Assembly: GCA_025060105.1 (NCBI GenBank)
Contig: JANXCS010000010.1
Location: forward strand, 1-53,413
Direction of reading: 5' to 3'
Origin: Pseudothermotoga sp.
Lineage (GTDB): Bacteria; Thermotogota; Thermotogae; Thermotogales; DSM-5069
Length of the DNA stretch: 53,413 nt
Of this stretch, positions 1 through 53,413 are shown one piece after another (the first letter of the stretch is position 1; each line of letters opens with the position of its first letter). Below the pieces are notes generated by a model, which was given only the letters and a program-made list of their open reading frames with translations, did no database searches and was not told where the DNA came from. The position numbers and the translations under genes are program-made.

Positions 1-490
1 TTGGCTGATGCTTTCCCAAAATCTTGGCGTACGCCAACCCCATGATCGCGAAGTCGAGCAAATGTTCCGCCCTCACGCGCACGTTCGCACCTGCATCTAT
101 GAGTATCGTGAAATCTTTGAGCGATGGGACGGGGACGGCCAGCGCCGGTCTGTCCACGTTGTTGATCCTTCCAAGTATGAACGTCGCACCAGCGAAAAGA
201 GCGCCAGTGTTTCCGGCGCTCACGAAGGCATCGATCTTCTTTTCTTTTAAAAGCTGTAAACCCACGAACATGGAGGAATTTTTTCTGCGCAGAACTTCCG
301 TGGGTTTGACGTCCATCGGGAGGAAGTCGTCCACTTCCACTCTTTCGACGCTTTCTATCTTCTCCAAAGCTTGTTTCGTTCCGATCAGAACCAGATCGCA
401 CTTTCTTTCAGCGATGAACAGCTTGGCACCCTCAACGATCTCAACGGGTGCCTTGTCTCCTCCCATGACGTCGAGACCTATCTTTGGCAT
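1..490 (-). CDS. plsX: Phosphate acyltransferase PlsX (3' end outside window)
   Basis: PlsX makes acyl-phosphate from acyl-ACP for the first step of phospholipid synthesis. The minus-strand frame starts at the ATG at 490 (preceded by GGAGTGAGGC) and runs open to the window edge, about 163 codons. The N-terminus reads MPKIGLDVMGGDKAP, the PlsX signature (iDaMGGDxaP), and further on VSAGNTGALFAGA matches the conserved SAGNTGA segment. It is the last visible gene of a DUF177-rpmF-plsX unit, a classic arrangement that ties ribosomal protein L32 to lipid synthesis. Only the 3' part is missing because of the window edge; nothing suggests a broken gene. Confidence 0.95.
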   Translation of the reverse strand, partial: MPKIGLDVMGGDKAPVEIVEGAKLFIAERKCDLVLIGTKQALEKIESVERVEVDDFLPMDVKPTEVLRRKNSSMFVGLQLLKEKKIDAFVSAGNTGALFAGATFILGRINNVDRPALAVPVPSLKDFTILIDAGANVRVRAEHLLDFAIMGLAYAKILGKHQP

Positions 491-493
491 GCC

Positions 494-676
494 TCACTCC
501 GCTACTTCCAAGATCTGTCTACCGTTGTAATAGCCACAATACAGGCAAACTCTGTGGGGCAACTTGGGTTGACCACAGTTCGGACACTTGGATACAGGTA
601 CGCTTATCGCCCTGTAAGTCTTTGCCCTCTTTGCATGGGTTCTCGATCTCGATCTTTTATGTTTCGGGTTCGCCAC
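494..676 (-). CDS. rpmF: 50S ribosomal protein L32
   Basis: The 60-residue protein begins MANPKHKRSRSRTHAKRAK, typical of L32. It has a zinc-ribbon-type pair of cysteine knuckles, CPNCG and CLYCG, so this is the zinc-binding (C+) form. The start is a GTG at 676 preceded by AAGGAGGG. It sits 3 bases from the DUF177 gene and 3 bases from plsX, so all three are almost certainly co-transcribed from the promoter near 1241. Confidence 0.97.
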   Translation of the reverse strand: MANPKHKRSRSRTHAKRAKTYRAISVPVSKCPNCGQPKLPHRVCLYCGYYNGRQILEVAE

Positions 677-679
677 AGC

Positions 680-1222
680 TCAGCCCTCCTTCGTCAAATC
701 CTGCTTCACCAAGAGCAGTTTTTTCCACCTCGGATCGAAGTCAAACTTCACACACTTGTGGTTTTTCTCTTCGTTCAGGTCCGCTCCACAGTGTGGGCAC
801 AATCCTTTGCATTCTTCACTGCACAGAACCTTCATGGGCACTTCCACGACGATGGCCTCGATTATCCTATCGGTGAGATCTATCCGGTCCGAAGTGTAGT
901 ATAACACGTTCCGGAGCGACTTCAACTCTTCTTCTTCCGTCGTGGGCATTTCGCTGATGGGTTTGTAGAGAGCCTCAACGGTCCCGCTGATTTTCAGCAA
1001 AACTGGTTTCAAACATCTATCACACGGATGTTCTATGACCGTTCTTGCGTACCCACCGACCGCTATGCCATCTCGGGCGGCGACGGCGACGATCTTGACC
1101 TGTATCGGTTCGACGACTCTGCAACGTGCCGTTGGAGCATCTATGTACTCTGACTCGAAGACACCGCGCAAGATTATCCTTCGTTTCAGTAGAACTTCTT
1201 CCACACTCATCGTCCAGTCCAA
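680..1222 (-). CDS. DUF177 (YceD) family protein
   Basis: DUF177/YceD proteins are found next to rpmF across bacteria. In E. coli YceD has been linked to rRNA processing; the role here is inferred from the neighbour. The protein has two cysteine clusters, HPCDRC in the middle and CSEECKGLCPHCG near the C-terminus, which could bind a metal. I chose the TTG at 1222 because GGAG at 1231-1234 lies 8 bases upstream. The GTG at 1231 overlaps that Shine-Dalgarno sequence, and an ATG at 1210 is a third option. That gives about 180 residues, normal for the family. Confidence 0.9.
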   Translation of the reverse strand: MDWTMSVEEVLLKRRIILRGVFESEYIDAPTARCRVVEPIQVKIVAVAARDGIAVGGYARTVIEHPCDRCLKPVLLKISGTVEALYKPISEMPTTEEEELKSLRNVLYYTSDRIDLTDRIIEAIVVEVPMKVLCSEECKGLCPHCGADLNEEKNHKCVKFDFDPRWKKLLLVKQDLTKEG

Positions 1223-1240
1223 CGCACTCACTCCAATTCG

Positions 1241-1246
1241 ATTTTA
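1241..1246 (-). promoter_or_regulatory. -10 element for DUF177-rpmF-plsX
   Basis: Read on the minus strand this is TAAAAT, placed so that transcription would begin near 1235, just ahead of the GGAG at 1231-1234. I see no good -35 hexamer. The 5' leader would be about 10-15 bases. Moderate support, from position and match only. Confidence 0.45.
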
Positions 1247-1319
1247 CACGAAAGATTCTAAACATTCTTGTGGCAGGGCATCATTACAACTCTGTTTCGG
1301 AACCAAATGGACTCGAAGA

Positions 1320-1328
1320 TGATAAAAT
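1320..1328 (+). promoter_or_regulatory. Extended -10 promoter of the fliFGHI operon
   Basis: TGATAAAAT is an extended -10 (TGn plus TAAAAT). The same nine bases occur at 12120-12128 before the metal ABC transporter operon. No convincing -35 is seen at the 17-base spacing. The ATG at 1329 directly abuts this element, so if the promoter is used that ATG lies at or before the transcription start. Confidence 0.5.
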
Positions 1329-2963
1329 ATGCTTACAGGAGTGATCCTTCTGGAGTTTCTCAGGAGGGTTAGGGAGTTTTTCACCAAACTCCTCGATAGG
1401 TGGAAAAGCCTGCCAACGGCGAGTAAGATCCTGTTCGGTGGAACGATCGCATCCATAATAGTCGTTCTCTTGGTCATGGCCATCGTACTCGCTGCACCCG
1501 GTTATGTGCCTTTGGTGAGTGGCTTGTCCGAAGAACAGGCCGGATACATCGTACAACAGCTCGACGCGATGGGTGTCAAGTACAAGGTGGAACCTGGAAG
1601 GATTTTGGTCTCCAAGAAGTACAACGTTTATGAACTGCGCATGAGACTCGCTTCGGCCGGTGTTTTGGGTCCCATGACCAGAGGCTTCGAAATACTCGAT
1701 CAGCAGAGTTTGGGTGCCACGAGCTTCGACAGGCAGGTGCGCTACCAGATAGCTCTCCAAGGAGAGCTCGAAAGGAGCATCATGACGATCACTGGTGTGA
1801 AGAGCGCACGCGTGCATTTGACGCTTCCCAAGTACACGTACTACGTGAGGGGCGAGATGGCCGAACCTAGGGCGTCGGTGCTGGTGGTCTTGGAACCTGG
1901 AAAAGATCTGAGCCAAAATCAAATAAAGGGAATCATGCAACTGGTGGCGGGAGCCGTTGAGGGACTGAAGCTCGAAAACGTCCGTGTGATAGATCAGTAT
2001 TCCCGTGTGTTGAGCGACAGGGTCGTCACATCCACGGAGATGATCACCGCGGCCGATAGAACGGAGCTGAAGATCAATCTCGAAAGTTACTACGCGAAGA
2101 AGGTCAAACAAACGCTCGAGACGGTCTTCGGAGTTGGAAGGGTCGAAGTGATACCGGATGTCAAGCTCGACTGGGAGAAGGTAGAGAGGAAGATCACCAA
2201 GTTCGAACCCATCGGTAGACAGGGCGGCTTGATCAGAAGCCAAGAGCAAGAGAGCGAAAAGAGTATCAACCTACCACCGACGGGTGGACCGGTCGGAACG
2301 GAAGCGAACATCCCACCGACTTATCCCAGTCTCACCCCACAAGGTACATCCACCTATGAGAGGACCAGGACGATCACGAACTATGAGCTCAGCTCCGTGG
2401 TGGAGAACCTGGTGCAGAACAAGGAAGGCGAGATCAGATCCGTATCGCTTTCTGTGATCATCGATGCTTCATCCACGGTTTTCAACGGTTTCAGCGAGGG
2501 TGAGATGAACAGATGGGCGAGGATCGTTTCCGACCTCGTTGAAAAAGGTATCGGAGCGAGTTCCTCTGAACAGAGTCTGTCGGTTTCCGTCGCGTTCCTC
2601 CCGTTCGATAAGAGTTTCGAAGAAGAGCTCAAGCGAAGTCAAATGGAGCTTTTGCGGCGAAGAAGGTACATCACCATGATGGTGGGCTTCACGCTGTTGG
2701 CAGGTTTGGCGTTCTTGTTGGTGTATCTGATCTTACTGCAGATCAAACGTGTGAAAGCAAGAAAAGCGATCGAGGCGAGAAAGTTGAAGATAGAAGAAGA
2801 GTTGAAACGCATGCTTGAAGAGCAAAAGGTGAAAGAAGTTCCACTTTCCCCTGAGGAGAAAGCCTTGCAGGAGTTGAAGGAGAATCTAGAAAAGGTGTAC
2901 AGGCAAGATCCAGAAGAAGTGGCGAGCATCATAAAACTGTGGCTCGTGGAGAGAGGGACATGA
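1329..2963 (+). CDS. fliF: Flagellar MS-ring protein FliF
   Basis: FliF forms the MS ring of the flagellar basal body in the inner membrane, the base on which FliG and the export gate assemble. The 544-residue frame has an N-terminal membrane segment (about residues 34-58), two ring-building motifs (for example GVKSARVHLTLPK near 157-169), a low-complexity linker rich in Pro/Gly/Thr (about 310-345), a second membrane segment (about 446-470) and a charged C-terminal tail that binds FliG. The start is uncertain: the ATG at 1329 touches the -10 element. The best Shine-Dalgarno match, GGAGTGATC at 1338-1346, points instead to a CTG at 1350, which would still keep the whole first membrane segment. 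It is the first gene of fliF-fliG-fliH-fliI. Confidence 0.95.
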   Translation: MLTGVILLEFLRRVREFFTKLLDRWKSLPTASKILFGGTIASIIVVLLVMAIVLAAPGYVPLVSGLSEEQAGYIVQQLDAMGVKYKVEPGRILVSKKYNVYELRMRLASAGVLGPMTRGFEILDQQSLGATSFDRQVRYQIALQGELERSIMTITGVKSARVHLTLPKYTYYVRGEMAEPRASVLVVLEPGKDLSQNQIKGIMQLVAGAVEGLKLENVRVIDQYSRVLSDRVVTSTEMITAADRTELKINLESYYAKKVKQTLETVFGVGRVEVIPDVKLDWEKVERKITKFEPIGRQGGLIRSQEQESEKSINLPPTGGPVGTEANIPPTYPSLTPQGTSTYERTRTITNYELSSVVENLVQNKEGEIRSVSLSVIIDASSTVFNGFSEGEMNRWARIVSDLVEKGIGASSSEQSLSVSVAFLPFDKSFEEELKRSQMELLRRRRYITMMVGFTLLAGLAFLLVYLILLQIKRVKARKAIEARKLKIEEELKRMLEEQKVKEVPLSPEEKALQELKENLEKVYRQDPEEVASIIKLWLVERGT

Positions 2964-2964
2964 T

Positions 2965-3975
2965 ATGCCAGAGAAAAAACAACTCACAGGCAAGAGGAAA
3001 GCTGCGGTCCTCTTGGTCATGCTAGGTCCCGAGAAGGCGGCCTCCGTTTTGAAACATTTGGATGAGTCGGATGTGGAACAACTCACGATAGAGATAGCGA
3101 ACATCGGTAAGGTCACAGACGAAGAAAAAAAGCAAGTTTTGAGCGAATTTCAAGAGATAGCGCGTGCACGAGAGATAATCACTCAAGGTGGTATAGAGTA
3201 CGCAAAAGAAGTTCTGCAGAAAGCCTTCGGCCCAGAGAAGGCCATGAGGATCATCGAGCGGTTGGTTTCGAACTTGCAAGTCAAGCCGTTCGATTTCTTG
3301 CGCCAAGCAGATCCTCTGCAACTTGTTAACTTTCTGCAGAGCGAACATCCTCAAACGGTTGCCGTGATACTGAGCTATCTTGAACCACAGCTTGCAGGTA
3401 AGATCCTATCGGCCCTGCCGGAAGATCTACAGGTGGAAGTAGTCAAGAGGATCGCTTTACTCGAACGCACTTCACCCGACGTGATAAGGGACATCGAGAG
3501 GAACCTTGAGCGTAAGCTTTCAGGCTTCGTGATGCAGACTTTCAGTCAAGTGGGTGGCGTCGACACCGCGGCGGAGATCATGAACAGTATAGACAGATCT
3601 TCAGAGAAGAAGATCATGGAGAAACTCTCGTACGATTCACCCGAGTTGGCCGAGGAGATAAGAAGAAGGATGTTCGTCTTCGAGGACCTTGTGAAACTCG
3701 ACGACAGATCTGTACAGATAATCCTCAGAGAGATCGAAACCAGGGATTTGGCCCTCGCTCTGAAGGGAGCTTCGGAAGAAGTGAAGCAGAAGATCTTCAA
3801 GAACATCTCCAAGAGGGCGGCACAGTTGTTACAGGACGAACTTGAGTACATGGGTCCTGTACGGCTCAAAGACGTCGAGGAAGCCCAGCAGAAGATCATC
3901 AACGTTGTTAGGAGACTCGAAGAGGCTGGCGAGATCATCATCGCACGTGGTGGCGGTGAGGAGCTGATCACATGA
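2965..3975 (+). CDS. fliG: Flagellar motor switch protein FliG
   Basis: FliG is the rotor protein that couples stator ion flow to torque and binds FliF and FliM. The 336-residue length is typical. Visible landmarks are the SEHPQTVAVILSYL segment (EHPQ at 127-130), the Gly-rich linker GGVDTAAEIMN (197-207) and the C-terminal charged ridge LVKLDDRSVQIILREIETRD (242-261) that faces the stator. It starts one base after the fliF stop and its last four bases overlap the fliH start (ATGA). Confidence 0.97.
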   Translation: MPEKKQLTGKRKAAVLLVMLGPEKAASVLKHLDESDVEQLTIEIANIGKVTDEEKKQVLSEFQEIARAREIITQGGIEYAKEVLQKAFGPEKAMRIIERLVSNLQVKPFDFLRQADPLQLVNFLQSEHPQTVAVILSYLEPQLAGKILSALPEDLQVEVVKRIALLERTSPDVIRDIERNLERKLSGFVMQTFSQVGGVDTAAEIMNSIDRSSEKKIMEKLSYDSPELAEEIRRRMFVFEDLVKLDDRSVQIILREIETRDLALALKGASEEVKQKIFKNISKRAAQLLQDELEYMGPVRLKDVEEAQQKIINVVRRLEEAGEIIIARGGGEELIT

Positions 3976-4637
3976 TCATAAAAAAGAAGCAGCTTTTCAT
4001 AGATGCTCCTTGCATCGTAGGTGGACGGAAAGAAACTCAGCCAGAAAACGAACGTTCGTTCGATCCTACAGAAATTCTTCAGAAGGCCGAAAAAAAGGCG
4101 CAAGAGATCGTGGAAGAGGCGAAAAGGGAAGCTGAGAAGATCCTCATGGAAGCTAGAGAAAAACAGCAGAAGGTACTCCAAGAGATCGAGATTGAAAGGC
4201 AACAGATCAAAAAAAGATCGCAGGAAGTTTCACAGAGATTGAACGTGCTCGTGTCGAACTTCGAAAGGCAGTTGGAAAAGAAAAAACAAGAGATCTCCGA
4301 TCAATTGATAGACGCGCTGAGGATCTTGATAGAGAAACTCACCTTCAGATACCTCGATGAAACTGACTTCTCTGAAAAGATGAAAAAGTTGTTCAGCAAA
4401 CTTTCAGAACTCAAGCGTGCGAAAGTTTTCATGAGCCAGCAGGATGCGGAGAACTTTCCAGAGATCGTTAAACAGTGTGAGGAACTGGGCTTCGATGTGG
4501 TCAAATCGACAACTTTGAAGCCAGGCGAGGTACTCGTGGAAACGGACCTTGGTGTTCTGGATGGGACGAAGAGGGCTGCCACGATGTTGGTGGAAAAACT
4601 GATCGAGGAGGTCTTCGGATCTGCCAGAACCAACTGA
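3972..4637 (+). CDS. fliH: Flagellar export ATPase regulator FliH
   Basis: FliH binds and restrains the FliI ATPase of the flagellar type III export apparatus. The 221-residue protein has a long charged coiled coil (about 35-110) rich in Glu, Lys and Gln, followed by a globular C-terminal domain ending in a VLVETDLGVLDGTKR stretch, as in FliH and V-ATPase E-subunit-like proteins. FliH sequences diverge strongly, so position between fliG and fliI is an important part of this call. Its 3' end contains GGAGG at 4607-4611, which appears to be the Shine-Dalgarno sequence for fliI. Confidence 0.88.
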   Translation: MIIKKKQLFIDAPCIVGGRKETQPENERSFDPTEILQKAEKKAQEIVEEAKREAEKILMEAREKQQKVLQEIEIERQQIKKRSQEVSQRLNVLVSNFERQLEKKKQEISDQLIDALRILIEKLTFRYLDETDFSEKMKKLFSKLSELKRAKVFMSQQDAENFPEIVKQCEELGFDVVKSTTLKPGEVLVETDLGVLDGTKRAATMLVEKLIEEVFGSARTN

Positions 4638-5931
4638 ACTGCTCAAAAGGTTCAAAGAGAAGCTCCAAGCTCTCGATTTTCCAAAGTACAACGGAAAGAT
4701 CACCAGGATCGTTGGCTTGACCGTTGAATCGGTCGGGCCAGACGCTTTTCTGGGCGAAGTGTGTGAGGTGGATTTGGATTCCAAGAGGGCGCTCTGTGAG
4801 GTCGTCGGGTTCAAAGACGGCAGAGTGCTCTTGATGCCTTTGGAGAACATCTCTGGAGCGAAACACGGAACTTTAGTCTTCGGAACGGGAAGGTTGCTCG
4901 ACGTCGCCGTCGGTGAGGACATGCTCGGCAGGGTGTTGGATGGACTGGGACGTCCCATCGATGGTAAGCCTTTAGTGACCACCAAAAGGTATCCTCTGAT
5001 CAATCAAGCTCCAAATCCGCTGAGGAGAACACGCATCTCAGAACCATTGCCTGTGGGTGTGCGCGCGATCGATGGTTTCATCACGGTGGGTAAGGGCCAG
5101 AGGATAGGTATCTTCGCCGGTAGTGGCGTTGGAAAAAGTACTCTGCTCGGTATGATAGCCAGAAACACCGTTGCGGATGTGAACGTCATCGCTTTGGTGG
5201 GAGAACGCGGTAGGGAAGTCAGAGAGTTCATAGAGAAAGATTTGGGGGAAGGATTGAAAAGATCCGTGGTCGTCGTGTCCACATCCGACCAACCTGCACT
5301 GCTGAGGGTCAAGGCTCTGTACACCGCCACGAGCATCGCCGAGTTCTTCAGAGACCTCGGCTACAACGTTCTGCTGATGGTCGATTCACTCACACGCTGG
5401 GCGATGGCTCAAAGGGAGATAGGCCTTGCGATAGGTGAGCCTCCCACTGCGAGGGGATATCCACCCAGCGTCTTCGCTGGTTTGCCGAGCATCCTCGAAA
5501 GGGCCGGAAATTCGGACAAGGGAAGCATCACGGGTGTGTACACCGTCTTGGTCGAGGCGGACGATTTCAACGAGCCGATATCCGACACTGTGAGGAGCAT
5601 CGTCGATGGCCACATCATGCTTTCGAGACGGCTCGCCGAACTCAACCACTACCCAGCCATAGACGTCTTGGCGAGCATCAGCAGGTTGATGATCGACGTG
5701 GTGAGCGAGGAACATTTGAAAGCGAGCAGAACGCTGAGGAGTTTGATGGCGGCTTACCAAGAGGCAAAAGATCTCATCGACGTGGGTGCTTACAAGATCG
5801 GTTCGAACCCGTTGATCGACAAAGCCATAAAAATGAAGGGATTGATAGATGGATTTTTGAAGCAGGACATCTCAGAAAAGCCCACCTTCGAAGAAACGGT
5901 GAACAATCTGGTGAAACTAGCGTCCATGTGA
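4621..5931 (+). CDS. fliI: Flagellum-specific ATP synthase FliI
   Basis: FliI is the hexameric ATPase that powers or primes flagellar protein export. Counting from CTG 4621, the 436-residue protein has an N-terminal beta-barrel (GKITRIVGLTVESVG), Walker A GSGVGKS at about 167-173, the P-type Walker B region LLMVDSLTRWA, and a C-terminal domain ending in LVKLAS. The first canonical start in the frame is TTG 4717, which would delete the first strand of the conserved N-terminal barrel. From the in-frame stop at 4600-4602 up to 4717 there is no ATG, GTG or TTG. CTG 4621 lies 9 bases after GGAGG (4607-4611) and overlaps the end of fliH by 17 bases. No fliJ follows; the next gene is convergent. Confidence 0.95.
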   Translation: MPEPTELLKRFKEKLQALDFPKYNGKITRIVGLTVESVGPDAFLGEVCEVDLDSKRALCEVVGFKDGRVLLMPLENISGAKHGTLVFGTGRLLDVAVGEDMLGRVLDGLGRPIDGKPLVTTKRYPLINQAPNPLRRTRISEPLPVGVRAIDGFITVGKGQRIGIFAGSGVGKSTLLGMIARNTVADVNVIALVGERGREVREFIEKDLGEGLKRSVVVVSTSDQPALLRVKALYTATSIAEFFRDLGYNVLLMVDSLTRWAMAQREIGLAIGEPPTARGYPPSVFAGLPSILERAGNSDKGSITGVYTVLVEADDFNEPISDTVRSIVDGHIMLSRRLAELNHYPAIDVLASISRLMIDVVSEEHLKASRTLRSLMAAYQEAKDLIDVGAYKIGSNPLIDKAIKMKGLIDGFLKQDISEKPTFEETVNNLVKLASM

Positions 5932-5933
5932 AC

Positions 5934-6509
5934 TCAAAGCGAATGTTGCTTCGCTGGTGCGATCTTTAAAAGTTCAAGGTAGAAGATTTGATCGTAGATT
6001 TCTTCTTTTACGACTTTGAATCCCCTTTCTCTGGTTATTTTCTTCACCAAACCTACCGGTTGTTCCCGTCTCCATTTGGTGATGTGAACCGTTCTGATGA
6101 GCTCTTGGCCGGTGTCGATCAAGAGTGGGACTACGAAGAAGCTTTTGTGTGCCATCTTTTTAGGTATGGAAACGTCCCAGATGAAGAGTTTTCCCCACTT
6201 TTTCAGAACGCGATTGACGTTTTCAATGATCGCTTCGTGTTTTGGTAGGTAGAAGAACGTGAAGAACAAGATCGCAGCATCGAAACTTTCTGGAGCGAAG
6301 GTGAGTTTCACAGGGTTCATGAGTAACCTGATGGATTTCGTGTCGGCCATCTTCATGAATTCTTCCTCTACCGTCACGAAGACGGCTTTCTCTGACAAAA
6401 ATTTGGTGAACACATCCTCTGCCCCCGTGTTGACCACGAGCACTCGGTTGGCATCTATATCGACTTTCAGTTTCAACGTCTGATCTTTCAGACTGTAATA
6501 ACCACCCAT
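5934..6509 (-). CDS. Putative class I SAM-dependent methyltransferase
   Basis: The C-terminal half resembles Methyltransf_11-type proteins: SFDAAILFFTFFYL followed by HEAIIENVNRVLKKWGKLFIWD is the usual post-motif III pattern (DxVhhhxxLhH...r.LKpGG.hhh.D). The SAM-binding glycine loop is weak: VLVVNTGAED lacks the GxGxG pattern, so activity is uncertain. I prefer the ATG at 6509 because TATACT, a possible -10, lies on the minus strand just upstream inside the longer frame from 6530. Stop codons of this gene and fliI are 2 bases apart, with no visible terminator between. The substrate is unknown. Confidence 0.6.
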   Translation of the reverse strand: MGGYYSLKDQTLKLKVDIDANRVLVVNTGAEDVFTKFLSEKAVFVTVEEEFMKMADTKSIRLLMNPVKLTFAPESFDAAILFFTFFYLPKHEAIIENVNRVLKKWGKLFIWDVSIPKKMAHKSFFVVPLLIDTGQELIRTVHITKWRREQPVGLVKKITRERGFKVVKEEIYDQIFYLELLKIAPAKQHSL

Positions 6510-6600
6510 GGCATGAAACCAGTATACCAAAACTCCATCGTCAAAAAGTTACTTGTGCGAACCAATTTTGACAACCGATTTCTGTTAAGAATGTATCTGG

Positions 6601-8022
6601 GTGGTGTGGGTGAAGTATTCTCTGTTGAAGGTTTCTGTGGAAGAAAAAGAGCTGAAAAACATCTCGAGGAACCTTTTGAAACTCGCGTTGCCTTCCATGG
6701 CGGAAAACTCTCTGCAGATGCTCTTCGGCATGGTCGATACCGCCTTTCTGGGTCATCTTTCTTGGCAGGCCATGAGCGGGGCTGGACTGGCGAACCAGCT
6801 GATCTTCGTTTTCCAAGTCATCATCGTGGCTTCTTCCGTGGGTGTCAACGTGATCGTTTCGAACGCCACGGGTGTGGGAAACAGGCACAAAGCGAGTAGC
6901 TCGCTTTGGAATGGGATTCAACTGTGCTTGTTTTGGGCTTTCTTTTTGATGTTTCTATCGATCTTCTCTGAAAGATTTTTGAAGATCTTCGGTAGTGTGG
7001 ATGAGACCGTTCTTCGGTACGCCTCACAGTATCTGAGAACCATCCTGCTCGGCATGTCGAGCCTATCTTTGATGGCCGTGTTGGGCGCAGCCTTGAGAGG
7101 TTCGGGAGATACGAAGACGCCCATGCTCGCAACTGGGATCGCGAACCTGCTCAACGTGTTTTTAGACTATGCGATGATATACGGTAAATTTGGATTTCCA
7201 AGGTGGGAAGTCTTCGGTGCCGCCTTAGCGACCGTCATCTCACGCTTCGTCGGTGTGATCGTGATGCTGCTGGCGATTTTGAAGAATCCCTATCTGAACG
7301 AGGATTTGAAGAAAGCCATCAAGCCTGAATTGGCCACCTTGAAAGACATAGTTTCGGTTGGACTTCCTGCAGCCGGTGAAAACTTCATGTTCTCTGCGGG
7401 TTTGTTGGTCTTTGCGAGCATACTGCTCAGATCTGGGCCGATGGCTTACGCTGGTCATAGGATAGGTATAAACATCGAATCTCTGTCCTTCATGCCAGGC
7501 TGGGGTATTTCGGTTGCGGTGACGACGCTCGCTGGTCAGTACAACGGCAGGAGAGATCTCGATAAGGTTGCAGCCGTGGCTAAACAGGGTTTCGCACTCG
7601 CCGCCCTGATCCAAGTCTCGGCCGGTGTGTTGATCTTTCTTTTTCCACAGCCCATGATAAGGTTGTTCACCAACCAAACGGAAATCGTTGAGCTCGCCAA
7701 GATACCTGTGCGTTTGGTTGGACTTTTTCAGATTTTTCTTGCCTTGGAATCGAGCATGAACGGGGTGCTCAGAGCGACTGGTAACACGACCTTCAGCATG
7801 ATCGTTCTGGCCTTTTCCATGTGGGCCATAAGACTGCCTTTGGCCTACGTCCTCGTGACCAAGCTGAAGCTGGGTTTGTTGGGTGCTTGGCTCGGCATGA
7901 TGAGCGATATGTCCTTCAGGAGTGTTTTGAAGCTCTTTTTCTATCTTTCTGGTGTTTGGGAAAAGACGGCACTGAAGGTTTCTTCGCGCGTCAGGCACGT
8001 GAGCGAGTCTGATCTTTCTTGA
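6601..8022 (+). CDS. MATE family multidrug/cation exporter
   Basis: MATE proteins export drugs or other cations in exchange for Na+ or H+. The frame codes about 470 residues with about twelve hydrophobic segments. Family features are the N-terminal helix LPSMAENSLQMLFGMVDTAF and LGAALRGSGDTKTPM, with a second pseudo-repeat half containing LESSMNGVLRATGNTTFSM, as in NorM/DinF-like transporters. The start is uncertain: GTG 6601 opens the frame, but GTG 6637, preceded by AAGG at 5 bases, would also keep the first membrane helix. The 3' end overlaps the convergent TPR gene by 32 bases. Substrate cannot be told from sequence. Confidence 0.9.
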   Translation: MVWVKYSLLKVSVEEKELKNISRNLLKLALPSMAENSLQMLFGMVDTAFLGHLSWQAMSGAGLANQLIFVFQVIIVASSVGVNVIVSNATGVGNRHKASSSLWNGIQLCLFWAFFLMFLSIFSERFLKIFGSVDETVLRYASQYLRTILLGMSSLSLMAVLGAALRGSGDTKTPMLATGIANLLNVFLDYAMIYGKFGFPRWEVFGAALATVISRFVGVIVMLLAILKNPYLNEDLKKAIKPELATLKDIVSVGLPAAGENFMFSAGLLVFASILLRSGPMAYAGHRIGINIESLSFMPGWGISVAVTTLAGQYNGRRDLDKVAAVAKQGFALAALIQVSAGVLIFLFPQPMIRLFTNQTEIVELAKIPVRLVGLFQIFLALESSMNGVLRATGNTTFSMIVLAFSMWAIRLPLAYVLVTKLKLGLLGAWLGMMSDMSFRSVLKLFFYLSGVWEKTALKVSSRVRHVSESDLS

Positions 8023-9115
8023 TCATCCTCGACAGATCGCGCACGATTTTGTACTCTTGAAAGGCTCGTTCCATTTCACCTGTGCGTTCGTACAACATCG
8101 CAAGTTGTGTTCTCAGTTCGATGTTCGTTGGTTCTATCTTCAGCTCCTTTTGACAGATTTTTATCGCTAGTTTGTACGCCCTCAGGAAAGTGAACAGTTT
8201 GATCTTCAATTTTCTGGGCAGAAGGAAGATGATCAGCAGAGCGAGTGCGGGAAAGATAAATAAAAGCTGGTTTTTCGAAATCTTTTCGCTCAAATTCTTC
8301 TTGGTTGTGTCTTTCAAAACTTGCTTCGTGCCCGTTCTCTCCGCCACGTGCATCAACATACTTTTGAGATTGTCCTTTCTCAAAGTTAGGCCGTTGAGCC
8401 GTTGTGATATCTCGTTGAGCTCTTCTTTCGAAACGTTTTCGTTCGCAAGACGTTGTAAGTGCGTCAAAAGTTCCATGTACGTGCTCAATTCGCTTTCGAG
8501 TTTTGAGGAAACCCCGTCCAACTGTTTTGCAAGGCTCACGAGTCTGTACAGTGCGGGGTAACTGTCTTCTTCGTTTTTCAACTTTTCGCACTCTTCTCTG
8601 ATCCGTTTGGCAACCACTTCTTTGTTCACGGCGTTCTTCAAGAAAAAGACGAAGTTCCAATCGAGCAAAAATGGATCTTTCAAAAAGGCTCTGACGAACC
8701 AACTTCCAAGATCTTGAGGCAGTTTGGGTTTATAGCCAACCTTCCAGAGTGGACAAACCGTTCCAAGCTTGGTGAAATCACCTTTTTCGAACGCCGCGAT
8801 CTCGTCTTTCAAATTTGGGAACAGCACCAAGCACTCGTCGAAGAGATCTTCCCTGACTTCGTTCGCTTCGGTGAGCTTGGCGATGAACTTTTCAAAATTT
8901 TCATCGAGGACAGCCTCTCTCAACACCTCGATCTCGGCAAGCCTTCTTTTCGCAGCGATCCTTTTTCCCAGAGCTATCAACTGATCCGAACCAGGTTCAC
9001 GGACTATCCTGTCTATGAGCTCGAGCCAGCTCTTTTCGAGCTCTTCGAAACTTGCCGCGATCAGCGATGTCAAGATGACTGAAAGGAAAATGAGCAGAAT
9101 TTTCCTACCATTCAT
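7991..9115 (-). CDS. Membrane-anchored TPR-containing protein, function unknown
   Basis: The protein (about 374 residues from ATG 9115) starts with a signal peptide or anchor (MNGRKILLIFLSVILTSLI), continues with a long helical, charged domain presumed outside the cytoplasm, and has a second membrane segment (NQLLFIFPALALLIIFLLP) before a short C-terminal TPR-like stretch (IELRTQLAMLYERTGEMERA). That places the TPR in the cytoplasm if the first segment is cleaved or loops back. I do not recognise the family. It overlaps the upstream AI-2E gene by 11 bases and the convergent MATE gene by 32 bases, so it probably belongs to the apbC-MFS-AI2E transcript. Confidence 0.7.
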   Translation of the reverse strand: MNGRKILLIFLSVILTSLIAASFEELEKSWLELIDRIVREPGSDQLIALGKRIAAKRRLAEIEVLREAVLDENFEKFIAKLTEANEVREDLFDECLVLFPNLKDEIAAFEKGDFTKLGTVCPLWKVGYKPKLPQDLGSWFVRAFLKDPFLLDWNFVFFLKNAVNKEVVAKRIREECEKLKNEEDSYPALYRLVSLAKQLDGVSSKLESELSTYMELLTHLQRLANENVSKEELNEISQRLNGLTLRKDNLKSMLMHVAERTGTKQVLKDTTKKNLSEKISKNQLLFIFPALALLIIFLLPRKLKIKLFTFLRAYKLAIKICQKELKIEPTNIELRTQLAMLYERTGEMERAFQEYKIVRDLSRMIKKDQTRSRA

Positions 9116-10121
9116 GGCTTTCGAATCTTGGCTGCAAGAAATGTCTGTAGAATATCGTGGCGAACGCAGCCATGGGCGCACCTATGAAAACCCCAGCGAA
9201 ACCAAAGATCATACCACCGAGCACGATCGAAATGATCATCAGAACTGGATTGACCCGCATCGTGCTCTTCGTGACCTCGAAGAACAGTATGAAAACGAAC
9301 AGATGTATTGCACAGGCGAAGATGAACACCCACAGCAGTTTGTCCAGTCCGAGCGTGATCGAAAACAGCAAGATCGGTATGAGTTCGATGGGTACTCCAA
9401 CGATGGGGATGAAGTTCGTGATGAAAGCCCAAAGCCCTATGAGCGGTGCGTAGCGACTGCTGAGAAAGGTGAAGAGCAGACCGAAACCCAAACCGACTAT
9501 CGTGGCGTTCAGAGCCAAAACCCCTATGAATTTTCTCATGCTGATTTTCAGATCGTTCAAAAATTCTTCAGCGATGTCCCTACACCTGATGGGATAGAGT
9601 TTTGGAATGAACTGGAATATCGAACCGGCGTAGAAAGAAGCGTAGATCCCACACAGAATGGTGAAGAATGTGACGACTATGAAGTTCGGTATGGTGCCTG
9701 CAAACCATTTCAGGATGAATCCTGCCAGATTGTCGATGTATGGAACGAGGGAATCGGCCAGATCGTTGAGCAGTTGGAGTAAACCTTCTTGGTTCGTAAG
9801 GTACGGTTGCCAAGCTTTCTCACGGATCACCTTCGCCAAAAGACTGTAAAAATCTGCAATCTGCGTGAACGCCTTCGGTACCACTTCCACCGAGCTCCAA
9901 CTCAGGATGGAGAAAAACAACAACATGGCCATTGTGGTGGCGAGTTTTTTGCGCTTGAGTTTGAAAAACCTTGTGAGCAAGCTCGCAACGGCGTCGATCA
10001 CCATCACCAGGATGAAGCTGAACAGACATATCTGAAAGAACGGTTTGAAAATGATCCAAAGGAAAGTCAACACCGTTGCGTAGATCAAGGTGTAATACAT
10101 GGCGAGGTTTCTTTCTCTCAA
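9105..10121 (-). CDS. AI-2E family (TqsA/PerM-like) transporter
   Basis: The 338-residue membrane protein has about eight hydrophobic segments and the family's usual pattern: paired N-terminal helices, a central soluble region (about 70-150), and C-terminal helices with ALNATIVGLGFGLLF, ITNFIPIVGVPIELIPI and GMIFGFAGVFIGAPMAA, close to the conserved 'iPyvGp' and 'lvGaplaa' motifs. Members export autoinducer-2 or act as Na+/H+ antiporters; which applies here is unknown. The TTG at 10121 overlaps the stop of the MFS gene (TTGA); an ATG seven codons in is the alternative. Confidence 0.85.
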   Translation of the reverse strand: MRERNLAMYYTLIYATVLTFLWIIFKPFFQICLFSFILVMVIDAVASLLTRFFKLKRKKLATTMAMLLFFSILSWSSVEVVPKAFTQIADFYSLLAKVIREKAWQPYLTNQEGLLQLLNDLADSLVPYIDNLAGFILKWFAGTIPNFIVVTFFTILCGIYASFYAGSIFQFIPKLYPIRCRDIAEEFLNDLKISMRKFIGVLALNATIVGLGFGLLFTFLSSRYAPLIGLWAFITNFIPIVGVPIELIPILLFSITLGLDKLLWVFIFACAIHLFVFILFFEVTKSTMRVNPVLMIISIVLGGMIFGFAGVFIGAPMAAFATIFYRHFLQPRFESHEW

Positions 10122-11257
10122 GCCTCACCACCCCTGTGGGCGTGTCGATGACTCTTTTCGATCTTCATCGCCGATATCGGTACCATGGCCAGTGAGACTG
10201 CGAACAACAAGAGAAGTTGCGCCGAGATGTTTTCACCGAATGGCAGTATCACCACGTACCTCAGAGCCACACCGCAGGCCCACGCGAACCCCATGACCGT
10301 AGAGGAAGCCAAGGCTGCGTTCTCCGGCATCAACTGTTGGGCGTGTGCGACGTTGGTCGACATCGTCAAATAGCCACAGCCGTTCACCAAAAGATAGCCC
10401 ACTATCAACTGGATGGCCGACTTGGGGTGGGAGAGGATCAGAGCACCCAACGCCATACCCGTGAAACTCACCAGGTTCGTGATGTGGTTGCCGTATCTGT
10501 TGCTCATCCACGTGCCTATGACCGTGGTGGCGACACCCAGTCCGACCCCGAGGGTGAGGAGCAACCCTCCAAACACCAAAGGTAGACCGTTCTTGCTCGC
10601 CATGATGGGACCGTAGGTGTTCGAGAGTGATATGATCAGAGTCCTCACCGTGACGACGAACCACAGCACGATTATCCTCTTCAAACCACGGATGTTGTCC
10701 TTCAAATTCATTTCACCTTGGACCCTGTCTTTGTTGATCCTGCTCGGTTCTTTGACGTACAGGAATGAAAGAACGATCATGAAGATGACGGCACTGATCC
10801 AGATCCTTTCGAACCCGTAGCTGGAGACGAAGTGTGTGATGAAAACTGGTCCGAGCGCAGTGCCGAGCGTCCCAGCGGCCACGAAGATCGAAAGGAAGTA
10901 TGGATTGGTGCCCCTGGCCATCACGGCACCTATGGGATGAAAAGCGGAATTGCCAAAGTAAGCTATCAAAAAGAGCAAGATCAACACACTGAGGTTCGGT
11001 GAGAAACCGACCAAGCCCATCGATCCTATCGTGAGCAACATGCTCAGTAAAAGTCCACGCTTCAAGCTCTCCAATTTCGATGCGATCATTCCAAAAACGA
11101 TTTGAAATATAGAAGAGAAGAAGCTGATCGAAGTTATTATCAAAGCCACTCCCTTCACACCGACGCTGAACCTCTGCATGAAGTACGGAGCGAGTGGATT
11201 GAGAAAAGATACGAAGAAATCGGTCACGAAATGCGAAAATATGGCTAGAACGTTTAT
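10118..11257 (-). CDS. Major facilitator superfamily transporter (Fsr-like)
   Basis: About twelve membrane helices in 379 residues. The N-terminal helix AIFSHFVTDFFVSFLNPLAP matches the fosmidomycin-resistance (Fsr) type MFS pattern, where an H-x-x-x-D motif opens helix 1. The first canonical start, GTG 11227, would cut helix 1 in half and has no Shine-Dalgarno sequence. GGAGGG at 11265-11270 lies 8 bases before an ATA at 11257 that is in frame and gives a complete helix 1. The ATG at 11264 is in another frame and adjoins the GGAGGG. I therefore place the start at ATA 11257, overlapping the apbC stop (ATAA). Substrate unknown. Confidence 0.82.
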   Translation of the reverse strand: MNVLAIFSHFVTDFFVSFLNPLAPYFMQRFSVGVKGVALIITSISFFSSIFQIVFGMIASKLESLKRGLLLSMLLTIGSMGLVGFSPNLSVLILLFLIAYFGNSAFHPIGAVMARGTNPYFLSIFVAAGTLGTALGPVFITHFVSSYGFERIWISAVIFMIVLSFLYVKEPSRINKDRVQGEMNLKDNIRGLKRIIVLWFVVTVRTLIISLSNTYGPIMASKNGLPLVFGGLLLTLGVGLGVATTVIGTWMSNRYGNHITNLVSFTGMALGALILSHPKSAIQLIVGYLLVNGCGYLTMSTNVAHAQQLMPENAALASSTVMGFAWACGVALRYVVILPFGENISAQLLLLFAVSLAMVPISAMKIEKSHRHAHRGGEA

Positions 11258-12081
11258 CTTTCATCCCTCCAAACTTTCGCGATCAAACTTGACACGAGCT
11301 GTCTGAACGCCCTTTCGATTTCGGATCCTCTCATGTGCATGATGGCGTTCTTGCCCGCATCCAGCATCTTCACAAGTTTAGGTTCCAACGGCACGGTTGC
11401 GAGACACTCCAACCCTATCAACTCTGAAAGCGTGGTAGAAGCATCCTCACCGAAGATGTCTATCCTGTTGCCACAGTGTGGGCAAACCAGATAAGCCATG
11501 TTGTTCACGAACCCCAGCACTTCTTGACCCATCTCTTGAACGAACTGCATGGTACGAAGAACGTCATCGACCGCAACTCTCTGGGGGGTCGTCACGAGCA
11601 CGACACCGTCGAGCTTCACAAGTTGCATCAGACTCATGGCCTCATCGCCCGTGCCTGGTGGAAGATCGAAGATCATGAAATCCAAATCTTCCCAGAGTGC
11701 GTCCGCCAGGAACTGTTGTATGGCTGAATGTTTCAACGGGCCACGCCACGCGATCGATTGGGCTTCTTCAACGAGTATACCCATCGAGAGTACCGACATG
11801 TTCGGTCCATACCGTACTGGTACGATGAAACCATTCTTTATGGTCGGGGAGTCATGTAATCCGAGCATGCGTGGCACGTTCGGTCCGTGGAGGTCCAGAT
11901 CGAGCAGGGCCACCTTGAAGCCTTCCTCTGCGAGGGCGACGGCCATGTTCACGGCCACCGTTGTTTTGCCCACCCCACCCTTTCCGCTGAGGATGGCTAT
12001 CTTGTGCTTGATACGCTTCATGTTGTCTTCGAGTCTCTTCTGCCTTTCTCTGATTTGTTCTAGACGCTTGTTCGTCTCCAA
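11254..12081 (-). CDS. apbC: Mrp/ApbC family Fe-S cluster carrier ATPase
   Basis: ApbC/Mrp (NBP35-like) P-loop proteins bind and transfer Fe-S clusters to apo-proteins. The 275-residue protein has a charged N-terminal helix, the deviant Walker A SGKGGVGKTTV (about 32-42), Switch I/II regions including DLDLHGPNVPRMLG and FDLPPGTGDE, and the cluster-binding CPHC motif (about residues 201-204). TTG 12081 is preceded by AGAGGTGAAAG. It is the first gene of a minus-strand unit with the MFS, AI-2E and TPR genes, which share no obvious pathway with it. Confidence 0.93.
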   Translation of the reverse strand: METNKRLEQIRERQKRLEDNMKRIKHKIAILSGKGGVGKTTVAVNMAVALAEEGFKVALLDLDLHGPNVPRMLGLHDSPTIKNGFIVPVRYGPNMSVLSMGILVEEAQSIAWRGPLKHSAIQQFLADALWEDLDFMIFDLPPGTGDEAMSLMQLVKLDGVVLVTTPQRVAVDDVLRTMQFVQEMGQEVLGFVNNMAYLVCPHCGNRIDIFGEDASTTLSELIGLECLATVPLEPKLVKMLDAGKNAIMHMRGSEIERAFRQLVSSLIAKVWRDER

Positions 12082-12119
12082 GCGCTTTCACCTCTTTTCT
12101 ATTCTACACAAACTCTTGA

Positions 12120-12128
12120 TGATAAAAT
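12120..12128 (+). promoter_or_regulatory. Extended -10 promoter of the metal ABC transporter operon
   Basis: TGATAAAAT is identical to the element before fliF. It overlaps an in-frame ATG at 12127. Transcription should start near 12134, right at the Shine-Dalgarno GGAGGA (12135-12140), so the working start codon must lie downstream. A possible but weak -35 (TTCTAC) lies around 12102. I see no Zur or Fur-like palindrome. Confidence 0.5.
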
Positions 12129-12147
12129 GAACTTGGAGGAAGAACAT

Positions 12148-12876
12148 TTGGAATTTCTCAGAATCGAAGATGTGACGGTTGTTCTCAACGGTCACGAAGT
12201 GTTGAGCAACGTGAGCTTTTCGGTGAACAAGGAAGGCCTCTACGTCATCGTTGGACCGAACGGTGGTGGTAAGACCACTTTGGTCAAAACGATCGTTGGA
12301 TTGTTGAAACCTACAAAGGGGAACGTTTATATTTTCGGCCAGTTCGTTTCAGACTATCTCCGTCACAGTGTGGTTGGTTATCTGCCACAGAGGGCCAGTT
12401 TCACCAGATCTTTCCCAATAAAGGTCTTCGACGTGGTGAGGATGGGTTTGCGACGGAGAGATCGTGAAAGAGAGTTCGTTTTGGAAGCTCTCAGAAAGGT
12501 TGGCATGCAAGAATTTTCACAAGCCAGCTTCTCTTCCCTCAGCGGTGGACAACAACAGAGGATACTCATAGCCAGAGCCATAGTCTCGCGACCGAAGTTG
12601 TTGATCTTGGATGAGCCCGTCACGGGCCTAGACTATGAAAGTCAGAACGAGTTTTACTCACTGCTCAAATCACTCGTGGACGAAGGTACGGCCGTTCTCA
12701 TGGTGACACACGATGTTGGATTCGCCATGGATTTCAGCGATCAAATATTCTGCATAAACAAAACTTTGGTCTGTCACGTCTCCTCGCACGAAAAGGTTCC
12801 TTTGGACTCTTTTTTGGTGAAACTTTACGGTTACAACGTCAAGCCACTCACTCACAGGCACGGTGAAGAAGCGTGA
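12148..12876 (+). CDS. Metal ABC transporter ATP-binding protein (ZnuC/MntB-like)
   Basis: ATPase subunit of a zinc/manganese-type importer. Landmarks: Walker A GPNGGGKTTL, Q-loop GYLPQRASF, signature LSGGQQQR, Walker B LLILDEP, H-loop VTHD. The 'PQR..f..FPi.v.dvV..G' segment is typical of the ZnuC/MntB family. The frame is open from ATG 12127, but that ATG lies inside the -10. TTG 12148, 7 bases after GGAGGA, is the better start and gives 242 residues. The C-terminus ends PLTHRHGEEA, a short His-bearing tail. It overlaps the permease gene by 4 bases. Confidence 0.92.
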   Translation: MEFLRIEDVTVVLNGHEVLSNVSFSVNKEGLYVIVGPNGGGKTTLVKTIVGLLKPTKGNVYIFGQFVSDYLRHSVVGYLPQRASFTRSFPIKVFDVVRMGLRRRDREREFVLEALRKVGMQEFSQASFSSLSGGQQQRILIARAIVSRPKLLILDEPVTGLDYESQNEFYSLLKSLVDEGTAVLMVTHDVGFAMDFSDQIFCINKTLVCHVSSHEKVPLDSFLVKLYGYNVKPLTHRHGEEA

Positions 12877-13655
12877 TGGATTTTCTAATGCTCTACCAAA
12901 GGTCTTTCTTGGCGGGTTTGTTGACCGCCGTCGCGACCGCCCTGATGGGTGTCCATGTGGTGTTCCGTAGGATGGCTTTCTTTGGAGATGCCATAGCCCA
13001 CGTGGCGTTCGCTGCCGCGGCGATCGGTGTGACGATCGGTGTTTCGAGTTTCTTGAGTGCCGTCGTGCTCGCCGTGGTTGCCTCGCTCATCCTCGCAAAG
13101 TTGTCTCGCAGGAACATCAGCGAGGATGTCTCGGTGGGGGTTCTGTTTTCCCTCACCATGGCCATAGGTGTGATCCTCTTTTCGCTGGTGAAGAGACAGA
13201 GAAATTTGATGTCTTACCTCTTCGGTGATATCCTCACCGTGACGGATACGGACATGTTTTATCTGTCCATCGTCACAGTTTCAGTGATCGTTTACAATCT
13301 ATTGTTCAAAGACACGCTCGTCCAGTTCACCTTCGATGAAGATTTCACCAAGTTGATGCGTCCAAAAATAGATTTGATCTATCAGCTGTTCTTGGCGGTC
13401 CTCGCGATCACGGTGGTGATCGGTGTTCGAACTGTGGGAGTGATACTCGTCTCGGCTTTCCTGATCATTCCCGCCGCCACGGCGTCGATCGGTGCGAAGG
13501 ATTATCGGAAGGTGTTCCTTTTCGCTCCCGTTCTATCGTCGATCAGCGTCGTGGTTGGGTTGTTGCTTTCTCTCTACATGGATGTACCTCCTGGAGCGTT
13601 GATCGTAGTGGTGCAGGGGGCGATGTTCTTCACAACGATCGCTCTGAGAAGGTGA
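12873..13655 (+). CDS. Metal ABC transporter permease (ZnuB/MntC-like)
   Basis: The 260-residue ABC-3 family permease has about eight membrane helices. Family motifs include MGVHVVFRRMAFFGDAIAHVAF near the N-terminus (the conserved 'G..vvlRrmsl.GDalsHa.lpG' region) and RTVGVILVSAFLIIPAATA in the second half ('vvGvlLv.alLi.PaaiA'). It should carry Zn2+, Mn2+ or Fe2+ across the membrane together with the preceding ATPase. No periplasmic or lipoprotein metal-binding subunit is encoded next to it or anywhere in the window, so it must be supplied elsewhere. It overlaps queD by 4 bases (GTGA). Confidence 0.92.
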   Translation: MMDFLMLYQRSFLAGLLTAVATALMGVHVVFRRMAFFGDAIAHVAFAAAAIGVTIGVSSFLSAVVLAVVASLILAKLSRRNISEDVSVGVLFSLTMAIGVILFSLVKRQRNLMSYLFGDILTVTDTDMFYLSIVTVSVIVYNLLFKDTLVQFTFDEDFTKLMRPKIDLIYQLFLAVLAITVVIGVRTVGVILVSAFLIIPAATASIGAKDYRKVFLFAPVLSSISVVVGLLLSLYMDVPPGALIVVVQGAMFFTTIALRR

Positions 13656-14020
13656 TTGCTGTGTTCTTCCTATCGAGAGAGTTCACGTTCGATGCGGCAC
13701 ACAGGTTGGAGAGCTACAAAGGTAAATGTGAAGATCTGCACGGTCACACCTACCGTGTGCGTGTGACCGTCTTTGGCGACGTCGATGAAGAAGGTATGGT
13801 GATCGATTTTGTCGAGCTTAAAAAGATAGTGAACGAGAAGGTCCTTTCTCTGCTCGATCACAAGTATTTGAACCAGATCATACCTCAACCGACGGCTGAG
13901 AACATCGCCAGATGGATCTGGGACCGACTCCAGCCCGTGCTCAGAACAGAAAAACGGAGGCTCTACGAAGTGACAGTGTGGGAGACGGCCGATTCGTTCG
14001 TCACCTACAGAGGAGAATGA
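13652..14020 (+). CDS. queD: 6-carboxytetrahydropterin synthase QueD / PTPS family
   Basis: QueD converts dihydroneopterin triphosphate to 6-carboxy-tetrahydropterin in queuosine synthesis. The 122-residue protein carries the zinc-binding histidines in FDAAHRL and DLHGHTY, the catalytic cysteine in KCEDLHGH (the CxxxHGH motif), and the C-terminal VWET glutamate. The CxxxHGH motif favours QueD over eukaryote-like PTPS. GTG 13652 overlaps the permease stop; GTG 13661 with AAGGTGAT upstream is equally good. It is followed by folE2, which supplies its substrate. Confidence 0.9.
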   Translation: MIAVFFLSREFTFDAAHRLESYKGKCEDLHGHTYRVRVTVFGDVDEEGMVIDFVELKKIVNEKVLSLLDHKYLNQIIPQPTAENIARWIWDRLQPVLRTEKRRLYEVTVWETADSFVTYRGE

Positions 14021-14021
14021 C

Positions 14022-14798
14022 ATGAAGGACGTACAGAACCAGAGGGACAATAGAAAGGTTTATCTGCAGAGGGTTGGAATAAGGAATCTGTCTTACCCCA
14101 TAACGGTCATGGACAAAGCGAGTGGTTATCAAGATACCATCGCGAAGATCAACATGTATGTGGATCTTCCCGAGCATTTCCGTGGGACACACATGAGCAG
14201 GTTCGTCGAGGTGTTGAACAAATACAGGCTGGGGATCGATCCAAAACTGATCAAGCAGATGCTCGAAGAGCTGAGGATGAAGTTGAAGGCTTCCACCGCG
14301 AGGGTTGAGATAGAATTCCCTTACTTTGTGCTGAAGAAAGCACCGGTTTCTGATCAAGAAAGTTTTTTGAGCTATACCTGTAGGATCGAAGGGCAGAAAA
14401 CTTCGGACAAATACGACTTCGTGGTCAGTGTCGGTGTTCCCGTTTTGACTTTGTGTCCCTGTTCGAAAGAGATAAGTGAGCGTGGGGCACACAACCAGAG
14501 AGCGATCGCGTGGATACACATAAGATCGAAAAAACTCGTCTGGTTCGAAGAACTCATCCAGTACGCGGAAGAATCCGCAAGCTCGCCGATTTATACTATA
14601 CTCAAGAGGCCAGACGAGAAGTACGTCACCGAGCACGCTTACGATAATCCCAGGTTCGTCGAGGATGTGGCTAGAGAGATCGCTCTCAAATTGAACGCCG
14701 ACGAGAGGATCTTTTGGTACAGGGTAGAGGTGGAGAGTCTCGAGTCGATCCACGCACACAACGCTTACGCGTGCGTGACGAAGTACAAGGAGGAGTGA
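14022..14798 (+). CDS. folE2: GTP cyclohydrolase IB (FolE2)
   Basis: FolE2 converts GTP to dihydroneopterin triphosphate, feeding folate and queuosine. The 258-residue protein starts [19 protein letters not shown] ('iq..r....i..vGi...'), has the active-site cysteine in [11 protein letters not shown] and the family's GAHNQR motif. FolE2 can work with Mn2+ or other metals and often replaces the zinc-dependent FolE in bacteria or under zinc shortage (established for the family). The ATG lies after AGAGGAGAATGAC and is 1 base from the end of queD. Confidence 0.95.
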
Positions 14799-14800
14799 GG

Positions 14801-15430
14801 ATGCACATAGACGTTTTGGATCGTGGGTTCGTGAAACTGATCGACCACATGGGGGATGACACTTCGGCGGTGAGGGCCGCGAGGATCTGCCATGCCTCTC
14901 AACTCGGGGACGAAGAGAGAGACAAGCAACTGATCGAATTTCTCTTGAAGAGCGGGCATGAAACACCTTTTGAACACGTGGTCTTCACCTTTCACATCAA
15001 ATGTCCCATCTTCGTCGCGAGGCAGTGGATGAGGCACAGGATAGCTTCCTACAACGAACTGAGTGGTCGCTACACTGAATATGGAGAAGAATTCTACATT
15101 CCAGCTAGAGAGAGGCTCGGTGAGAAAGCCGTTGAGATTTTTGAAAGAACGTACAGATCCTGCTATGAAGCTTATCAGAGTTTGATCGAATCTGGGGTGA
15201 GGAAGGAACTCGCCCGACTGGTGCTTCCCGTTTCTATCTACACACAGTTCATCTGGACGGTCAATGCGAGGAGTTTGATGAATTTTCTCTCTCTCCGTGC
15301 GGATTCTCACGCACAGTGGGAGATGCAACAGTACGCACTCGCCGTGGCTCAGATCTTCAAATCTGTCTGTCCAAGGACCTACGAGGCGTTCATCAAGTAT
15401 TCGTACAGGGGTGATCTGCTGAAGGGGTGA
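14801..15430 (+). CDS. thyX: Flavin-dependent thymidylate synthase ThyX
   Basis: ThyX methylates dUMP to dTMP using methylene-tetrahydrofolate, FAD and NADPH. The 209-residue protein has the ThyX motif [14 protein letters not shown] (RHRxxSxNExSxRY) and a C-terminal [16 protein letters not shown] region with the conserved Arg and Gln residues that bind nucleotide and flavin. The ATG at 14801 follows AAGGAGGAGTGAGG. The longer frame opening at 14714 overlaps folE2 and is not needed. Placement after folE2 fits a folate-linked operon. Confidence 0.96.
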
Positions 15431-15435
15431 GTCGA

Positions 15436-15789
15436 ATGAAACTTTCAGAGATCTTGAAGGAGTTGAAAGCCAAGGTTTTAGCCAACGTTCAAAAGGTCGA
15501 GGAACTCCAGTTCGAACTCGTTGCAGCTTCGGACTTGATGAGTGAAGTTTTGGCCATCGCCAAACCTGGGGTGCTCCTGATCACGGGGCTCTGCACACCT
15601 CAGGTCGTGAGGACCGCAGATGTGGTCGGCATACAAGCCGTGGTGATAGTCAGGAGGGAAACTTTGCCTTCAGAAACGATCGAAATGGCACAGGCTTCTG
15701 GTATCGTGCTCGCTGCGACCAAGATGTCCATGTTCGAAGCCTGTGGAAGGTTGTACGTGAAAGGTCTCAAGCCGATCTGGGAAGTGTGA
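15436..15789 (+). CDS. DRTGG-domain protein (copy 1)
   Basis: A 117-residue protein made of a single domain like the DRTGG domain known from phosphotransacetylase N-termini and pyrophosphatase regulators; its usual ligand is not established. Visible parts: an N-terminal helix LSEILKELKAKVLA, then SDLMSEVLAIAKPGVLLITG, alternating strands and helices, and a C-terminal FEACGRLYVKGLKPI. I chose ATG 15436, preceded by AAGGGGTGAG; thyX overlaps the GTG at 15427. It is the first member of a five-gene module (15436-18331) whose other members bind ligands, nucleotides or phosphate esters. Confidence 0.75.
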   Translation: MKLSEILKELKAKVLANVQKVEELQFELVAASDLMSEVLAIAKPGVLLITGLCTPQVVRTADVVGIQAVVIVRRETLPSETIEMAQASGIVLAATKMSMFEACGRLYVKGLKPIWEV

Positions 15790-15793
15790 GACG

Positions 15794-16741
15794 ATGGAAA
15801 AGATCCTCGATCGCGTTCAGAGTTTTTTTCTCGACATGCCCGTTGTTGAGGTCATGAATCCAAACGTGATCTCGGTGCGACCAGATAGAACGCTCAGACA
15901 GGTGAAAGAGATCCTCAGAATAAAACGCATCTCGGGTGTACCTGTGGTGGACGAGGACAGAAAGATCCTTGGCATAGTCAGCATCGAGGACATCATAAAG
16001 GCGCTCGAAGGTGGATACATAGATGGTAAAGTTCAAGATCACATGACCAAGAAGGTCGTCTGCCTCAAAACGACGGATACTTTGAAAGAGGTCATAGAGA
16101 CGTTTGAGAAGTACTCCTATGGACGTTTCCCGGTGGTGGACGAGAACGAGAGGGTCGTGGGTATCATCACCAAGAACGATGTGATGATGGCTTTACTTGC
16201 CAAACTTGGACTTGTCTATCTGCACGATGAGCGCAGGAGGGAAGTGCTGGAAAGTCCAGACTATTTCGATAAATCTCTGATCACCGGTGAGCGACTCGAC
16301 AAATCCGGTGCCGATTTTTTCTTTCCCATAGATTATTACGATATCAACCTCGCGGGCATAGGTGCTTCGAAACTGAGGCAATTTTTGTTGTCTAAAGGTG
16401 TCGATCCTGAAACGGCCCGAAGGGTGGCGATCGCCACTTACGAAGCCGAGACGAACGTGGTCATACACAGCGGCAGCACCGGTGCGATCTATTGTTTCGT
16501 CAAGCCAGACAGTATCTTCGTCCGTGTGGAGGACACTGGAAAAGGTATAGACAACGTGGAGTTGGCGATGAAGGAAGGCTACTCAACGGCTCCAGATTAC
16601 GTTCGAGAACTCGGTTTTGGTGCGGGTATGGGGTTCACGAACATGAAGAGGTGCTCGGACAACATGATGGTGGTCTCCAAGGTCGGTGCGGGAGTCGTGG
16701 TGGAAATGGAATTTCGCAGATACAGGGAGGGAAAGAAATGA
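15794..16741 (+). CDS. CBS-pair protein with GHKL (anti-sigma-like) ATPase domain
   Basis: Two CBS domains (about residues 17-74 and 80-135, with VVEVMNPNVISVRPD and VQDHMTKKVVCLKTTDT) are followed by a GHKL ATPase domain (about 178-310). The ATPase motifs are visible: N-box YEAETNVVIH, G1 EDTGKGI, and G2 GFGAGMGF. CBS pairs usually bind adenine nucleotides. The ATPase half resembles RsbW-type serine kinases more than histidine kinases, because no His-containing dimerisation domain precedes it. A sensor of adenylate state that phosphorylates a partner is a reasonable inference, unproven. It lies 4 bases after copy 1 of DRTGG and overlaps copy 2 by 4 bases. Confidence 0.88.
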   Translation: MEKILDRVQSFFLDMPVVEVMNPNVISVRPDRTLRQVKEILRIKRISGVPVVDEDRKILGIVSIEDIIKALEGGYIDGKVQDHMTKKVVCLKTTDTLKEVIETFEKYSYGRFPVVDENERVVGIITKNDVMMALLAKLGLVYLHDERRREVLESPDYFDKSLITGERLDKSGADFFFPIDYYDINLAGIGASKLRQFLLSKGVDPETARRVAIATYEAETNVVIHSGSTGAIYCFVKPDSIFVRVEDTGKGIDNVELAMKEGYSTAPDYVRELGFGAGMGFTNMKRCSDNMMVVSKVGAGVVVEMEFRRYREGKK

Positions 16742-17070
16742 AAATTTCCAAGATCGTTGAGGAGCTTGGGTTGGAGGTTTGCTGTGGCGACTGCGAAATG
16801 GAAGTGCAGTATGGGTGTGTGGGGGACCTTTTGAGCGAAGTGATGGCGCATGCGAAGCCAAATTCCATCTGGGTCACGGTGCAATCGCACGTCAACGTCG
16901 TTGCCGTTTCCGTGATCGCCGGTATACGTGCGATCGTGCTCTGTAACGGGCACAACTTTTCTAACGAAACGGTCAAGAAAGCCGAGTCTGAAGGCATCTG
17001 CCTGCTGAGGAGCGATAAAAGCCCGTTCGAGATCGTTGGAAAACTCTACAGGTTGGGAATAGAACCGTGA
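16738..17070 (+). CDS. DRTGG-domain protein (copy 2), cysteine-rich N-terminus
   Basis: A 110-residue relative of the product of 15436-15789: both show a SDL/GDLLSEVxAxAKP turn, a central VIxGIxAxV core, an SxETxxxAxxxGI helix and an FEIVGKLYRLGI-like end. Unlike copy 1, this one has four clustered cysteines near the start (EVCCGDCEMEVQYGC), which might bind a metal or cluster; that is inference. ATG 16738 follows GGGAGGGAAAGAA and overlaps the preceding stop. The duplication on either side of the CBS-ATPase suggests the two DRTGG proteins act together. Confidence 0.75.
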   Translation: MKISKIVEELGLEVCCGDCEMEVQYGCVGDLLSEVMAHAKPNSIWVTVQSHVNVVAVSVIAGIRAIVLCNGHNFSNETVKKAESEGICLLRSDKSPFEIVGKLYRLGIEP

Positions 17071-17780
17071 TCAAGGCCGATCTCCACGTGCATTCTTGTC
17101 TCTCGCCTTGTGCGGAGATCACCATGGTACCGACGGTGGTCTGCTCGAAGGCTAAAGAGGGGAACGTTCAAATTTTTTCGATCACGGATCACAACAGTTG
17201 CGACAATCTGGAATCTTTCGAAAAGGCTTGTGAGTCCGTTTTGGTGCCGGGGATCGAGGTGACTTCACTGGAGGAAGTGCACGTGCTGGGATACTTTCCA
17301 ACCGTCGAGAGCGTGAAGAGCTTCTATGGAGTTTTCAAAAAGCATCTGCCGAAGGTGAGGTTCGATTCAGAAGCTCTTGGTTATCAACTTTTGGTCAACG
17401 AGAGGGATGAGTTCGTCGCTTTCGAAGAAGATTACTTGCTCGTCGCTTCGAATCTGGGGTTGAGTGAATTGATCGATCTGATCATGAAATTCGGAGGAAT
17501 CGCAGTCTACGCACACATCGACAGACAGTTCGGAGTGTTGTATCAACTCGGTATCTTTCCGCAGAACGACGGGGTGAAACTCGCGGAAGTGAGAACGAAA
17601 GAAGGGTGGAAAACGGCGCTCAAGGCAGGTTACGTGCCACTGACCAACTCCGACGCTCACAGACCAGACGAGATAGGTTGCAGGTTCACTCGTTTCGATC
17701 TGAACGGAGCGAGCAGGCGTGAACTGCTCGAGTTGTTGGCCAATCCGACTAGAGACAGGGTGTTGACCATATGGGATTGA
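17067..17780 (+). CDS. PHP-domain metallo-phosphoesterase
   Basis: The 237-residue protein has all the usual PHP metal-site motifs: DLHVHSCLSPCAE, ITDHNSCD, PGIEVTS, HVLGYF, AHIDRQ and SDAHRPDE. PHP enzymes hydrolyse phosphoesters in a two- or three-metal centre; the substrate here is unknown. In this module it could act as the phosphatase opposing the neighbouring ATPase/kinase domains (inference). GTG 17067 overlaps the previous stop by 4 bases, and the 3' end overlaps the following ATPase gene by 10 bases. Confidence 0.85.
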   Translation: MIKADLHVHSCLSPCAEITMVPTVVCSKAKEGNVQIFSITDHNSCDNLESFEKACESVLVPGIEVTSLEEVHVLGYFPTVESVKSFYGVFKKHLPKVRFDSEALGYQLLVNERDEFVAFEEDYLLVASNLGLSELIDLIMKFGGIAVYAHIDRQFGVLYQLGIFPQNDGVKLAEVRTKEGWKTALKAGYVPLTNSDAHRPDEIGCRFTRFDLNGASRRELLELLANPTRDRVLTIWD

Positions 17781-18331
17781 GAACGATCGTGGACCACGTG
17801 ATGGACATAGTTCAAAATTCTTTCAAAGCTCAGGCCAGAAGGATCGTTCTGAAGATCGTTCAAACGAAGGATAGATTCTGTTTCACCGTTGAAGACGACG
17901 GGGTAGGCATGAGCGAAGAGGAACTCGAAAAGGTCTTCGATCCGTTTTACACCACGCGCGATCCGAAGATAAGAAGGGTTGGCCTTGGGCTTCCGTTTTT
18001 GAAACAGGCAGCCGAAGCTACGGGCGGTTACGTGGAGCTGGAAAGTCGAAAAGGTGAAGGCACGAAGGTCGTGGCGTGTTTCAACACGACGCACGTGGAC
18101 TGTCAGGAGATCGGTGATGTCGTTGGATGTCTCGTCACATTGCTGACAGGTACTTCGGAAGGTGTAGAATTGTGCGTAGAAAGGTGTTATGAAAATGAAT
18201 GCTATAGCGTGTCTACATCGCAGTTGATAGAAATCTTTTCAGATCTCTCATCGCCCGTGGTGATCAAAGCTTTGTATGAGCTGATCGAACAAACCGAGAA
18301 AAGCTTGTTCGAAGGGGAGGTATCGAGATGA
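17771..18331 (+). CDS. Stand-alone GHKL (histidine-kinase-like) ATPase
   Basis: The 186-residue protein is a bare ATP-binding domain with N-box MDIVQNSFKAQA, G1 EDDGVGM, the KVFDPFYTTRD F-box, G2 RRVGLGLPF and G3 GEGTKV. These are histidine-kinase signatures, but there is no sensor, no DHp helix and no phosphoacceptor histidine box. The C-terminal 60 residues hold an unassigned region. It must act in trans or as a binding module. It overlaps the PHP gene by 10 bases and bamA by 4 bases. Confidence 0.85.
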   Translation: MGLRTIVDHVMDIVQNSFKAQARRIVLKIVQTKDRFCFTVEDDGVGMSEEELEKVFDPFYTTRDPKIRRVGLGLPFLKQAAEATGGYVELESRKGEGTKVVACFNTTHVDCQEIGDVVGCLVTLLTGTSEGVELCVERCYENECYSVSTSQLIEIFSDLSSPVVIKALYELIEQTEKSLFEGEVSR

Positions 18332-20505
18332 AAAAGATGCTCACACTGATTTCATTGATGCTTTGGGGGGTGGTTCTTTTTGCCATCGTCGTTTCCGACA
18401 TAAAGTTCGTCGGTTTGGTGACGATTTCGGAAAAAGAACTGCTCCCGTTGGTTAAGGATTACATTGGCATCGAACTCAAAGATGAAGCGATCAGAGAGAT
18501 CGCCAAAAAGATCTTCGATACAGGTTACTTCTCCTCACTCGAGCCCAAATTGGTCGCATCGGAAGGCCGTTTCATCCTACAGTTGATCGTTCAAGAAAAT
18601 CCCATCGTCAAAGATTGGAAGATCAATCTGGTGGGTCCTGAGCTGGTCAAGATGACCGAACTTGCGAGCGCCGTGACGCTGGAGAAGGGCAAAGCACTCA
18701 GCATGTCCAAGGTGAGGGAAACGTTGAATTCGATGAAACAAAAGTTCGATGAGGCCGGTTACTTTCTGGTGGAGATCAACGGGGATTTCAAGGATGGGAT
18801 TTACAATTTCAACGTCTTTCTCTACGCACTTTGGGACATCTATTTCGAAGGGGAAATTGAGGGTCTCGACATCGCGCAGGTTCGAAAGCAAATAAAGATC
18901 AACACGTTGAAGGATTTCTACACGACACCGGCGATCTTGAGGTTCTTGGTCAAAGACGTCAAGCGTTGCTATCCCACCGTGAAGGACGTCTCAGACGTTC
19001 TGTCCGTGCTAGGTAACTACGTGTTCTTCGGCAAAGAAACATCGATAGATTTTGAAAAGATAGATATACCGAACGTGAGCGAGAAAACGATAGCCATGAA
19101 GATAAAAGTGGTTCAACCGAAGTTCATCCCGCAGGACGGCATGGTCTACGAAAAGATCGAATTTTCTGGAAACGATCTGATCGACAGTCAACAGTTGCGC
19201 AACGTGGTGTACGTGAAGGAGCACAGGCCGATCAGAAACGTCGATGTTTTGAAATCCATGCAGGCCATCATAGATCTCTACAAAGAAAAGGGTTATCCGA
19301 TGTGCTACGTGATACCAAAGATTGAGAACAAAGTGCTGCGTTTCAACGTGGTAGAAAAGTACGTCGCCAAAGTTGAGTTCAAAGGTTTCGATAGGACCAA
19401 GGTCTACATCGTTGAAGACCTTGTGACTTTCAAACCTGGAGAACCTCTCACGCAGAAAGATTTCTACGATACCACCTCGGCGTTGAACAGGACGCAGTTC
19501 TTCGAAGCCGTCAGGGTGTATCCGGTCGGCACCCAGGATAAGCGTGATGTGACGATCGTTGTGGAAGTGCAAGAAAAAGACAAAAAGTTCAACCTCTCCG
19601 GTGGAATTTCGTGGAGCCCGGTCAAGGACAAACCGTGGTATGAAGGATTCTTCGGAGAACTCTCTTTCTCAACGATCAATCCGTTCGGTTACGGTGAGAG
19701 TTTCTCAACGACCCTGAAATTGGGATTCGAAAGCAGGCTCGTTCAGTTCGATGCTTCCATCAGAAAACCGTTCAATCTGCCAGCAACGCTCGGTGCGCTC
19801 TTCAGCTATGAATGGACGAGTTCTCAGCAGATTTTCAAGATCGGAGGTAACGTCTCCACGCTCAGAGCCTCAGGTCACGCCTTCGGTGGTGGTGTAACGT
19901 ACGAGAATAGAACCTACACCGATTTTGTGGAAAACACACTCATAGTCTCTGGCAATTATTCTTACGACACCAGGAGCGATCCGATCTTCCCGACGCGCGG
20001 ACAGTACCTCTACATGGGGTTGGAAAAAGCTGGTCTGTTTGGGTTTTTGGCGGACCGAGACTATTGGAAGATGCGCCTCGATGCACGCGTGTTCATGCCG
20101 ATATGGAACGATCAGCTCGTGGCGGCTCTGAGGTTCTTCAGCAGTGCGGTTCTGTTCGACAAATACGTTTATGAAGGCTCCACGAAGGAAACGATCCTTT
20201 TCTACGGCATCGATTCTGTGCGAGGTGTGGATGGCACGAAGGCGAAGGCTGGCGTGCTGGCCAGCGGGGAAGTGAGGTACGATCTGAAGTCTCAAACGCT
20301 CCCCATGTACGCACTCCTGTTCGTCGATGTCGGCGGCACGGGTGAAAGCCTGTTCCAACCTTCGTTGAAGTTCACCGCTGGACCTGAGCTCGACGTGGCC
20401 ATACCGCTGCTCGGTGTGATGGGCTTCGGTGTGGCGTACGACTTCGACGGTAGATGGACGTGGGAGAACTTCAAACCTTTCTTCAGGTTCGGCGCAGCTT
20501 TCTGA
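18328..20505 (+). CDS. bamA: BamA/Omp85 outer membrane assembly protein
   Basis: BamA inserts beta-barrel proteins into the outer membrane, here the Thermotogota toga. The 725-residue protein has a signal peptide (MKKMLTLISLMLWGVVLFA), several POTRA domains (about 20-410; two clear ones read VYEKIEFSGNDLIDSQQL and VAKVEFKGFDRTKVY), and a C-terminal barrel (about 425-725) that ends FFRFGAAF, the usual terminal-Phe insertion signal. VRGVDG near residue 635 is probably a variant of the conserved VRGF loop motif. ATG 18328 follows GGGGAGGTATCGAG and overlaps the ATPase gene by 4 bases, so it should be transcribed with the DRTGG/CBS/PHP module. Confidence 0.93.
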   Translation: MKKMLTLISLMLWGVVLFAIVVSDIKFVGLVTISEKELLPLVKDYIGIELKDEAIREIAKKIFDTGYFSSLEPKLVASEGRFILQLIVQENPIVKDWKINLVGPELVKMTELASAVTLEKGKALSMSKVRETLNSMKQKFDEAGYFLVEINGDFKDGIYNFNVFLYALWDIYFEGEIEGLDIAQVRKQIKINTLKDFYTTPAILRFLVKDVKRCYPTVKDVSDVLSVLGNYVFFGKETSIDFEKIDIPNVSEKTIAMKIKVVQPKFIPQDGMVYEKIEFSGNDLIDSQQLRNVVYVKEHRPIRNVDVLKSMQAIIDLYKEKGYPMCYVIPKIENKVLRFNVVEKYVAKVEFKGFDRTKVYIVEDLVTFKPGEPLTQKDFYDTTSALNRTQFFEAVRVYPVGTQDKRDVTIVVEVQEKDKKFNLSGGISWSPVKDKPWYEGFFGELSFSTINPFGYGESFSTTLKLGFESRLVQFDASIRKPFNLPATLGALFSYEWTSSQQIFKIGGNVSTLRASGHAFGGGVTYENRTYTDFVENTLIVSGNYSYDTRSDPIFPTRGQYLYMGLEKAGLFGFLADRDYWKMRLDARVFMPIWNDQLVAALRFFSSAVLFDKYVYEGSTKETILFYGIDSVRGVDGTKAKAGVLASGEVRYDLKSQTLPMYALLFVDVGGTGESLFQPSLKFTAGPELDVAIPLLGVMGFGVAYDFDGRWTWENFKPFFRFGAAF

Positions 20506-20564
20506 AGAAAGAACGAGTTTTGAAAAGAAAATGGCACGATTTTGGGTGTTATTTGGCCAAAAGA

Positions 20565-20573
20565 TGCTATAAT
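20565..20573 (+). promoter_or_regulatory. Extended -10 promoter upstream of yicC
   Basis: TGCTATAAT is a consensus extended -10. TTGGGT at 20542-20547 is a possible but too distant -35 (20-base spacer). The next bases contain GAGGAAGTGA (20578-20587) and TTG 20593, so the leader is very short. It lies in the 87-base gap after bamA. Confidence 0.7.
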
Positions 20574-20592
20574 TCATGAGGAAGTGAGTTGT

Positions 20593-21471
20593 TTGCCAAA
20601 AAGCATGACTGGATACGCCAAGATCGAGCGAGTTTTGAATGAATACAGGATCAACTGCGAGCTGAAGGCTCTCAATTCTCGTTATTTGAACGTGGAACTG
20701 AGTTGTCCATCTTTTCTCTCTTCTTACGAAATCGAGCTGACCAAGTTGGTCCAAAGATACATCAAGAGGGGCAAGGTCTCGCTGAGGTTGTTCGTGGAGT
20801 TCCTCGCCCCACCGTCCCAAGCTTTACACATCGATTTTGGCCTCGCCAAGTTGTACTACGATGGTTTGGAAGATCTCGTCACGAGGCTCGGCATACCTGA
20901 ACCAGTCAATCTGGACCATCTACTCAGGTTCCGCGAGCTGGTGAGGTTCGAACTACCGAGAGAGCAGGAAGAACGTCTCTGGGAAGCTTGCAAAAAGGTC
21001 GTGGAGGAAGCTCTCGAAAAGCTCGATTCGGAGCGTACGAGGGAGGGGAAAGATCTTTCAGAGCAACTCCTCAAGATCGTTGAGGATCTCTCTCTGACCG
21101 TCGAGTCCATGAGGCAGTCCGCTTCAGAGATCAGGGTGGTTTTGAAAGAGAAGTTGTCCAAAAATGTCGAGCAACTGCTCGGGTCTAACCAGATCGATCC
21201 GAACCTTCTAGAGAACCTCGTGGCGTTGAACGTTCAAAAACTGGACGTCCGTGAGGAGATCGATAGGCTCGAAAGTCACTTGAAAAAGGCGAAAGAGCTT
21301 TTAGTTTGTAACGACGCTGTTGGTAACCATCTGGACTTTTTGGCTCAGGAGATGCTCAGAGAGTTCAACACGGTGTTGTCGAAATCTGAAGATGCACGAC
21401 TCGTGGAGCTTGGATTGAAAGGAAAGTTGCTCGTTTCACAGTTCAGAGAACAGTTGCAGAACTTGGAATGA
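20593..21471 (+). CDS. yicC: YicC family endoribonuclease-like protein
   Basis: YicC-family proteins are endoribonucleases or adaptors linked to RNA decay and stationary-phase growth. The 292-residue protein begins LPKSMTGYAKIER, the family's MTGfa signature, has the middle SRYLNVELSCP segment and ends with MLREFNTVLSKSEDARLVELG close to the conserved 'REANTixSKs.d..i'. I chose TTG 20593 (5 bases after GAGGAAGTGA) over the upstream start at 20542, which lies before the promoter. It heads yicC-remA-gmk-rpoZ-coaBC, an order I know from Clostridia and Thermotogota. Confidence 0.93.
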   Translation: MPKSMTGYAKIERVLNEYRINCELKALNSRYLNVELSCPSFLSSYEIELTKLVQRYIKRGKVSLRLFVEFLAPPSQALHIDFGLAKLYYDGLEDLVTRLGIPEPVNLDHLLRFRELVRFELPREQEERLWEACKKVVEEALEKLDSERTREGKDLSEQLLKIVEDLSLTVESMRQSASEIRVVLKEKLSKNVEQLLGSNQIDPNLLENLVALNVQKLDVREEIDRLESHLKKAKELLVCNDAVGNHLDFLAQEMLREFNTVLSKSEDARLVELGLKGKLLVSQFREQLQNLE

Positions 21472-21494
21472 AATGGTCCAAGGAGGTATAGAGT

Positions 21495-21770
21495 GTGTAC
21501 GGGTTGATCAACATAGGTTTTGGGAACGTGATCTCTGGCGATAGGGTCATCGCGATAGTGAATCCGGAGTCGGCTCCGTTGAAGAGGCTCAAGGAAGAAG
21601 CTAGGGACGAAGGAAAATTGATCGATGCGACCTATGGACGTAAAACTCGGGCCATCATAATCACAGACAGCAACCACATCATCCTGAGTGCCATCCAGCC
21701 GGAAACGATAGCTCAAAGGTTCAAAGAATCGATGATAGAGATCGAGGAAGCTTTGAGTAAAGTGAGGTAG
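21495..21770 (+). CDS. remA: RemA/DUF370 family DNA-binding regulator
   Basis: RemA is a small DNA-binding protein that activates matrix genes in Bacillus subtilis. The 91-residue protein reads [20 protein letters not shown] and [18 protein letters not shown], both typical. GTG 21495 follows AAGGAGGTATAGA. In non-sporeformers its targets are unknown. Co-location with gmk and rpoZ is conserved widely; a polysaccharide cluster also lies in this window (39.7-46.2 kb), but no link can be read from sequence. Confidence 0.93.
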
Positions 21771-21774
21771 ATCC

Positions 21775-22398
21775 GTGGCGGGATTGTTGTACGTGATAAG
21801 TGGTCCTTCCGGTGTCGGCAAAACGTCAATCATCGAAGGTGTGATGAAGAAGGTCAGGAACGTGGTCTTTTCCGTTTCCTGTACCACTCGGCCGAAACGT
21901 CCCAACGAAGTTGAAGGTCGAGACTATTTTTTCGTGGACGAAAGAACCTTCTTGGACATGGTGCAGAAGGACGAGTTTTTAGAATGGGCAGTCGTTCATG
22001 GTCACTACTACGGTACGCCACGCAAGTTCGTTGAAGAGCAGATCCAAAAAGGCATCAACGTCATACTCGACATAGACGTGCAGGGTGCCACGACGGTGAT
22101 GAAGAAAATCAAGGACGCGGTGTTCGTGTTCATAGCACCGCCGTCTTTCGATGAGTTGAAAAAACGTTTGTTGAAACGCGGTACGGAGAAAGAAGAGGAC
22201 ATGCTCAAGAGGTTGGAGGATGCGAAGAGGGAGCTGGAACAGATACCCAAGTTTCAATACTTGATCGTGAACGTGGATCTTCAAGAATCGATAGAACAGC
22301 TCACATCTATCATAGTTGCAGAGCAACTGAAAGTCAGCAGGGTGATCGAACGATTGGGATTTCACAAACTGTTTTCGATCGGAGGTGGTTCCACGTGA
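21775..22398 (+). CDS. gmk: Guanylate kinase
   Basis: Gmk phosphorylates GMP to GDP. The 207-residue protein has Walker [11 protein letters not shown], the GMP-binding [20 protein letters not shown] region, [11 protein letters not shown] and [12 protein letters not shown], all standard. GTG 21775 follows GAGGTAGATCC and overlaps nothing; the 3' end overlaps rpoZ by 4 bases. Confidence 0.97.
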
Positions 22399-22625
22399 GT
22401 AAACAGATCTTCGATTATGACAAGTTGTCTTCGAAGATCCCATACAAGTACGCTGTCCCCATAGCCGTCGCCAAGAGGGCTGAAGCGATCAAAGAGTACG
22501 CCAAGCCTTACGTTTCGACGCCAGACAACAACCCAGTGTCGATAGCCTTCCGCGAGTTGCTGGATGGATACGTGAGGATAAAGAACGAGGAGATACTCCG
22601 CATACTGCTTCCGAACACGAAGTGA
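22395..22625 (+). CDS. rpoZ: RNA polymerase omega subunit
   Basis: A 76-residue omega subunit: [22 protein letters not shown] is the typical 'ld.l..ki.nry.lv...akRA' helix, and the second half contains KPVS-like [18 protein letters not shown]. It helps assemble RNA polymerase and often mediates ppGpp sensing. GTG start after GGAGGTGGTTCCAC, overlapping gmk by 4 bases. Confidence 0.92.
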
Positions 22626-22631
22626 TTGTGC

Positions 22632-23813
22632 ATGAAGATCCTCATCGGTGTCACAGGTTGTATCGCACTCTACAAAGTCGTTGGATTGGCGAGCGGTCTG
22701 AGAAAAGATGGACACGAACTGAGGATCGTCATGACTCAGAGCGCTCAGAAGCTGGTTTCCAAAGACTTGTTTTCTGCCGTCGGCAGTTGTCCTGTCTACA
22801 CGGACGACGATGCGTTCAACATAAAAGACGGTTGGATACCGCACACCGAACTGTCCAGATGGCCAGATGTGCTGGTGATAGCTCCGGCGACCGCCAACAC
22901 GATCGCGAAGATCGCACACGGCATAGCAGACAATCTACTCACGATGGTGTGCCTGGCTTTCAGTGGGGAAAAGAAGCTCTTGGTGCCAGCGATGAACGTG
23001 AGGATGTTTGAAAATCCAATAACTCAGGAAAACATCGAAAAATTGCGACACAAAGGTTGGTGGGTTTTGGAACCTGCGGAAGGCCACCTCGCCTGTGGCG
23101 AGTTCGGCCGAGGGAGATATCCAGAGAACGAGATCGTTCAAGAAGCCATATACATCCTTGGAAGCGACAAACCGCTCAAAGGTCTCCGCCTGTTGGTGAC
23201 GGCGGGACCGACGTGGGAGAGCATAGATCCGGTTCGAACGATAAGCAACCGTTCCAGTGGTAAGATGGGCTATCAGCTGGCGAGGATGGCGGTGAGGTTG
23301 GGAGCGGAAGTCACGCTGATCTCTGGTCCCACCAGTTTGACGCCACCTTTCTTCATAAAAGAATTCGTGAAAGTTGAGAGTGCGCAGGAGATGTTCGAGC
23401 AGGTGGTGAAGAGGTTCAACTCGGTGGACGCCGTGATCATGGCGGCGGCCGTGGCCGATTACACCCCCGCGGTGAAGTTTTCCAGCAAAGTCAAAAAGAC
23501 GACGGAGAGTTTGACCATAGAACTCGTCAGGACCAAAGACATCCTCGAAGAGCTTGGAAAGATGAAGAGCAAGCAGATACTGATCGGTTTCGCCGTCGAA
23601 ACAGATGATCTCGAAGCTTACGCTGAAGACAAACTGAAGAAAAAGAACATGGACATGATCGTGGCGAACGATGTGCGGGCGATGGGTAGCGATCAAAACA
23701 GTGTGTTGATCATAAAGAAGGATGGTTCGAAAAAGCGGGTTGGTCCAGATGCGAAGGATCGTATCGCTCTTGCCATTCTTGGCGAGCTTGCTGATCTTTG
23801 GTACAACCCATGA
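22632..23813 (+). CDS. coaBC: Bifunctional phosphopantothenoylcysteine decarboxylase/synthetase
   Basis: CoaBC performs two steps of coenzyme A synthesis. The N-terminal CoaC half (about 1-180) starts MKILIGVTGCIALYKV and has the flavin-binding and PAMNVRMFENP regions; the C-terminal CoaB half (about 188-393) has VTAGPTWESIDPVRTISNRSSGKMG and MAAAVADYTP. Substrate-binding KxKK (KVKK) is present. ATG 22632 is preferred over TTG 22626, which abuts the rpoZ stop. The 393-residue length is normal. Its end overlaps the next gene by about 65 bases if that gene begins at 23749. Confidence 0.96.
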   Translation: MKILIGVTGCIALYKVVGLASGLRKDGHELRIVMTQSAQKLVSKDLFSAVGSCPVYTDDDAFNIKDGWIPHTELSRWPDVLVIAPATANTIAKIAHGIADNLLTMVCLAFSGEKKLLVPAMNVRMFENPITQENIEKLRHKGWWVLEPAEGHLACGEFGRGRYPENEIVQEAIYILGSDKPLKGLRLLVTAGPTWESIDPVRTISNRSSGKMGYQLARMAVRLGAEVTLISGPTSLTPPFFIKEFVKVESAQEMFEQVVKRFNSVDAVIMAAAVADYTPAVKFSSKVKKTTESLTIELVRTKDILEELGKMKSKQILIGFAVETDDLEAYAEDKLKKKNMDMIVANDVRAMGSDQNSVLIIKKDGSKKRVGPDAKDRIALAILGELADLWYNP

Positions 23814-24942
23814 GTTGATCGTCAGGTCTTTCGAGAAAGAAACCATAGAGTTGGCTTTGAAGCCGATCTACACGCCTGTTGAGCAAACCAAAGCCTATCT
23901 CTTCACGCAAACTGGCCATAGGGTCGCCAAACGACGCGGTGAAGACTCTTTCTTCTTCGATGTTTCACGCACCGATTGGATCATCGTGGAAGCGTTTGGA
24001 AAAAACTCGGCAGGTTACCCGATGAGGGGAAGCAATCCTTCTTTCGTGACGTTGTCTGCTTACAGGCAAGAACCTCAGATCTTTCTCTTCACGGATCCTG
24101 AAAAACACGTTCTCTACATAGGTATCAAACTTCCACGGAGTTGGCAGTTCACCGATTGTGAATTTCAAAACCTCAGGTTCAAAAGGTTCACCTTCAACGA
24201 TATTCTGTACCTCTACACTTCGGAAAAGCCAAAAGACGGCATACACGCACTCACACTCAATTTTCAGCTCCCGTACGGTTTGAAGAAGACTTTGAAGATG
24301 GATGTGTTCGTCTTCCATGGGCTCGTGAACTTGCTCAGGGGCTCAAAAGCACCGATGAAGGTCGAACCGGTTCCTCCATACAACCACGTGGTCAAACCCG
24401 GTGAAACGTTGTGGTCCATAGCCAACATGTACGGTCTGAGGATCGCGGATTTGGAGCTCGCCAACGGCATTGAAGATGGCAGTTTCATCGTTTCTGGCAC
24501 CGTGCTCAAGCTTGCGAGGGTACATTTCGATGCTTCCTTGACGAGTTTGGTCATCAACATCAGCACGGGCAGGCTGGCACTCTACTACAACGGAGTTCTT
24601 GTGAAAGTTTTTCCCGTCGCGGTGGGTAGGAGCGACATGACTCCCCCGGGTACCTACTGGATCATGAAGAAGGAGGTAGACCCTGCCCTGTACTGGTTCG
24701 GCGAGTACATACCCCCGCGTTCACCCATCAACGGTTTGGGAACGAGGTTCTTCCAGCTTTCGAATCCAACTTACGGTATACACGGGACAACAAAACCGTG
24801 GGAAATCGGTAAGAGGATCTCCCACGGTTGCATCCGCATGTTCAACCAAGATATCGAAACGATCGATGCTTTCGTTGACGTAGGAACAAAAGTGGTGGTG
24901 GTGAGAAACACGGAAGAATTTCCAACTAGATGGGCTTTCTGA
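23749..24942 (+). CDS. LysM and L,D-transpeptidase (YkuD) domain protein
   Basis: Exported cell-wall enzyme. It has a signal peptide (MRRIVSLLPFLASLLIF), an unassigned domain of about 190 residues, a LysM peptidoglycan-binding motif (VVKPGETLWSIANMYGLRI), and a C-terminal YkuD domain with the catalytic triad motif region YGIHGTT...SHGCIRM (His and Cys present). It should form or exchange L,D cross-links, or attach proteins, in the thin wall beneath the toga. Starts are ATG 23749 or ATG 23722; neither has a good Shine-Dalgarno sequence, and both lie inside coaBC, so translational coupling is likely. The stop lies directly against the convergent S1 gene. Confidence 0.9.
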   Translation: MRRIVSLLPFLASLLIFGTTHELIVRSFEKETIELALKPIYTPVEQTKAYLFTQTGHRVAKRRGEDSFFFDVSRTDWIIVEAFGKNSAGYPMRGSNPSFVTLSAYRQEPQIFLFTDPEKHVLYIGIKLPRSWQFTDCEFQNLRFKRFTFNDILYLYTSEKPKDGIHALTLNFQLPYGLKKTLKMDVFVFHGLVNLLRGSKAPMKVEPVPPYNHVVKPGETLWSIANMYGLRIADLELANGIEDGSFIVSGTVLKLARVHFDASLTSLVINISTGRLALYYNGVLVKVFPVAVGRSDMTPPGTYWIMKKEVDPALYWFGEYIPPRSPINGLGTRFFQLSNPTYGIHGTTKPWEIGKRISHGCIRMFNQDIETIDAFVDVGTKVVVVRNTEEFPTRWAF

Positions 24943-25299
24943 TCAGAACCTTCCTCCCTTTTTCTCTGCCCTCTTCTTGTACTCTGCAAACTTTTTTTCG
25001 CTGTCTCTGAGGAATCTGGCTAGCTTTTTCTCGAACTCGGCCTTCTTTGCGTCTTTCTGCTCTTCTTGGCTTTTCTCCTCTTTCAAGGACAGTTCCCATT
25101 TCCCATCGCGTGTTTTGCCGATGATCTTCGCTGTGACCTCTTGGCCCTGTTTCAGAAAGTCCTCGACGTTCTTGACGTACTGATTCGCGATCTTGGAGAT
25201 GTGGATGAACCCAGTTTCACCGTTCTCGAGTGTGACGACAGCTCCATACTTTGTTATCTGTGTAACTCTGCTCTTCACGACGTCGCCAACCTTTACCAC
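24943..25299 (-). CDS. Single S1-domain RNA-binding protein
   Basis: The 118-residue protein has one S1/OB domain at residues 1-74 (VGDVVKSRVTQITKYGAVV, GETGFIHISKIA, GKWELSLKE), followed by a highly charged Lys/Glu helix (about 75-118). This is the layout of the general stress protein 13/YugI or small S1-family RNA-binding proteins. GTG 25299 follows AAGGAGGGTTAGTTT. It is 31 bases downstream of rpmE and probably co-transcribed, which suggests a ribosome-related role. Confidence 0.85.
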   Translation of the reverse strand: MVKVGDVVKSRVTQITKYGAVVTLENGETGFIHISKIANQYVKNVEDFLKQGQEVTAKIIGKTRDGKWELSLKEEKSQEEQKDAKKAEFEKKLARFLRDSEKKFAEYKKRAEKKGGRF

Positions 25300-25330
25300 A
25301 AACTAACCCTCCTTAAGGATTTATGGAACA

Positions 25331-25546
25331 TCAATACTCGACGCCTCCGTATCTGCGCTTGAATTTCTCGATGCGTCCTTCCGTGTCTATGACGAGTCCT
25401 GCACCCGTTTGTCCCTTGTACAGAGGATGGCAGTTCGAACACACGTCGATCCTGATGGTATCTTTGGATGTGTAGAACCTGTGCTCTGCGCCACACGCAC
25501 ACTTCACTGTCACCAGCTTCATCTGTGGATGAATATCCTTCTTCAC
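25331..25546 (-). CDS. rpmE: 50S ribosomal protein L31 (zinc-binding form)
   Basis: A 71-residue L31 with all four zinc cysteines (CAC at 16-18, CSNC at 36-39) and the conserved [11 protein letters not shown] and FKRRYG segments. Having the cysteines marks the zinc-replete C+ paralogue. GTG 25546 follows AGAGGTGAGATGGA. Confidence 0.97.
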
Positions 25547-25675
25547 TCCATCTCACCTCTCAGAAACTTTTTGTTGCCCTATAAATCATACCACAGTAAT
25601 TTGTAACTTGACAACATCGATCTTTCGAATCGAAAGTTGTTGGTACCATCTCGCACGGAAGATTCACAGTGCTAT

Positions 25676-25681
25676 TATAAT
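25676..25681 (+). promoter_or_regulatory. -10 element for the GGDEF-like gene and murA
   Basis: A perfect TATAAT, with no clear -35 at 17 bases. Transcription would start near 25688, between this element and the Shine-Dalgarno GGGGAGGG (25693-25700). That rules out the upstream ATG at 25608 of the open frame and supports GTG 25707. Confidence 0.6.
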
Positions 25682-25706
25682 CATTATTGTGCGGGGAGGG
25701 AAAGTC

Positions 25707-26279
25707 GTGGAAGAAAAGCGGGAACTTTTGGAGAAGATCAAGATGCTGGAAGATCAGCTCGAGTATTACAAGGCACGCGAAGCGCAGATGGAACAACTCA
25801 TCAGAGAATACAACGAATTCATCAGGAAACAATTCGAAATCTACGATGAGTTCGTCCGTGATATCGGAACGAGCAGGATCATAGATCCTCTCACGAGGGT
25901 CTATTCGGCGGAACACATCAGCAAGTTGATAGCCTACTACCATCAGAGAGCGTTCGAAGACAACCGCAGCTACGGTCTGATCTTGGTCCGCCTGCCACGG
26001 AGGGACGAAAACTTCGAGGCGAATCTGTTGGCCTTAGCCAAGCTTTTGAAGACTGTGGTGCGTGTGCCCATGGACAGCGTTGGAAGGTTGAGTGAAGACA
26101 CGTTCGCGATCCTGCTCACCGAGATAAGCAAGGAAAACACGCTCAAGGTGATCGACAGGATCAAGTCTTCCATCGAGCTTCATTTGAGTGTTCCTGTGAA
26201 GATCTCTTTCAGATCTTATCCAGAGGATGCTTCCAACCTCGAAGAAATGATGAAAGAACTCTACGCGGAGGTCAGCTGA
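25707..26279 (+). CDS. Coiled-coil protein with degenerate GGDEF domain
   Basis: The protein (190 residues from GTG 25707) has an N-terminal coiled coil (EEKRELLEKIKMLEDQLEYY...) and a C-terminal domain with the diguanylate-cyclase fold pattern: DPLTRVYSAEHISKLI matches the 'D.LT.l.Nr..l...l' start. The catalytic GGDEF signature is replaced: RLSEDTFAILLTE stands where R.GGDEFa.ll is expected. The glycines and key acidic residues are lost, so c-di-GMP synthesis is unlikely. A structural or ligand-sensing role is more plausible. The stop codon overlaps the murA ATG, so the two are translationally coupled. Confidence 0.72.
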   Translation: MEEKRELLEKIKMLEDQLEYYKAREAQMEQLIREYNEFIRKQFEIYDEFVRDIGTSRIIDPLTRVYSAEHISKLIAYYHQRAFEDNRSYGLILVRLPRRDENFEANLLALAKLLKTVVRVPMDSVGRLSEDTFAILLTEISKENTLKVIDRIKSSIELHLSVPVKISFRSYPEDASNLEEMMKELYAEVS

Positions 26280-27538
26280 TGGGAAAGCTCATAGTTCATG
26301 GAGAATCACGACTGAAAGGTTCTGTAAAGATCTCTGGTGCGAAGAATTCGGCACTGCCGATCCTTGCAGCGACGATCTTGTTGGATGAACCTGTGTTGCT
26401 CCATAACGTTCCAGACTTGCTCGACGTGAGGACCATGTTCGAGATATTGGAGTCGGTCGGTCGTGAGGTGCGCTTCGAAAACAACACGGTTTTGGTGCGT
26501 TCGAAGGCCCAACTGAAGTGTGAAGTGCCGTACGAACCTGTCAGGAAGATGCGTGCTTCCTTCAACGTTCTCGGTCCGCTCGCCGTGAAGTGTGGGGAAG
26601 CCTCGGTGGCTCTACCAGGGGGTTGTTCGATCGGCGTTAGACCTGTGGATTTCCACCTGGAGGGCCTTCAAAAGCTCGGCTTTTCCGTTCAGATAGAACA
26701 CGGTGTGGTCAGAGCCAAGAGGGAAAAGAGGCAAAAGGAATGCTACGTTTCTTTCCCCTTCCCCAGCGTCGGTGCAACCGAACACATCATGACCACCGCC
26801 GTTCTGCTCGAAGGAACGAAAACGATCGTGGACAACGCGGCGATGGAACCAGAGATAGTCGATCTCGCACAGTTCTTGATCAAGTGTGGTGCGAAGATCT
26901 CGGGTGCAGGAACGCGCAGGATCGAAGTCGAAGGGGTGGATCGGTTAAGTTCGTGTGAGCACAGCATCATCCCAGATAGAATAGAGGCTGGCACTTACGC
27001 GATCGCCGCAGCCGCGACTGAAGGAGAGGTGGTTCTGGAGAACGTGCAACCCGACCACATGATGGCGGCCATAGACGCGCTGGCTCAGTCCGGTGCGGAG
27101 CTGAGGATCGAGGGCAAAAGCTTGCTGGTCCGCATGAAAGATCGCCCAAGACCTTTGAAACTGCAGGTGACTCCCTATCCAGGTTTTCCCACAGACCTTC
27201 AACCTCAGATGATCGCTTATCTGAGCACGGCGGTTGGAACGTCCATCATCGTCGAAACGGTCTTCAAATCGAGGTTTCAACACGTAGATGAACTGAGGAG
27301 ACTTGGAGCCAAAATAGAGGTCAAGGATGGTGTGGCCGTCGTTTATGGTGTGGAGAAGCTTCAAGGGACCATGGTGAAGGCGACCGATCTCAGGGCTGCA
27401 GCCGCACTCTTGATCGCTGGACTCATGGCCAAAGGTACGACCGTCATAGAAGAGGTGGATCAGATTTTCAGAGGTTACGAAGATCTCATCGAAAAACTCT
27501 CCGGTCTTTCGGCGGTTGTGGAGTATCGAAATGGATGA
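26279..27538 (+). CDS. murA: UDP-N-acetylglucosamine 1-carboxyvinyltransferase MurA
   Basis: MurA catalyses the first committed step of peptidoglycan synthesis. The 419-residue protein has Lys22 in SGAKNSALP, the catalytic Cys116 in LPGGCSIGVRPVDFH (a Cys, so fosfomycin-sensitive type by motif) and TDLQPQ near residue 303. The ATG follows GGAGGTCAGCTG. It overlaps the preceding gene by 1 base and the radical-SAM gene by 8 bases. Confidence 0.97.
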   Translation: MGKLIVHGESRLKGSVKISGAKNSALPILAATILLDEPVLLHNVPDLLDVRTMFEILESVGREVRFENNTVLVRSKAQLKCEVPYEPVRKMRASFNVLGPLAVKCGEASVALPGGCSIGVRPVDFHLEGLQKLGFSVQIEHGVVRAKREKRQKECYVSFPFPSVGATEHIMTTAVLLEGTKTIVDNAAMEPEIVDLAQFLIKCGAKISGAGTRRIEVEGVDRLSSCEHSIIPDRIEAGTYAIAAAATEGEVVLENVQPDHMMAAIDALAQSGAELRIEGKSLLVRMKDRPRPLKLQVTPYPGFPTDLQPQMIAYLSTAVGTSIIVETVFKSRFQHVDELRRLGAKIEVKDGVAVVYGVEKLQGTMVKATDLRAAAALLIAGLMAKGTTVIEEVDQIFRGYEDLIEKLSGLSAVVEYRNG

Positions 27539-28484
27539 ACGAGTTCGAGAGTGGTTCAGAAAGAACCTTTTGAGCTGTAAGTTGTGTCCACGCAACTGTG
27601 AAGTCGATCGTCGTTCCAAGCTCGGCTGGTGTGGCGTTGGCGATAAAGCCAAGCTGAGCAGCGTCGTGTTGCACTTCGGTGAAGAACCCCCGGTGAGTGG
27701 TGAGAGTGGTGCTGGAACTGTTTTTTTCACCGGTTGCAATATGCGCTGTATTTACTGTCAGAACATGAACTTCAGTCAGAAAGGCTTGGGAGTCGAAGTG
27801 GATGTAGAAGAACTGGCCGAGATCTTCTTGGACCTTCAAAAGAGTGGTGCCAAAACGTTGAACCTCGTCACACCCACCGCGAACATGCCGTTCGTCATCG
27901 ACGCTCTGTTCATGGCGAAAGAGAAGGGTTTCAACCTGCCGATCGTTTACAACACCAGTAGCTATGAGAACGTGGAAACTCTGAGGATGCTCGAAGGGAT
28001 CGTCGATATCTACCTTGCAGACATCAGGTATGCGGACGATGAAACTGGGATGAAGTATTCAAAAGTTCCCGATTATTTCACCATCACCAGTAGAGCTCTC
28101 ATCGAGATGCACAGACAGGTCGGTCCCTTCAAAGAAGAGAGGATGAAGGGTCTGATCGTTCGACACTTGGTGCTCCCCAACAACGTGGCTCAGTCTGAAC
28201 GGGTGCTGGATTTCATCTTCTTTTCTCTCTCACCAACCGTTCCAGTCTCGATCATGTCGCAGTACAACCCCGTCTTCAGCGCGAGGTTCGATCCGCTGAT
28301 AGGAAGAAGGATCAGTGCGGAAGAATACGAGCGCGTCATAGAGTACGCCTTAAAACTTGGTCTCTGTGGTTGGATTCAGACCGAAGAGAAAAAGAAAGTC
28401 ACCGTTAAACCGATCGAATCCACTCACAAGATCAACGAGAAGCTGAGATCAAGAACAGCAACAAAACCGCTCCCAACCCAATAG
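27531..28484 (+). CDS. Radical SAM protein, PflA/pyruvate formate-lyase activase-like
   Basis: The 317-residue protein has the radical SAM cluster motif CNMRCIYC (about residues 75-82) preceded by a second cysteine group, CKLCPRNC plus WCGVG. That pattern is typical of the 'AmmeMemoRadiSam'/PflA-like group (COG1313) widespread in Thermotogota and Clostridia; the substrate is unproven. ATG 27531 starts inside the murA end. The last 53 bases overlap the convergent PEGA gene, so the C-terminal tail after residue about 300 is encoded opposite that gene's 3' end. Confidence 0.85.
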   Translation: MDERVREWFRKNLLSCKLCPRNCEVDRRSKLGWCGVGDKAKLSSVVLHFGEEPPVSGESGAGTVFFTGCNMRCIYCQNMNFSQKGLGVEVDVEELAEIFLDLQKSGAKTLNLVTPTANMPFVIDALFMAKEKGFNLPIVYNTSSYENVETLRMLEGIVDIYLADIRYADDETGMKYSKVPDYFTITSRALIEMHRQVGPFKEERMKGLIVRHLVLPNNVAQSERVLDFIFFSLSPTVPVSIMSQYNPVFSARFDPLIGRRISAEEYERVIEYALKLGLCGWIQTEEKKKVTVKPIESTHKINEKLRSRTATKPLPTQ

Positions 28485-29301
28485 CGGACACCGTCAAGAT
28501 CTTTTCCTTCGTGTAAGTGTAAACGCTCCTATCGACGATCACCGTTTCTCGTGCTGTGTAGGACTCTTCCGGAGTGTTCGCCACCACTTCCACGCTGTAC
28601 TCACCGTCCGGTACGTCCGTAGCGCTCCACACCACCACGTTGGTACCGCTGTTTCCCTTCAACGTTTTGGACCAAACTATCTTATTGGTCTTGTCCAAGA
28701 CGTTGACGATCAGGTCCGCTGGCTTGGAAAGGAAGATGTAGAAGCTCGTCGTGTCTTGATACCAATCGTTGTTCGGTGAGAAACTCTTCGGTTCCACCTT
28801 GAGGTTCACGACCAACGTTTCTTCGATCAACGTCAAATTCACCGTCGTCTCCCTAGCGTAAGCGATGTTCACGAGCTGAGTTTGAGGTTGATAACCGCTC
28901 GCTTTGAACGTCAGATGGATGCTACCTTCTGGTGCCAAGATGGTGTCTTTGACGCTCCTCACAGTTCCAAGATAGCGCTGTTCGGCGTACACTTCTACGG
29001 GATACACGTTCGAAAAGATTCTCAGATAACCACCACGCCTCAGAGGTGCTTCCACCAAGATCTGACCAGCTTGGGTGACGAACACGACCCCTTCGAACGG
29101 TACATAGAACGATTTGACCACGGTGATCCTGTACTGTCCTGTGGATTGAAAGTTGAGCACCAAAACTCCTTCCACGTTGGTCATGCCTCTGTAAACTCCA
29201 TCCACGTACACGGAAGAGAACGGCTCGGTTCTCACCACCACAACGTAACTCGCCAATGTCAAAGTGCAGAACATCAAGATCAGCACAACAACGGCTCGCA
29301 C
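28432..29301 (-). CDS. Exported PEGA-domain protein with FlgD-like Ig domain and C-terminal anchor
   Basis: The 289-residue protein has a signal peptide (MRAVVVLILMFCTLTLA), two PEGA-type beta repeats (RTEPFSSVYVDGVYRG...; SNVYPVEVYAEQRYLG...), an FlgD/gliding-type Ig domain whose KSFSPNNDWYQDTTSF start matches 'FSPNgDGvnDt', and a C-terminal membrane helix (ILTVSAIGLGAVLLLFLI). PEGA domains occur in surface and S-layer proteins. The likely place is outside the inner membrane. GTG 29301 follows GAGGTGAAGGTCC. Function unknown. Confidence 0.78.
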   Translation of the reverse strand: MRAVVVLILMFCTLTLASYVVVVRTEPFSSVYVDGVYRGMTNVEGVLVLNFQSTGQYRITVVKSFYVPFEGVVFVTQAGQILVEAPLRRGGYLRIFSNVYPVEVYAEQRYLGTVRSVKDTILAPEGSIHLTFKASGYQPQTQLVNIAYARETTVNLTLIEETLVVNLKVEPKSFSPNNDWYQDTTSFYIFLSKPADLIVNVLDKTNKIVWSKTLKGNSGTNVVVWSATDVPDGEYSVEVVANTPEESYTARETVIVDRSVYTYTKEKILTVSAIGLGAVLLLFLISASR

Positions 29302-29312
29302 GGACCTTCACC

Positions 29313-30017
29313 TCACCAACTCGTCGTTGTGTACCAATCCACGATGTTATCTATCTGCCAGATCTTATCTTCCAAAAAGTATTCTACACCTAGAACTATC
29401 GGCACGGTCGATCTGATGTCGATAACGCCGAAGGTTTCCTTTTCGATCCTTTCGGACACAAGCACGTACACGCTGTTGTAAGGTTGTATCGTGCCAGACA
29501 ACTCTTCCAGCGTCTTGCCTGAAGCATCGTAAATGTAGATGTACACTTGAGCTTCCACCTTGTTGGGATTCATTATCGCAAAACCTGTCTTGAAGCTTTT
29601 GGAGTTCACATAACCCAAGGTGTACCAGTAGTACTTGGCGTCACTACTCGTTGTGACAGGTTCTATGACGTGGTCCCTCGAGACGAGAAGATCACGGTCC
29701 GAATACACGATGGAGATCTGTAAAAGCCCATCCGATTGCAGCATGGTCAGTCCCCAAGCTGAAGGGCTCGGTGTGACCACACGGCTGAGGTCGAAAATCA
29801 CAGATTTGTACGGATCTAACGTCAAAACTTCTTGGTGCAGTCTTTTGCCGTTGTTATCGAACACGAGTAATCTCACGTAACATTGCTCATCGCTGACGTT
29901 GGACACGAGGATTGCAGTCTCTTTGTCTGGGGTACAATCGTAATAAAAGGCGTAGTCCGCTCCGATGAGCACCGCACAGATCAGCATTAAAAAAACTATC
30001 GACAATCCCTTCACCAT
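29313..30017 (-). CDS. Exported beta-rich protein of unknown function
   Basis: From ATG 30017 (after GGGGGGAGCGGAG) the protein is 234 residues, with signal peptide MVKGLSIVFLMLICAVLIG. The rest is a predicted all-beta, Ig-like pattern with many aromatic residues, repeating phrases such as YVRLLVFDNNGKRL and QVYIYIYDASGKTLEEL, which look like two related beta sandwiches. I do not recognise the family. It is 11 bases upstream of the PEGA gene in the same transcript, so the two may work together at the cell surface. Confidence 0.72.
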   Translation of the reverse strand: MVKGLSIVFLMLICAVLIGADYAFYYDCTPDKETAILVSNVSDEQCYVRLLVFDNNGKRLHQEVLTLDPYKSVIFDLSRVVTPSPSAWGLTMLQSDGLLQISIVYSDRDLLVSRDHVIEPVTTSSDAKYYWYTLGYVNSKSFKTGFAIMNPNKVEAQVYIYIYDASGKTLEELSGTIQPYNSVYVLVSERIEKETFGVIDIRSTVPIVLGVEYFLEDKIWQIDNIVDWYTTTSW

Positions 30018-30055
30018 CTCCGCTCCCCCCTTGGAGGTTTTGGACACACTCTCTT

Positions 30056-30061
30056 ATTATA
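30056..30061 (-). promoter_or_regulatory. -10 element for the two exported-protein genes
   Basis: On the minus strand this reads TATAAT, 38 bases before ATG 30017. The -35 region (TTTCAA at 18-base spacing or so) is weak. It diverges from the tRNA promoter. Confidence 0.55.
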
Positions 30062-30078
30062 AACCATCCAAAAGTAGC

Positions 30079-30107
30079 TTGAAACCGTCCAAGAATGATG
30101 GTAAAAT
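30079..30107 (+). promoter_or_regulatory. Promoter of tRNA-Gln
   Basis: TTGAAA (30079-30084), 17 bases, TAAAAT (30102-30107). Transcription would begin near 30114, five bases before the mature tRNA 5' end. This is the clearest two-box promoter in the window and supports TAAAAT as a working -10 in this genome. Confidence 0.75.
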
Positions 30108-30118
30108 AGCAACGGCAG

Positions 30119-30192
30119 TGGGAGGTCGTCTAACGGTAGGACAGCGGACTCTGGATCCGCCGGTGGAGGTTCGAGTCCTCCCCTCCCAGCCA
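30119..30192 (+). tRNA. tRNA-Gln (anticodon CTG)
   Basis: A complete 74-base cloverleaf. Acceptor stem TGGGAGG pairs with CCTCCCA (30182-30188); discriminator G30189; CCA is encoded (30190-30192). Anticodon arm GCGGA/TCCGC encloses CTCTGGA with anticodon CTG at 30151-30153. T arm GGAGG/CCTCC encloses TTCGAGT. CTG reads CAG, glutamine. The U1-A72 type acceptor end agrees with bacterial tRNA-Gln. Confidence 0.95.
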
Positions 30193-30198
30193 AACACG

Positions 30199-30225
30199 GG
30201 GCGGGACGTTGTGCCCGCCCTTTTT
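30199..30225 (+). terminator. Rho-independent terminator after tRNA-Gln
   Basis: GGGCGGG (30199-30205), 8-base loop, CCCGCCC (30214-30220), then five T. The perfect 7-bp GC stem starts 6 bases after the tRNA CCA end. Confidence 0.92.
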
Positions 30226-30235
30226 GTGATCGTTG

Positions 30236-30241
30236 TATAAT
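30236..30241 (+). promoter_or_regulatory. -10 element for tig
   Basis: TATAAT, 11 bases downstream of the tRNA terminator's T-run and 24 bases before ATG 30266. The region where a -35 should lie is occupied by the terminator stem, so promoter and terminator are interleaved. No good -35 hexamer is seen. Confidence 0.6.
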
Positions 30242-30265
30242 GTGCTTTGTGAAGGAGGAAGCAGA

Positions 30266-31570
30266 ATGAAACGGAACGTCGTGAACGTCGATGAAAACAT
30301 CGTCACGTACGAATATCTCTTCGACCAAGAAGAAACGCGCATGGCAGAGTCGAACGCTTTGAAGAAGCTGTCACAACGTGTGGAAGTGCCTGGTTTCAGG
30401 AAAGGTAAAGTTCCAGAACAGATCGTGCGTGTTAGATTTCCAGAAACGCTCAAAGCGGAAACCTTTGAAGAGCTCTGGGCCAGCATTTCAAAAGATCTTA
30501 GCGACGAAGATCGTATCCTGCCGATCTACCTGGTGGATTTCGAACTCAACGAGAGTGGTTCGAAGTTCACCGTTGAGGTGCATAGAAGACCTGCCGTTCA
30601 GTTGAAACCTTTTGAAGAGTTCGAGCTGAAGAAACTCGACAAACCTTCCGTGCTAGAAAGGTACGTGGAAGAGAGACTCAAAGAGCTTCAGCAAGCACAC
30701 GCCATCGTTCAGCCGAAGGATGGTCCCGCGGAGCACGGAGATCTGGTCAGGGTGAAGATGACGATCTTTTCGGCCGACAAGACCATCTTGGACGGTAAAG
30801 AGGTCGAATACGTTCTCCACGCGGATGACGACAGGCCCATCGTCACCGAACTCGTGGGAAAGAGAGCTGGTGACATCGTCGAGTTCGAAAAATCCTTCGA
30901 AGATGGGAAAGTTTATCGCTACAAGATAGAAATCCTTCAGCTGAACAGTAGAACATTGCCTGCGATCAGTGACGAGTTCGCCAAGACCGTCAATTCCGAA
31001 TACGAAACGTTGCAACAGTTGAAAGAAGCACTCGAAAAAGAAGGAAGCGAGGTCTACGAGAGGGACACCAAGCACTTTCTGCAAGATCAAGCGATAGACA
31101 TGTTGATCAGAACTTGTGAGCTGAAGATCTCCGATAGGACTCTCGAAAGACTCGCCGAACAGGCTCTCGAAGATATCAAATCGAGGCGTGACGAGTACGA
31201 AAAGTTACTGAAAGACCACCAAAACGATGAAAAAAAGCTTCTAGAGAGCATCAAGCGTTATTATCTACAACAGCTCAAAGCGGAGTACGCGATCGATGAA
31301 GCTGCGCGTTTGAACCACATCGAGGTGAGCGACGAGGAGATCTTTTCACAGGCAGAGAAACTCGCAGTTGCGTGGGGCATATCCGTCGAACGTGCGAAAT
31401 CGATCCTTCGCAACCGAAAGGATGTCTATGAGGATGTCAAGGATCAATTGATCAAACAGAAGATCGCCGACGCCATTTTGGAAAAGTGTAAGATCGTGGA
31501 TGTGAAACCTGAGGAGGTGAAGGAAGATGGATCAGAGAGAAATAGCGCAGTTGATACCAACGGTGATTGA
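30266..31570 (+). CDS. tig: Trigger factor (ribosome-associated chaperone)
   Basis: Trigger factor binds the ribosome exit tunnel and folds nascent chains. The 434-residue protein has the N-terminal ribosome-binding domain (the signature loop appears as [13 protein letters not shown]), a middle FKBP-like domain (about 150-235, GDLVRVKMT...[19 protein letters not shown]) and a long helical C-terminal domain. ATG 30266 follows AAGGAGGAAGCAG. The 3' end overlaps clpP by 44 bases, the usual tig-clpP pairing. Confidence 0.95.
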
Positions 31571-32132
31571 GACCACGGGAAGGTACGAGCGAGCCTACGA
31601 TATCTATTCGCGCCTCCTCAAAGACAGGATCGTCTTTTTGGGTTATCCCATCGACGATCACACGGCGAACCTCGTCGTGGCACAACTCCTCTTCCTCGAG
31701 GCCGAAGATCCTGACAAAGACATACAGCTTTACATAAACAGTCCTGGTGGTTCCGTCACCTCAGGTCTTGCGATCTACGACACGATGCAGTACGTCAAAT
31801 GCGACGTGGTCACCATCTGTGTCGGTCAAGCGGCGTCCATGGCGGCCGTTTTGCTCGCCAGTGGAACTAAAGGCAAACGCTTCGCACTGCCGAACGCCAG
31901 GATCATGTTGCACCAACCTCTAGGTGGTGCCGAAGGTCCCGTCAAGGACATCGAGATAATCACGAAAGAACTGTTGAGGATAAAGAATCTCATAAACAAG
32001 ATACTCAGTGAAAAGACAGGTCAACCAATCGAAAGGATCGAAAAAGACACAGACAGAGATTTCTTCATGGACGCTTACGAGGCACTCCAGTACGGACTCA
32101 TAGACAGGGTGATCGAGCCAAAAAGAAGGTGA
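31527..32132 (+). CDS. clpP: ATP-dependent Clp protease proteolytic subunit
   Basis: The 201-residue serine protease has the catalytic Ser104 in GQAASMAA, His129 in MLHQP and the Asp in TDRDFFM. The N-terminal residues [21 protein letters not shown] form the axial gate. No propeptide is obvious. ATG 31527 follows GAGGTGAAGGAAG inside the end of tig. No clpX follows; mutS does. Confidence 0.97.
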
Positions 32133-32137
32133 GTTGT

Positions 32138-34576
32138 TTGAAACTCACCCCCATGATGGAGCAGTACATGCAGATAAAATCCAAATACAAGGATGCGATC
32201 CTGCTCTTTCGGCTCGGTGACTTCTACGAAGCTTTCTTCGACGATGCCAAGATCGTTTCTGAAAAACTCGACATAGTCCTCACACAACGTCAAGGCGCAC
32301 CCATGGCTGGTGTGCCCTATCATGCATTGAATTCTTATCTGAAGAGGCTCGTTCAGCTCGGTTACAAGGTCGCCATATGCGATCAGATGGAAGATCCCGC
32401 AACGGCCAAAGGTTTGGTGCGCAGGCAAGTCACCAGGATCGTCACACCCGGCACCTTGATCGAAGAAGAGCTCTTGGATGGTTCTTCGAACAACTATTTG
32501 GTCGTCGTTTGCAAGCAGAACGATCGTTACGTGTCCGCTGGTGCGGACATATCGACCGGTGAGACCTTCTGGACTGTGGTGGAAGATCTGGACGAATTGT
32601 GCGATCTTTTGAGATCCGTCGGAACGAGTCAAGTTTTGTTCGAACCGTCGTTGAGAAAATCGCTCGAGGGGAAGTTTTCAGATAGCGTCGTGCTCGAACC
32701 GCTGCAAGATTGGCACATGAACCCTTCGAACGCGGATCGTGACATCGCACAGGCGTTCAACGTCGCGGTGGTGGACCATCTGGAGCTTTCTGAAGGAAAA
32801 ATTGCCTTCGCGGCGCTGGTGAGGTACATCAGATACACCCTCATGTCCCAGCAGATCTTTTTGAAACCACCCAGGGCTTTGAGGTCCAGCGATTATGTGT
32901 TTCTGGACGCCACCAGTGTGGAACAACTCGGATTGTTGAGCGATTCTGGTCAAATGAGCCTGTTCGATGTGCTCAACTTCACCAAAACTTCCATGGGCGC
33001 TCGCCTTCTGAAGCAATGGTTGCTCCAACCGCTCAGGGACAAATCGAAGATAGATTGGAGATTGAAGAGGGTCGAAGCTTTCGTGAAAGATCGAATCCTT
33101 CTAAGCGAGATCAGAGAATATTTAGCCTCAGTGAAGGACCTACAGAGGATCTCGACGCGTTTGGAGTACAACAGAGCGACTGTGAAAGACCTTGTGAACA
33201 TCAAAGCCACGCTGGCTGTGTGTCCATCGATCAGATCGGCCCTTCAGACCAACGAAGTGTTCGAAGAGGCGAAAGAGCTGGATTGTCTGGAAGATCTCTT
33301 CGGTGAATTGAGCTCGGCTTTGCAGGATGAACCTTCCATGAACTTGGGTGAAGGTAACGTGATCAAACCCAGTTACGATCCAGAGCTGGACGAGCTGAGG
33401 AATTTGGTCTTCAACGCGGAAGAGTTTCTCAAACAGATAGAGCAGAGAGAGAGGATGAAGACTGGTATAAACAATCTGAGGATCGGTTACAACGAAGTTT
33501 TTGGTTACTACATCGAGATCACCAAATCGAACCTCTCTAAAGTCCCGAAAGATTACATCAGAAAGCAGACGCTCGTCAACTGTGAGCGTTTCGTCACCGA
33601 AGAGTTGAAAGCTTTCGAAGAGAAGATACTTTCCGCCAAAGAGAAACTCGCAAAGAAGGAAAAAGAACTGTTCGACAGATTGTGCAACTTCGCACTCGAA
33701 AGAAAGCAGCGTCTCGCCAAACTGGCCGACTTTCTTGCGATCATCGATGTGCTCGCATCTCTCGCCACGGCGGCCGTTCAGTATAGATACACCAAACCCG
33801 TGTTTTCCCAGAGCGAACTGGTCTTGAAAAATTCGAGACATCCCATCGTGGAGCGAAAGGTTGAAAACTTCGTTCCGAACGATCTCACCTTGAACAACGA
33901 AAGTTCCTTCGTCGTGCTCACCGGTCCAAACATGAGCGGTAAATCCACCTTCGTCAGACAGGTTGGACTCATCGCCGTCATGGCACAGATGGGCAGTTTC
34001 GTTCCTGCCGATGAGGCCATTCTCCCGATCTTCGATAGGATCTTCGCCAAGATGGGTGTGCGGGACGACGTCGTGGCGGGTCGAAGCACCTTCCTCACCG
34101 AGATGAACGAGGTCGCCAAGATCATCTACCACGCAACGAAGGACAGTCTCGTTCTTCTGGATGAAGTCGGACGCGGTACGAGCACCTTCGATGGTATCAG
34201 CATCGCTTGGGCGGTGAGTGAGTACATACACAACAAGATCGGTTGCAAGTGCATCTTCGCCACACATTTCACCGAACTCACAGAGCTTGCGAATCTCTAC
34301 GAGGGCATCGTCAACAAGACCGTACAAGTGCTGGAAGAAGGTTCGAACATAGTGTTTCTGCACAAGGTCGTCGATGGCGTGGCCGACAAGATCTATGGAA
34401 TCGAGGTCGCTTCCATAGCTGGCCTACCATCGGAAGTGGTGGACAGATCGCGCGAAGTTCTGAACATCATATCCGAAAAGAGCGATCTTGAAAGCAGGTT
34501 GCGTGTCGTTTCGATCGAAAAGTTGAGGAAGATAAAAAGGAGGAAGATCCATCCAGACCAATCAACCTTGTGGTGA
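32138..34576 (+). CDS. mutS: DNA mismatch repair protein MutS
   Basis: The protein (about 812 residues) has the mismatch-recognition Phe-x-Glu in GDFYEAFF near the N-terminus, the connector, lever and clamp domains, and the ATPase with Walker A GPNMSGKST and the signature LLDEVGRGTSTFDG. TTG 32138 after AAGGTGAG is preferred over GTG 32129, which overlaps clpP. No mutL is in the window. An AGGAGG at 34538-34543, inside the last codons, may serve the following DHH gene. Confidence 0.96.
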   Translation: MKLTPMMEQYMQIKSKYKDAILLFRLGDFYEAFFDDAKIVSEKLDIVLTQRQGAPMAGVPYHALNSYLKRLVQLGYKVAICDQMEDPATAKGLVRRQVTRIVTPGTLIEEELLDGSSNNYLVVVCKQNDRYVSAGADISTGETFWTVVEDLDELCDLLRSVGTSQVLFEPSLRKSLEGKFSDSVVLEPLQDWHMNPSNADRDIAQAFNVAVVDHLELSEGKIAFAALVRYIRYTLMSQQIFLKPPRALRSSDYVFLDATSVEQLGLLSDSGQMSLFDVLNFTKTSMGARLLKQWLLQPLRDKSKIDWRLKRVEAFVKDRILLSEIREYLASVKDLQRISTRLEYNRATVKDLVNIKATLAVCPSIRSALQTNEVFEEAKELDCLEDLFGELSSALQDEPSMNLGEGNVIKPSYDPELDELRNLVFNAEEFLKQIEQRERMKTGINNLRIGYNEVFGYYIEITKSNLSKVPKDYIRKQTLVNCERFVTEELKAFEEKILSAKEKLAKKEKELFDRLCNFALERKQRLAKLADFLAIIDVLASLATAAVQYRYTKPVFSQSELVLKNSRHPIVERKVENFVPNDLTLNNESSFVVLTGPNMSGKSTFVRQVGLIAVMAQMGSFVPADEAILPIFDRIFAKMGVRDDVVAGRSTFLTEMNEVAKIIYHATKDSLVLLDEVGRGTSTFDGISIAWAVSEYIHNKIGCKCIFATHFTELTELANLYEGIVNKTVQVLEEGSNIVFLHKVVDGVADKIYGIEVASIAGLPSEVVDRSREVLNIISEKSDLESRLRVVSIEKLRKIKRRKIHPDQSTLW

Positions 34577-34586
34577 GTTTCCCTTT

Positions 34587-35396
34587 CTGCATCTGACACA
34601 CAAAAAGGCGGATGCGGACAGTTTTGCCAGTGCCTATTGGGGCTACAAGGTCTTCGGTGGGGGTATATACGTAGACGAGCCAGATCTGACTGTGAAGAAG
34701 TTGATGGAGCGTTTCTCGGTCAGGAACTTTTTTCCCTCCAAGATCCAACTGTTCTTCGTCTATGACACCTCCGATCCTGAGCAGCTACCTTTCGCCGTTT
34801 CGAGCTACTGCATCTTCGATCATCACAGAGTGCAATCGAAAGAGTTCGTCGATGGAGCGATCCGATCCCACATCAGATTGAGGAGCGCGAACGTGCTCAA
34901 CCTGTTCGATCTCAGCGGTGGAAAACTCCCAAAAGACGTTCTCTTCGCTTTCGCTGTGGCTTTGGTGAGCGAGACTGCGTTTTTGAGAACGGCTTCCTCT
35001 GAAGATCTGATGTATCTTTCGAAGTTTTTAGTGGGCCACGTGCTCGAAGATGTTTTCGAATTGATCTTGGAAGGTAGGGTGAAGAACGTCGAAGGCTTTT
35101 TGGAACGACTCTCCAAGATCAAGATAATAGATGCAGATTTCAAAATAGGCATCGTGGAATGCGAAGATGACGACGAGTTCCTCTGTGTTGCGGACATGGC
35201 GATGTATCCACTCTCACTCTCCGTTCTTCTGGGAAGGTTGCCTTGGGGGGTTTGGGTTTATTGCAAAAAAAAGTTCGTTCAAAGGATCTACAGATCGCTC
35301 AGACGTTTCAAAAAACGAAAAGCTGGTAGAATATATGAAACGAACGATTTGGATCTGGTTTTGAAAGCCATCTTGGAAGAATCACAATCTGATTGA
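34587..35396 (+). CDS. DHH-family phosphoesterase-like protein
   Basis: DHH proteins (RecJ, nanoRNase, c-di-AMP phosphodiesterases) use a metal centre. Here motif I appears as THKKADADSFASAY, motif II as FVYDTSDP, and the namesake as CIFDHHRVQS. Motif IV reads VSETAF, with Glu for the usual Asp. No clear DHHA1 C-terminal domain is visible; the protein is about 269 residues. The first canonical start (GTG 34692) would remove motif I. Upstream, only non-canonical options are in frame: CTG 34587, 9 bases after GGTGAG, or ATC 34551, 7 bases after AGGAGG. Activity is plausible but unproven. Confidence 0.7.
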   Translation: MHLTHKKADADSFASAYWGYKVFGGGIYVDEPDLTVKKLMERFSVRNFFPSKIQLFFVYDTSDPEQLPFAVSSYCIFDHHRVQSKEFVDGAIRSHIRLRSANVLNLFDLSGGKLPKDVLFAFAVALVSETAFLRTASSEDLMYLSKFLVGHVLEDVFELILEGRVKNVEGFLERLSKIKIIDADFKIGIVECEDDDEFLCVADMAMYPLSLSVLLGRLPWGVWVYCKKKFVQRIYRSLRRFKKRKAGRIYETNDLDLVLKAILEESQSD

Positions 35397-35523
35397 AGCG
35401 TCGAAAACCTTTCAACACCTTTCGTAGTCCAAATCAATGTGGAACGAGTCTGTGATACAATTTTTTAGAAGCATCATTCATATCTATAACATAGTTTTTT
35501 GAGTGAATCGTGGAGGGGCAAAC

Positions 35524-36129
35524 TTGACTAGAGAAGAGTTGATGCAGATTTTGAGCGAAAGAGTACGCAAATGTACAGCCTGCCAACTCGCACAGAGTAG
35601 AACCAACGTGGTCGTCGGCGAAGGTAGTCTCTACACACCGATCATGTTCGTGGGCGAGGGTCCAGGCGAAGAGGAGGACAAAACGGCAAGACCCTTCGTC
35701 GGTAAGGCAGGCCAACTACTCACCAAGATCCTCGAATCCGTCCAGCTCAGCCGTGAAGAGGTCTACATCTGCAACGTCGTCAAATGTAGACCACCAGACA
35801 ACAGGGTACCAACGGCTCAGGAGCAGAAAGCTTGCGCACACTTTCTCTACGCCCAGATCATGATCGTCGATCCGGTCATCATCGTGCCTTTGGGGAGCAC
35901 GGCCCTTTCTTTCTTTTTGAACCAGAACGTTTCGATCAGTGAATATCGCGGCCGCGAGATGGAGTGGAGGGCGGGAAAGAAGCTCTTTCCCATGTTCCAT
36001 CCGAGCTATCTTTTGAGGAACCCATCGAGAGAGAAAGGTTCTCCGAAGGATCTAACGTGGCAGGACATCAAAAAGGTTCGTAAGTTCTACGATGAGTTGA
36101 AAGGGAGGTATCGCGATGCCCAGGGGTAG
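35524..36129 (+). CDS. udg: Type 4 (Fe-S) uracil-DNA glycosylase
   Basis: This family, first described from Thermotoga maritima, removes uracil from DNA and carries a 4Fe-4S cluster. The protein (201 residues) has the cluster cysteines in CTAC, VKCRPP and KACAH, the active-site motif GEGPGEEEDKTARPFVGKAG and the MFHPSYLLRN C-terminal motif. TTG 35524 follows GTGGAGGGGC. A TGATACAAT resembling a -10 lies about 70 bases upstream in the 127-base gap after the DHH gene, which otherwise holds nothing recognisable. The end overlaps the next gene by 14 bases. Confidence 0.95.
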   Translation: MTREELMQILSERVRKCTACQLAQSRTNVVVGEGSLYTPIMFVGEGPGEEEDKTARPFVGKAGQLLTKILESVQLSREEVYICNVVKCRPPDNRVPTAQEQKACAHFLYAQIMIVDPVIIVPLGSTALSFFLNQNVSISEYRGREMEWRAGKKLFPMFHPSYLLRNPSREKGSPKDLTWQDIKKVRKFYDELKGRYRDAQG

Positions 36130-36643
36130 GAAGAAGGTTTTAACGCCAGCTTTGGAAGACTATTTGACTGTGATCTACGAAATTCAGCAGAAGCAACCAG
36201 CCGCTAGGATCAGCAGCATAGCGAGGAAAGTGGGAGTGAGTCTCCCCAGCGTGACCAACGCCGTCAGACGCCTTGCGGATCTTGGCTATGTGGAGTACGA
36301 AAAGTACGGCTTGATCGTTCTCACACTGCGTGGAAAGAGAAAAGCTCAGAATTTGTATTCACTGCAGAAGCGTATCAAGTACTTTTTCCACTACGTGCTC
36401 GGTATTTCCATCGACATCTCTGAAAAGTTGTCCAGACACCTATCGCACTACCTCACCGCACGAACGCGTGAGAGGATAAAGGAGTTCTACAGACTGGTCA
36501 TCGACTTCAGCGAGGACAAAGCCAAGCAACTCAAAGATTTCATCCTGGAAAGTCGTAAGCTGGTGAACGTCACGGAGCTCCCGGAGGAAGTGATCGAGGA
36601 TCTCAAGGCGATGGAGAAGGAAACCGAAGAAGAGGGTGACTGA
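36116..36643 (+). CDS. DtxR/MntR-family regulator with altered metal site
   Basis: The 175-residue protein has the family N-terminus TPALEDYLTVIYEI and a winged helix-turn-helix (ISSIARKVGVSLPSVTNAVRRLADLGYVEY). The dimerisation domain RIKYFFHYVLGISIDISEK is recognisable, but the usual metal ligands are changed: the conserved 'AC.lEH' motif reads LSRHLSHYL, losing the Cys/Met and Glu, and the Glu two turns into helix 1 is Thr. It may respond to another signal or not bind metal. ATG 36116 follows GGGAGGTATCGCG within the end of udg. No SirA/SH3-like third domain is seen. Confidence 0.8.
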   Translation: MPRGRKKVLTPALEDYLTVIYEIQQKQPAARISSIARKVGVSLPSVTNAVRRLADLGYVEYEKYGLIVLTLRGKRKAQNLYSLQKRIKYFFHYVLGISIDISEKLSRHLSHYLTARTRERIKEFYRLVIDFSEDKAKQLKDFILESRKLVNVTELPEEVIEDLKAMEKETEEEGD

Positions 36644-36645
36644 AC

Positions 36646-37572
36646 GTGGCGAACGTCTTAGTCACCGGAGGCGTCGGGTTCATAGGCTCACACCTTGTGG
36701 ATGCGTTACTCCGCGCTGGCCACAGAGTCGTGGTGGTCGACAATTTGAGCAGTGGACGTATCGAAAATCTCAACAGACAAGCTCTGTTTTATCAGCAGAG
36801 CGTCGAAGATGAAGAGATGATGGAGCGCATCTTCATGCTCCACAGGTTCGATTACGTGTTCCACCTCGCCGCTCAGGCCAGCGTGAGCGTTTCTGTGAAA
36901 CAGCCGACCAAAGATGCCGTGGCGAACGTGATAGGTAGCTTGGTCCTACTCGAAAAGAGCGTCAAATACAACGTTAAAAAGTTCATCTTTTCCTCCACCG
37001 GTGGTGCGATATACGGGGAAGACGCACCGATACCGACCAACGAGGAAGTCGTTGCAAAGCCGATCTCTCCGTACGGTATCGCCAAGAGGAGTGTGGAGAT
37101 GTACCTCGAGTTCTTCAAAAGGGAGAAGAATTTAGATTATGTCTCCCTGCGCTACGGCAACGTGTACGGCCCAAGGCAAGATCCCAACGGTGAGGCTGGC
37201 GTTGTGGCCATATTCACTTCGAGGATGTTGAAGAACGAGGAAGTGTTCATCTTCGGAGATGGCGAGTACGTGAGAGATTACGTCTATGTGGGTGATGTGG
37301 TCGAAGCGAACCTGCTCAGCATGAGACCTGAGATCAGTGGGACCTTCAACATCGCCACGGGCGTTGGTACCACCGTGAACCAACTGTTCAGAATGCTTTC
37401 GGAACTGACTGGATACACCAAATCGCCGATCTACACCGAGCCGAGGAAGGGTGATCTGAGAAGAAGCGTTCTCGATTGTTCCAAAGCTGAGAAGGTTTTG
37501 AACTGGAAAGCCAAGGTCGATTTGAAAACCGGCTTGGCCCTCACGGTGGAATATTTCAGATCCGGAGGGTGA
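36646..37572 (+). CDS. NAD-dependent sugar-nucleotide epimerase/dehydratase (GalE-like)
   Basis: The 308-residue extended short-chain dehydrogenase has the NAD motif TGGVGFIGSH, the catalytic SSTGGAIYG and the YGIAK (YxxxK) pair, and substrate-binding GNVYGPRQDPNGEAGVVAIF. It is probably a UDP-glucose 4-epimerase or a related UDP-sugar enzyme; substrate cannot be set from sequence. GTG 36646 follows AGAGGGTGACTGAAC. It may feed the polysaccharide cluster 2 kb away, but it lies in the udg transcript. Confidence 0.9.
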   Translation: MANVLVTGGVGFIGSHLVDALLRAGHRVVVVDNLSSGRIENLNRQALFYQQSVEDEEMMERIFMLHRFDYVFHLAAQASVSVSVKQPTKDAVANVIGSLVLLEKSVKYNVKKFIFSSTGGAIYGEDAPIPTNEEVVAKPISPYGIAKRSVEMYLEFFKREKNLDYVSLRYGNVYGPRQDPNGEAGVVAIFTSRMLKNEEVFIFGDGEYVRDYVYVGDVVEANLLSMRPEISGTFNIATGVGTTVNQLFRMLSELTGYTKSPIYTEPRKGDLRRSVLDCSKAEKVLNWKAKVDLKTGLALTVEYFRSGG

Positions 37573-37575
37573 TGG

Positions 37576-38880
37576 TTCACGCAGAAAGACAGACCGCTGG
37601 CCGAGAGGATGAGGCCGAAGAGCCTCGAAGAGCTCGTTGGACAGGACCACGTGCTTGGAAGCGACGGAGTTCTGAGGCGGGCGCTCTTGTCAGGTTCCAT
37701 GTTCTCCTGTATCCTCTACGGTCCACCAGGCTGTGGTAAGAGCTCGATCGCAGAGTTGATCAAAAAATACGTCGATGCCGAGTTCTATTCACTCAGCGGT
37801 TCTCTGCACGGTGCTGCCGAGATCAAGCAGGTGCTCAGTAGGGCACAGGAGCTGAAGAAATACGGCAGGCAGACCGTGCTGTTCATAGACGAAATACACA
37901 GACTGAACAAAGCTCAGCAGGACGTTTTACTTTCGCGCGTCGAGGATGGTACCATCATCCTGATAGGTGCCACCACGGAAAATCCCTCTTTCGAGATCAT
38001 CGCTCCCCTTCTGTCGAGGTGCAGAGTCATTCAACTTAAACCTCTATCTCAGGAAGATTTGATCAAGATCATCGAGCGTGCACTGGAAAAAGATGAACTG
38101 CTGAATCGAAGCGGTGTGGAGGTTGAAGAAGGAGTACTCTCTCAAATCGCGAAAGAGGCCAACGGTGATGCCAGATACGCTCTGAACACGCTCGAAACGC
38201 TCATCGAAGTGGCGCAGGCTAGGGGGATGAAGAAACTTCGCTTGGAAGATCTCGCAACGTTCGCAACTTCGAAGCAGTTGGCTTACACGCAGGAAGACCA
38301 TTACGATCTGGCTTCCGCGTTCATCAAGAGTTTGCGTGGAAGCGATCCAGATGCGGCACTGTACTACATGGTCAAGATGCTCGAAGGCGGAGAAGATCCC
38401 ATGTTCATCGCGCGCAGGATGATCATACTGGCGAGTGAGGACATCGGTTTGGCAGATCCTTTCGCTCTGATGATGGCCGTGAGCGCCGCACAGGCTGTCG
38501 AGTACGTGGGCATGCCGGAGTGCGCTCTGAACCTGGCCGAGGCCGCCATATACCTCGCCAGTGCACCGAAGAGCAACTCCGTCTATGAAGCCTTGTCGAG
38601 AACGAAGGATTTGGTTGAAAAAACCAAAGAAGTGGAAGTTCCGCTCTTTCTGAGAAACCCCGTGACCAAGTTGATGAGAGACGCAGGCTATGGGAAAGGC
38701 TACATCTATCCACACGAGGTCGGTGGCTTTGTAAAAAGAAGCTACATGCCGGAGGGGTTTGAAAACGTCAAACTCTACATTCCCAAAGATGTGGGCAAGG
38801 AATCTTCAATAAAAAAGAGGCTGGAACAACTTTGGGGAAAGAGAGAGGATGGTTCGGATGAGATCGATTTCGAAAAATAA
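37576..38880 (+). CDS. rarA: Replication-associated recombination protein RarA (MgsA)
   Basis: RarA is an AAA+ ATPase acting at stalled forks. Motifs: Walker [11 protein letters not shown], Walker [11 protein letters not shown], sensor 1 [12 protein letters not shown], arginine finger LLSRCRV, and the C-terminal tetramerisation region. The family begins [17 protein letters not shown], which is intact here only if translation starts upstream of ATG 37609. Between the epimerase stop (37570-37572) and 37609 the frame has no ATG, GTG or TTG; GGAGG at 37564-37568 points to about 37576-37580 (TTC, ACG). I give 37576 as the outer limit. ATG 37609 is the conservative alternative. Confidence 0.93.
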
Positions 38881-39730
38881 CGTGATCTATTCGTTCAATC
38901 CGTTCATCGAACCTGTCGTGAGCGTTCGGCCTGGTGAAACTGTCAGGTTCGAAACGCTCGATGCGCTGGGTGGTCAGATCGAAAATGAGCAGGATGTTTT
39001 AAAACTCGATTTTTCGAAGGTGAACCCCGCCACAGGTCCCGTACGCATAGAAGGTGCGAAGAAAGGCCAAACACTCGTCGTTGAGATATTGGATGTGTCT
39101 GTAGCATCCGACAAAGGCGTCATCGTCGCTGAAGAGGGTTTCGGCGTGCTCAAAAACATCGTCAAAGGCTTCAAGGCAAAGATTCTGCCCATTCGCCAAG
39201 GCTGTGTGGTCTTCAACGAAATCCACATACCCATCAAACCCATGATCGGTGTCATCGGTGTCGCGCCGAAAGAAGGTGAGTTCCCCACGGGAACGGCACA
39301 CAAACACGGTGGAAACATGGACACCAAAGAGATAACGGTTGGAAGCAGAGTGCACCTACCCATCTTCCAAGACGGTGCCATGCTGGCTTTGGGGGATGTG
39401 CATGCGGTCATGGGCGATGGCGAAGTTTGCGTGTCGGCATGCGAAGTTCCAGCCGTTGTGACCGTCAGGGTGGATGTGGAAGATGTATCCATCGAATGGC
39501 CGATGGTGGAAACGAAGGAAGACATCTACATCCTCGTTTCTCTGCCAAGGATCGAGGAAGCCTTCGAACAAGCCACGTACACGGCCGTCAAGTTGCTGAG
39601 CGAAAAGAAGAACATGCCCATCGAAGAAGCTTACATGCTCGCAAGCTTGATCGTCGATGTTGGGGTGAGCCAGCTGGTCGATCCCAACCTGACCGTCAAG
39701 GCGAAGATATCTAAGGCTTATCTGGAATGA
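38858..39730 (+). CDS. Acetamidase/formamidase family protein
   Basis: The 290-residue protein matches the FmdA/AmdA family: an N-terminal beta-sandwich with [35 protein letters not shown], a middle [20 protein letters not shown] region and [11 protein letters not shown], all conserved and metal-associated in the family. Members hydrolyse formamide or acetamide; many are uncharacterised. ATG 38858 follows GAGAGAGG at 8 bases and overlaps rarA by 23 bases. The frame also has ATG 38849. Confidence 0.9.
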
Positions 39731-39736
39731 AAACTG

Positions 39737-42475
39737 TCACCATCCCATCAATTGCTTGCTCGCAGTGATGATGGACAAGATATCCCTCACTACAGGTAAA
39801 ATGTCGGGCAACTGCGCCAGAGGATTAGTTGGAACATAGACTACATCGCCCGGTGAGATCGTCGGGTTGGTTCCTCCACCTTTGCCTGTGATGATTCCAG
39901 ACAGATCACAGATGATCACTTCACCTTCTAGGCCACCTTTGAACAGGAATATCCTACTTGCCGATGCCGTTTGATTTAGACCGCCAGCCCGCATGATCGC
40001 ATCGAAGACCGTGGTGAATCTGTCTATCTTGACGATACTCGGATTCCTGACGTTACCAAGAACGTAAGCTATGTTCGTATCGATGGATGGAACGTAGATC
40101 AAATCGCCAGATTTGACTTTGATGTTCTGAACGGTGGAAAGGTCCGAAAGATCGTAGGTAGATTCGCTTTGACCGCGGCGCAGCACGACCTTGGTCTTCA
40201 TAGCCCAATCGCTCAACCCACCGGCACGACTGACGATCTCTATGAGTGTCGATTCGCCCTCCCGAAGCTCATACACGCCTGGTTTCGCCACCTCTCCGAG
40301 CACATACACATAGGGTTTTTCTTGCCATCTGACGAAAAGAAAATCTCCATCTTGGAGCAAAACGTTGGTGATCCGATCCAGATCGATGACCGTCTCTTTT
40401 CCCGACCTCAACAGCAAAATGTCCTTCTCTTTGAAGGTGCCACTTTCTTTGAAACCGCCCGCTTTCGCGATGACTTTCTCTATGGTTGGAGTTTCATCGG
40501 GATCGAAAACGAACTGGCCTGGTCTGCCCACGAAACCATCCACGTAAACTCGAATGGGCTTTTTGAGAGTGATCTCCACGATGTCTCCATCTTTCAGAGG
40601 AATCGGTGAGACCGTTGTTAACTGGAGAACTCTATTTTCTGAGCGTATCTTCAAAGATTGCAAATACTTGCTGTCTATCCTTCCAAACTTTGCGAGGGCC
40701 TTTTCCAGATCGATCTGCTCTTCATTCTCCAGCGTGACGTAACCGTACAGATCTCCCGTGAAATAAACTCTCCTCTCTGTGGTGAACCTGATGATGACGG
40801 TATCACCGATCTCAAGATCTATGTCTTTCTTCAAAAGGCTCACGGTGTCGACGAGCTTTTCTTCCCCTCGTCTCAGCAGAGAGAGCTTCTTTACGAAAGA
40901 GAAGTCTTGTACTCCGTACTTTTTCAACACTGTAGATAGGGTGAAGGGTTCTGAGCGTTCGAACGTCAATCTACCGTTCCGTGCAAGGTTATCGCCCACC
41001 ACGTACACGAACTGCTCTTTGAGCTTTTCAACGTAGACTGTCGCACCATCCTTTAAAGGTACATCTTCTTTCAGAATGACGCTCGGTGCGTAGATCTCTT
41101 CGCCAACCTTTATGAATTCGACTGAATCATCGCTCGTAAAACCTCCAGCTTTGGCCACGAGGGTTCTCAGACTGAAGGTTTCATTCTTCGAAAAACTGTA
41201 CAGACCAGGATTTTTCACGAATCCAAGTATGTACGCCCTCCTCGGCACATATTCCTCTATACGGATCACATCACCAGGCTTCACCAAAAAGTCCAGATTT
41301 TCGGATGAAAGTTCGATCTTTTCATTTTCTCTTTCTACAACGATTCTGTCGATGTTCTCGATGGTTCCTGCGAATCCTCCTGCCAGCGAGATCATCTTCC
41401 TCAGAGTGAACTTCTCCTTCGGTGATATTTCGTACGCCCCTGGATTTTTGACGTAACCAAAGATGTAAACTTCAGTTTCTTCAAATTTCTTCACTTCGAC
41501 GACGTCACCAACTTGAAGTTTCATGTCTACATCGTTATCCACATTCAATTCTGTGAAAACCACACCGTTTCTGCGAACGACCACTTTCTCCAGAAATTTC
41601 CTTTCGACCGAAAATCCACCAGCTTTGGCGATCAGATTCTTCAGCGTGATGTCTTCACCTTTACTGAAAACGTACATCCCAGGTTCAGCCACGGCACCCA
41701 TGATGTAGGCGAAGCGTTCCTCAATTTTGGCGACGTAGACTGTATCTCCCGGTTTCAACATTACGATGTTGTTGAACAAATCTTTTTCATTGATTTCTTG
41801 AATTGAATCTGAAACGATCAATATACGTCCAGCGCTGTCCTCGGTTATACCCCCCGCAGTGGATATGATGTCCAACAAGGTCATATTTTTCTTGAACGGA
41901 TAGACTCCAGGATTTTTCACAGCCCCGAGGATCTTGACAAAATCGCTGTAAAGTTTTCCAGGTAACACGATCTGATCGTTCTCTTTGAGTGTGGGATCTT
42001 CTTTCGGCACATCACCGAACAGCAAGGCAGACAAATCTAGGTTTTTAACGGTTCCTCCACGCACCAACTTTATACGGGTCAATTCAACTTCCGAAAGATT
42101 CACTGAAAGTAAAGCTAAAAGCTCTGAAACCTTCAGATCCTTCATTCCCATATCGACCACGCCGTTCACTATTCCCGACACGTAAACGTTCCTGGGTGCT
42201 ATGCGCAGCAGCGTCACAATGACGTTCGAATCTGAAACCTGCGTGGACAATTTCTGACGTAAAATCTTTACCAACTCATCGATTGTGAGACCTTCCACGC
42301 TCAATCTTCCAACTATCGGTAGAGCGATCTTCCCCTCTATATCCACCACACATTCTCTGGTGTAATCGGGAATGTTGAAAAGCTCAATCCGTAGAACGTC
42401 ACCCTTTCGGAGTGTGTAGCTGAACACGAAGGAAAACGATACGACCAAGCAAAGAACTAGGATGACTCTATGCAC
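39737..42475 (-). CDS. Polysaccharide export protein with about ten SLBB repeats
   Basis: The 912-residue exported protein starts with signal peptide MHRVILVLCLVVSFSFVFS and a Wza-type export domain (LRKGDVLRIELFNIPDYTRE...GLTIDELVKILRQKL, about 20-90). The rest is a chain of SLBB domains, each opening with a VYVxGxVxxPGxYxF-like phrase; I count ten: near VYVSGIV, KILGAVKNPGVY, YIMGAVAEPGMY, VYIFGYVKNPGAY, AYILGFVKNPGLY, VYVVGDN, VYFTGDLY, VYVDGFVGRPG, VYVLGEVAKPGVY and AYVLGNVRNPS. There is no lipobox Cys. GTG 42475 follows AAGGAGGGAACGAAAC. Wza usually has only a few SLBBs. It faces the kinase gene across a divergent promoter region. The local A+T looks higher than nearby. Confidence 0.88.
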   Translation of the reverse strand: MHRVILVLCLVVSFSFVFSYTLRKGDVLRIELFNIPDYTRECVVDIEGKIALPIVGRLSVEGLTIDELVKILRQKLSTQVSDSNVIVTLLRIAPRNVYVSGIVNGVVDMGMKDLKVSELLALLSVNLSEVELTRIKLVRGGTVKNLDLSALLFGDVPKEDPTLKENDQIVLPGKLYSDFVKILGAVKNPGVYPFKKNMTLLDIISTAGGITEDSAGRILIVSDSIQEINEKDLFNNIVMLKPGDTVYVAKIEERFAYIMGAVAEPGMYVFSKGEDITLKNLIAKAGGFSVERKFLEKVVVRRNGVVFTELNVDNDVDMKLQVGDVVEVKKFEETEVYIFGYVKNPGAYEISPKEKFTLRKMISLAGGFAGTIENIDRIVVERENEKIELSSENLDFLVKPGDVIRIEEYVPRRAYILGFVKNPGLYSFSKNETFSLRTLVAKAGGFTSDDSVEFIKVGEEIYAPSVILKEDVPLKDGATVYVEKLKEQFVYVVGDNLARNGRLTFERSEPFTLSTVLKKYGVQDFSFVKKLSLLRRGEEKLVDTVSLLKKDIDLEIGDTVIIRFTTERRVYFTGDLYGYVTLENEEQIDLEKALAKFGRIDSKYLQSLKIRSENRVLQLTTVSPIPLKDGDIVEITLKKPIRVYVDGFVGRPGQFVFDPDETPTIEKVIAKAGGFKESGTFKEKDILLLRSGKETVIDLDRITNVLLQDGDFLFVRWQEKPYVYVLGEVAKPGVYELREGESTLIEIVSRAGGLSDWAMKTKVVLRRGQSESTYDLSDLSTVQNIKVKSGDLIYVPSIDTNIAYVLGNVRNPSIVKIDRFTTVFDAIMRAGGLNQTASASRIFLFKGGLEGEVIICDLSGIITGKGGGTNPTISPGDVVYVPTNPLAQLPDILPVVRDILSIITASKQLMGW

Positions 42476-42499
42476 GTTTCGTTCCCTCCTTCTTTTTTG

Positions 42500-42505
42500 A
42501 TTATA
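42500..42505 (-). promoter_or_regulatory. -10 element for the SLBB export gene
   Basis: TATAAT on the minus strand, 25 bases before GTG 42475. The -35 position shows no good hexamer. It diverges from the promoter at 42538. Confidence 0.55.
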
Positions 42506-42537
42506 ACGGATCGAGACACTCTAAGGTATATTTAGGT

Positions 42538-42543
42538 TATAAT
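42538..42543 (+). promoter_or_regulatory. -10 element for the tyrosine kinase gene
   Basis: TATAAT about 43 bases before ATG 42586. A weak -35 candidate (GAGACA) lies near 42513. This 110-base gap holds both divergent promoters and nothing else recognisable. Confidence 0.55.
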
Positions 42544-42585
42544 CGACTTGAGGATCTAATTAAAAAGTAGGGGTGAATTTGAGCT

Positions 42586-44778
42586 ATGGACAGTACAGCA
42601 ACAGAGCTCACTTTGGAAGACATAATACGTATTTTTAAAAAGCGCGTCGGAATCTTTCTTCTCACAGTGTCGATCGCCATAGTCGCCACGTTATTGTACC
42701 TCTTTTTGGCCACTCCCATCTATGAAGCGAATGTCACCATCAAAATAAATCCGTCGTACGAGTCGAACGTTGCTGCGCTTTTCACTGGCACACAGATTTA
42801 CACCGGTAGGCCAGACATTTCGACGGAGATAGAAATAATCAAGAGCCGAACCGTCGTTGAAAGAGCTGTAGAGATCGTTGGTTTTCATGAATTTGTCCGC
42901 CATTCAAAGCGAGAAATAGACAAAGATCAACTCGTTCAAGCGATAATAAAGGGATGGGTGAAAGTTGCTCCGGTCAAGGATACCAGAATAGTTCGATTGA
43001 GCGTGCAACATCCAGATCCGAATCTGGCCACCAAATTGGCGAACGCAATCGCTACCGCTTACAACGACAGATTGAAAGAACTATCGCAGACTGAATACAC
43101 ACTGCGCAGAACTTTCATCGAGCAACAGTTACCGAAGGTTGAAGAAAGGCTCGTCCAGGAACAGGAGAAATTGAGACAGTTCAAGGAGAAAAATCAAATA
43201 TTCGTACTGTCTGAACAAGCAAAGAGTGTACTTTCGATGCTATCAAATTATGATTCTGAATACAACAAACTCAACCTGGAACTACAAGAAGTTTCCATGA
43301 AAATCAAAATCTTAAGAGACACACTCAGCAAAGTCGATCAGAAGATCATCAGTTCTGAAGTGATCACCTCTAATCCAGTGATAGAACAATTGAGGGCGAA
43401 ACTGGTGAATCTTCAAGTCGAGTTGTCCGGCTTGCTCCAAACTTACCCAGAAAGCGACAAACGCGTCGTAGCTCTGAGATCACAGATAGCTGAGACGGAA
43501 CTTTTGATGAAAAAAGAGGTGGAGAAAGTCGTTTCCAGTCAAACTCAAGTGATAAATCCGATGTACACACAAACACTCGCAGAGCTCATGGACAACGAGG
43601 GTCGTTACCAAATACTACAAGCAAGACTGAACGCGGTCAACCAACTCAGAAAAACGTACCAACAACGCGTTCAAACTCTCCCGAGAATAGAGCAAGAATT
43701 GGTTGAACTGGAAAGAAACCTCGCCGTTCATAGTCAGATATACACAACTTTACTACAAAAGTTTGAAGAGTCGCGCATAGCAGAAGCGGGTATAGCTGGA
43801 AATTCGCAGATAGTGGATTCCGCCATAGTACCCAAAACACCTGTAAAACCGAACAAGCGATTGACACTTGCGATCGGTGGCGCGCTTGGAGTTTTCGTTG
43901 GGATTTTACTGGTTTTCTTGATCGAATATCTCGACAAGACCCTGAAGGGAGAAGAAGAGATCAAGAGGATCCTCGGCAATCAAATACCTATTTTGGGGAG
44001 AATACCCAAACACGAATTGGAATCTGAAGGCGTTGAAGAATTAGTGGTTCTCAATTCGCCAACGTCTCCAATTTCAGAGGGTTTCAAACTCGCCTGTACT
44101 AACATTCAATTTTCTAAAGACGTTGCTCCGAAGATTTTAGTGATAACCAGCCCGGGACCGAAGGAAGGTAAAACGTTCACGGCTGTCAACATCGGAGCTT
44201 CGTTCGCACAGAGTGGGTTCAAGACCGCTCTGGTCGATCTCGACATGAGAAAACCTCGACTTGAAAAAGCTCTAGGTTTGGATGCGAGAAAAAAACTTGG
44301 TCTCACCAACTACTTGTTACAAGGTTCACCGCTCGAGGAGATCACGGTGAAATTTTCAAACAATTTGGACGTCATTCCAGTTGGTCCACTACCACCCAAC
44401 CCTACGGTACTCTTCACAAGTTCAAAGTTCATAGATCTAATGAAGTCGCTCTCTGAAAGGTACGATAAAGTGGTGATAGATCTTCCACCTATACTGGCAG
44501 CGGCGGACGCCCTCGTTGTTGGAAAATATACAGACGGGATCGTTTTGATCACGCGTGCCGGCATGACGAGCCGAGATTCTCTGAAAATAGCGTTTGAGAA
44601 CATCAAGGTGTCTGGAAACACTCTGTTGGGCATACTGATCAACGGTATCGACAAGATCTCTTCATCTTACTATTATTATTACTACTACTATTACAGCGAA
44701 GATGGAAAACGCGTCAGAAAAAGGGAAAAAAGAAAAGCGAAAGAAAAGAAACCACCTCTGATGCTCAAAAGACGCTGA
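42586..44778 (+). CDS. Wzc-type polysaccharide copolymerase/tyrosine autokinase
   Basis: BY-kinases control chain length and export of capsule or exopolysaccharide. The 730-residue protein has an N-terminal Wzz domain between two membrane helices (about 21-42 and 425-443) with a long coiled coil, a cytoplasmic GNVR-like linker, and a BY-kinase domain: Walker A SPGPKEGKT (ends near 530), Walker A' ALVDLDMRKPR and Walker B VVIDLPP. The C-terminus has nine consecutive Tyr (695-703, bases 44668-44694) as autophosphorylation cluster, then a basic tail. Start ATG 42586. Fused Wzz plus kinase is the Gram-negative layout. Confidence 0.92.
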   Translation: MDSTATELTLEDIIRIFKKRVGIFLLTVSIAIVATLLYLFLATPIYEANVTIKINPSYESNVAALFTGTQIYTGRPDISTEIEIIKSRTVVERAVEIVGFHEFVRHSKREIDKDQLVQAIIKGWVKVAPVKDTRIVRLSVQHPDPNLATKLANAIATAYNDRLKELSQTEYTLRRTFIEQQLPKVEERLVQEQEKLRQFKEKNQIFVLSEQAKSVLSMLSNYDSEYNKLNLELQEVSMKIKILRDTLSKVDQKIISSEVITSNPVIEQLRAKLVNLQVELSGLLQTYPESDKRVVALRSQIAETELLMKKEVEKVVSSQTQVINPMYTQTLAELMDNEGRYQILQARLNAVNQLRKTYQQRVQTLPRIEQELVELERNLAVHSQIYTTLLQKFEESRIAEAGIAGNSQIVDSAIVPKTPVKPNKRLTLAIGGALGVFVGILLVFLIEYLDKTLKGEEEIKRILGNQIPILGRIPKHELESEGVEELVVLNSPTSPISEGFKLACTNIQFSKDVAPKILVITSPGPKEGKTFTAVNIGASFAQSGFKTALVDLDMRKPRLEKALGLDARKKLGLTNYLLQGSPLEEITVKFSNNLDVIPVGPLPPNPTVLFTSSKFIDLMKSLSERYDKVVIDLPPILAAADALVVGKYTDGIVLITRAGMTSRDSLKIAFENIKVSGNTLLGILINGIDKISSSYYYYYYYYYSEDGKRVRKREKRKAKEKKPPLMLKRR

Positions 44779-44823
44779 ATGAACTGTTCAAAAATACGAA
44801 TAATCAGAAATAAACGGTGATTC

Positions 44824-45456
44824 ATGATGATAGACATTCATTCGCACATCCTTCCGAATTTGGACGATGGGTTTGAAAAGGAAGAACATCTCGACATGGC
44901 AGAGCGAGACTACCGTTCGGCAGGCTTTCAAAAGGTTTATCTGACTCCCCATCTCCATCATCCAAAATTTCCCAATGTGACGATCGAGAGGATATTGGAA
45001 AAGTATCAAAGAGTTTCCACAAAACACGGAGAATTCTTCGAAATAGGCTGTGAACTTTACCTGGGGGATTATCCTTTGAAATCGTTCCTCCCGTTGGGAC
45101 GCTTACCTTTCGTTTTGGTTGAATTACCCACCACCGTAAGCCCAACCTATTTGATGGACGCGATCTTTCAAATAGAGCTGAAAGGCTACAGTGTTGTGAT
45201 CGCACACGTGGAGAGGTACGAATATTTCTTTGAAAATTCTCTGGCTCGGAAGCTGAAAGACAGGGGTGTTTTCTTTCAAGTGAACGTTTTTTCCATCGAA
45301 AACAAAGACGACAATGCGATATACTACTTTAAAAAAGACATGATCGATTTCATCGCGAGCGATGCCCATTCTTTAGAAGATGTATCGAAATTGAAGAACG
45401 TCAATTGGAAAAAGTATGAAAAGATCCTCACAAGATCGTCCGATCTGCTGAAGTGA
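44824..45456 (+). CDS. CpsB/YwqE-type PHP tyrosine-protein phosphatase
   Basis: The 210-residue metallo-phosphatase has the PHP motifs DIHSHILPNLDDG, TPHLHH, ELYL, AHVERY and SDAHSL. CpsB-type enzymes dephosphorylate BY-kinases in Firmicutes, and this gene lies 45 bases after the kinase gene, so it most likely removes phosphate from the poly-Tyr tail. ATG 44824 or 44827. A Gram-positive-type phosphatase beside a Gram-negative-type kinase is notable. Its stop lies within the frame upstream of the next gene. Confidence 0.88.
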   Translation: MMIDIHSHILPNLDDGFEKEEHLDMAERDYRSAGFQKVYLTPHLHHPKFPNVTIERILEKYQRVSTKHGEFFEIGCELYLGDYPLKSFLPLGRLPFVLVELPTTVSPTYLMDAIFQIELKGYSVVIAHVERYEYFFENSLARKLKDRGVFFQVNVFSIENKDDNAIYYFKKDMIDFIASDAHSLEDVSKLKNVNWKKYEKILTRSSDLLK

Positions 45457-45482
45457 AATTCCACCATGCTGGGGGGTCGTTC

Positions 45483-46238
45483 ATGGTGCATCCAACGGCC
45501 AAGGTTGGAAGTGGGGTTCAGCTCGGTGAGAACGTTGTGATCGAACCCAACGTGGTCGTGGGGGATCGTGTGGTGATAGGTCACAACGTGGTGATCAGGG
45601 AAGGTACGATCATCGGCGATGGCTGCGTGATTTTCGACGGTTCCATTCTGGGTAAAAGGCCTTTCAGGTCTGCCGTGTCGGCCGTGACTGAAGAAAAACA
45701 GCTTCCACCGCTCTCTCTCGGTAAGAACGTCGTGGTGGGTGCGAACTGCGTTCTGTACAGGGGCAGTTTGCTGGAAGACAACGTCTTTGTGGGCGATCTG
45801 GTCGTGATCAGGGAAGAGGTCAGGGTGGGAGCGTACAGCGTCATAGGTAAAGGTGTCAGTGTGGAGAACAAGACCACGATCGGAAAGTACGTGAAGATAG
45901 AGACCAACGCCTACATCACCGCGTTCTCAACGATCGAAGATTACTGCTTCGTGGCACCGGAGGTGACCTTCACCAACGACAACTTCTTGGGGAGGACCGA
46001 AGAGAGGAAGAAGTACTTCAAAGGTCCCACCTTGAAGAAAGGTGCCAGGATCGGTGCCAATGCCACGATCTTGCCAGGGATCGTTATCGGTGAGGATGCC
46101 TTGGTCGCCGCTGGGGCTCTGGTCACCAAAGATGTACCGGCGAGAAAGATCGTCATGGGTGTACCTGCGAAGGTCGTGAGGGACGTTCCAGAGGAACAAC
46201 TTTTGGAAAGACAGAGCTTTTATCGTCCAGATGAATGA
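45483..46238 (+). CDS. Left-handed beta-helix (hexapeptide repeat) acyltransferase
   Basis: The 251-residue protein consists mainly of hexapeptide repeats ([LIV]-G-x4), for example VGSGVQLGENVVIEPNVVVG and later GARIGANATILPGIVIGEDA, giving a trimeric beta-helix. An insert (SILGKRPFRSAVSAVTEEKQ) and an NDNFLGR loop resemble sugar N- or O-acetyltransferases such as WbbJ/PglD-like enzymes and some UDP-sugar acyltransferases. The catalytic His and exact acceptor cannot be assigned. ATG 45483 follows GGGGGGTCGTTC. Context suggests surface glycan modification. Confidence 0.82.
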   Translation: MVHPTAKVGSGVQLGENVVIEPNVVVGDRVVIGHNVVIREGTIIGDGCVIFDGSILGKRPFRSAVSAVTEEKQLPPLSLGKNVVVGANCVLYRGSLLEDNVFVGDLVVIREEVRVGAYSVIGKGVSVENKTTIGKYVKIETNAYITAFSTIEDYCFVAPEVTFTNDNFLGRTEERKKYFKGPTLKKGARIGANATILPGIVIGEDALVAAGALVTKDVPARKIVMGVPAKVVRDVPEEQLLERQSFYRPDE

Positions 46239-46243
46239 TGAGC

Positions 46244-46264
46244 GGTCTCACCTTCGGTGAGATC
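46244..46264 (+). terminator. Possible hairpin at the his/acyltransferase junction
   Basis: GGTCTCACC (46244-46252), loop TTC, GGTGAGATC (46256-46264) form a 9-bp stem with one G-T pair. It overlaps the hisIE stop and is followed only by a weak T-run (TTT). It could act on both strands, but this is uncertain. Confidence 0.3.
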
Positions 46265-46850
46265 TTTCATGCCTGTCTTGAAGCTCTTCGATGATCTTGT
46301 CCCATTCAACGTTCTTCTCCACCATCAACACGGTTAAATGGTAGATCAAATCGGCCACCTCGCGAACGAAATGTTCTTCATCGTTCGATTTTGCAGCCAC
46401 GATCACCTCGATGGCCTCTTCACCGACCTTCTTCACTATCTCGTCCAGACCTTCTCTGAACAACTTCGCCGTGTAAGAGCTTTCAGGCGCTTTGGACTTT
46501 CTCTGCTGTACGATCCGAAGGAGTTTTTCAAGAAACTGAAGATCGTTCCTTCTTCCTTGGCCGTATATGGAACTGAAAAAACAGCTTCTGTTCCCCGTAT
46601 GGCACGCCACCTTTTCGAGCGGAAAATCTACAAGGTACAAAAGCGCATCTTTATCGCAATCTTCGAATATTTGCACCACGCGCATCGTGTTTCCAGACTC
46701 TTCACCTTTCTTCCAGATCTTTTGTCTCGATCTTGAATAAAAATGGGCAAAGCCTGTCTCTTTAGTCAAATTCAACGCTTCTTCGTCGGCGTAAGCGAGC
46801 ATCAAAACTTCTCCCGTGCGTGCCTCTTGAACCACCACAGGCCTCAGCAT
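46248..46850 (-). CDS. hisI: Bifunctional phosphoribosyl-AMP cyclohydrolase / phosphoribosyl-ATP pyrophosphatase
   Basis: HisIE does steps 2 and 3 of histidine synthesis. The N-terminal HisI half has [28 protein letters not shown] and the metal CHTGNRSCF; the C-terminal HisE half has [13 protein letters not shown] and [14 protein letters not shown], both standard. ATG 46850 lies in the end of hisF (7-base overlap) after GGAGGAAGGTGGATCG. The protein begins [20 protein letters not shown], so the usual 15-20-residue N-terminal stretch before 'vvQ...G.vLMlAy' is missing. Last gene of the operon. Confidence 0.94.
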
Positions 46851-47617
46851 GTCGATCCACCTTCCTCCAACCTGATCGGTACACCTTTCGACAGGAGATA
46901 TCTCTTCAGCTGGATCACGTTCATCTCCGAAAAATGAAAGATCGAGGCAGCCAAGGCGGCGTCCGCACCGGCTTCGAAGGCTTGAAGGAAATGTTCTTCC
47001 CTACCCGCACCACCTGAGGCGATGATGGGAATTTTCAAAACTTTTCTCGCCTGAGAAATCATCTCGATATCGAACCCTCCCTTAGTGCCGTCTTTATCGA
47101 TGCTTGTGAGCAGAACTTCACCTGCACCGAAATCTTGCACCAAAGAGAGCCAATCTTGCAGTCTCATCATGGTCCGCTTTTTCCCAGAAAGGACGAACAC
47201 TTCAAAACCGATTTCGGTCCTCTTCGCATCGACAGCAACCACCACGGCTTGGGAGCCGAACTTCGAAGCGATCTTCTCTATGAGTTTTGGATTTTCAACC
47301 GCTGAAGTGTTGATGCTCACCTTGTCCGCACCAGCGTAGATCAACTCGCTGGCCGTTTCGATGTCTCTCACACCTCCACCGATCGTGAAAGGAACATCGA
47401 TCTTTTCAGCCACTCTCTTGGCGACCTCGATCATCGTCCTTCGAGATTCCAACGATGCGGAAATGTCCAGAAAAACAAGTTCGTCCACACACTCTTGACA
47501 GTACTTTTCAGCCAACTTCACCGGATCGCCACCGTAGATCAAATTTTCGAACCGTTTACCTTTCACCACCACTCCATCCTTCACATCCAAACACGCGATG
47601 ATCCTTTTAGCGAGCAT
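46844..47617 (-). CDS. hisF: Imidazole glycerol phosphate synthase cyclase subunit
   Basis: A 257-residue (beta/alpha)8 barrel. The catalytic Asp appear in [12 protein letters not shown] (near residue 11) and VAVDAKR (near residue 130). Phosphate-binding GGGVRD and ASGGAG are present. It works with HisH, which supplies ammonia. ATG 47617 overlaps the end of hisA by 11 bases. Confidence 0.97.
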
Positions 47618-48332
47618 AACTTTTCATCTCCTCTAAGCTGATCCTTCCTTCGTAGAACGCTCTTCCCACGATGACACCTTCGATCGTTGGTGTTTCCCTG
47701 CAGAACTTTTCGATACGCTTCAGATCCTCCACCGAACCGATCCCACCGGCTATGTAGATCTTCAAACCTGAACTTGCCAGCTGTTTGGTCGATTCCAAAC
47801 TCCTTCCAGCGAGCGTGCCGTCGAGATCGACATCGGTGTGTATCAGTTCTTTCAAACCGAAACTCTTCAGCTTTTTCAGAAGCTGTACAACATCGATCCT
47901 CACACATTCCAGCCAACCTTTCGTTCTCACACCGAGCGAGGAAGTGTCCAAAGACAGAACCACCTCTATTCCGAGTGCCGTGAGCTTTGGAACGAGTTTT
48001 GGCTCTCTCAATAAGAGGGTGGAAAAGATCTGTCTTTTGAAACCAAGCTCTGAAAGCTTTCTTGCAACATCTATGTTCCTCAAACCTCCTCCGATCTGAA
48101 CGAACCTCGCCAAGCCGAGTTCAGCGATCCGTTTCAAGATCACTTCGTTCTGATTCGATTCGTCGATCGCTCTGGAAAGATCGATCAAATGCACCAATGT
48201 GAAGCCTTCATCCACGAACCGTTTCAACAGCTCCACAGGTTCAAAACCATAAACGTGGCAGCTTTCTTTGTTGCCCCTTTCGAGCCTCACCACGCGCCCC
48301 CTGTAGAGATCTATGGCTGGCACAACGCGCAC
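47607..48332 (-). CDS. hisA: ProFAR isomerase
   Basis: A 241-residue barrel related to His[19 protein letters not shown] contains the first catalytic Asp; the second is in [20 protein letters not shown] and [11 protein letters not shown] bind the phosphates. GTG 48332 follows AGGCTGATCGA and overlaps hisH by 22 bases. Confidence 0.96.
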
Positions 48333-48928
48333 TCGATCAGCCTCCTCAAAAACGTCCTGCCGACCGTGTGGCTCTTTTCTGGGTGGAACTGAACGCCGAT
48401 GAGTCTTTCATCCATCACCACGGCGGGGAAAACTTCCCCATCGTACTCGCAAGTTCCAACGATCAACCTTTCCTCACAAACGGCCCTGTAGGAATGTACA
48501 AAGTAAAAGTATTTCCCATCCATGTCTTTGAACCGCTCGAGATTGAATCGAACCGTGTTCCAGCCCATGTGTGGTAACAGCGTCGAGCTGAGCTTCACCA
48601 CTCGACCCTTCAAAAGGCCCAAACCTTTCATTCTGGTGGGACTTTCTTCACTCTCTTCGAAGAAAAGTTGCATGCCCAAACAAACGCCCACGATGGTCGC
48701 TCCGAGGTGATAGTTTTTGAAGATGAACCGATCCATCTTGCTTTCCACCAAGTTCTTCATGGCCTGTTCGAAATGACCAACCCCAGGTAGGAAGATGATT
48801 CTGTAGGTCTTATCGATCGGTTTTTCCAACAGCTCGAGCTCGAAGTTCAACTCGCCTTGGAGTTTTTTTAGAGCCCTGTAGAGGTTCATGATGTTTCCAG
48901 GCACACACGAAACGACGGCGACGTTCAA
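48311..48928 (-). CDS. hisH: Imidazole glycerol phosphate synthase glutaminase subunit
   Basis: Class I glutamine amidotransferase. The protein starts LNVAVVSCVPGNIMNLYRAL, has the nucleophile Cys in GVCLGMQLFFE and the His-Glu pair in QFHPEKS. TTG 48928 after AAGGGGATGATAGA overlaps the hisB stop (TTGA). The longer frame from 49009 lies inside hisB and is not needed. Length 205 residues, typical. Confidence 0.95.
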   Translation of the reverse strand: MNVAVVSCVPGNIMNLYRALKKLQGELNFELELLEKPIDKTYRIIFLPGVGHFEQAMKNLVESKMDRFIFKNYHLGATIVGVCLGMQLFFEESEESPTRMKGLGLLKGRVVKLSSTLLPHMGWNTVRFNLERFKDMDGKYFYFVHSYRAVCEERLIVGTCEYDGEVFPAVVMDERLIGVQFHPEKSHTVGRTFLRRLIECALCQP

Positions 48929-49521
48929 TCTATCATCCCCTTGGTGCTCTGTATCGATCCGCTTTCGTTGATCGCCGAGCGCAGGGCGATCGCGAAGGAT
49001 TTGAAACAAGCCTCGGCGATGTGGTGTGAATTTTTACCATAGAGCTGTACAAGATGCAGCGTGATCTTGGCGTTCGAAACAAAGCTTTTGAAGAATTCTT
49101 CGAACAACTCTATGGGAAATTCACCCACACGCTCGGTTTCGAATCGAACTTGATAGTTGAGAAACGGCCTTCCAGAAAGATCGATCGATGCGACGATCAA
49201 AGCTTCATCCATGGGAACTACGGCGTATCCGAACCTTGCAAGTTGAGAATAATCGAGCAGTTCTCTGAAGGCTGTACCGAGAACGATCCCAAAATCCTCC
49301 ACACCGTGGTGCAGATCGATCTGAGAATCCACCTCGAAGCTTTCCACCTTCAATGAGAGAGTAGAGAATTTGCAGAAGGTCTTCAGCATGTGATCGAAAA
49401 ATCCCATCCGCGTTGAGCCTGTGAACGTTCCTTCACCGTCGTTCTTCAACTCGATCCTTATGCAAGTTTCAGAGGTTTTTCTTTCAACCGAGCAGGCGTT
49501 GAACCTCTTTTCCACTAGCAT
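48925..49521 (-). CDS. hisB: Imidazoleglycerol-phosphate dehydratase
   Basis: Monofunctional IGPD (198 residues) without a HisN/phosphatase domain. The metal-binding motifs are FFDHMLKTF, DLHHGVEDFG and SHHIAEACFKSFA. ATG 49521 follows CTGGAGGGATTCAG within hisC's end. Histidinol-phosphatase activity must be encoded elsewhere. Confidence 0.96.
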   Translation of the reverse strand: MLVEKRFNACSVERKTSETCIRIELKNDGEGTFTGSTRMGFFDHMLKTFCKFSTLSLKVESFEVDSQIDLHHGVEDFGIVLGTAFRELLDYSQLARFGYAVVPMDEALIVASIDLSGRPFLNYQVRFETERVGEFPIELFEEFFKSFVSNAKITLHLVQLYGKNSHHIAEACFKSFAIALRSAINESGSIQSTKGMID

Positions 49522-50555
49522 CTGAATCCCTCCAGAATTTTCAAAACCAACTCGTTCTGTTCCGATGAACCTACACCGATCCTGATTCCAAATTCAGTCT
49601 TTCTGACAGCCACACCGTTTTCCAGAAAGAGCCGATGCATCCTTTCTTTCTCATCATCCTCCAGATAGATGAAAACGAAATTCGCCACAGAGTCGCTGAC
49701 TTTGAAGTTCATCCTGCGGAGTTTTTCTTTCAACCTCTCACGTTCTTGAACGATCCTTCGAACGCGCTCGAAAAAGATGTCTCTTTTGCTCAGGACCAAG
49801 CTCGCGAGCATCTGTGAAAGGTAGCTCACATTGTAAGGCAGTCTGATCCTATCGTAAGCGTCTATCAACTTCGAGCTTGCCACCATGTAACCTATCCTCT
49901 GTGAAGCCAAGCAGAAGGCCTTAGAGAAGGTCCTCACGACGATCAAGTTTTCGAACTCTTCAACGAAACTCACATAGCTTTTACCGCAAAAATCGTAGTA
50001 AGCTTCGTCCAGAACAACGAGTGAACCAGTTTTTAAAAGGAAAAAGATCTCTTCTTCTTCGAACAGATGTCCCGTGGGATTGTTCGGATTGGGCAAAAAC
50101 ACGACACAGTCTTGGCTCAAAACTTTCTTCAAAAATTTCAAGTTCAATCGCTCTCCAACCAGAGGAACTTTTCTCAACCTTACGCCCAGCGCCCTGGCGA
50201 AGATCTCATAGCAACTGTAGGTGGGAGGAAAAATGAAGATGCGAAGCTTTTTGAACATGTTCAACAGATTGTAGATGATCTCATCCGCACCGTTCCCGAT
50301 GCTTATCTGATCTACCCTGGCCTTCCAACGCTCCGTGGAGACGTATTCGGCGATTTGCTTCACAAGCTCTTCGCATGGGGAATCGAAATAGGTGCGCAGC
50401 GTCGCTGGATCTACCTTTTCGAAGAACTCTTTGAGCAGTCCTTCTGGGAAAGGATGGGGACTTTCGTTCAGTGCCAGATAAACTGGCGTTCTTTTCTCGC
50501 TCTTGTAAGCTTCAACATCTTTCCTGATCGATTCGACGATGTCTACGAAGCTCAT
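49515..50555 (-). CDS. hisC: Histidinol-phosphate aminotransferase
   Basis: The 346-residue PLP enzyme has ALNESPHPFP at the start, FLPNPNNPTG, VVLDEAYYDF and the PLP-lysine motif RTFSKAFCLASQRIGY. ATG 50555 follows GGAGGGATCGAG and overlaps hisD by 4 bases. Confidence 0.95.
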   Translation of the reverse strand: MSFVDIVESIRKDVEAYKSEKRTPVYLALNESPHPFPEGLLKEFFEKVDPATLRTYFDSPCEELVKQIAEYVSTERWKARVDQISIGNGADEIIYNLLNMFKKLRIFIFPPTYSCYEIFARALGVRLRKVPLVGERLNLKFLKKVLSQDCVVFLPNPNNPTGHLFEEEEIFFLLKTGSLVVLDEAYYDFCGKSYVSFVEEFENLIVVRTFSKAFCLASQRIGYMVASSKLIDAYDRIRLPYNVSYLSQMLASLVLSKRDIFFERVRRIVQERERLKEKLRRMNFKVSDSVANFVFIYLEDDEKERMHRLFLENGVAVRKTEFGIRIGVGSSEQNELVLKILEGFRC

Positions 50556-51841
50556 CTCGATCCCTCCAGCCTCACTTCGATCGATCTCGCGTGCGCTTCG
50601 AATCCTTCAAGCCTCGCCAGAGAGGCGTACCAAGCCCCTCTCTGCCTGACTTCCTCTTCGCTGACTTGGGTTACGAAGATTTTTTTCAAAAAATCTTGGA
50701 CCGTCAGACCTGAAGAGAACCTCGAAGCGGTGGAAGTGGGAAGCACGTGGTTTGGACCGATCCCATAATCACCGAAGGCTTCCGCAGAAAAGCTTCCCAG
50801 AAAGATCGAACCGGCACTCTTCACATCGCTCAACAGCGACCAAGGATCTTTCGTCATCAACTGCAGATGTTCCGGTGAAAAGATGTTGGAAATCTTCACC
50901 GCATCTTTGATATCTTTCACCAAGATCGCCAAGCCGTTGCGTTCCAAACAGCTCCGTGCGGTGGACCTGGCCGGTTCATCCAGCTCGCTCAGCTGTTTCG
51001 AAAGTTCTTCCATCGTTCCATCCAACAGATCTTCATCGTTCGTGATCAGGCAAACTGTGGCATTTTCATCGTGTTCGGCTTGAGCGAGCATGTCTGATGC
51101 TACGAATCTGGCCTTCGCCAAGCCGTCCGCAACGATCAAAAGCTCCGTAGGGCCAGCGATGGAATCTATCCCACAATCTCCCACGATCAACCTTTTCGCA
51201 CAGCTCACATAAATGTTTCCAGGCCCAACGATCTTGTCCACTCTCTTCACGATCTCTGTTCCGTAAGCCAGTGCGCTGATCGCGTGCGCCCCACCCATCT
51301 TGTAGATCTCTTCTATACCGAGCCTTCGACAGAGGTATAGAACATACGGAGAGATCTTTCCATCTTCCATGGCGGAGCATGCGACCACGATCCTCTCCAC
51401 ACCTGCGATTTTGGCTGGAACTGCACACATGATGAGGGTGGAAAAATAAACCTTCTTCCCAGCAGGTACGTAGATCGCCACACTCTCGATCGGCTTCACC
51501 AAATATGCGGTGAAACTACCAAACTCGTTCACACGCCAGATGGAACGCTCCAAATGGAGAGAATGGAACTTTTCAACTCTTTCGATGAATTCCTCGCACG
51601 CTCGTTCGAACCGCTCGTCCACTCGGACCGATTCGAGCTCTTGTTTCGACACAACGATCTGTTCCTTTTTCAAAGCGCACCTTTCGTACATGGCGATGTA
51701 CTTTTCTAACGCCACTTGACCGTTCTTTTTCACATCCTCAACGATGCTTTTCACGTTCTGTTCGAGTTGAGAAAGTTCGAACCTTCTTTTTTGAACGATT
51801 TTTTCAATCTGCTCACAGGTTGGCTCGATGAGCACCTTCAT
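50552..51841 (-). CDS. hisD: Histidinol dehydrogenase
   Basis: The 429-residue NAD-dependent, zinc enzyme performs the last two steps. Landmarks are YVPAGKKVYFSTLIM, KIVGPGNIYV, DSIAGPTELLIVAD (with the substrate-binding region), AQAEHDENA, EHLQL and IGPNHVLPTS (zinc and substrate His). ATG 51841 overlaps the hisG stop by 4 bases. Confidence 0.97.
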   Translation of the reverse strand: MKVLIEPTCEQIEKIVQKRRFELSQLEQNVKSIVEDVKKNGQVALEKYIAMYERCALKKEQIVVSKQELESVRVDERFERACEEFIERVEKFHSLHLERSIWRVNEFGSFTAYLVKPIESVAIYVPAGKKVYFSTLIMCAVPAKIAGVERIVVACSAMEDGKISPYVLYLCRRLGIEEIYKMGGAHAISALAYGTEIVKRVDKIVGPGNIYVSCAKRLIVGDCGIDSIAGPTELLIVADGLAKARFVASDMLAQAEHDENATVCLITNDEDLLDGTMEELSKQLSELDEPARSTARSCLERNGLAILVKDIKDAVKISNIFSPEHLQLMTKDPWSLLSDVKSAGSIFLGSFSAEAFGDYGIGPNHVLPTSTASRFSSGLTVQDFLKKIFVTQVSEEEVRQRGAWYASLARLEGFEAHARSIEVRLEGSR

Positions 51842-52452
51842 CCTTTCATCCCCCTCGAAAGACTTTCAAGAAAATTCAAAATCTCATCCCTTTTGGTGCG
51901 GTAAGAAACCTCGTTGAGCGTGACGATCGCGCTGATGGGATAGATCTCATCGAGAATCGAAAGCCCGTTCTCTTTCAGCGTCCTACCGGTTTGAACTATG
52001 TCCACGATCAGTTCGGCCAACCCCACCAAGGGCGCCAGTTCCACCGAACCGTGCAGTTTGATGATCTTCACATCGAGCTTCTTCGCATCGAAGTACATCT
52101 TCGTGCTCACGGGGAACTTGGTGGCGACGCTGAGAACACCATTTTTAGGTTTGAAACCTTCAAACCCTGCGAGCACCATTCTGCTCTTGCCGAAAGGTAA
52201 TTTCATAGGTTGAATGAGTTTTAGCTGAGATTCAACGATCGAGTCTGTTCCACAGATGCCCACATCGGCGATACCGCTGAACACGTAGGTTGGAACGTCT
52301 AAAGGTTTGACGATGAAGATCTGCATCGTTCCTTTCAAATCCTCCACGACGAGAGATCTTTCTGTTGCTTCTTTGAAGGTATAACCACACCCTTTCAGAA
52401 ACGAAAACGCTTCCTCTTCGAGCCTTCCCTTCGCCAGAGCTAGTTTGACCAT
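51838..52452 (-). CDS. hisG: ATP phosphoribosyltransferase, short form (catalytic)
   Basis: The 204-residue short HisG lacks the C-terminal regulatory domain; such enzymes need HisZ, encoded just upstream. Substrate-binding parts are ALAKGRLEEEA, GIADVGICGTDSIVE and the PRPP-binding DIVQTGRTLKENG. ATG 52452 follows CTGGAGGAGAGAAC inside hisZ. Confidence 0.96.
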   Translation of the reverse strand: MVKLALAKGRLEEEAFSFLKGCGYTFKEATERSLVVEDLKGTMQIFIVKPLDVPTYVFSGIADVGICGTDSIVESQLKLIQPMKLPFGKSRMVLAGFEGFKPKNGVLSVATKFPVSTKMYFDAKKLDVKIIKLHGSVELAPLVGLAELIVDIVQTGRTLKENGLSILDEIYPISAIVTLNEVSYRTKRDEILNFLESLSRGMKG

Positions 52453-53285
52453 GTTCTCTCCTCCAGAAAGATCGTTCCTCCGACGGCCAGAACATTCTCG
52501 TTCACCTTGTACCTGCCTCCAGCGGCTATGAGCAGTGAATTTTTAAGATCGAACATCGTGAACGTGGGACCATCGTACTCTTCGATCGTTCTGGCTATGG
52601 AAAAATCCAACTCCACGGTGATATGAGAAAACTTCGAAAGAAAATCGACCGTTCGAACGATCTCGGCTTCTATCGTCGAATCGAGTGGAAAATCTTTCAA
52701 TCCGTCCACACCCCTTTTGGTGAAACTGTTCTCGACCAACTTCACCACGTTCGAAAGATCCAGACCGTGCAGAGAAGCGAAGAACTCTATCTCCGACACA
52801 TCTTTTCTGTCTATGAGCTCAAAGAGCTGTTTTCTGAACTTTCTAGGTACATGTTGCACACACTTTTCTATCACTCTAGAATCACCGATCTCCACCAAGA
52901 GCCGGTCCGTCAAGGACGAAAGAACCGTTTCGATGAGCAGTTGCAGAACAAGCTCGAGATCTTTCAACGATGAAAAGGGGATGATCTCCACACCCAGTTG
53001 GAACTTCGGTCGGACCTCACCGGAATGATCGTATCGATAGACGAAACCTGTATACCAAACTCTGAACCTTTCCAGCTGGAGCTTGTTGAAATACTCCACG
53101 ATCGAAGCGGTGTAATCGTTCCTGAGCTTGAACAGCTCACCGTTCCTAGCTTGGAAAAAGATCCAGTCTTTCTCCAATTTTGACAGATCCTTCAGAGCTT
53201 CCACCTCTGGACTCAAAAACAACTCAAAATCGTTTTCGTAGCACTTTTCCACGAACGTCTTCACAAGCTTTTCGATCCTTCTCAA
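52440..53285 (-). CDS. hisZ: ATP phosphoribosyltransferase regulatory subunit HisZ
   Basis: HisZ is a histidyl-tRNA-synthetase relative that activates short HisG and senses histidine. The 281-residue protein has the motif-2 arginine loop region FVYRYDHSGEVRPKFQLGVE and a motif-3-like AAGGRYKVNENVLAVGG, but lacks the anticodon-binding domain of true HisRS. I place the start at TTG 53285, 7 bases after AGGAGGT. The GTG at 53291 lies 1 base or less from the Shine-Dalgarno sequence. It is the first gene of the operon, preceded by the attenuator. Confidence 0.92.
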   Translation of the reverse strand: MRRIEKLVKTFVEKCYENDFELFLSPEVEALKDLSKLEKDWIFFQARNGELFKLRNDYTASIVEYFNKLQLERFRVWYTGFVYRYDHSGEVRPKFQLGVEIIPFSSLKDLELVLQLLIETVLSSLTDRLLVEIGDSRVIEKCVQHVPRKFRKQLFELIDRKDVSEIEFFASLHGLDLSNVVKLVENSFTKRGVDGLKDFPLDSTIEAEIVRTVDFLSKFSHITVELDFSIARTIEEYDGPTFTMFDLKNSLLIAAGGRYKVNENVLAVGGTIFLEERTWSN

Positions 53286-53301
53286 AGGCACACCTCCTAA
53301 T

Positions 53302-53333
53302 AAAAAAGGGTCACACCCTTTCGGATGTGACCC
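53302..53333 (-). terminator. his attenuator terminator
   Basis: On the minus strand GGGTCACATCC (53323-53333), a GAAA tetraloop, GGGTGTGACCC (53308-53318), then six U (53302-53307). The stem is 11 bp with one T-G pair. Its 5' arm shares 5 bases with the antiterminator arm. Confidence 0.9.
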
Positions 53334-53404
53334 GGTAGTTTCCTTTCATCCCACCATCACGTAACACCCGGTGGTGAAACTACCGGGTCAAACACGTGAT
53401 GGTG
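53302..53404 (-). promoter_or_regulatory. Ribosome-mediated histidine attenuator
   Basis: The leader on the minus strand has: an 11-bp outer stem between 53394-53404 (within the His codons) and 53352-53362; an inner 7-bp stem 53382-53388 with 53366-53372; a perfect 14-bp antiterminator pairing 53376-53389 with 53329-53342; and the terminator above. The antiterminator and terminator exclude each other (shared 53329-53333), as do the outer compound stem and the antiterminator. A ribosome stalled on the His codons would mask the outer arm and free 53376-53389 to pair, allowing read-through into hisZ. Free energies were not computed. No T-box motif is seen. Confidence 0.85.
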
Positions 53405-53413
53405 ATGAACAAC
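53357..53413 (-). CDS. his leader peptide (5' end outside window)
   Basis: The readable end is VVHHHHVFDPVVSPPGVT, then TGA at 53357-53359. The four His codons (CAT CAC CAT CAC) occupy 53396-53407. The start codon lies beyond the window edge, so its length and Shine-Dalgarno sequence cannot be seen. The frame is inferred from the His run; the other two frames close after 6-9 codons. Confidence 0.75.
   Translation of the reverse strand, partial: VVHHHHVFDPVVSPPGVT

Follow-up and report, generated by a model that had tools for sequence, protein, structure and literature searches.

Ribosome-mediated attenuation of amino-acid operons is a form of regulation taught from enteric bacteria. In the hisL leader of E. 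coli and Salmonella (RF00514), a run of His codons within a short leader ORF is combined with alternative hairpins and a U-tailed terminator that lies directly before the his operon. There are 7 His codons in hisL, and the E. coli ORF stops two codons after them, before the second arm, a geometry in which a ribosome parked at the stop masks that arm. The E. coli leuL leader (MTHIVRFIGLLLLNASSLRGRRVSGIQH and stop, compared here from its annotated record) has its regulatory codons in the middle of an ORF that runs on through the complementary arm. His-leader attenuators have also been predicted in Firmicutes, namely in the Bacillus cereus group, Peptostreptococcaceae and Erysipelotrichales (PMC9413887, PMC2965389), and by description these share with the element reported below 3-5 consecutive His codons and terminator/antiterminator hairpins before the his operon or hisZ. 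The main text of these two papers makes no mention of Thermotoga or Thermotogae. A survey by Sun et al. 2013 (PMC3766115) applied Rfam models of His, Trp, Thr and Leu leaders to taxonomic groups that included the Thermotogales and concluded that gamma-proteobacteria may be where such motifs arose, horizontal transfer having been very rare; the sensed amino acids that it names are limited to His, Leu, Thr, Trp, Ile/Val and Phe. The main text of the T. maritima genome-organisation paper (PMC3636130) mentions neither attenuation nor histidine. We found no description of leader-peptide attenuators in Thermotogota in the open literature. Lopatovskaya et al. 2010, which reportedly lists Thermotogae among the groups with predicted attenuation, may overlap with the present work. 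We claim no priority for the Thermotogota his attenuator, which may already have been predicted.

The element considered here lies at the end of a 53,413-nucleotide stretch from Pseudothermotoga sp. (contig JANXCS010000010.1; the window, by which we mean the whole stretch of DNA analysed). From 53413 to 53302 the minus strand reads GTTGTT CATCACCATCAC GTGTTT GACCCGGTAGTTTC AC CACCGGG TGTT ACGTGATGGTG ... GAAACTACCGGGTC ACATCC GAAA GGGTGTGACCC TTTTTT, followed by the hisZ Shine-Dalgarno sequence. An earlier note, made from the letters alone, had described a run of four His codons together with three alternative RNA structures: a compound stem of 11+7 bp, an antiterminator of 14 perfect pairs, and an 11-bp terminator that ends in six U. 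All of these are present at the lengths claimed. The features of the leader and of the operon behind it are:

53396-53407, minus strand: four regulatory His codons, CAT CAC CAT CAC (CATCACCATCAC), matched by 3-4 His codons in the corresponding position of the 13 aligned leaders
53357-53413, minus strand: in-window portion of the leader-peptide ORF, with its UGA stop at 53359-53357, inside A'
53394-53404, minus strand: arm A, which holds His codons and forms 11 bp with A' in the terminator-permitting fold
53376-53389, minus strand: arm B (GACCCGGTAGTTTC), which by folding and covariation has b' (local) or C (antiterminator) as alternative partners
53367-53373, minus strand: arm b', which encodes Pro-Pro-Gly and forms the inner 7-bp stem with B in the fold
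53352-53362, minus strand: arm A', the complement of the His-codon arm A, with the leader stop codon within it
53329-53342, minus strand: arm C (GAAACTACCGGGTC), the 3' arm of the antiterminator, with 14 perfect pairs to B
53302-53333, minus strand: intrinsic terminator, by folding and covariation, with an 11-bp stem (GGGTCACATCC/GGGTGTGACCC), a GAAA loop and six U (53307-53302)
52440-53285, minus strand: hisZ, the first structural gene (NCBIfam match below the curated cut-off)
46248-52452, minus strand: hisG, hisD, hisC, hisB, hisH, hisA, hisF and hisI(E), the remainder of the regulated operon (NCBIfam matches)

The interlocking of these parts that the earlier note had emphasized is borne out, since the His codons lie in arm A and the five bases GGGTC (53333-53329) serve both as the end of C and as the start of the terminator, whose stem pairs 53333-53323 with 53318-53308. 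In the antiterminator fold, the CCACC of b' can alternatively pair with the GGTGG of A'. Folding was computed at 37 C, although the organisms are thermophiles. The window segment reached -58 kcal/mol, whereas its dinucleotide-shuffled versions averaged -33.4 +/- 3.5 (z -7.0, none of 200 shuffles as good); the full leader gave z -5.4. As had been proposed, the leader stands directly before hisZ of a his operon, which NCBIfam matches resolve into nine genes in the order hisZGDCBHAFI(E). The likelier start of hisZ, judged from sequence context, is the TTG at 53285 rather than the listed GTG at 53291, because the Shine-Dalgarno sequence AGGAGG lies seven bases before it and relatives have TTG at the same place.

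The start of the leader ORF was invisible to the earlier reader because the window stops at a scaffold gap with a 77-base overlap. Here 10 N are followed by the last 77 bases repeated (G000:C10:53424-53500), in what looks like an assembler overlap, and then by new sequence. Past this edge the His frame is not closed: it is open back to GTGAAGGTCGTGAATGGC, in which the second GTG has a well-placed Shine-Dalgarno sequence, AGGTGA. The leader peptide read from this in-frame GTG, about 31-33 nt beyond the window edge, is MNGVGLFGILSVVHHHHVFDPVVSPPGVT followed by a stop, 29 codons in all. Just upstream of the start is a sigma-70 promoter, TTGTCA-17 nt-TATGAT, with a 10/12 match and a TG before the -10 (L004 383-355, minus strand), which leaves a very short 5' UTR. 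The start codon, ribosome-binding site and promoter that the earlier note had suggested seeking beyond the edge are all found there.

The assembly graph forks at the leader. A second contig (G000:C17:1-77, L005) opens with the same 77 bases, corresponding to 53337-53413 of the window. Its promoter and leader match those of the C10 copy (L004) except at three bases: one change lies before the start codon, one is Val-to-Ile and one is silent. The two contigs diverge upstream of the -35, with an AAA ATPase gene on C10, and on C17 a nagA-like gene and a pair made up of an AAA/OLD-type ATPase and DUF3226/TOPRIM. These two upstream versions represent either a strain mixture or a second copy.

Conservation was evaluated in 45 genomes of the order Thermotogales, 15 of which contain a clear hisZ. 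The leader precedes hisZ in all 15 of these operons with His codons, arms and terminator kept, and a 16th leader was found in one genome outside the Thermotogales (L073). Within the genus the leader peptides read HHHVFDPVA[FS]PPGV[TA] before the stop. Family f3 has HHHHRFGPAVSPPGVWR, HHHHRAGPAVSPPGA and similar peptides, each ending in a stop, and in two of these leaders one His is replaced, by Cys (L016) or by Phe (L017); family f2 has HHHQNAPGVTPPG[SL]F and stop. Genome G046, outside the order and in another family, has IHHHNRFCPAGIFLPGFAV and stop before hisZ, and family f10 has a differently worded leader before hisZ, HHHTWRGRVNTCHVCC, with alternative pairing of the same kind. All 13 aligned leaders keep an identical spacing of 18 nt between the first aligned His codon and arm B. 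An apparent absence of the leader in G035 and G038 was rejected, as the leader is present in both and a TnpB-like insertion intervenes before hisZ. In these two Thermotoga-like f3 genomes the insertion (G035:C1:1059138-1060562, L050; contig ends C9/C10 in G038), whose zinc-ribbon sequence places it in the IS605 family, separates the his terminator from hisZ and leaves an intact attenuator about 1.4 kb away from the operon.

The MAFFT alignment of these leaders (A1), in which A' is out of register in some families, was used to score the terminator and the antiterminator. The ten pairs of the terminator helix are paired in 100% of cells in all sequences, three of the pairs are changed on both sides, and 15 cells have both-side changes compared with 0 when the partner is slid by 1-3 columns. 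For the first six pairs of the antiterminator, 97% of cells are paired and 7 are changed on both sides, again compared with 0 when slid. The outer antiterminator covaries within the genus, from AGT:ACT to AGC:GCT and from TTTCC:GGAAG to TTCTC:GAGAG. Relatives thus carry the codons, the complementary arms and compensatory changes in both helices, the comparison by which the earlier note had proposed to check its reading. Column 104 of A1 takes part in both helices, and its partners in B and in the terminator change in step with it (A-U-A in f1, G-C-G in f3 and C-G-C in f2). Such covariation at a shared base is strong evidence for two mutually exclusive helices; the three family-level states amount to few independent events, yet little besides two competing helices fits them. 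The parts of the element, its exclusive helices as seen by covariation, and the conservation of leader and codons are established here.

To extend the comparison, two covariance models were run over 103 Thermotogota genomes, one built from his leaders only and the second widened with the hits of the first. Lysine codons appear in family f8 as LENKKYVKQPPGGAEV and stop before dapF-dapA (L091, L101, L103) and as KK-rich leaders before the aspartokinase gene lysC (L081, L095), and the terminators of these f8 lys leaders are almost identical to those of f3 his leaders. Arginine leaders, which carry RRR or RKR and occur in f1, f9 and f10, contain IRRR before argG (L158, L160, L162) and NNRRR before argJ (L163, L168). 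Met-codon leaders of the MIM type, often with Cys, precede metH operons with a methionine synthase gene (metH/homocysteine methyltransferase type; L087, L159, L161), metQ (L102) and a gene whose protein has no Pfam match (L104). A leader ending NWWWHL before its stop precedes trpE (L157, G096:C47), and Arg/His or Lys/His leaders precede amino-acid transporters. NCBIfam supports the assignments of trpE, argG, argJ, methionine synthase, metQ, dapA, dapF, aspartate kinase, citrate synthase and a Lys/Arg/ornithine-type binding protein. The model seeded with his leaders was blind to downstream genes, and yet its hits include leaders with codons suited to the pathway encoded behind them, which supports the attenuator reading. 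Two hits, L105 and L170, are suspected false positives of the covariance models.

A simple test of the antiterminator duplex against shuffled upstream sequence was significant in 12 of 12 tested his leaders of the window type, of which one comes from G046 and the other 11 from the order. It was also significant in most of the leaders with Lys codons, with Arg codons before argG, and before metH. It was not significant for trpE L157, argJ L163 and L168, Met L102, L104 and L161 or f10 L143, and was borderline for L078; it is uninformative for L161, where a different hairpin was picked, and for L081 and L083, where no hairpin was picked. The trpE, argJ and some of the Met attenuators are leads, not results.

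Two further groups of hits were observed. In f8, leaders rich in Val, Ile and Leu codons (VVYIVLILPAGG) stand before an amidohydrolase gene (L096, L098, L151, L153, L155). One f10 genus has NNQPEP leaders before citrate synthase (L086, L094, L099, L165, L166), which possibly sense Gln, Glu or Pro.

The likeness to known systems clarifies in which sense the his element is a classical attenuator, as the earlier note had called it. The ribosome-mediated reading stands, and the enteric-his geometry does not. The Thermotogota leaders have 3-4 His codons compared with 7 in hisL, and their ORF, unlike that of E. coli hisL, continues through B and b' into A'; in the window leader no stop codon follows the His codons ahead of the second arm, where a parked ribosome would mask that arm. 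Because the ORF runs through arm B into A', the geometry is leu-like rather than enteric-his-like, although leuL has Leu instead of His codons, belongs to a different operon and has no sequence relation to the Thermotogota leader.

We conclude, with a probability of about 0.94, that the element controls transcription of the his operon by ribosome-mediated attenuation and senses histidine shortage. What we infer beyond the sequences is that the ribosome stalls, when it is released and the RNA refolds, and that the operon responds to histidine, as follows. When charged tRNA-His is scarce, a ribosome would stall on the His codons and mask arm A; A' could then not pair with A, and B would be free to pair with C once C is transcribed. 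The B:C helix would remove five bases from the terminator, and RNA polymerase would continue into hisZGDCBHAFI(E). When histidine is plentiful, the ribosome would pass B to the UGA in A' and be released, upon which A:A' and B:b' would pair again before all of C has been transcribed, and the terminator would form. Without translation A:A' would form first, and transcription would also terminate.

This scheme was modelled with a ribosome taken to cover 13 nt on the 5' side of its P site, and with truncated nascent RNA instead of the full-length leader, because the long terminator wins in many full-length states. When A is covered and the 3' arm of the terminator is still to be transcribed, all 13 leaders have the antiterminator as their minimum-energy fold. 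The prediction that a ribosome at the first His codon leaves the antiterminator arm free holds in the truncated-RNA model for an A site at His codons 1-3, with B free and an antiterminator probability of 1.00; at His codon 4 the ribosome begins to cover B, and this probability is 0.18-0.40. The companion prediction, that a ribosome reaching the stop codon would cover the same arm, fails: UGA lies inside A', 16 nt beyond B, and a ribosome there covers b' and A' and none of B, with a modelled antiterminator probability near 1 in 13 of 13 leaders. The off-state must therefore come from prompt release and refolding of A:A' and B:b'. Folded at full length and at equilibrium, only some leaders clearly favour the antiterminator when a ribosome occupies the first His codon, so that the mechanism needs cotranscriptional kinetics. 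The truncated, ribosome-free RNA of several relatives likewise favours the antiterminator at equilibrium, and the off-state without translation therefore depends on A:A' forming first.

Other forms of control could use similar parts. In a T-box or other riboswitch, uncharged tRNA-His or histidine would bind the RNA directly and the short ORF would be incidental; the T-box layout is likewise a terminator and antiterminator before an amino-acid operon, and his genes in some Firmicutes are under T-box control (PMC9413887). We regard this as extremely improbable for a leader of about 110 nt with no large aptamer domain, in which ORF, Shine-Dalgarno sequence and His codons are conserved and whose relatives shift in codon identity with the downstream pathway. 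An Rfam search of the leader returned no family at the gathering score, neither T-box nor RF00514, and none of its three weak matches was a T-box; a weak STnc390 match (21 bits against a cut-off of 50) was rejected, as it covers the terminator hairpin only. The terminator and antiterminator alone would also suit a protein-binding attenuator of the TRAP or HutP kind, or a plain terminator/readthrough element blind to translation, but either would leave unexplained the conserved His codons at fixed spacing, the conserved Shine-Dalgarno sequence and start, and the pathway-matched codons of the sister elements, and control of this kind appears highly improbable.

A variant that keeps the attenuator and changes only its off-state is harder to dismiss, though still rather unlikely. 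Here the ribosome would pause at the conserved Pro-Pro-Gly codons and partly cover B, instead of being released at the stop. PPG is present in 13 of 13 aligned leaders, and the distance from the start of B to its second Pro codon is exactly 18 nt in each. When this codon occupies the P site, the ribosome masks the 3' portion of B, and the modelled antiterminator probability drops to 0.02-0.94 in seven leaders. In the remaining six, all of family f3, the probability nevertheless stays at 0.99-1.00, and the f10 his leaders (HHHTWRGR...) lack PPG. The motif is also explicable by RNA pairing alone, as CCACC is needed for the GGTGG of A' in the antiterminator and CCGG for B. We therefore retain release at the stop codon, followed by refolding, as the preferred route to termination in this attenuator.

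The Thermotogota elements are invisible to the Rfam models used in PMC3766115. Taken across the phylum, they probably constitute one family of leader-peptide attenuators of a single design, with codons in A, B paired to b' or to C, and a terminator overlapping C, in which codons have been exchanged per pathway. The f3 his and f8 lys leaders have nearly the same terminator and look homologous, so that a single ancestral cassette may have changed its specificity when its codons were replaced. Attenuation conserved in the thermophilic Thermotogota, in the his operon and apparently also in the lys, arg and met pathways, would make this form of regulation older, or more often invented, than thought. 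Leader-peptide attenuators for Lys, Arg and Met would extend the list of amino acids sensed through leader peptides given in PMC3766115. The naturally varied leaders also provide material for testing the coupling of codon identity, ribosome release and terminator choice at high temperature, and this phylum-wide re-coded set is the more interesting part of the finding than the his element alone.
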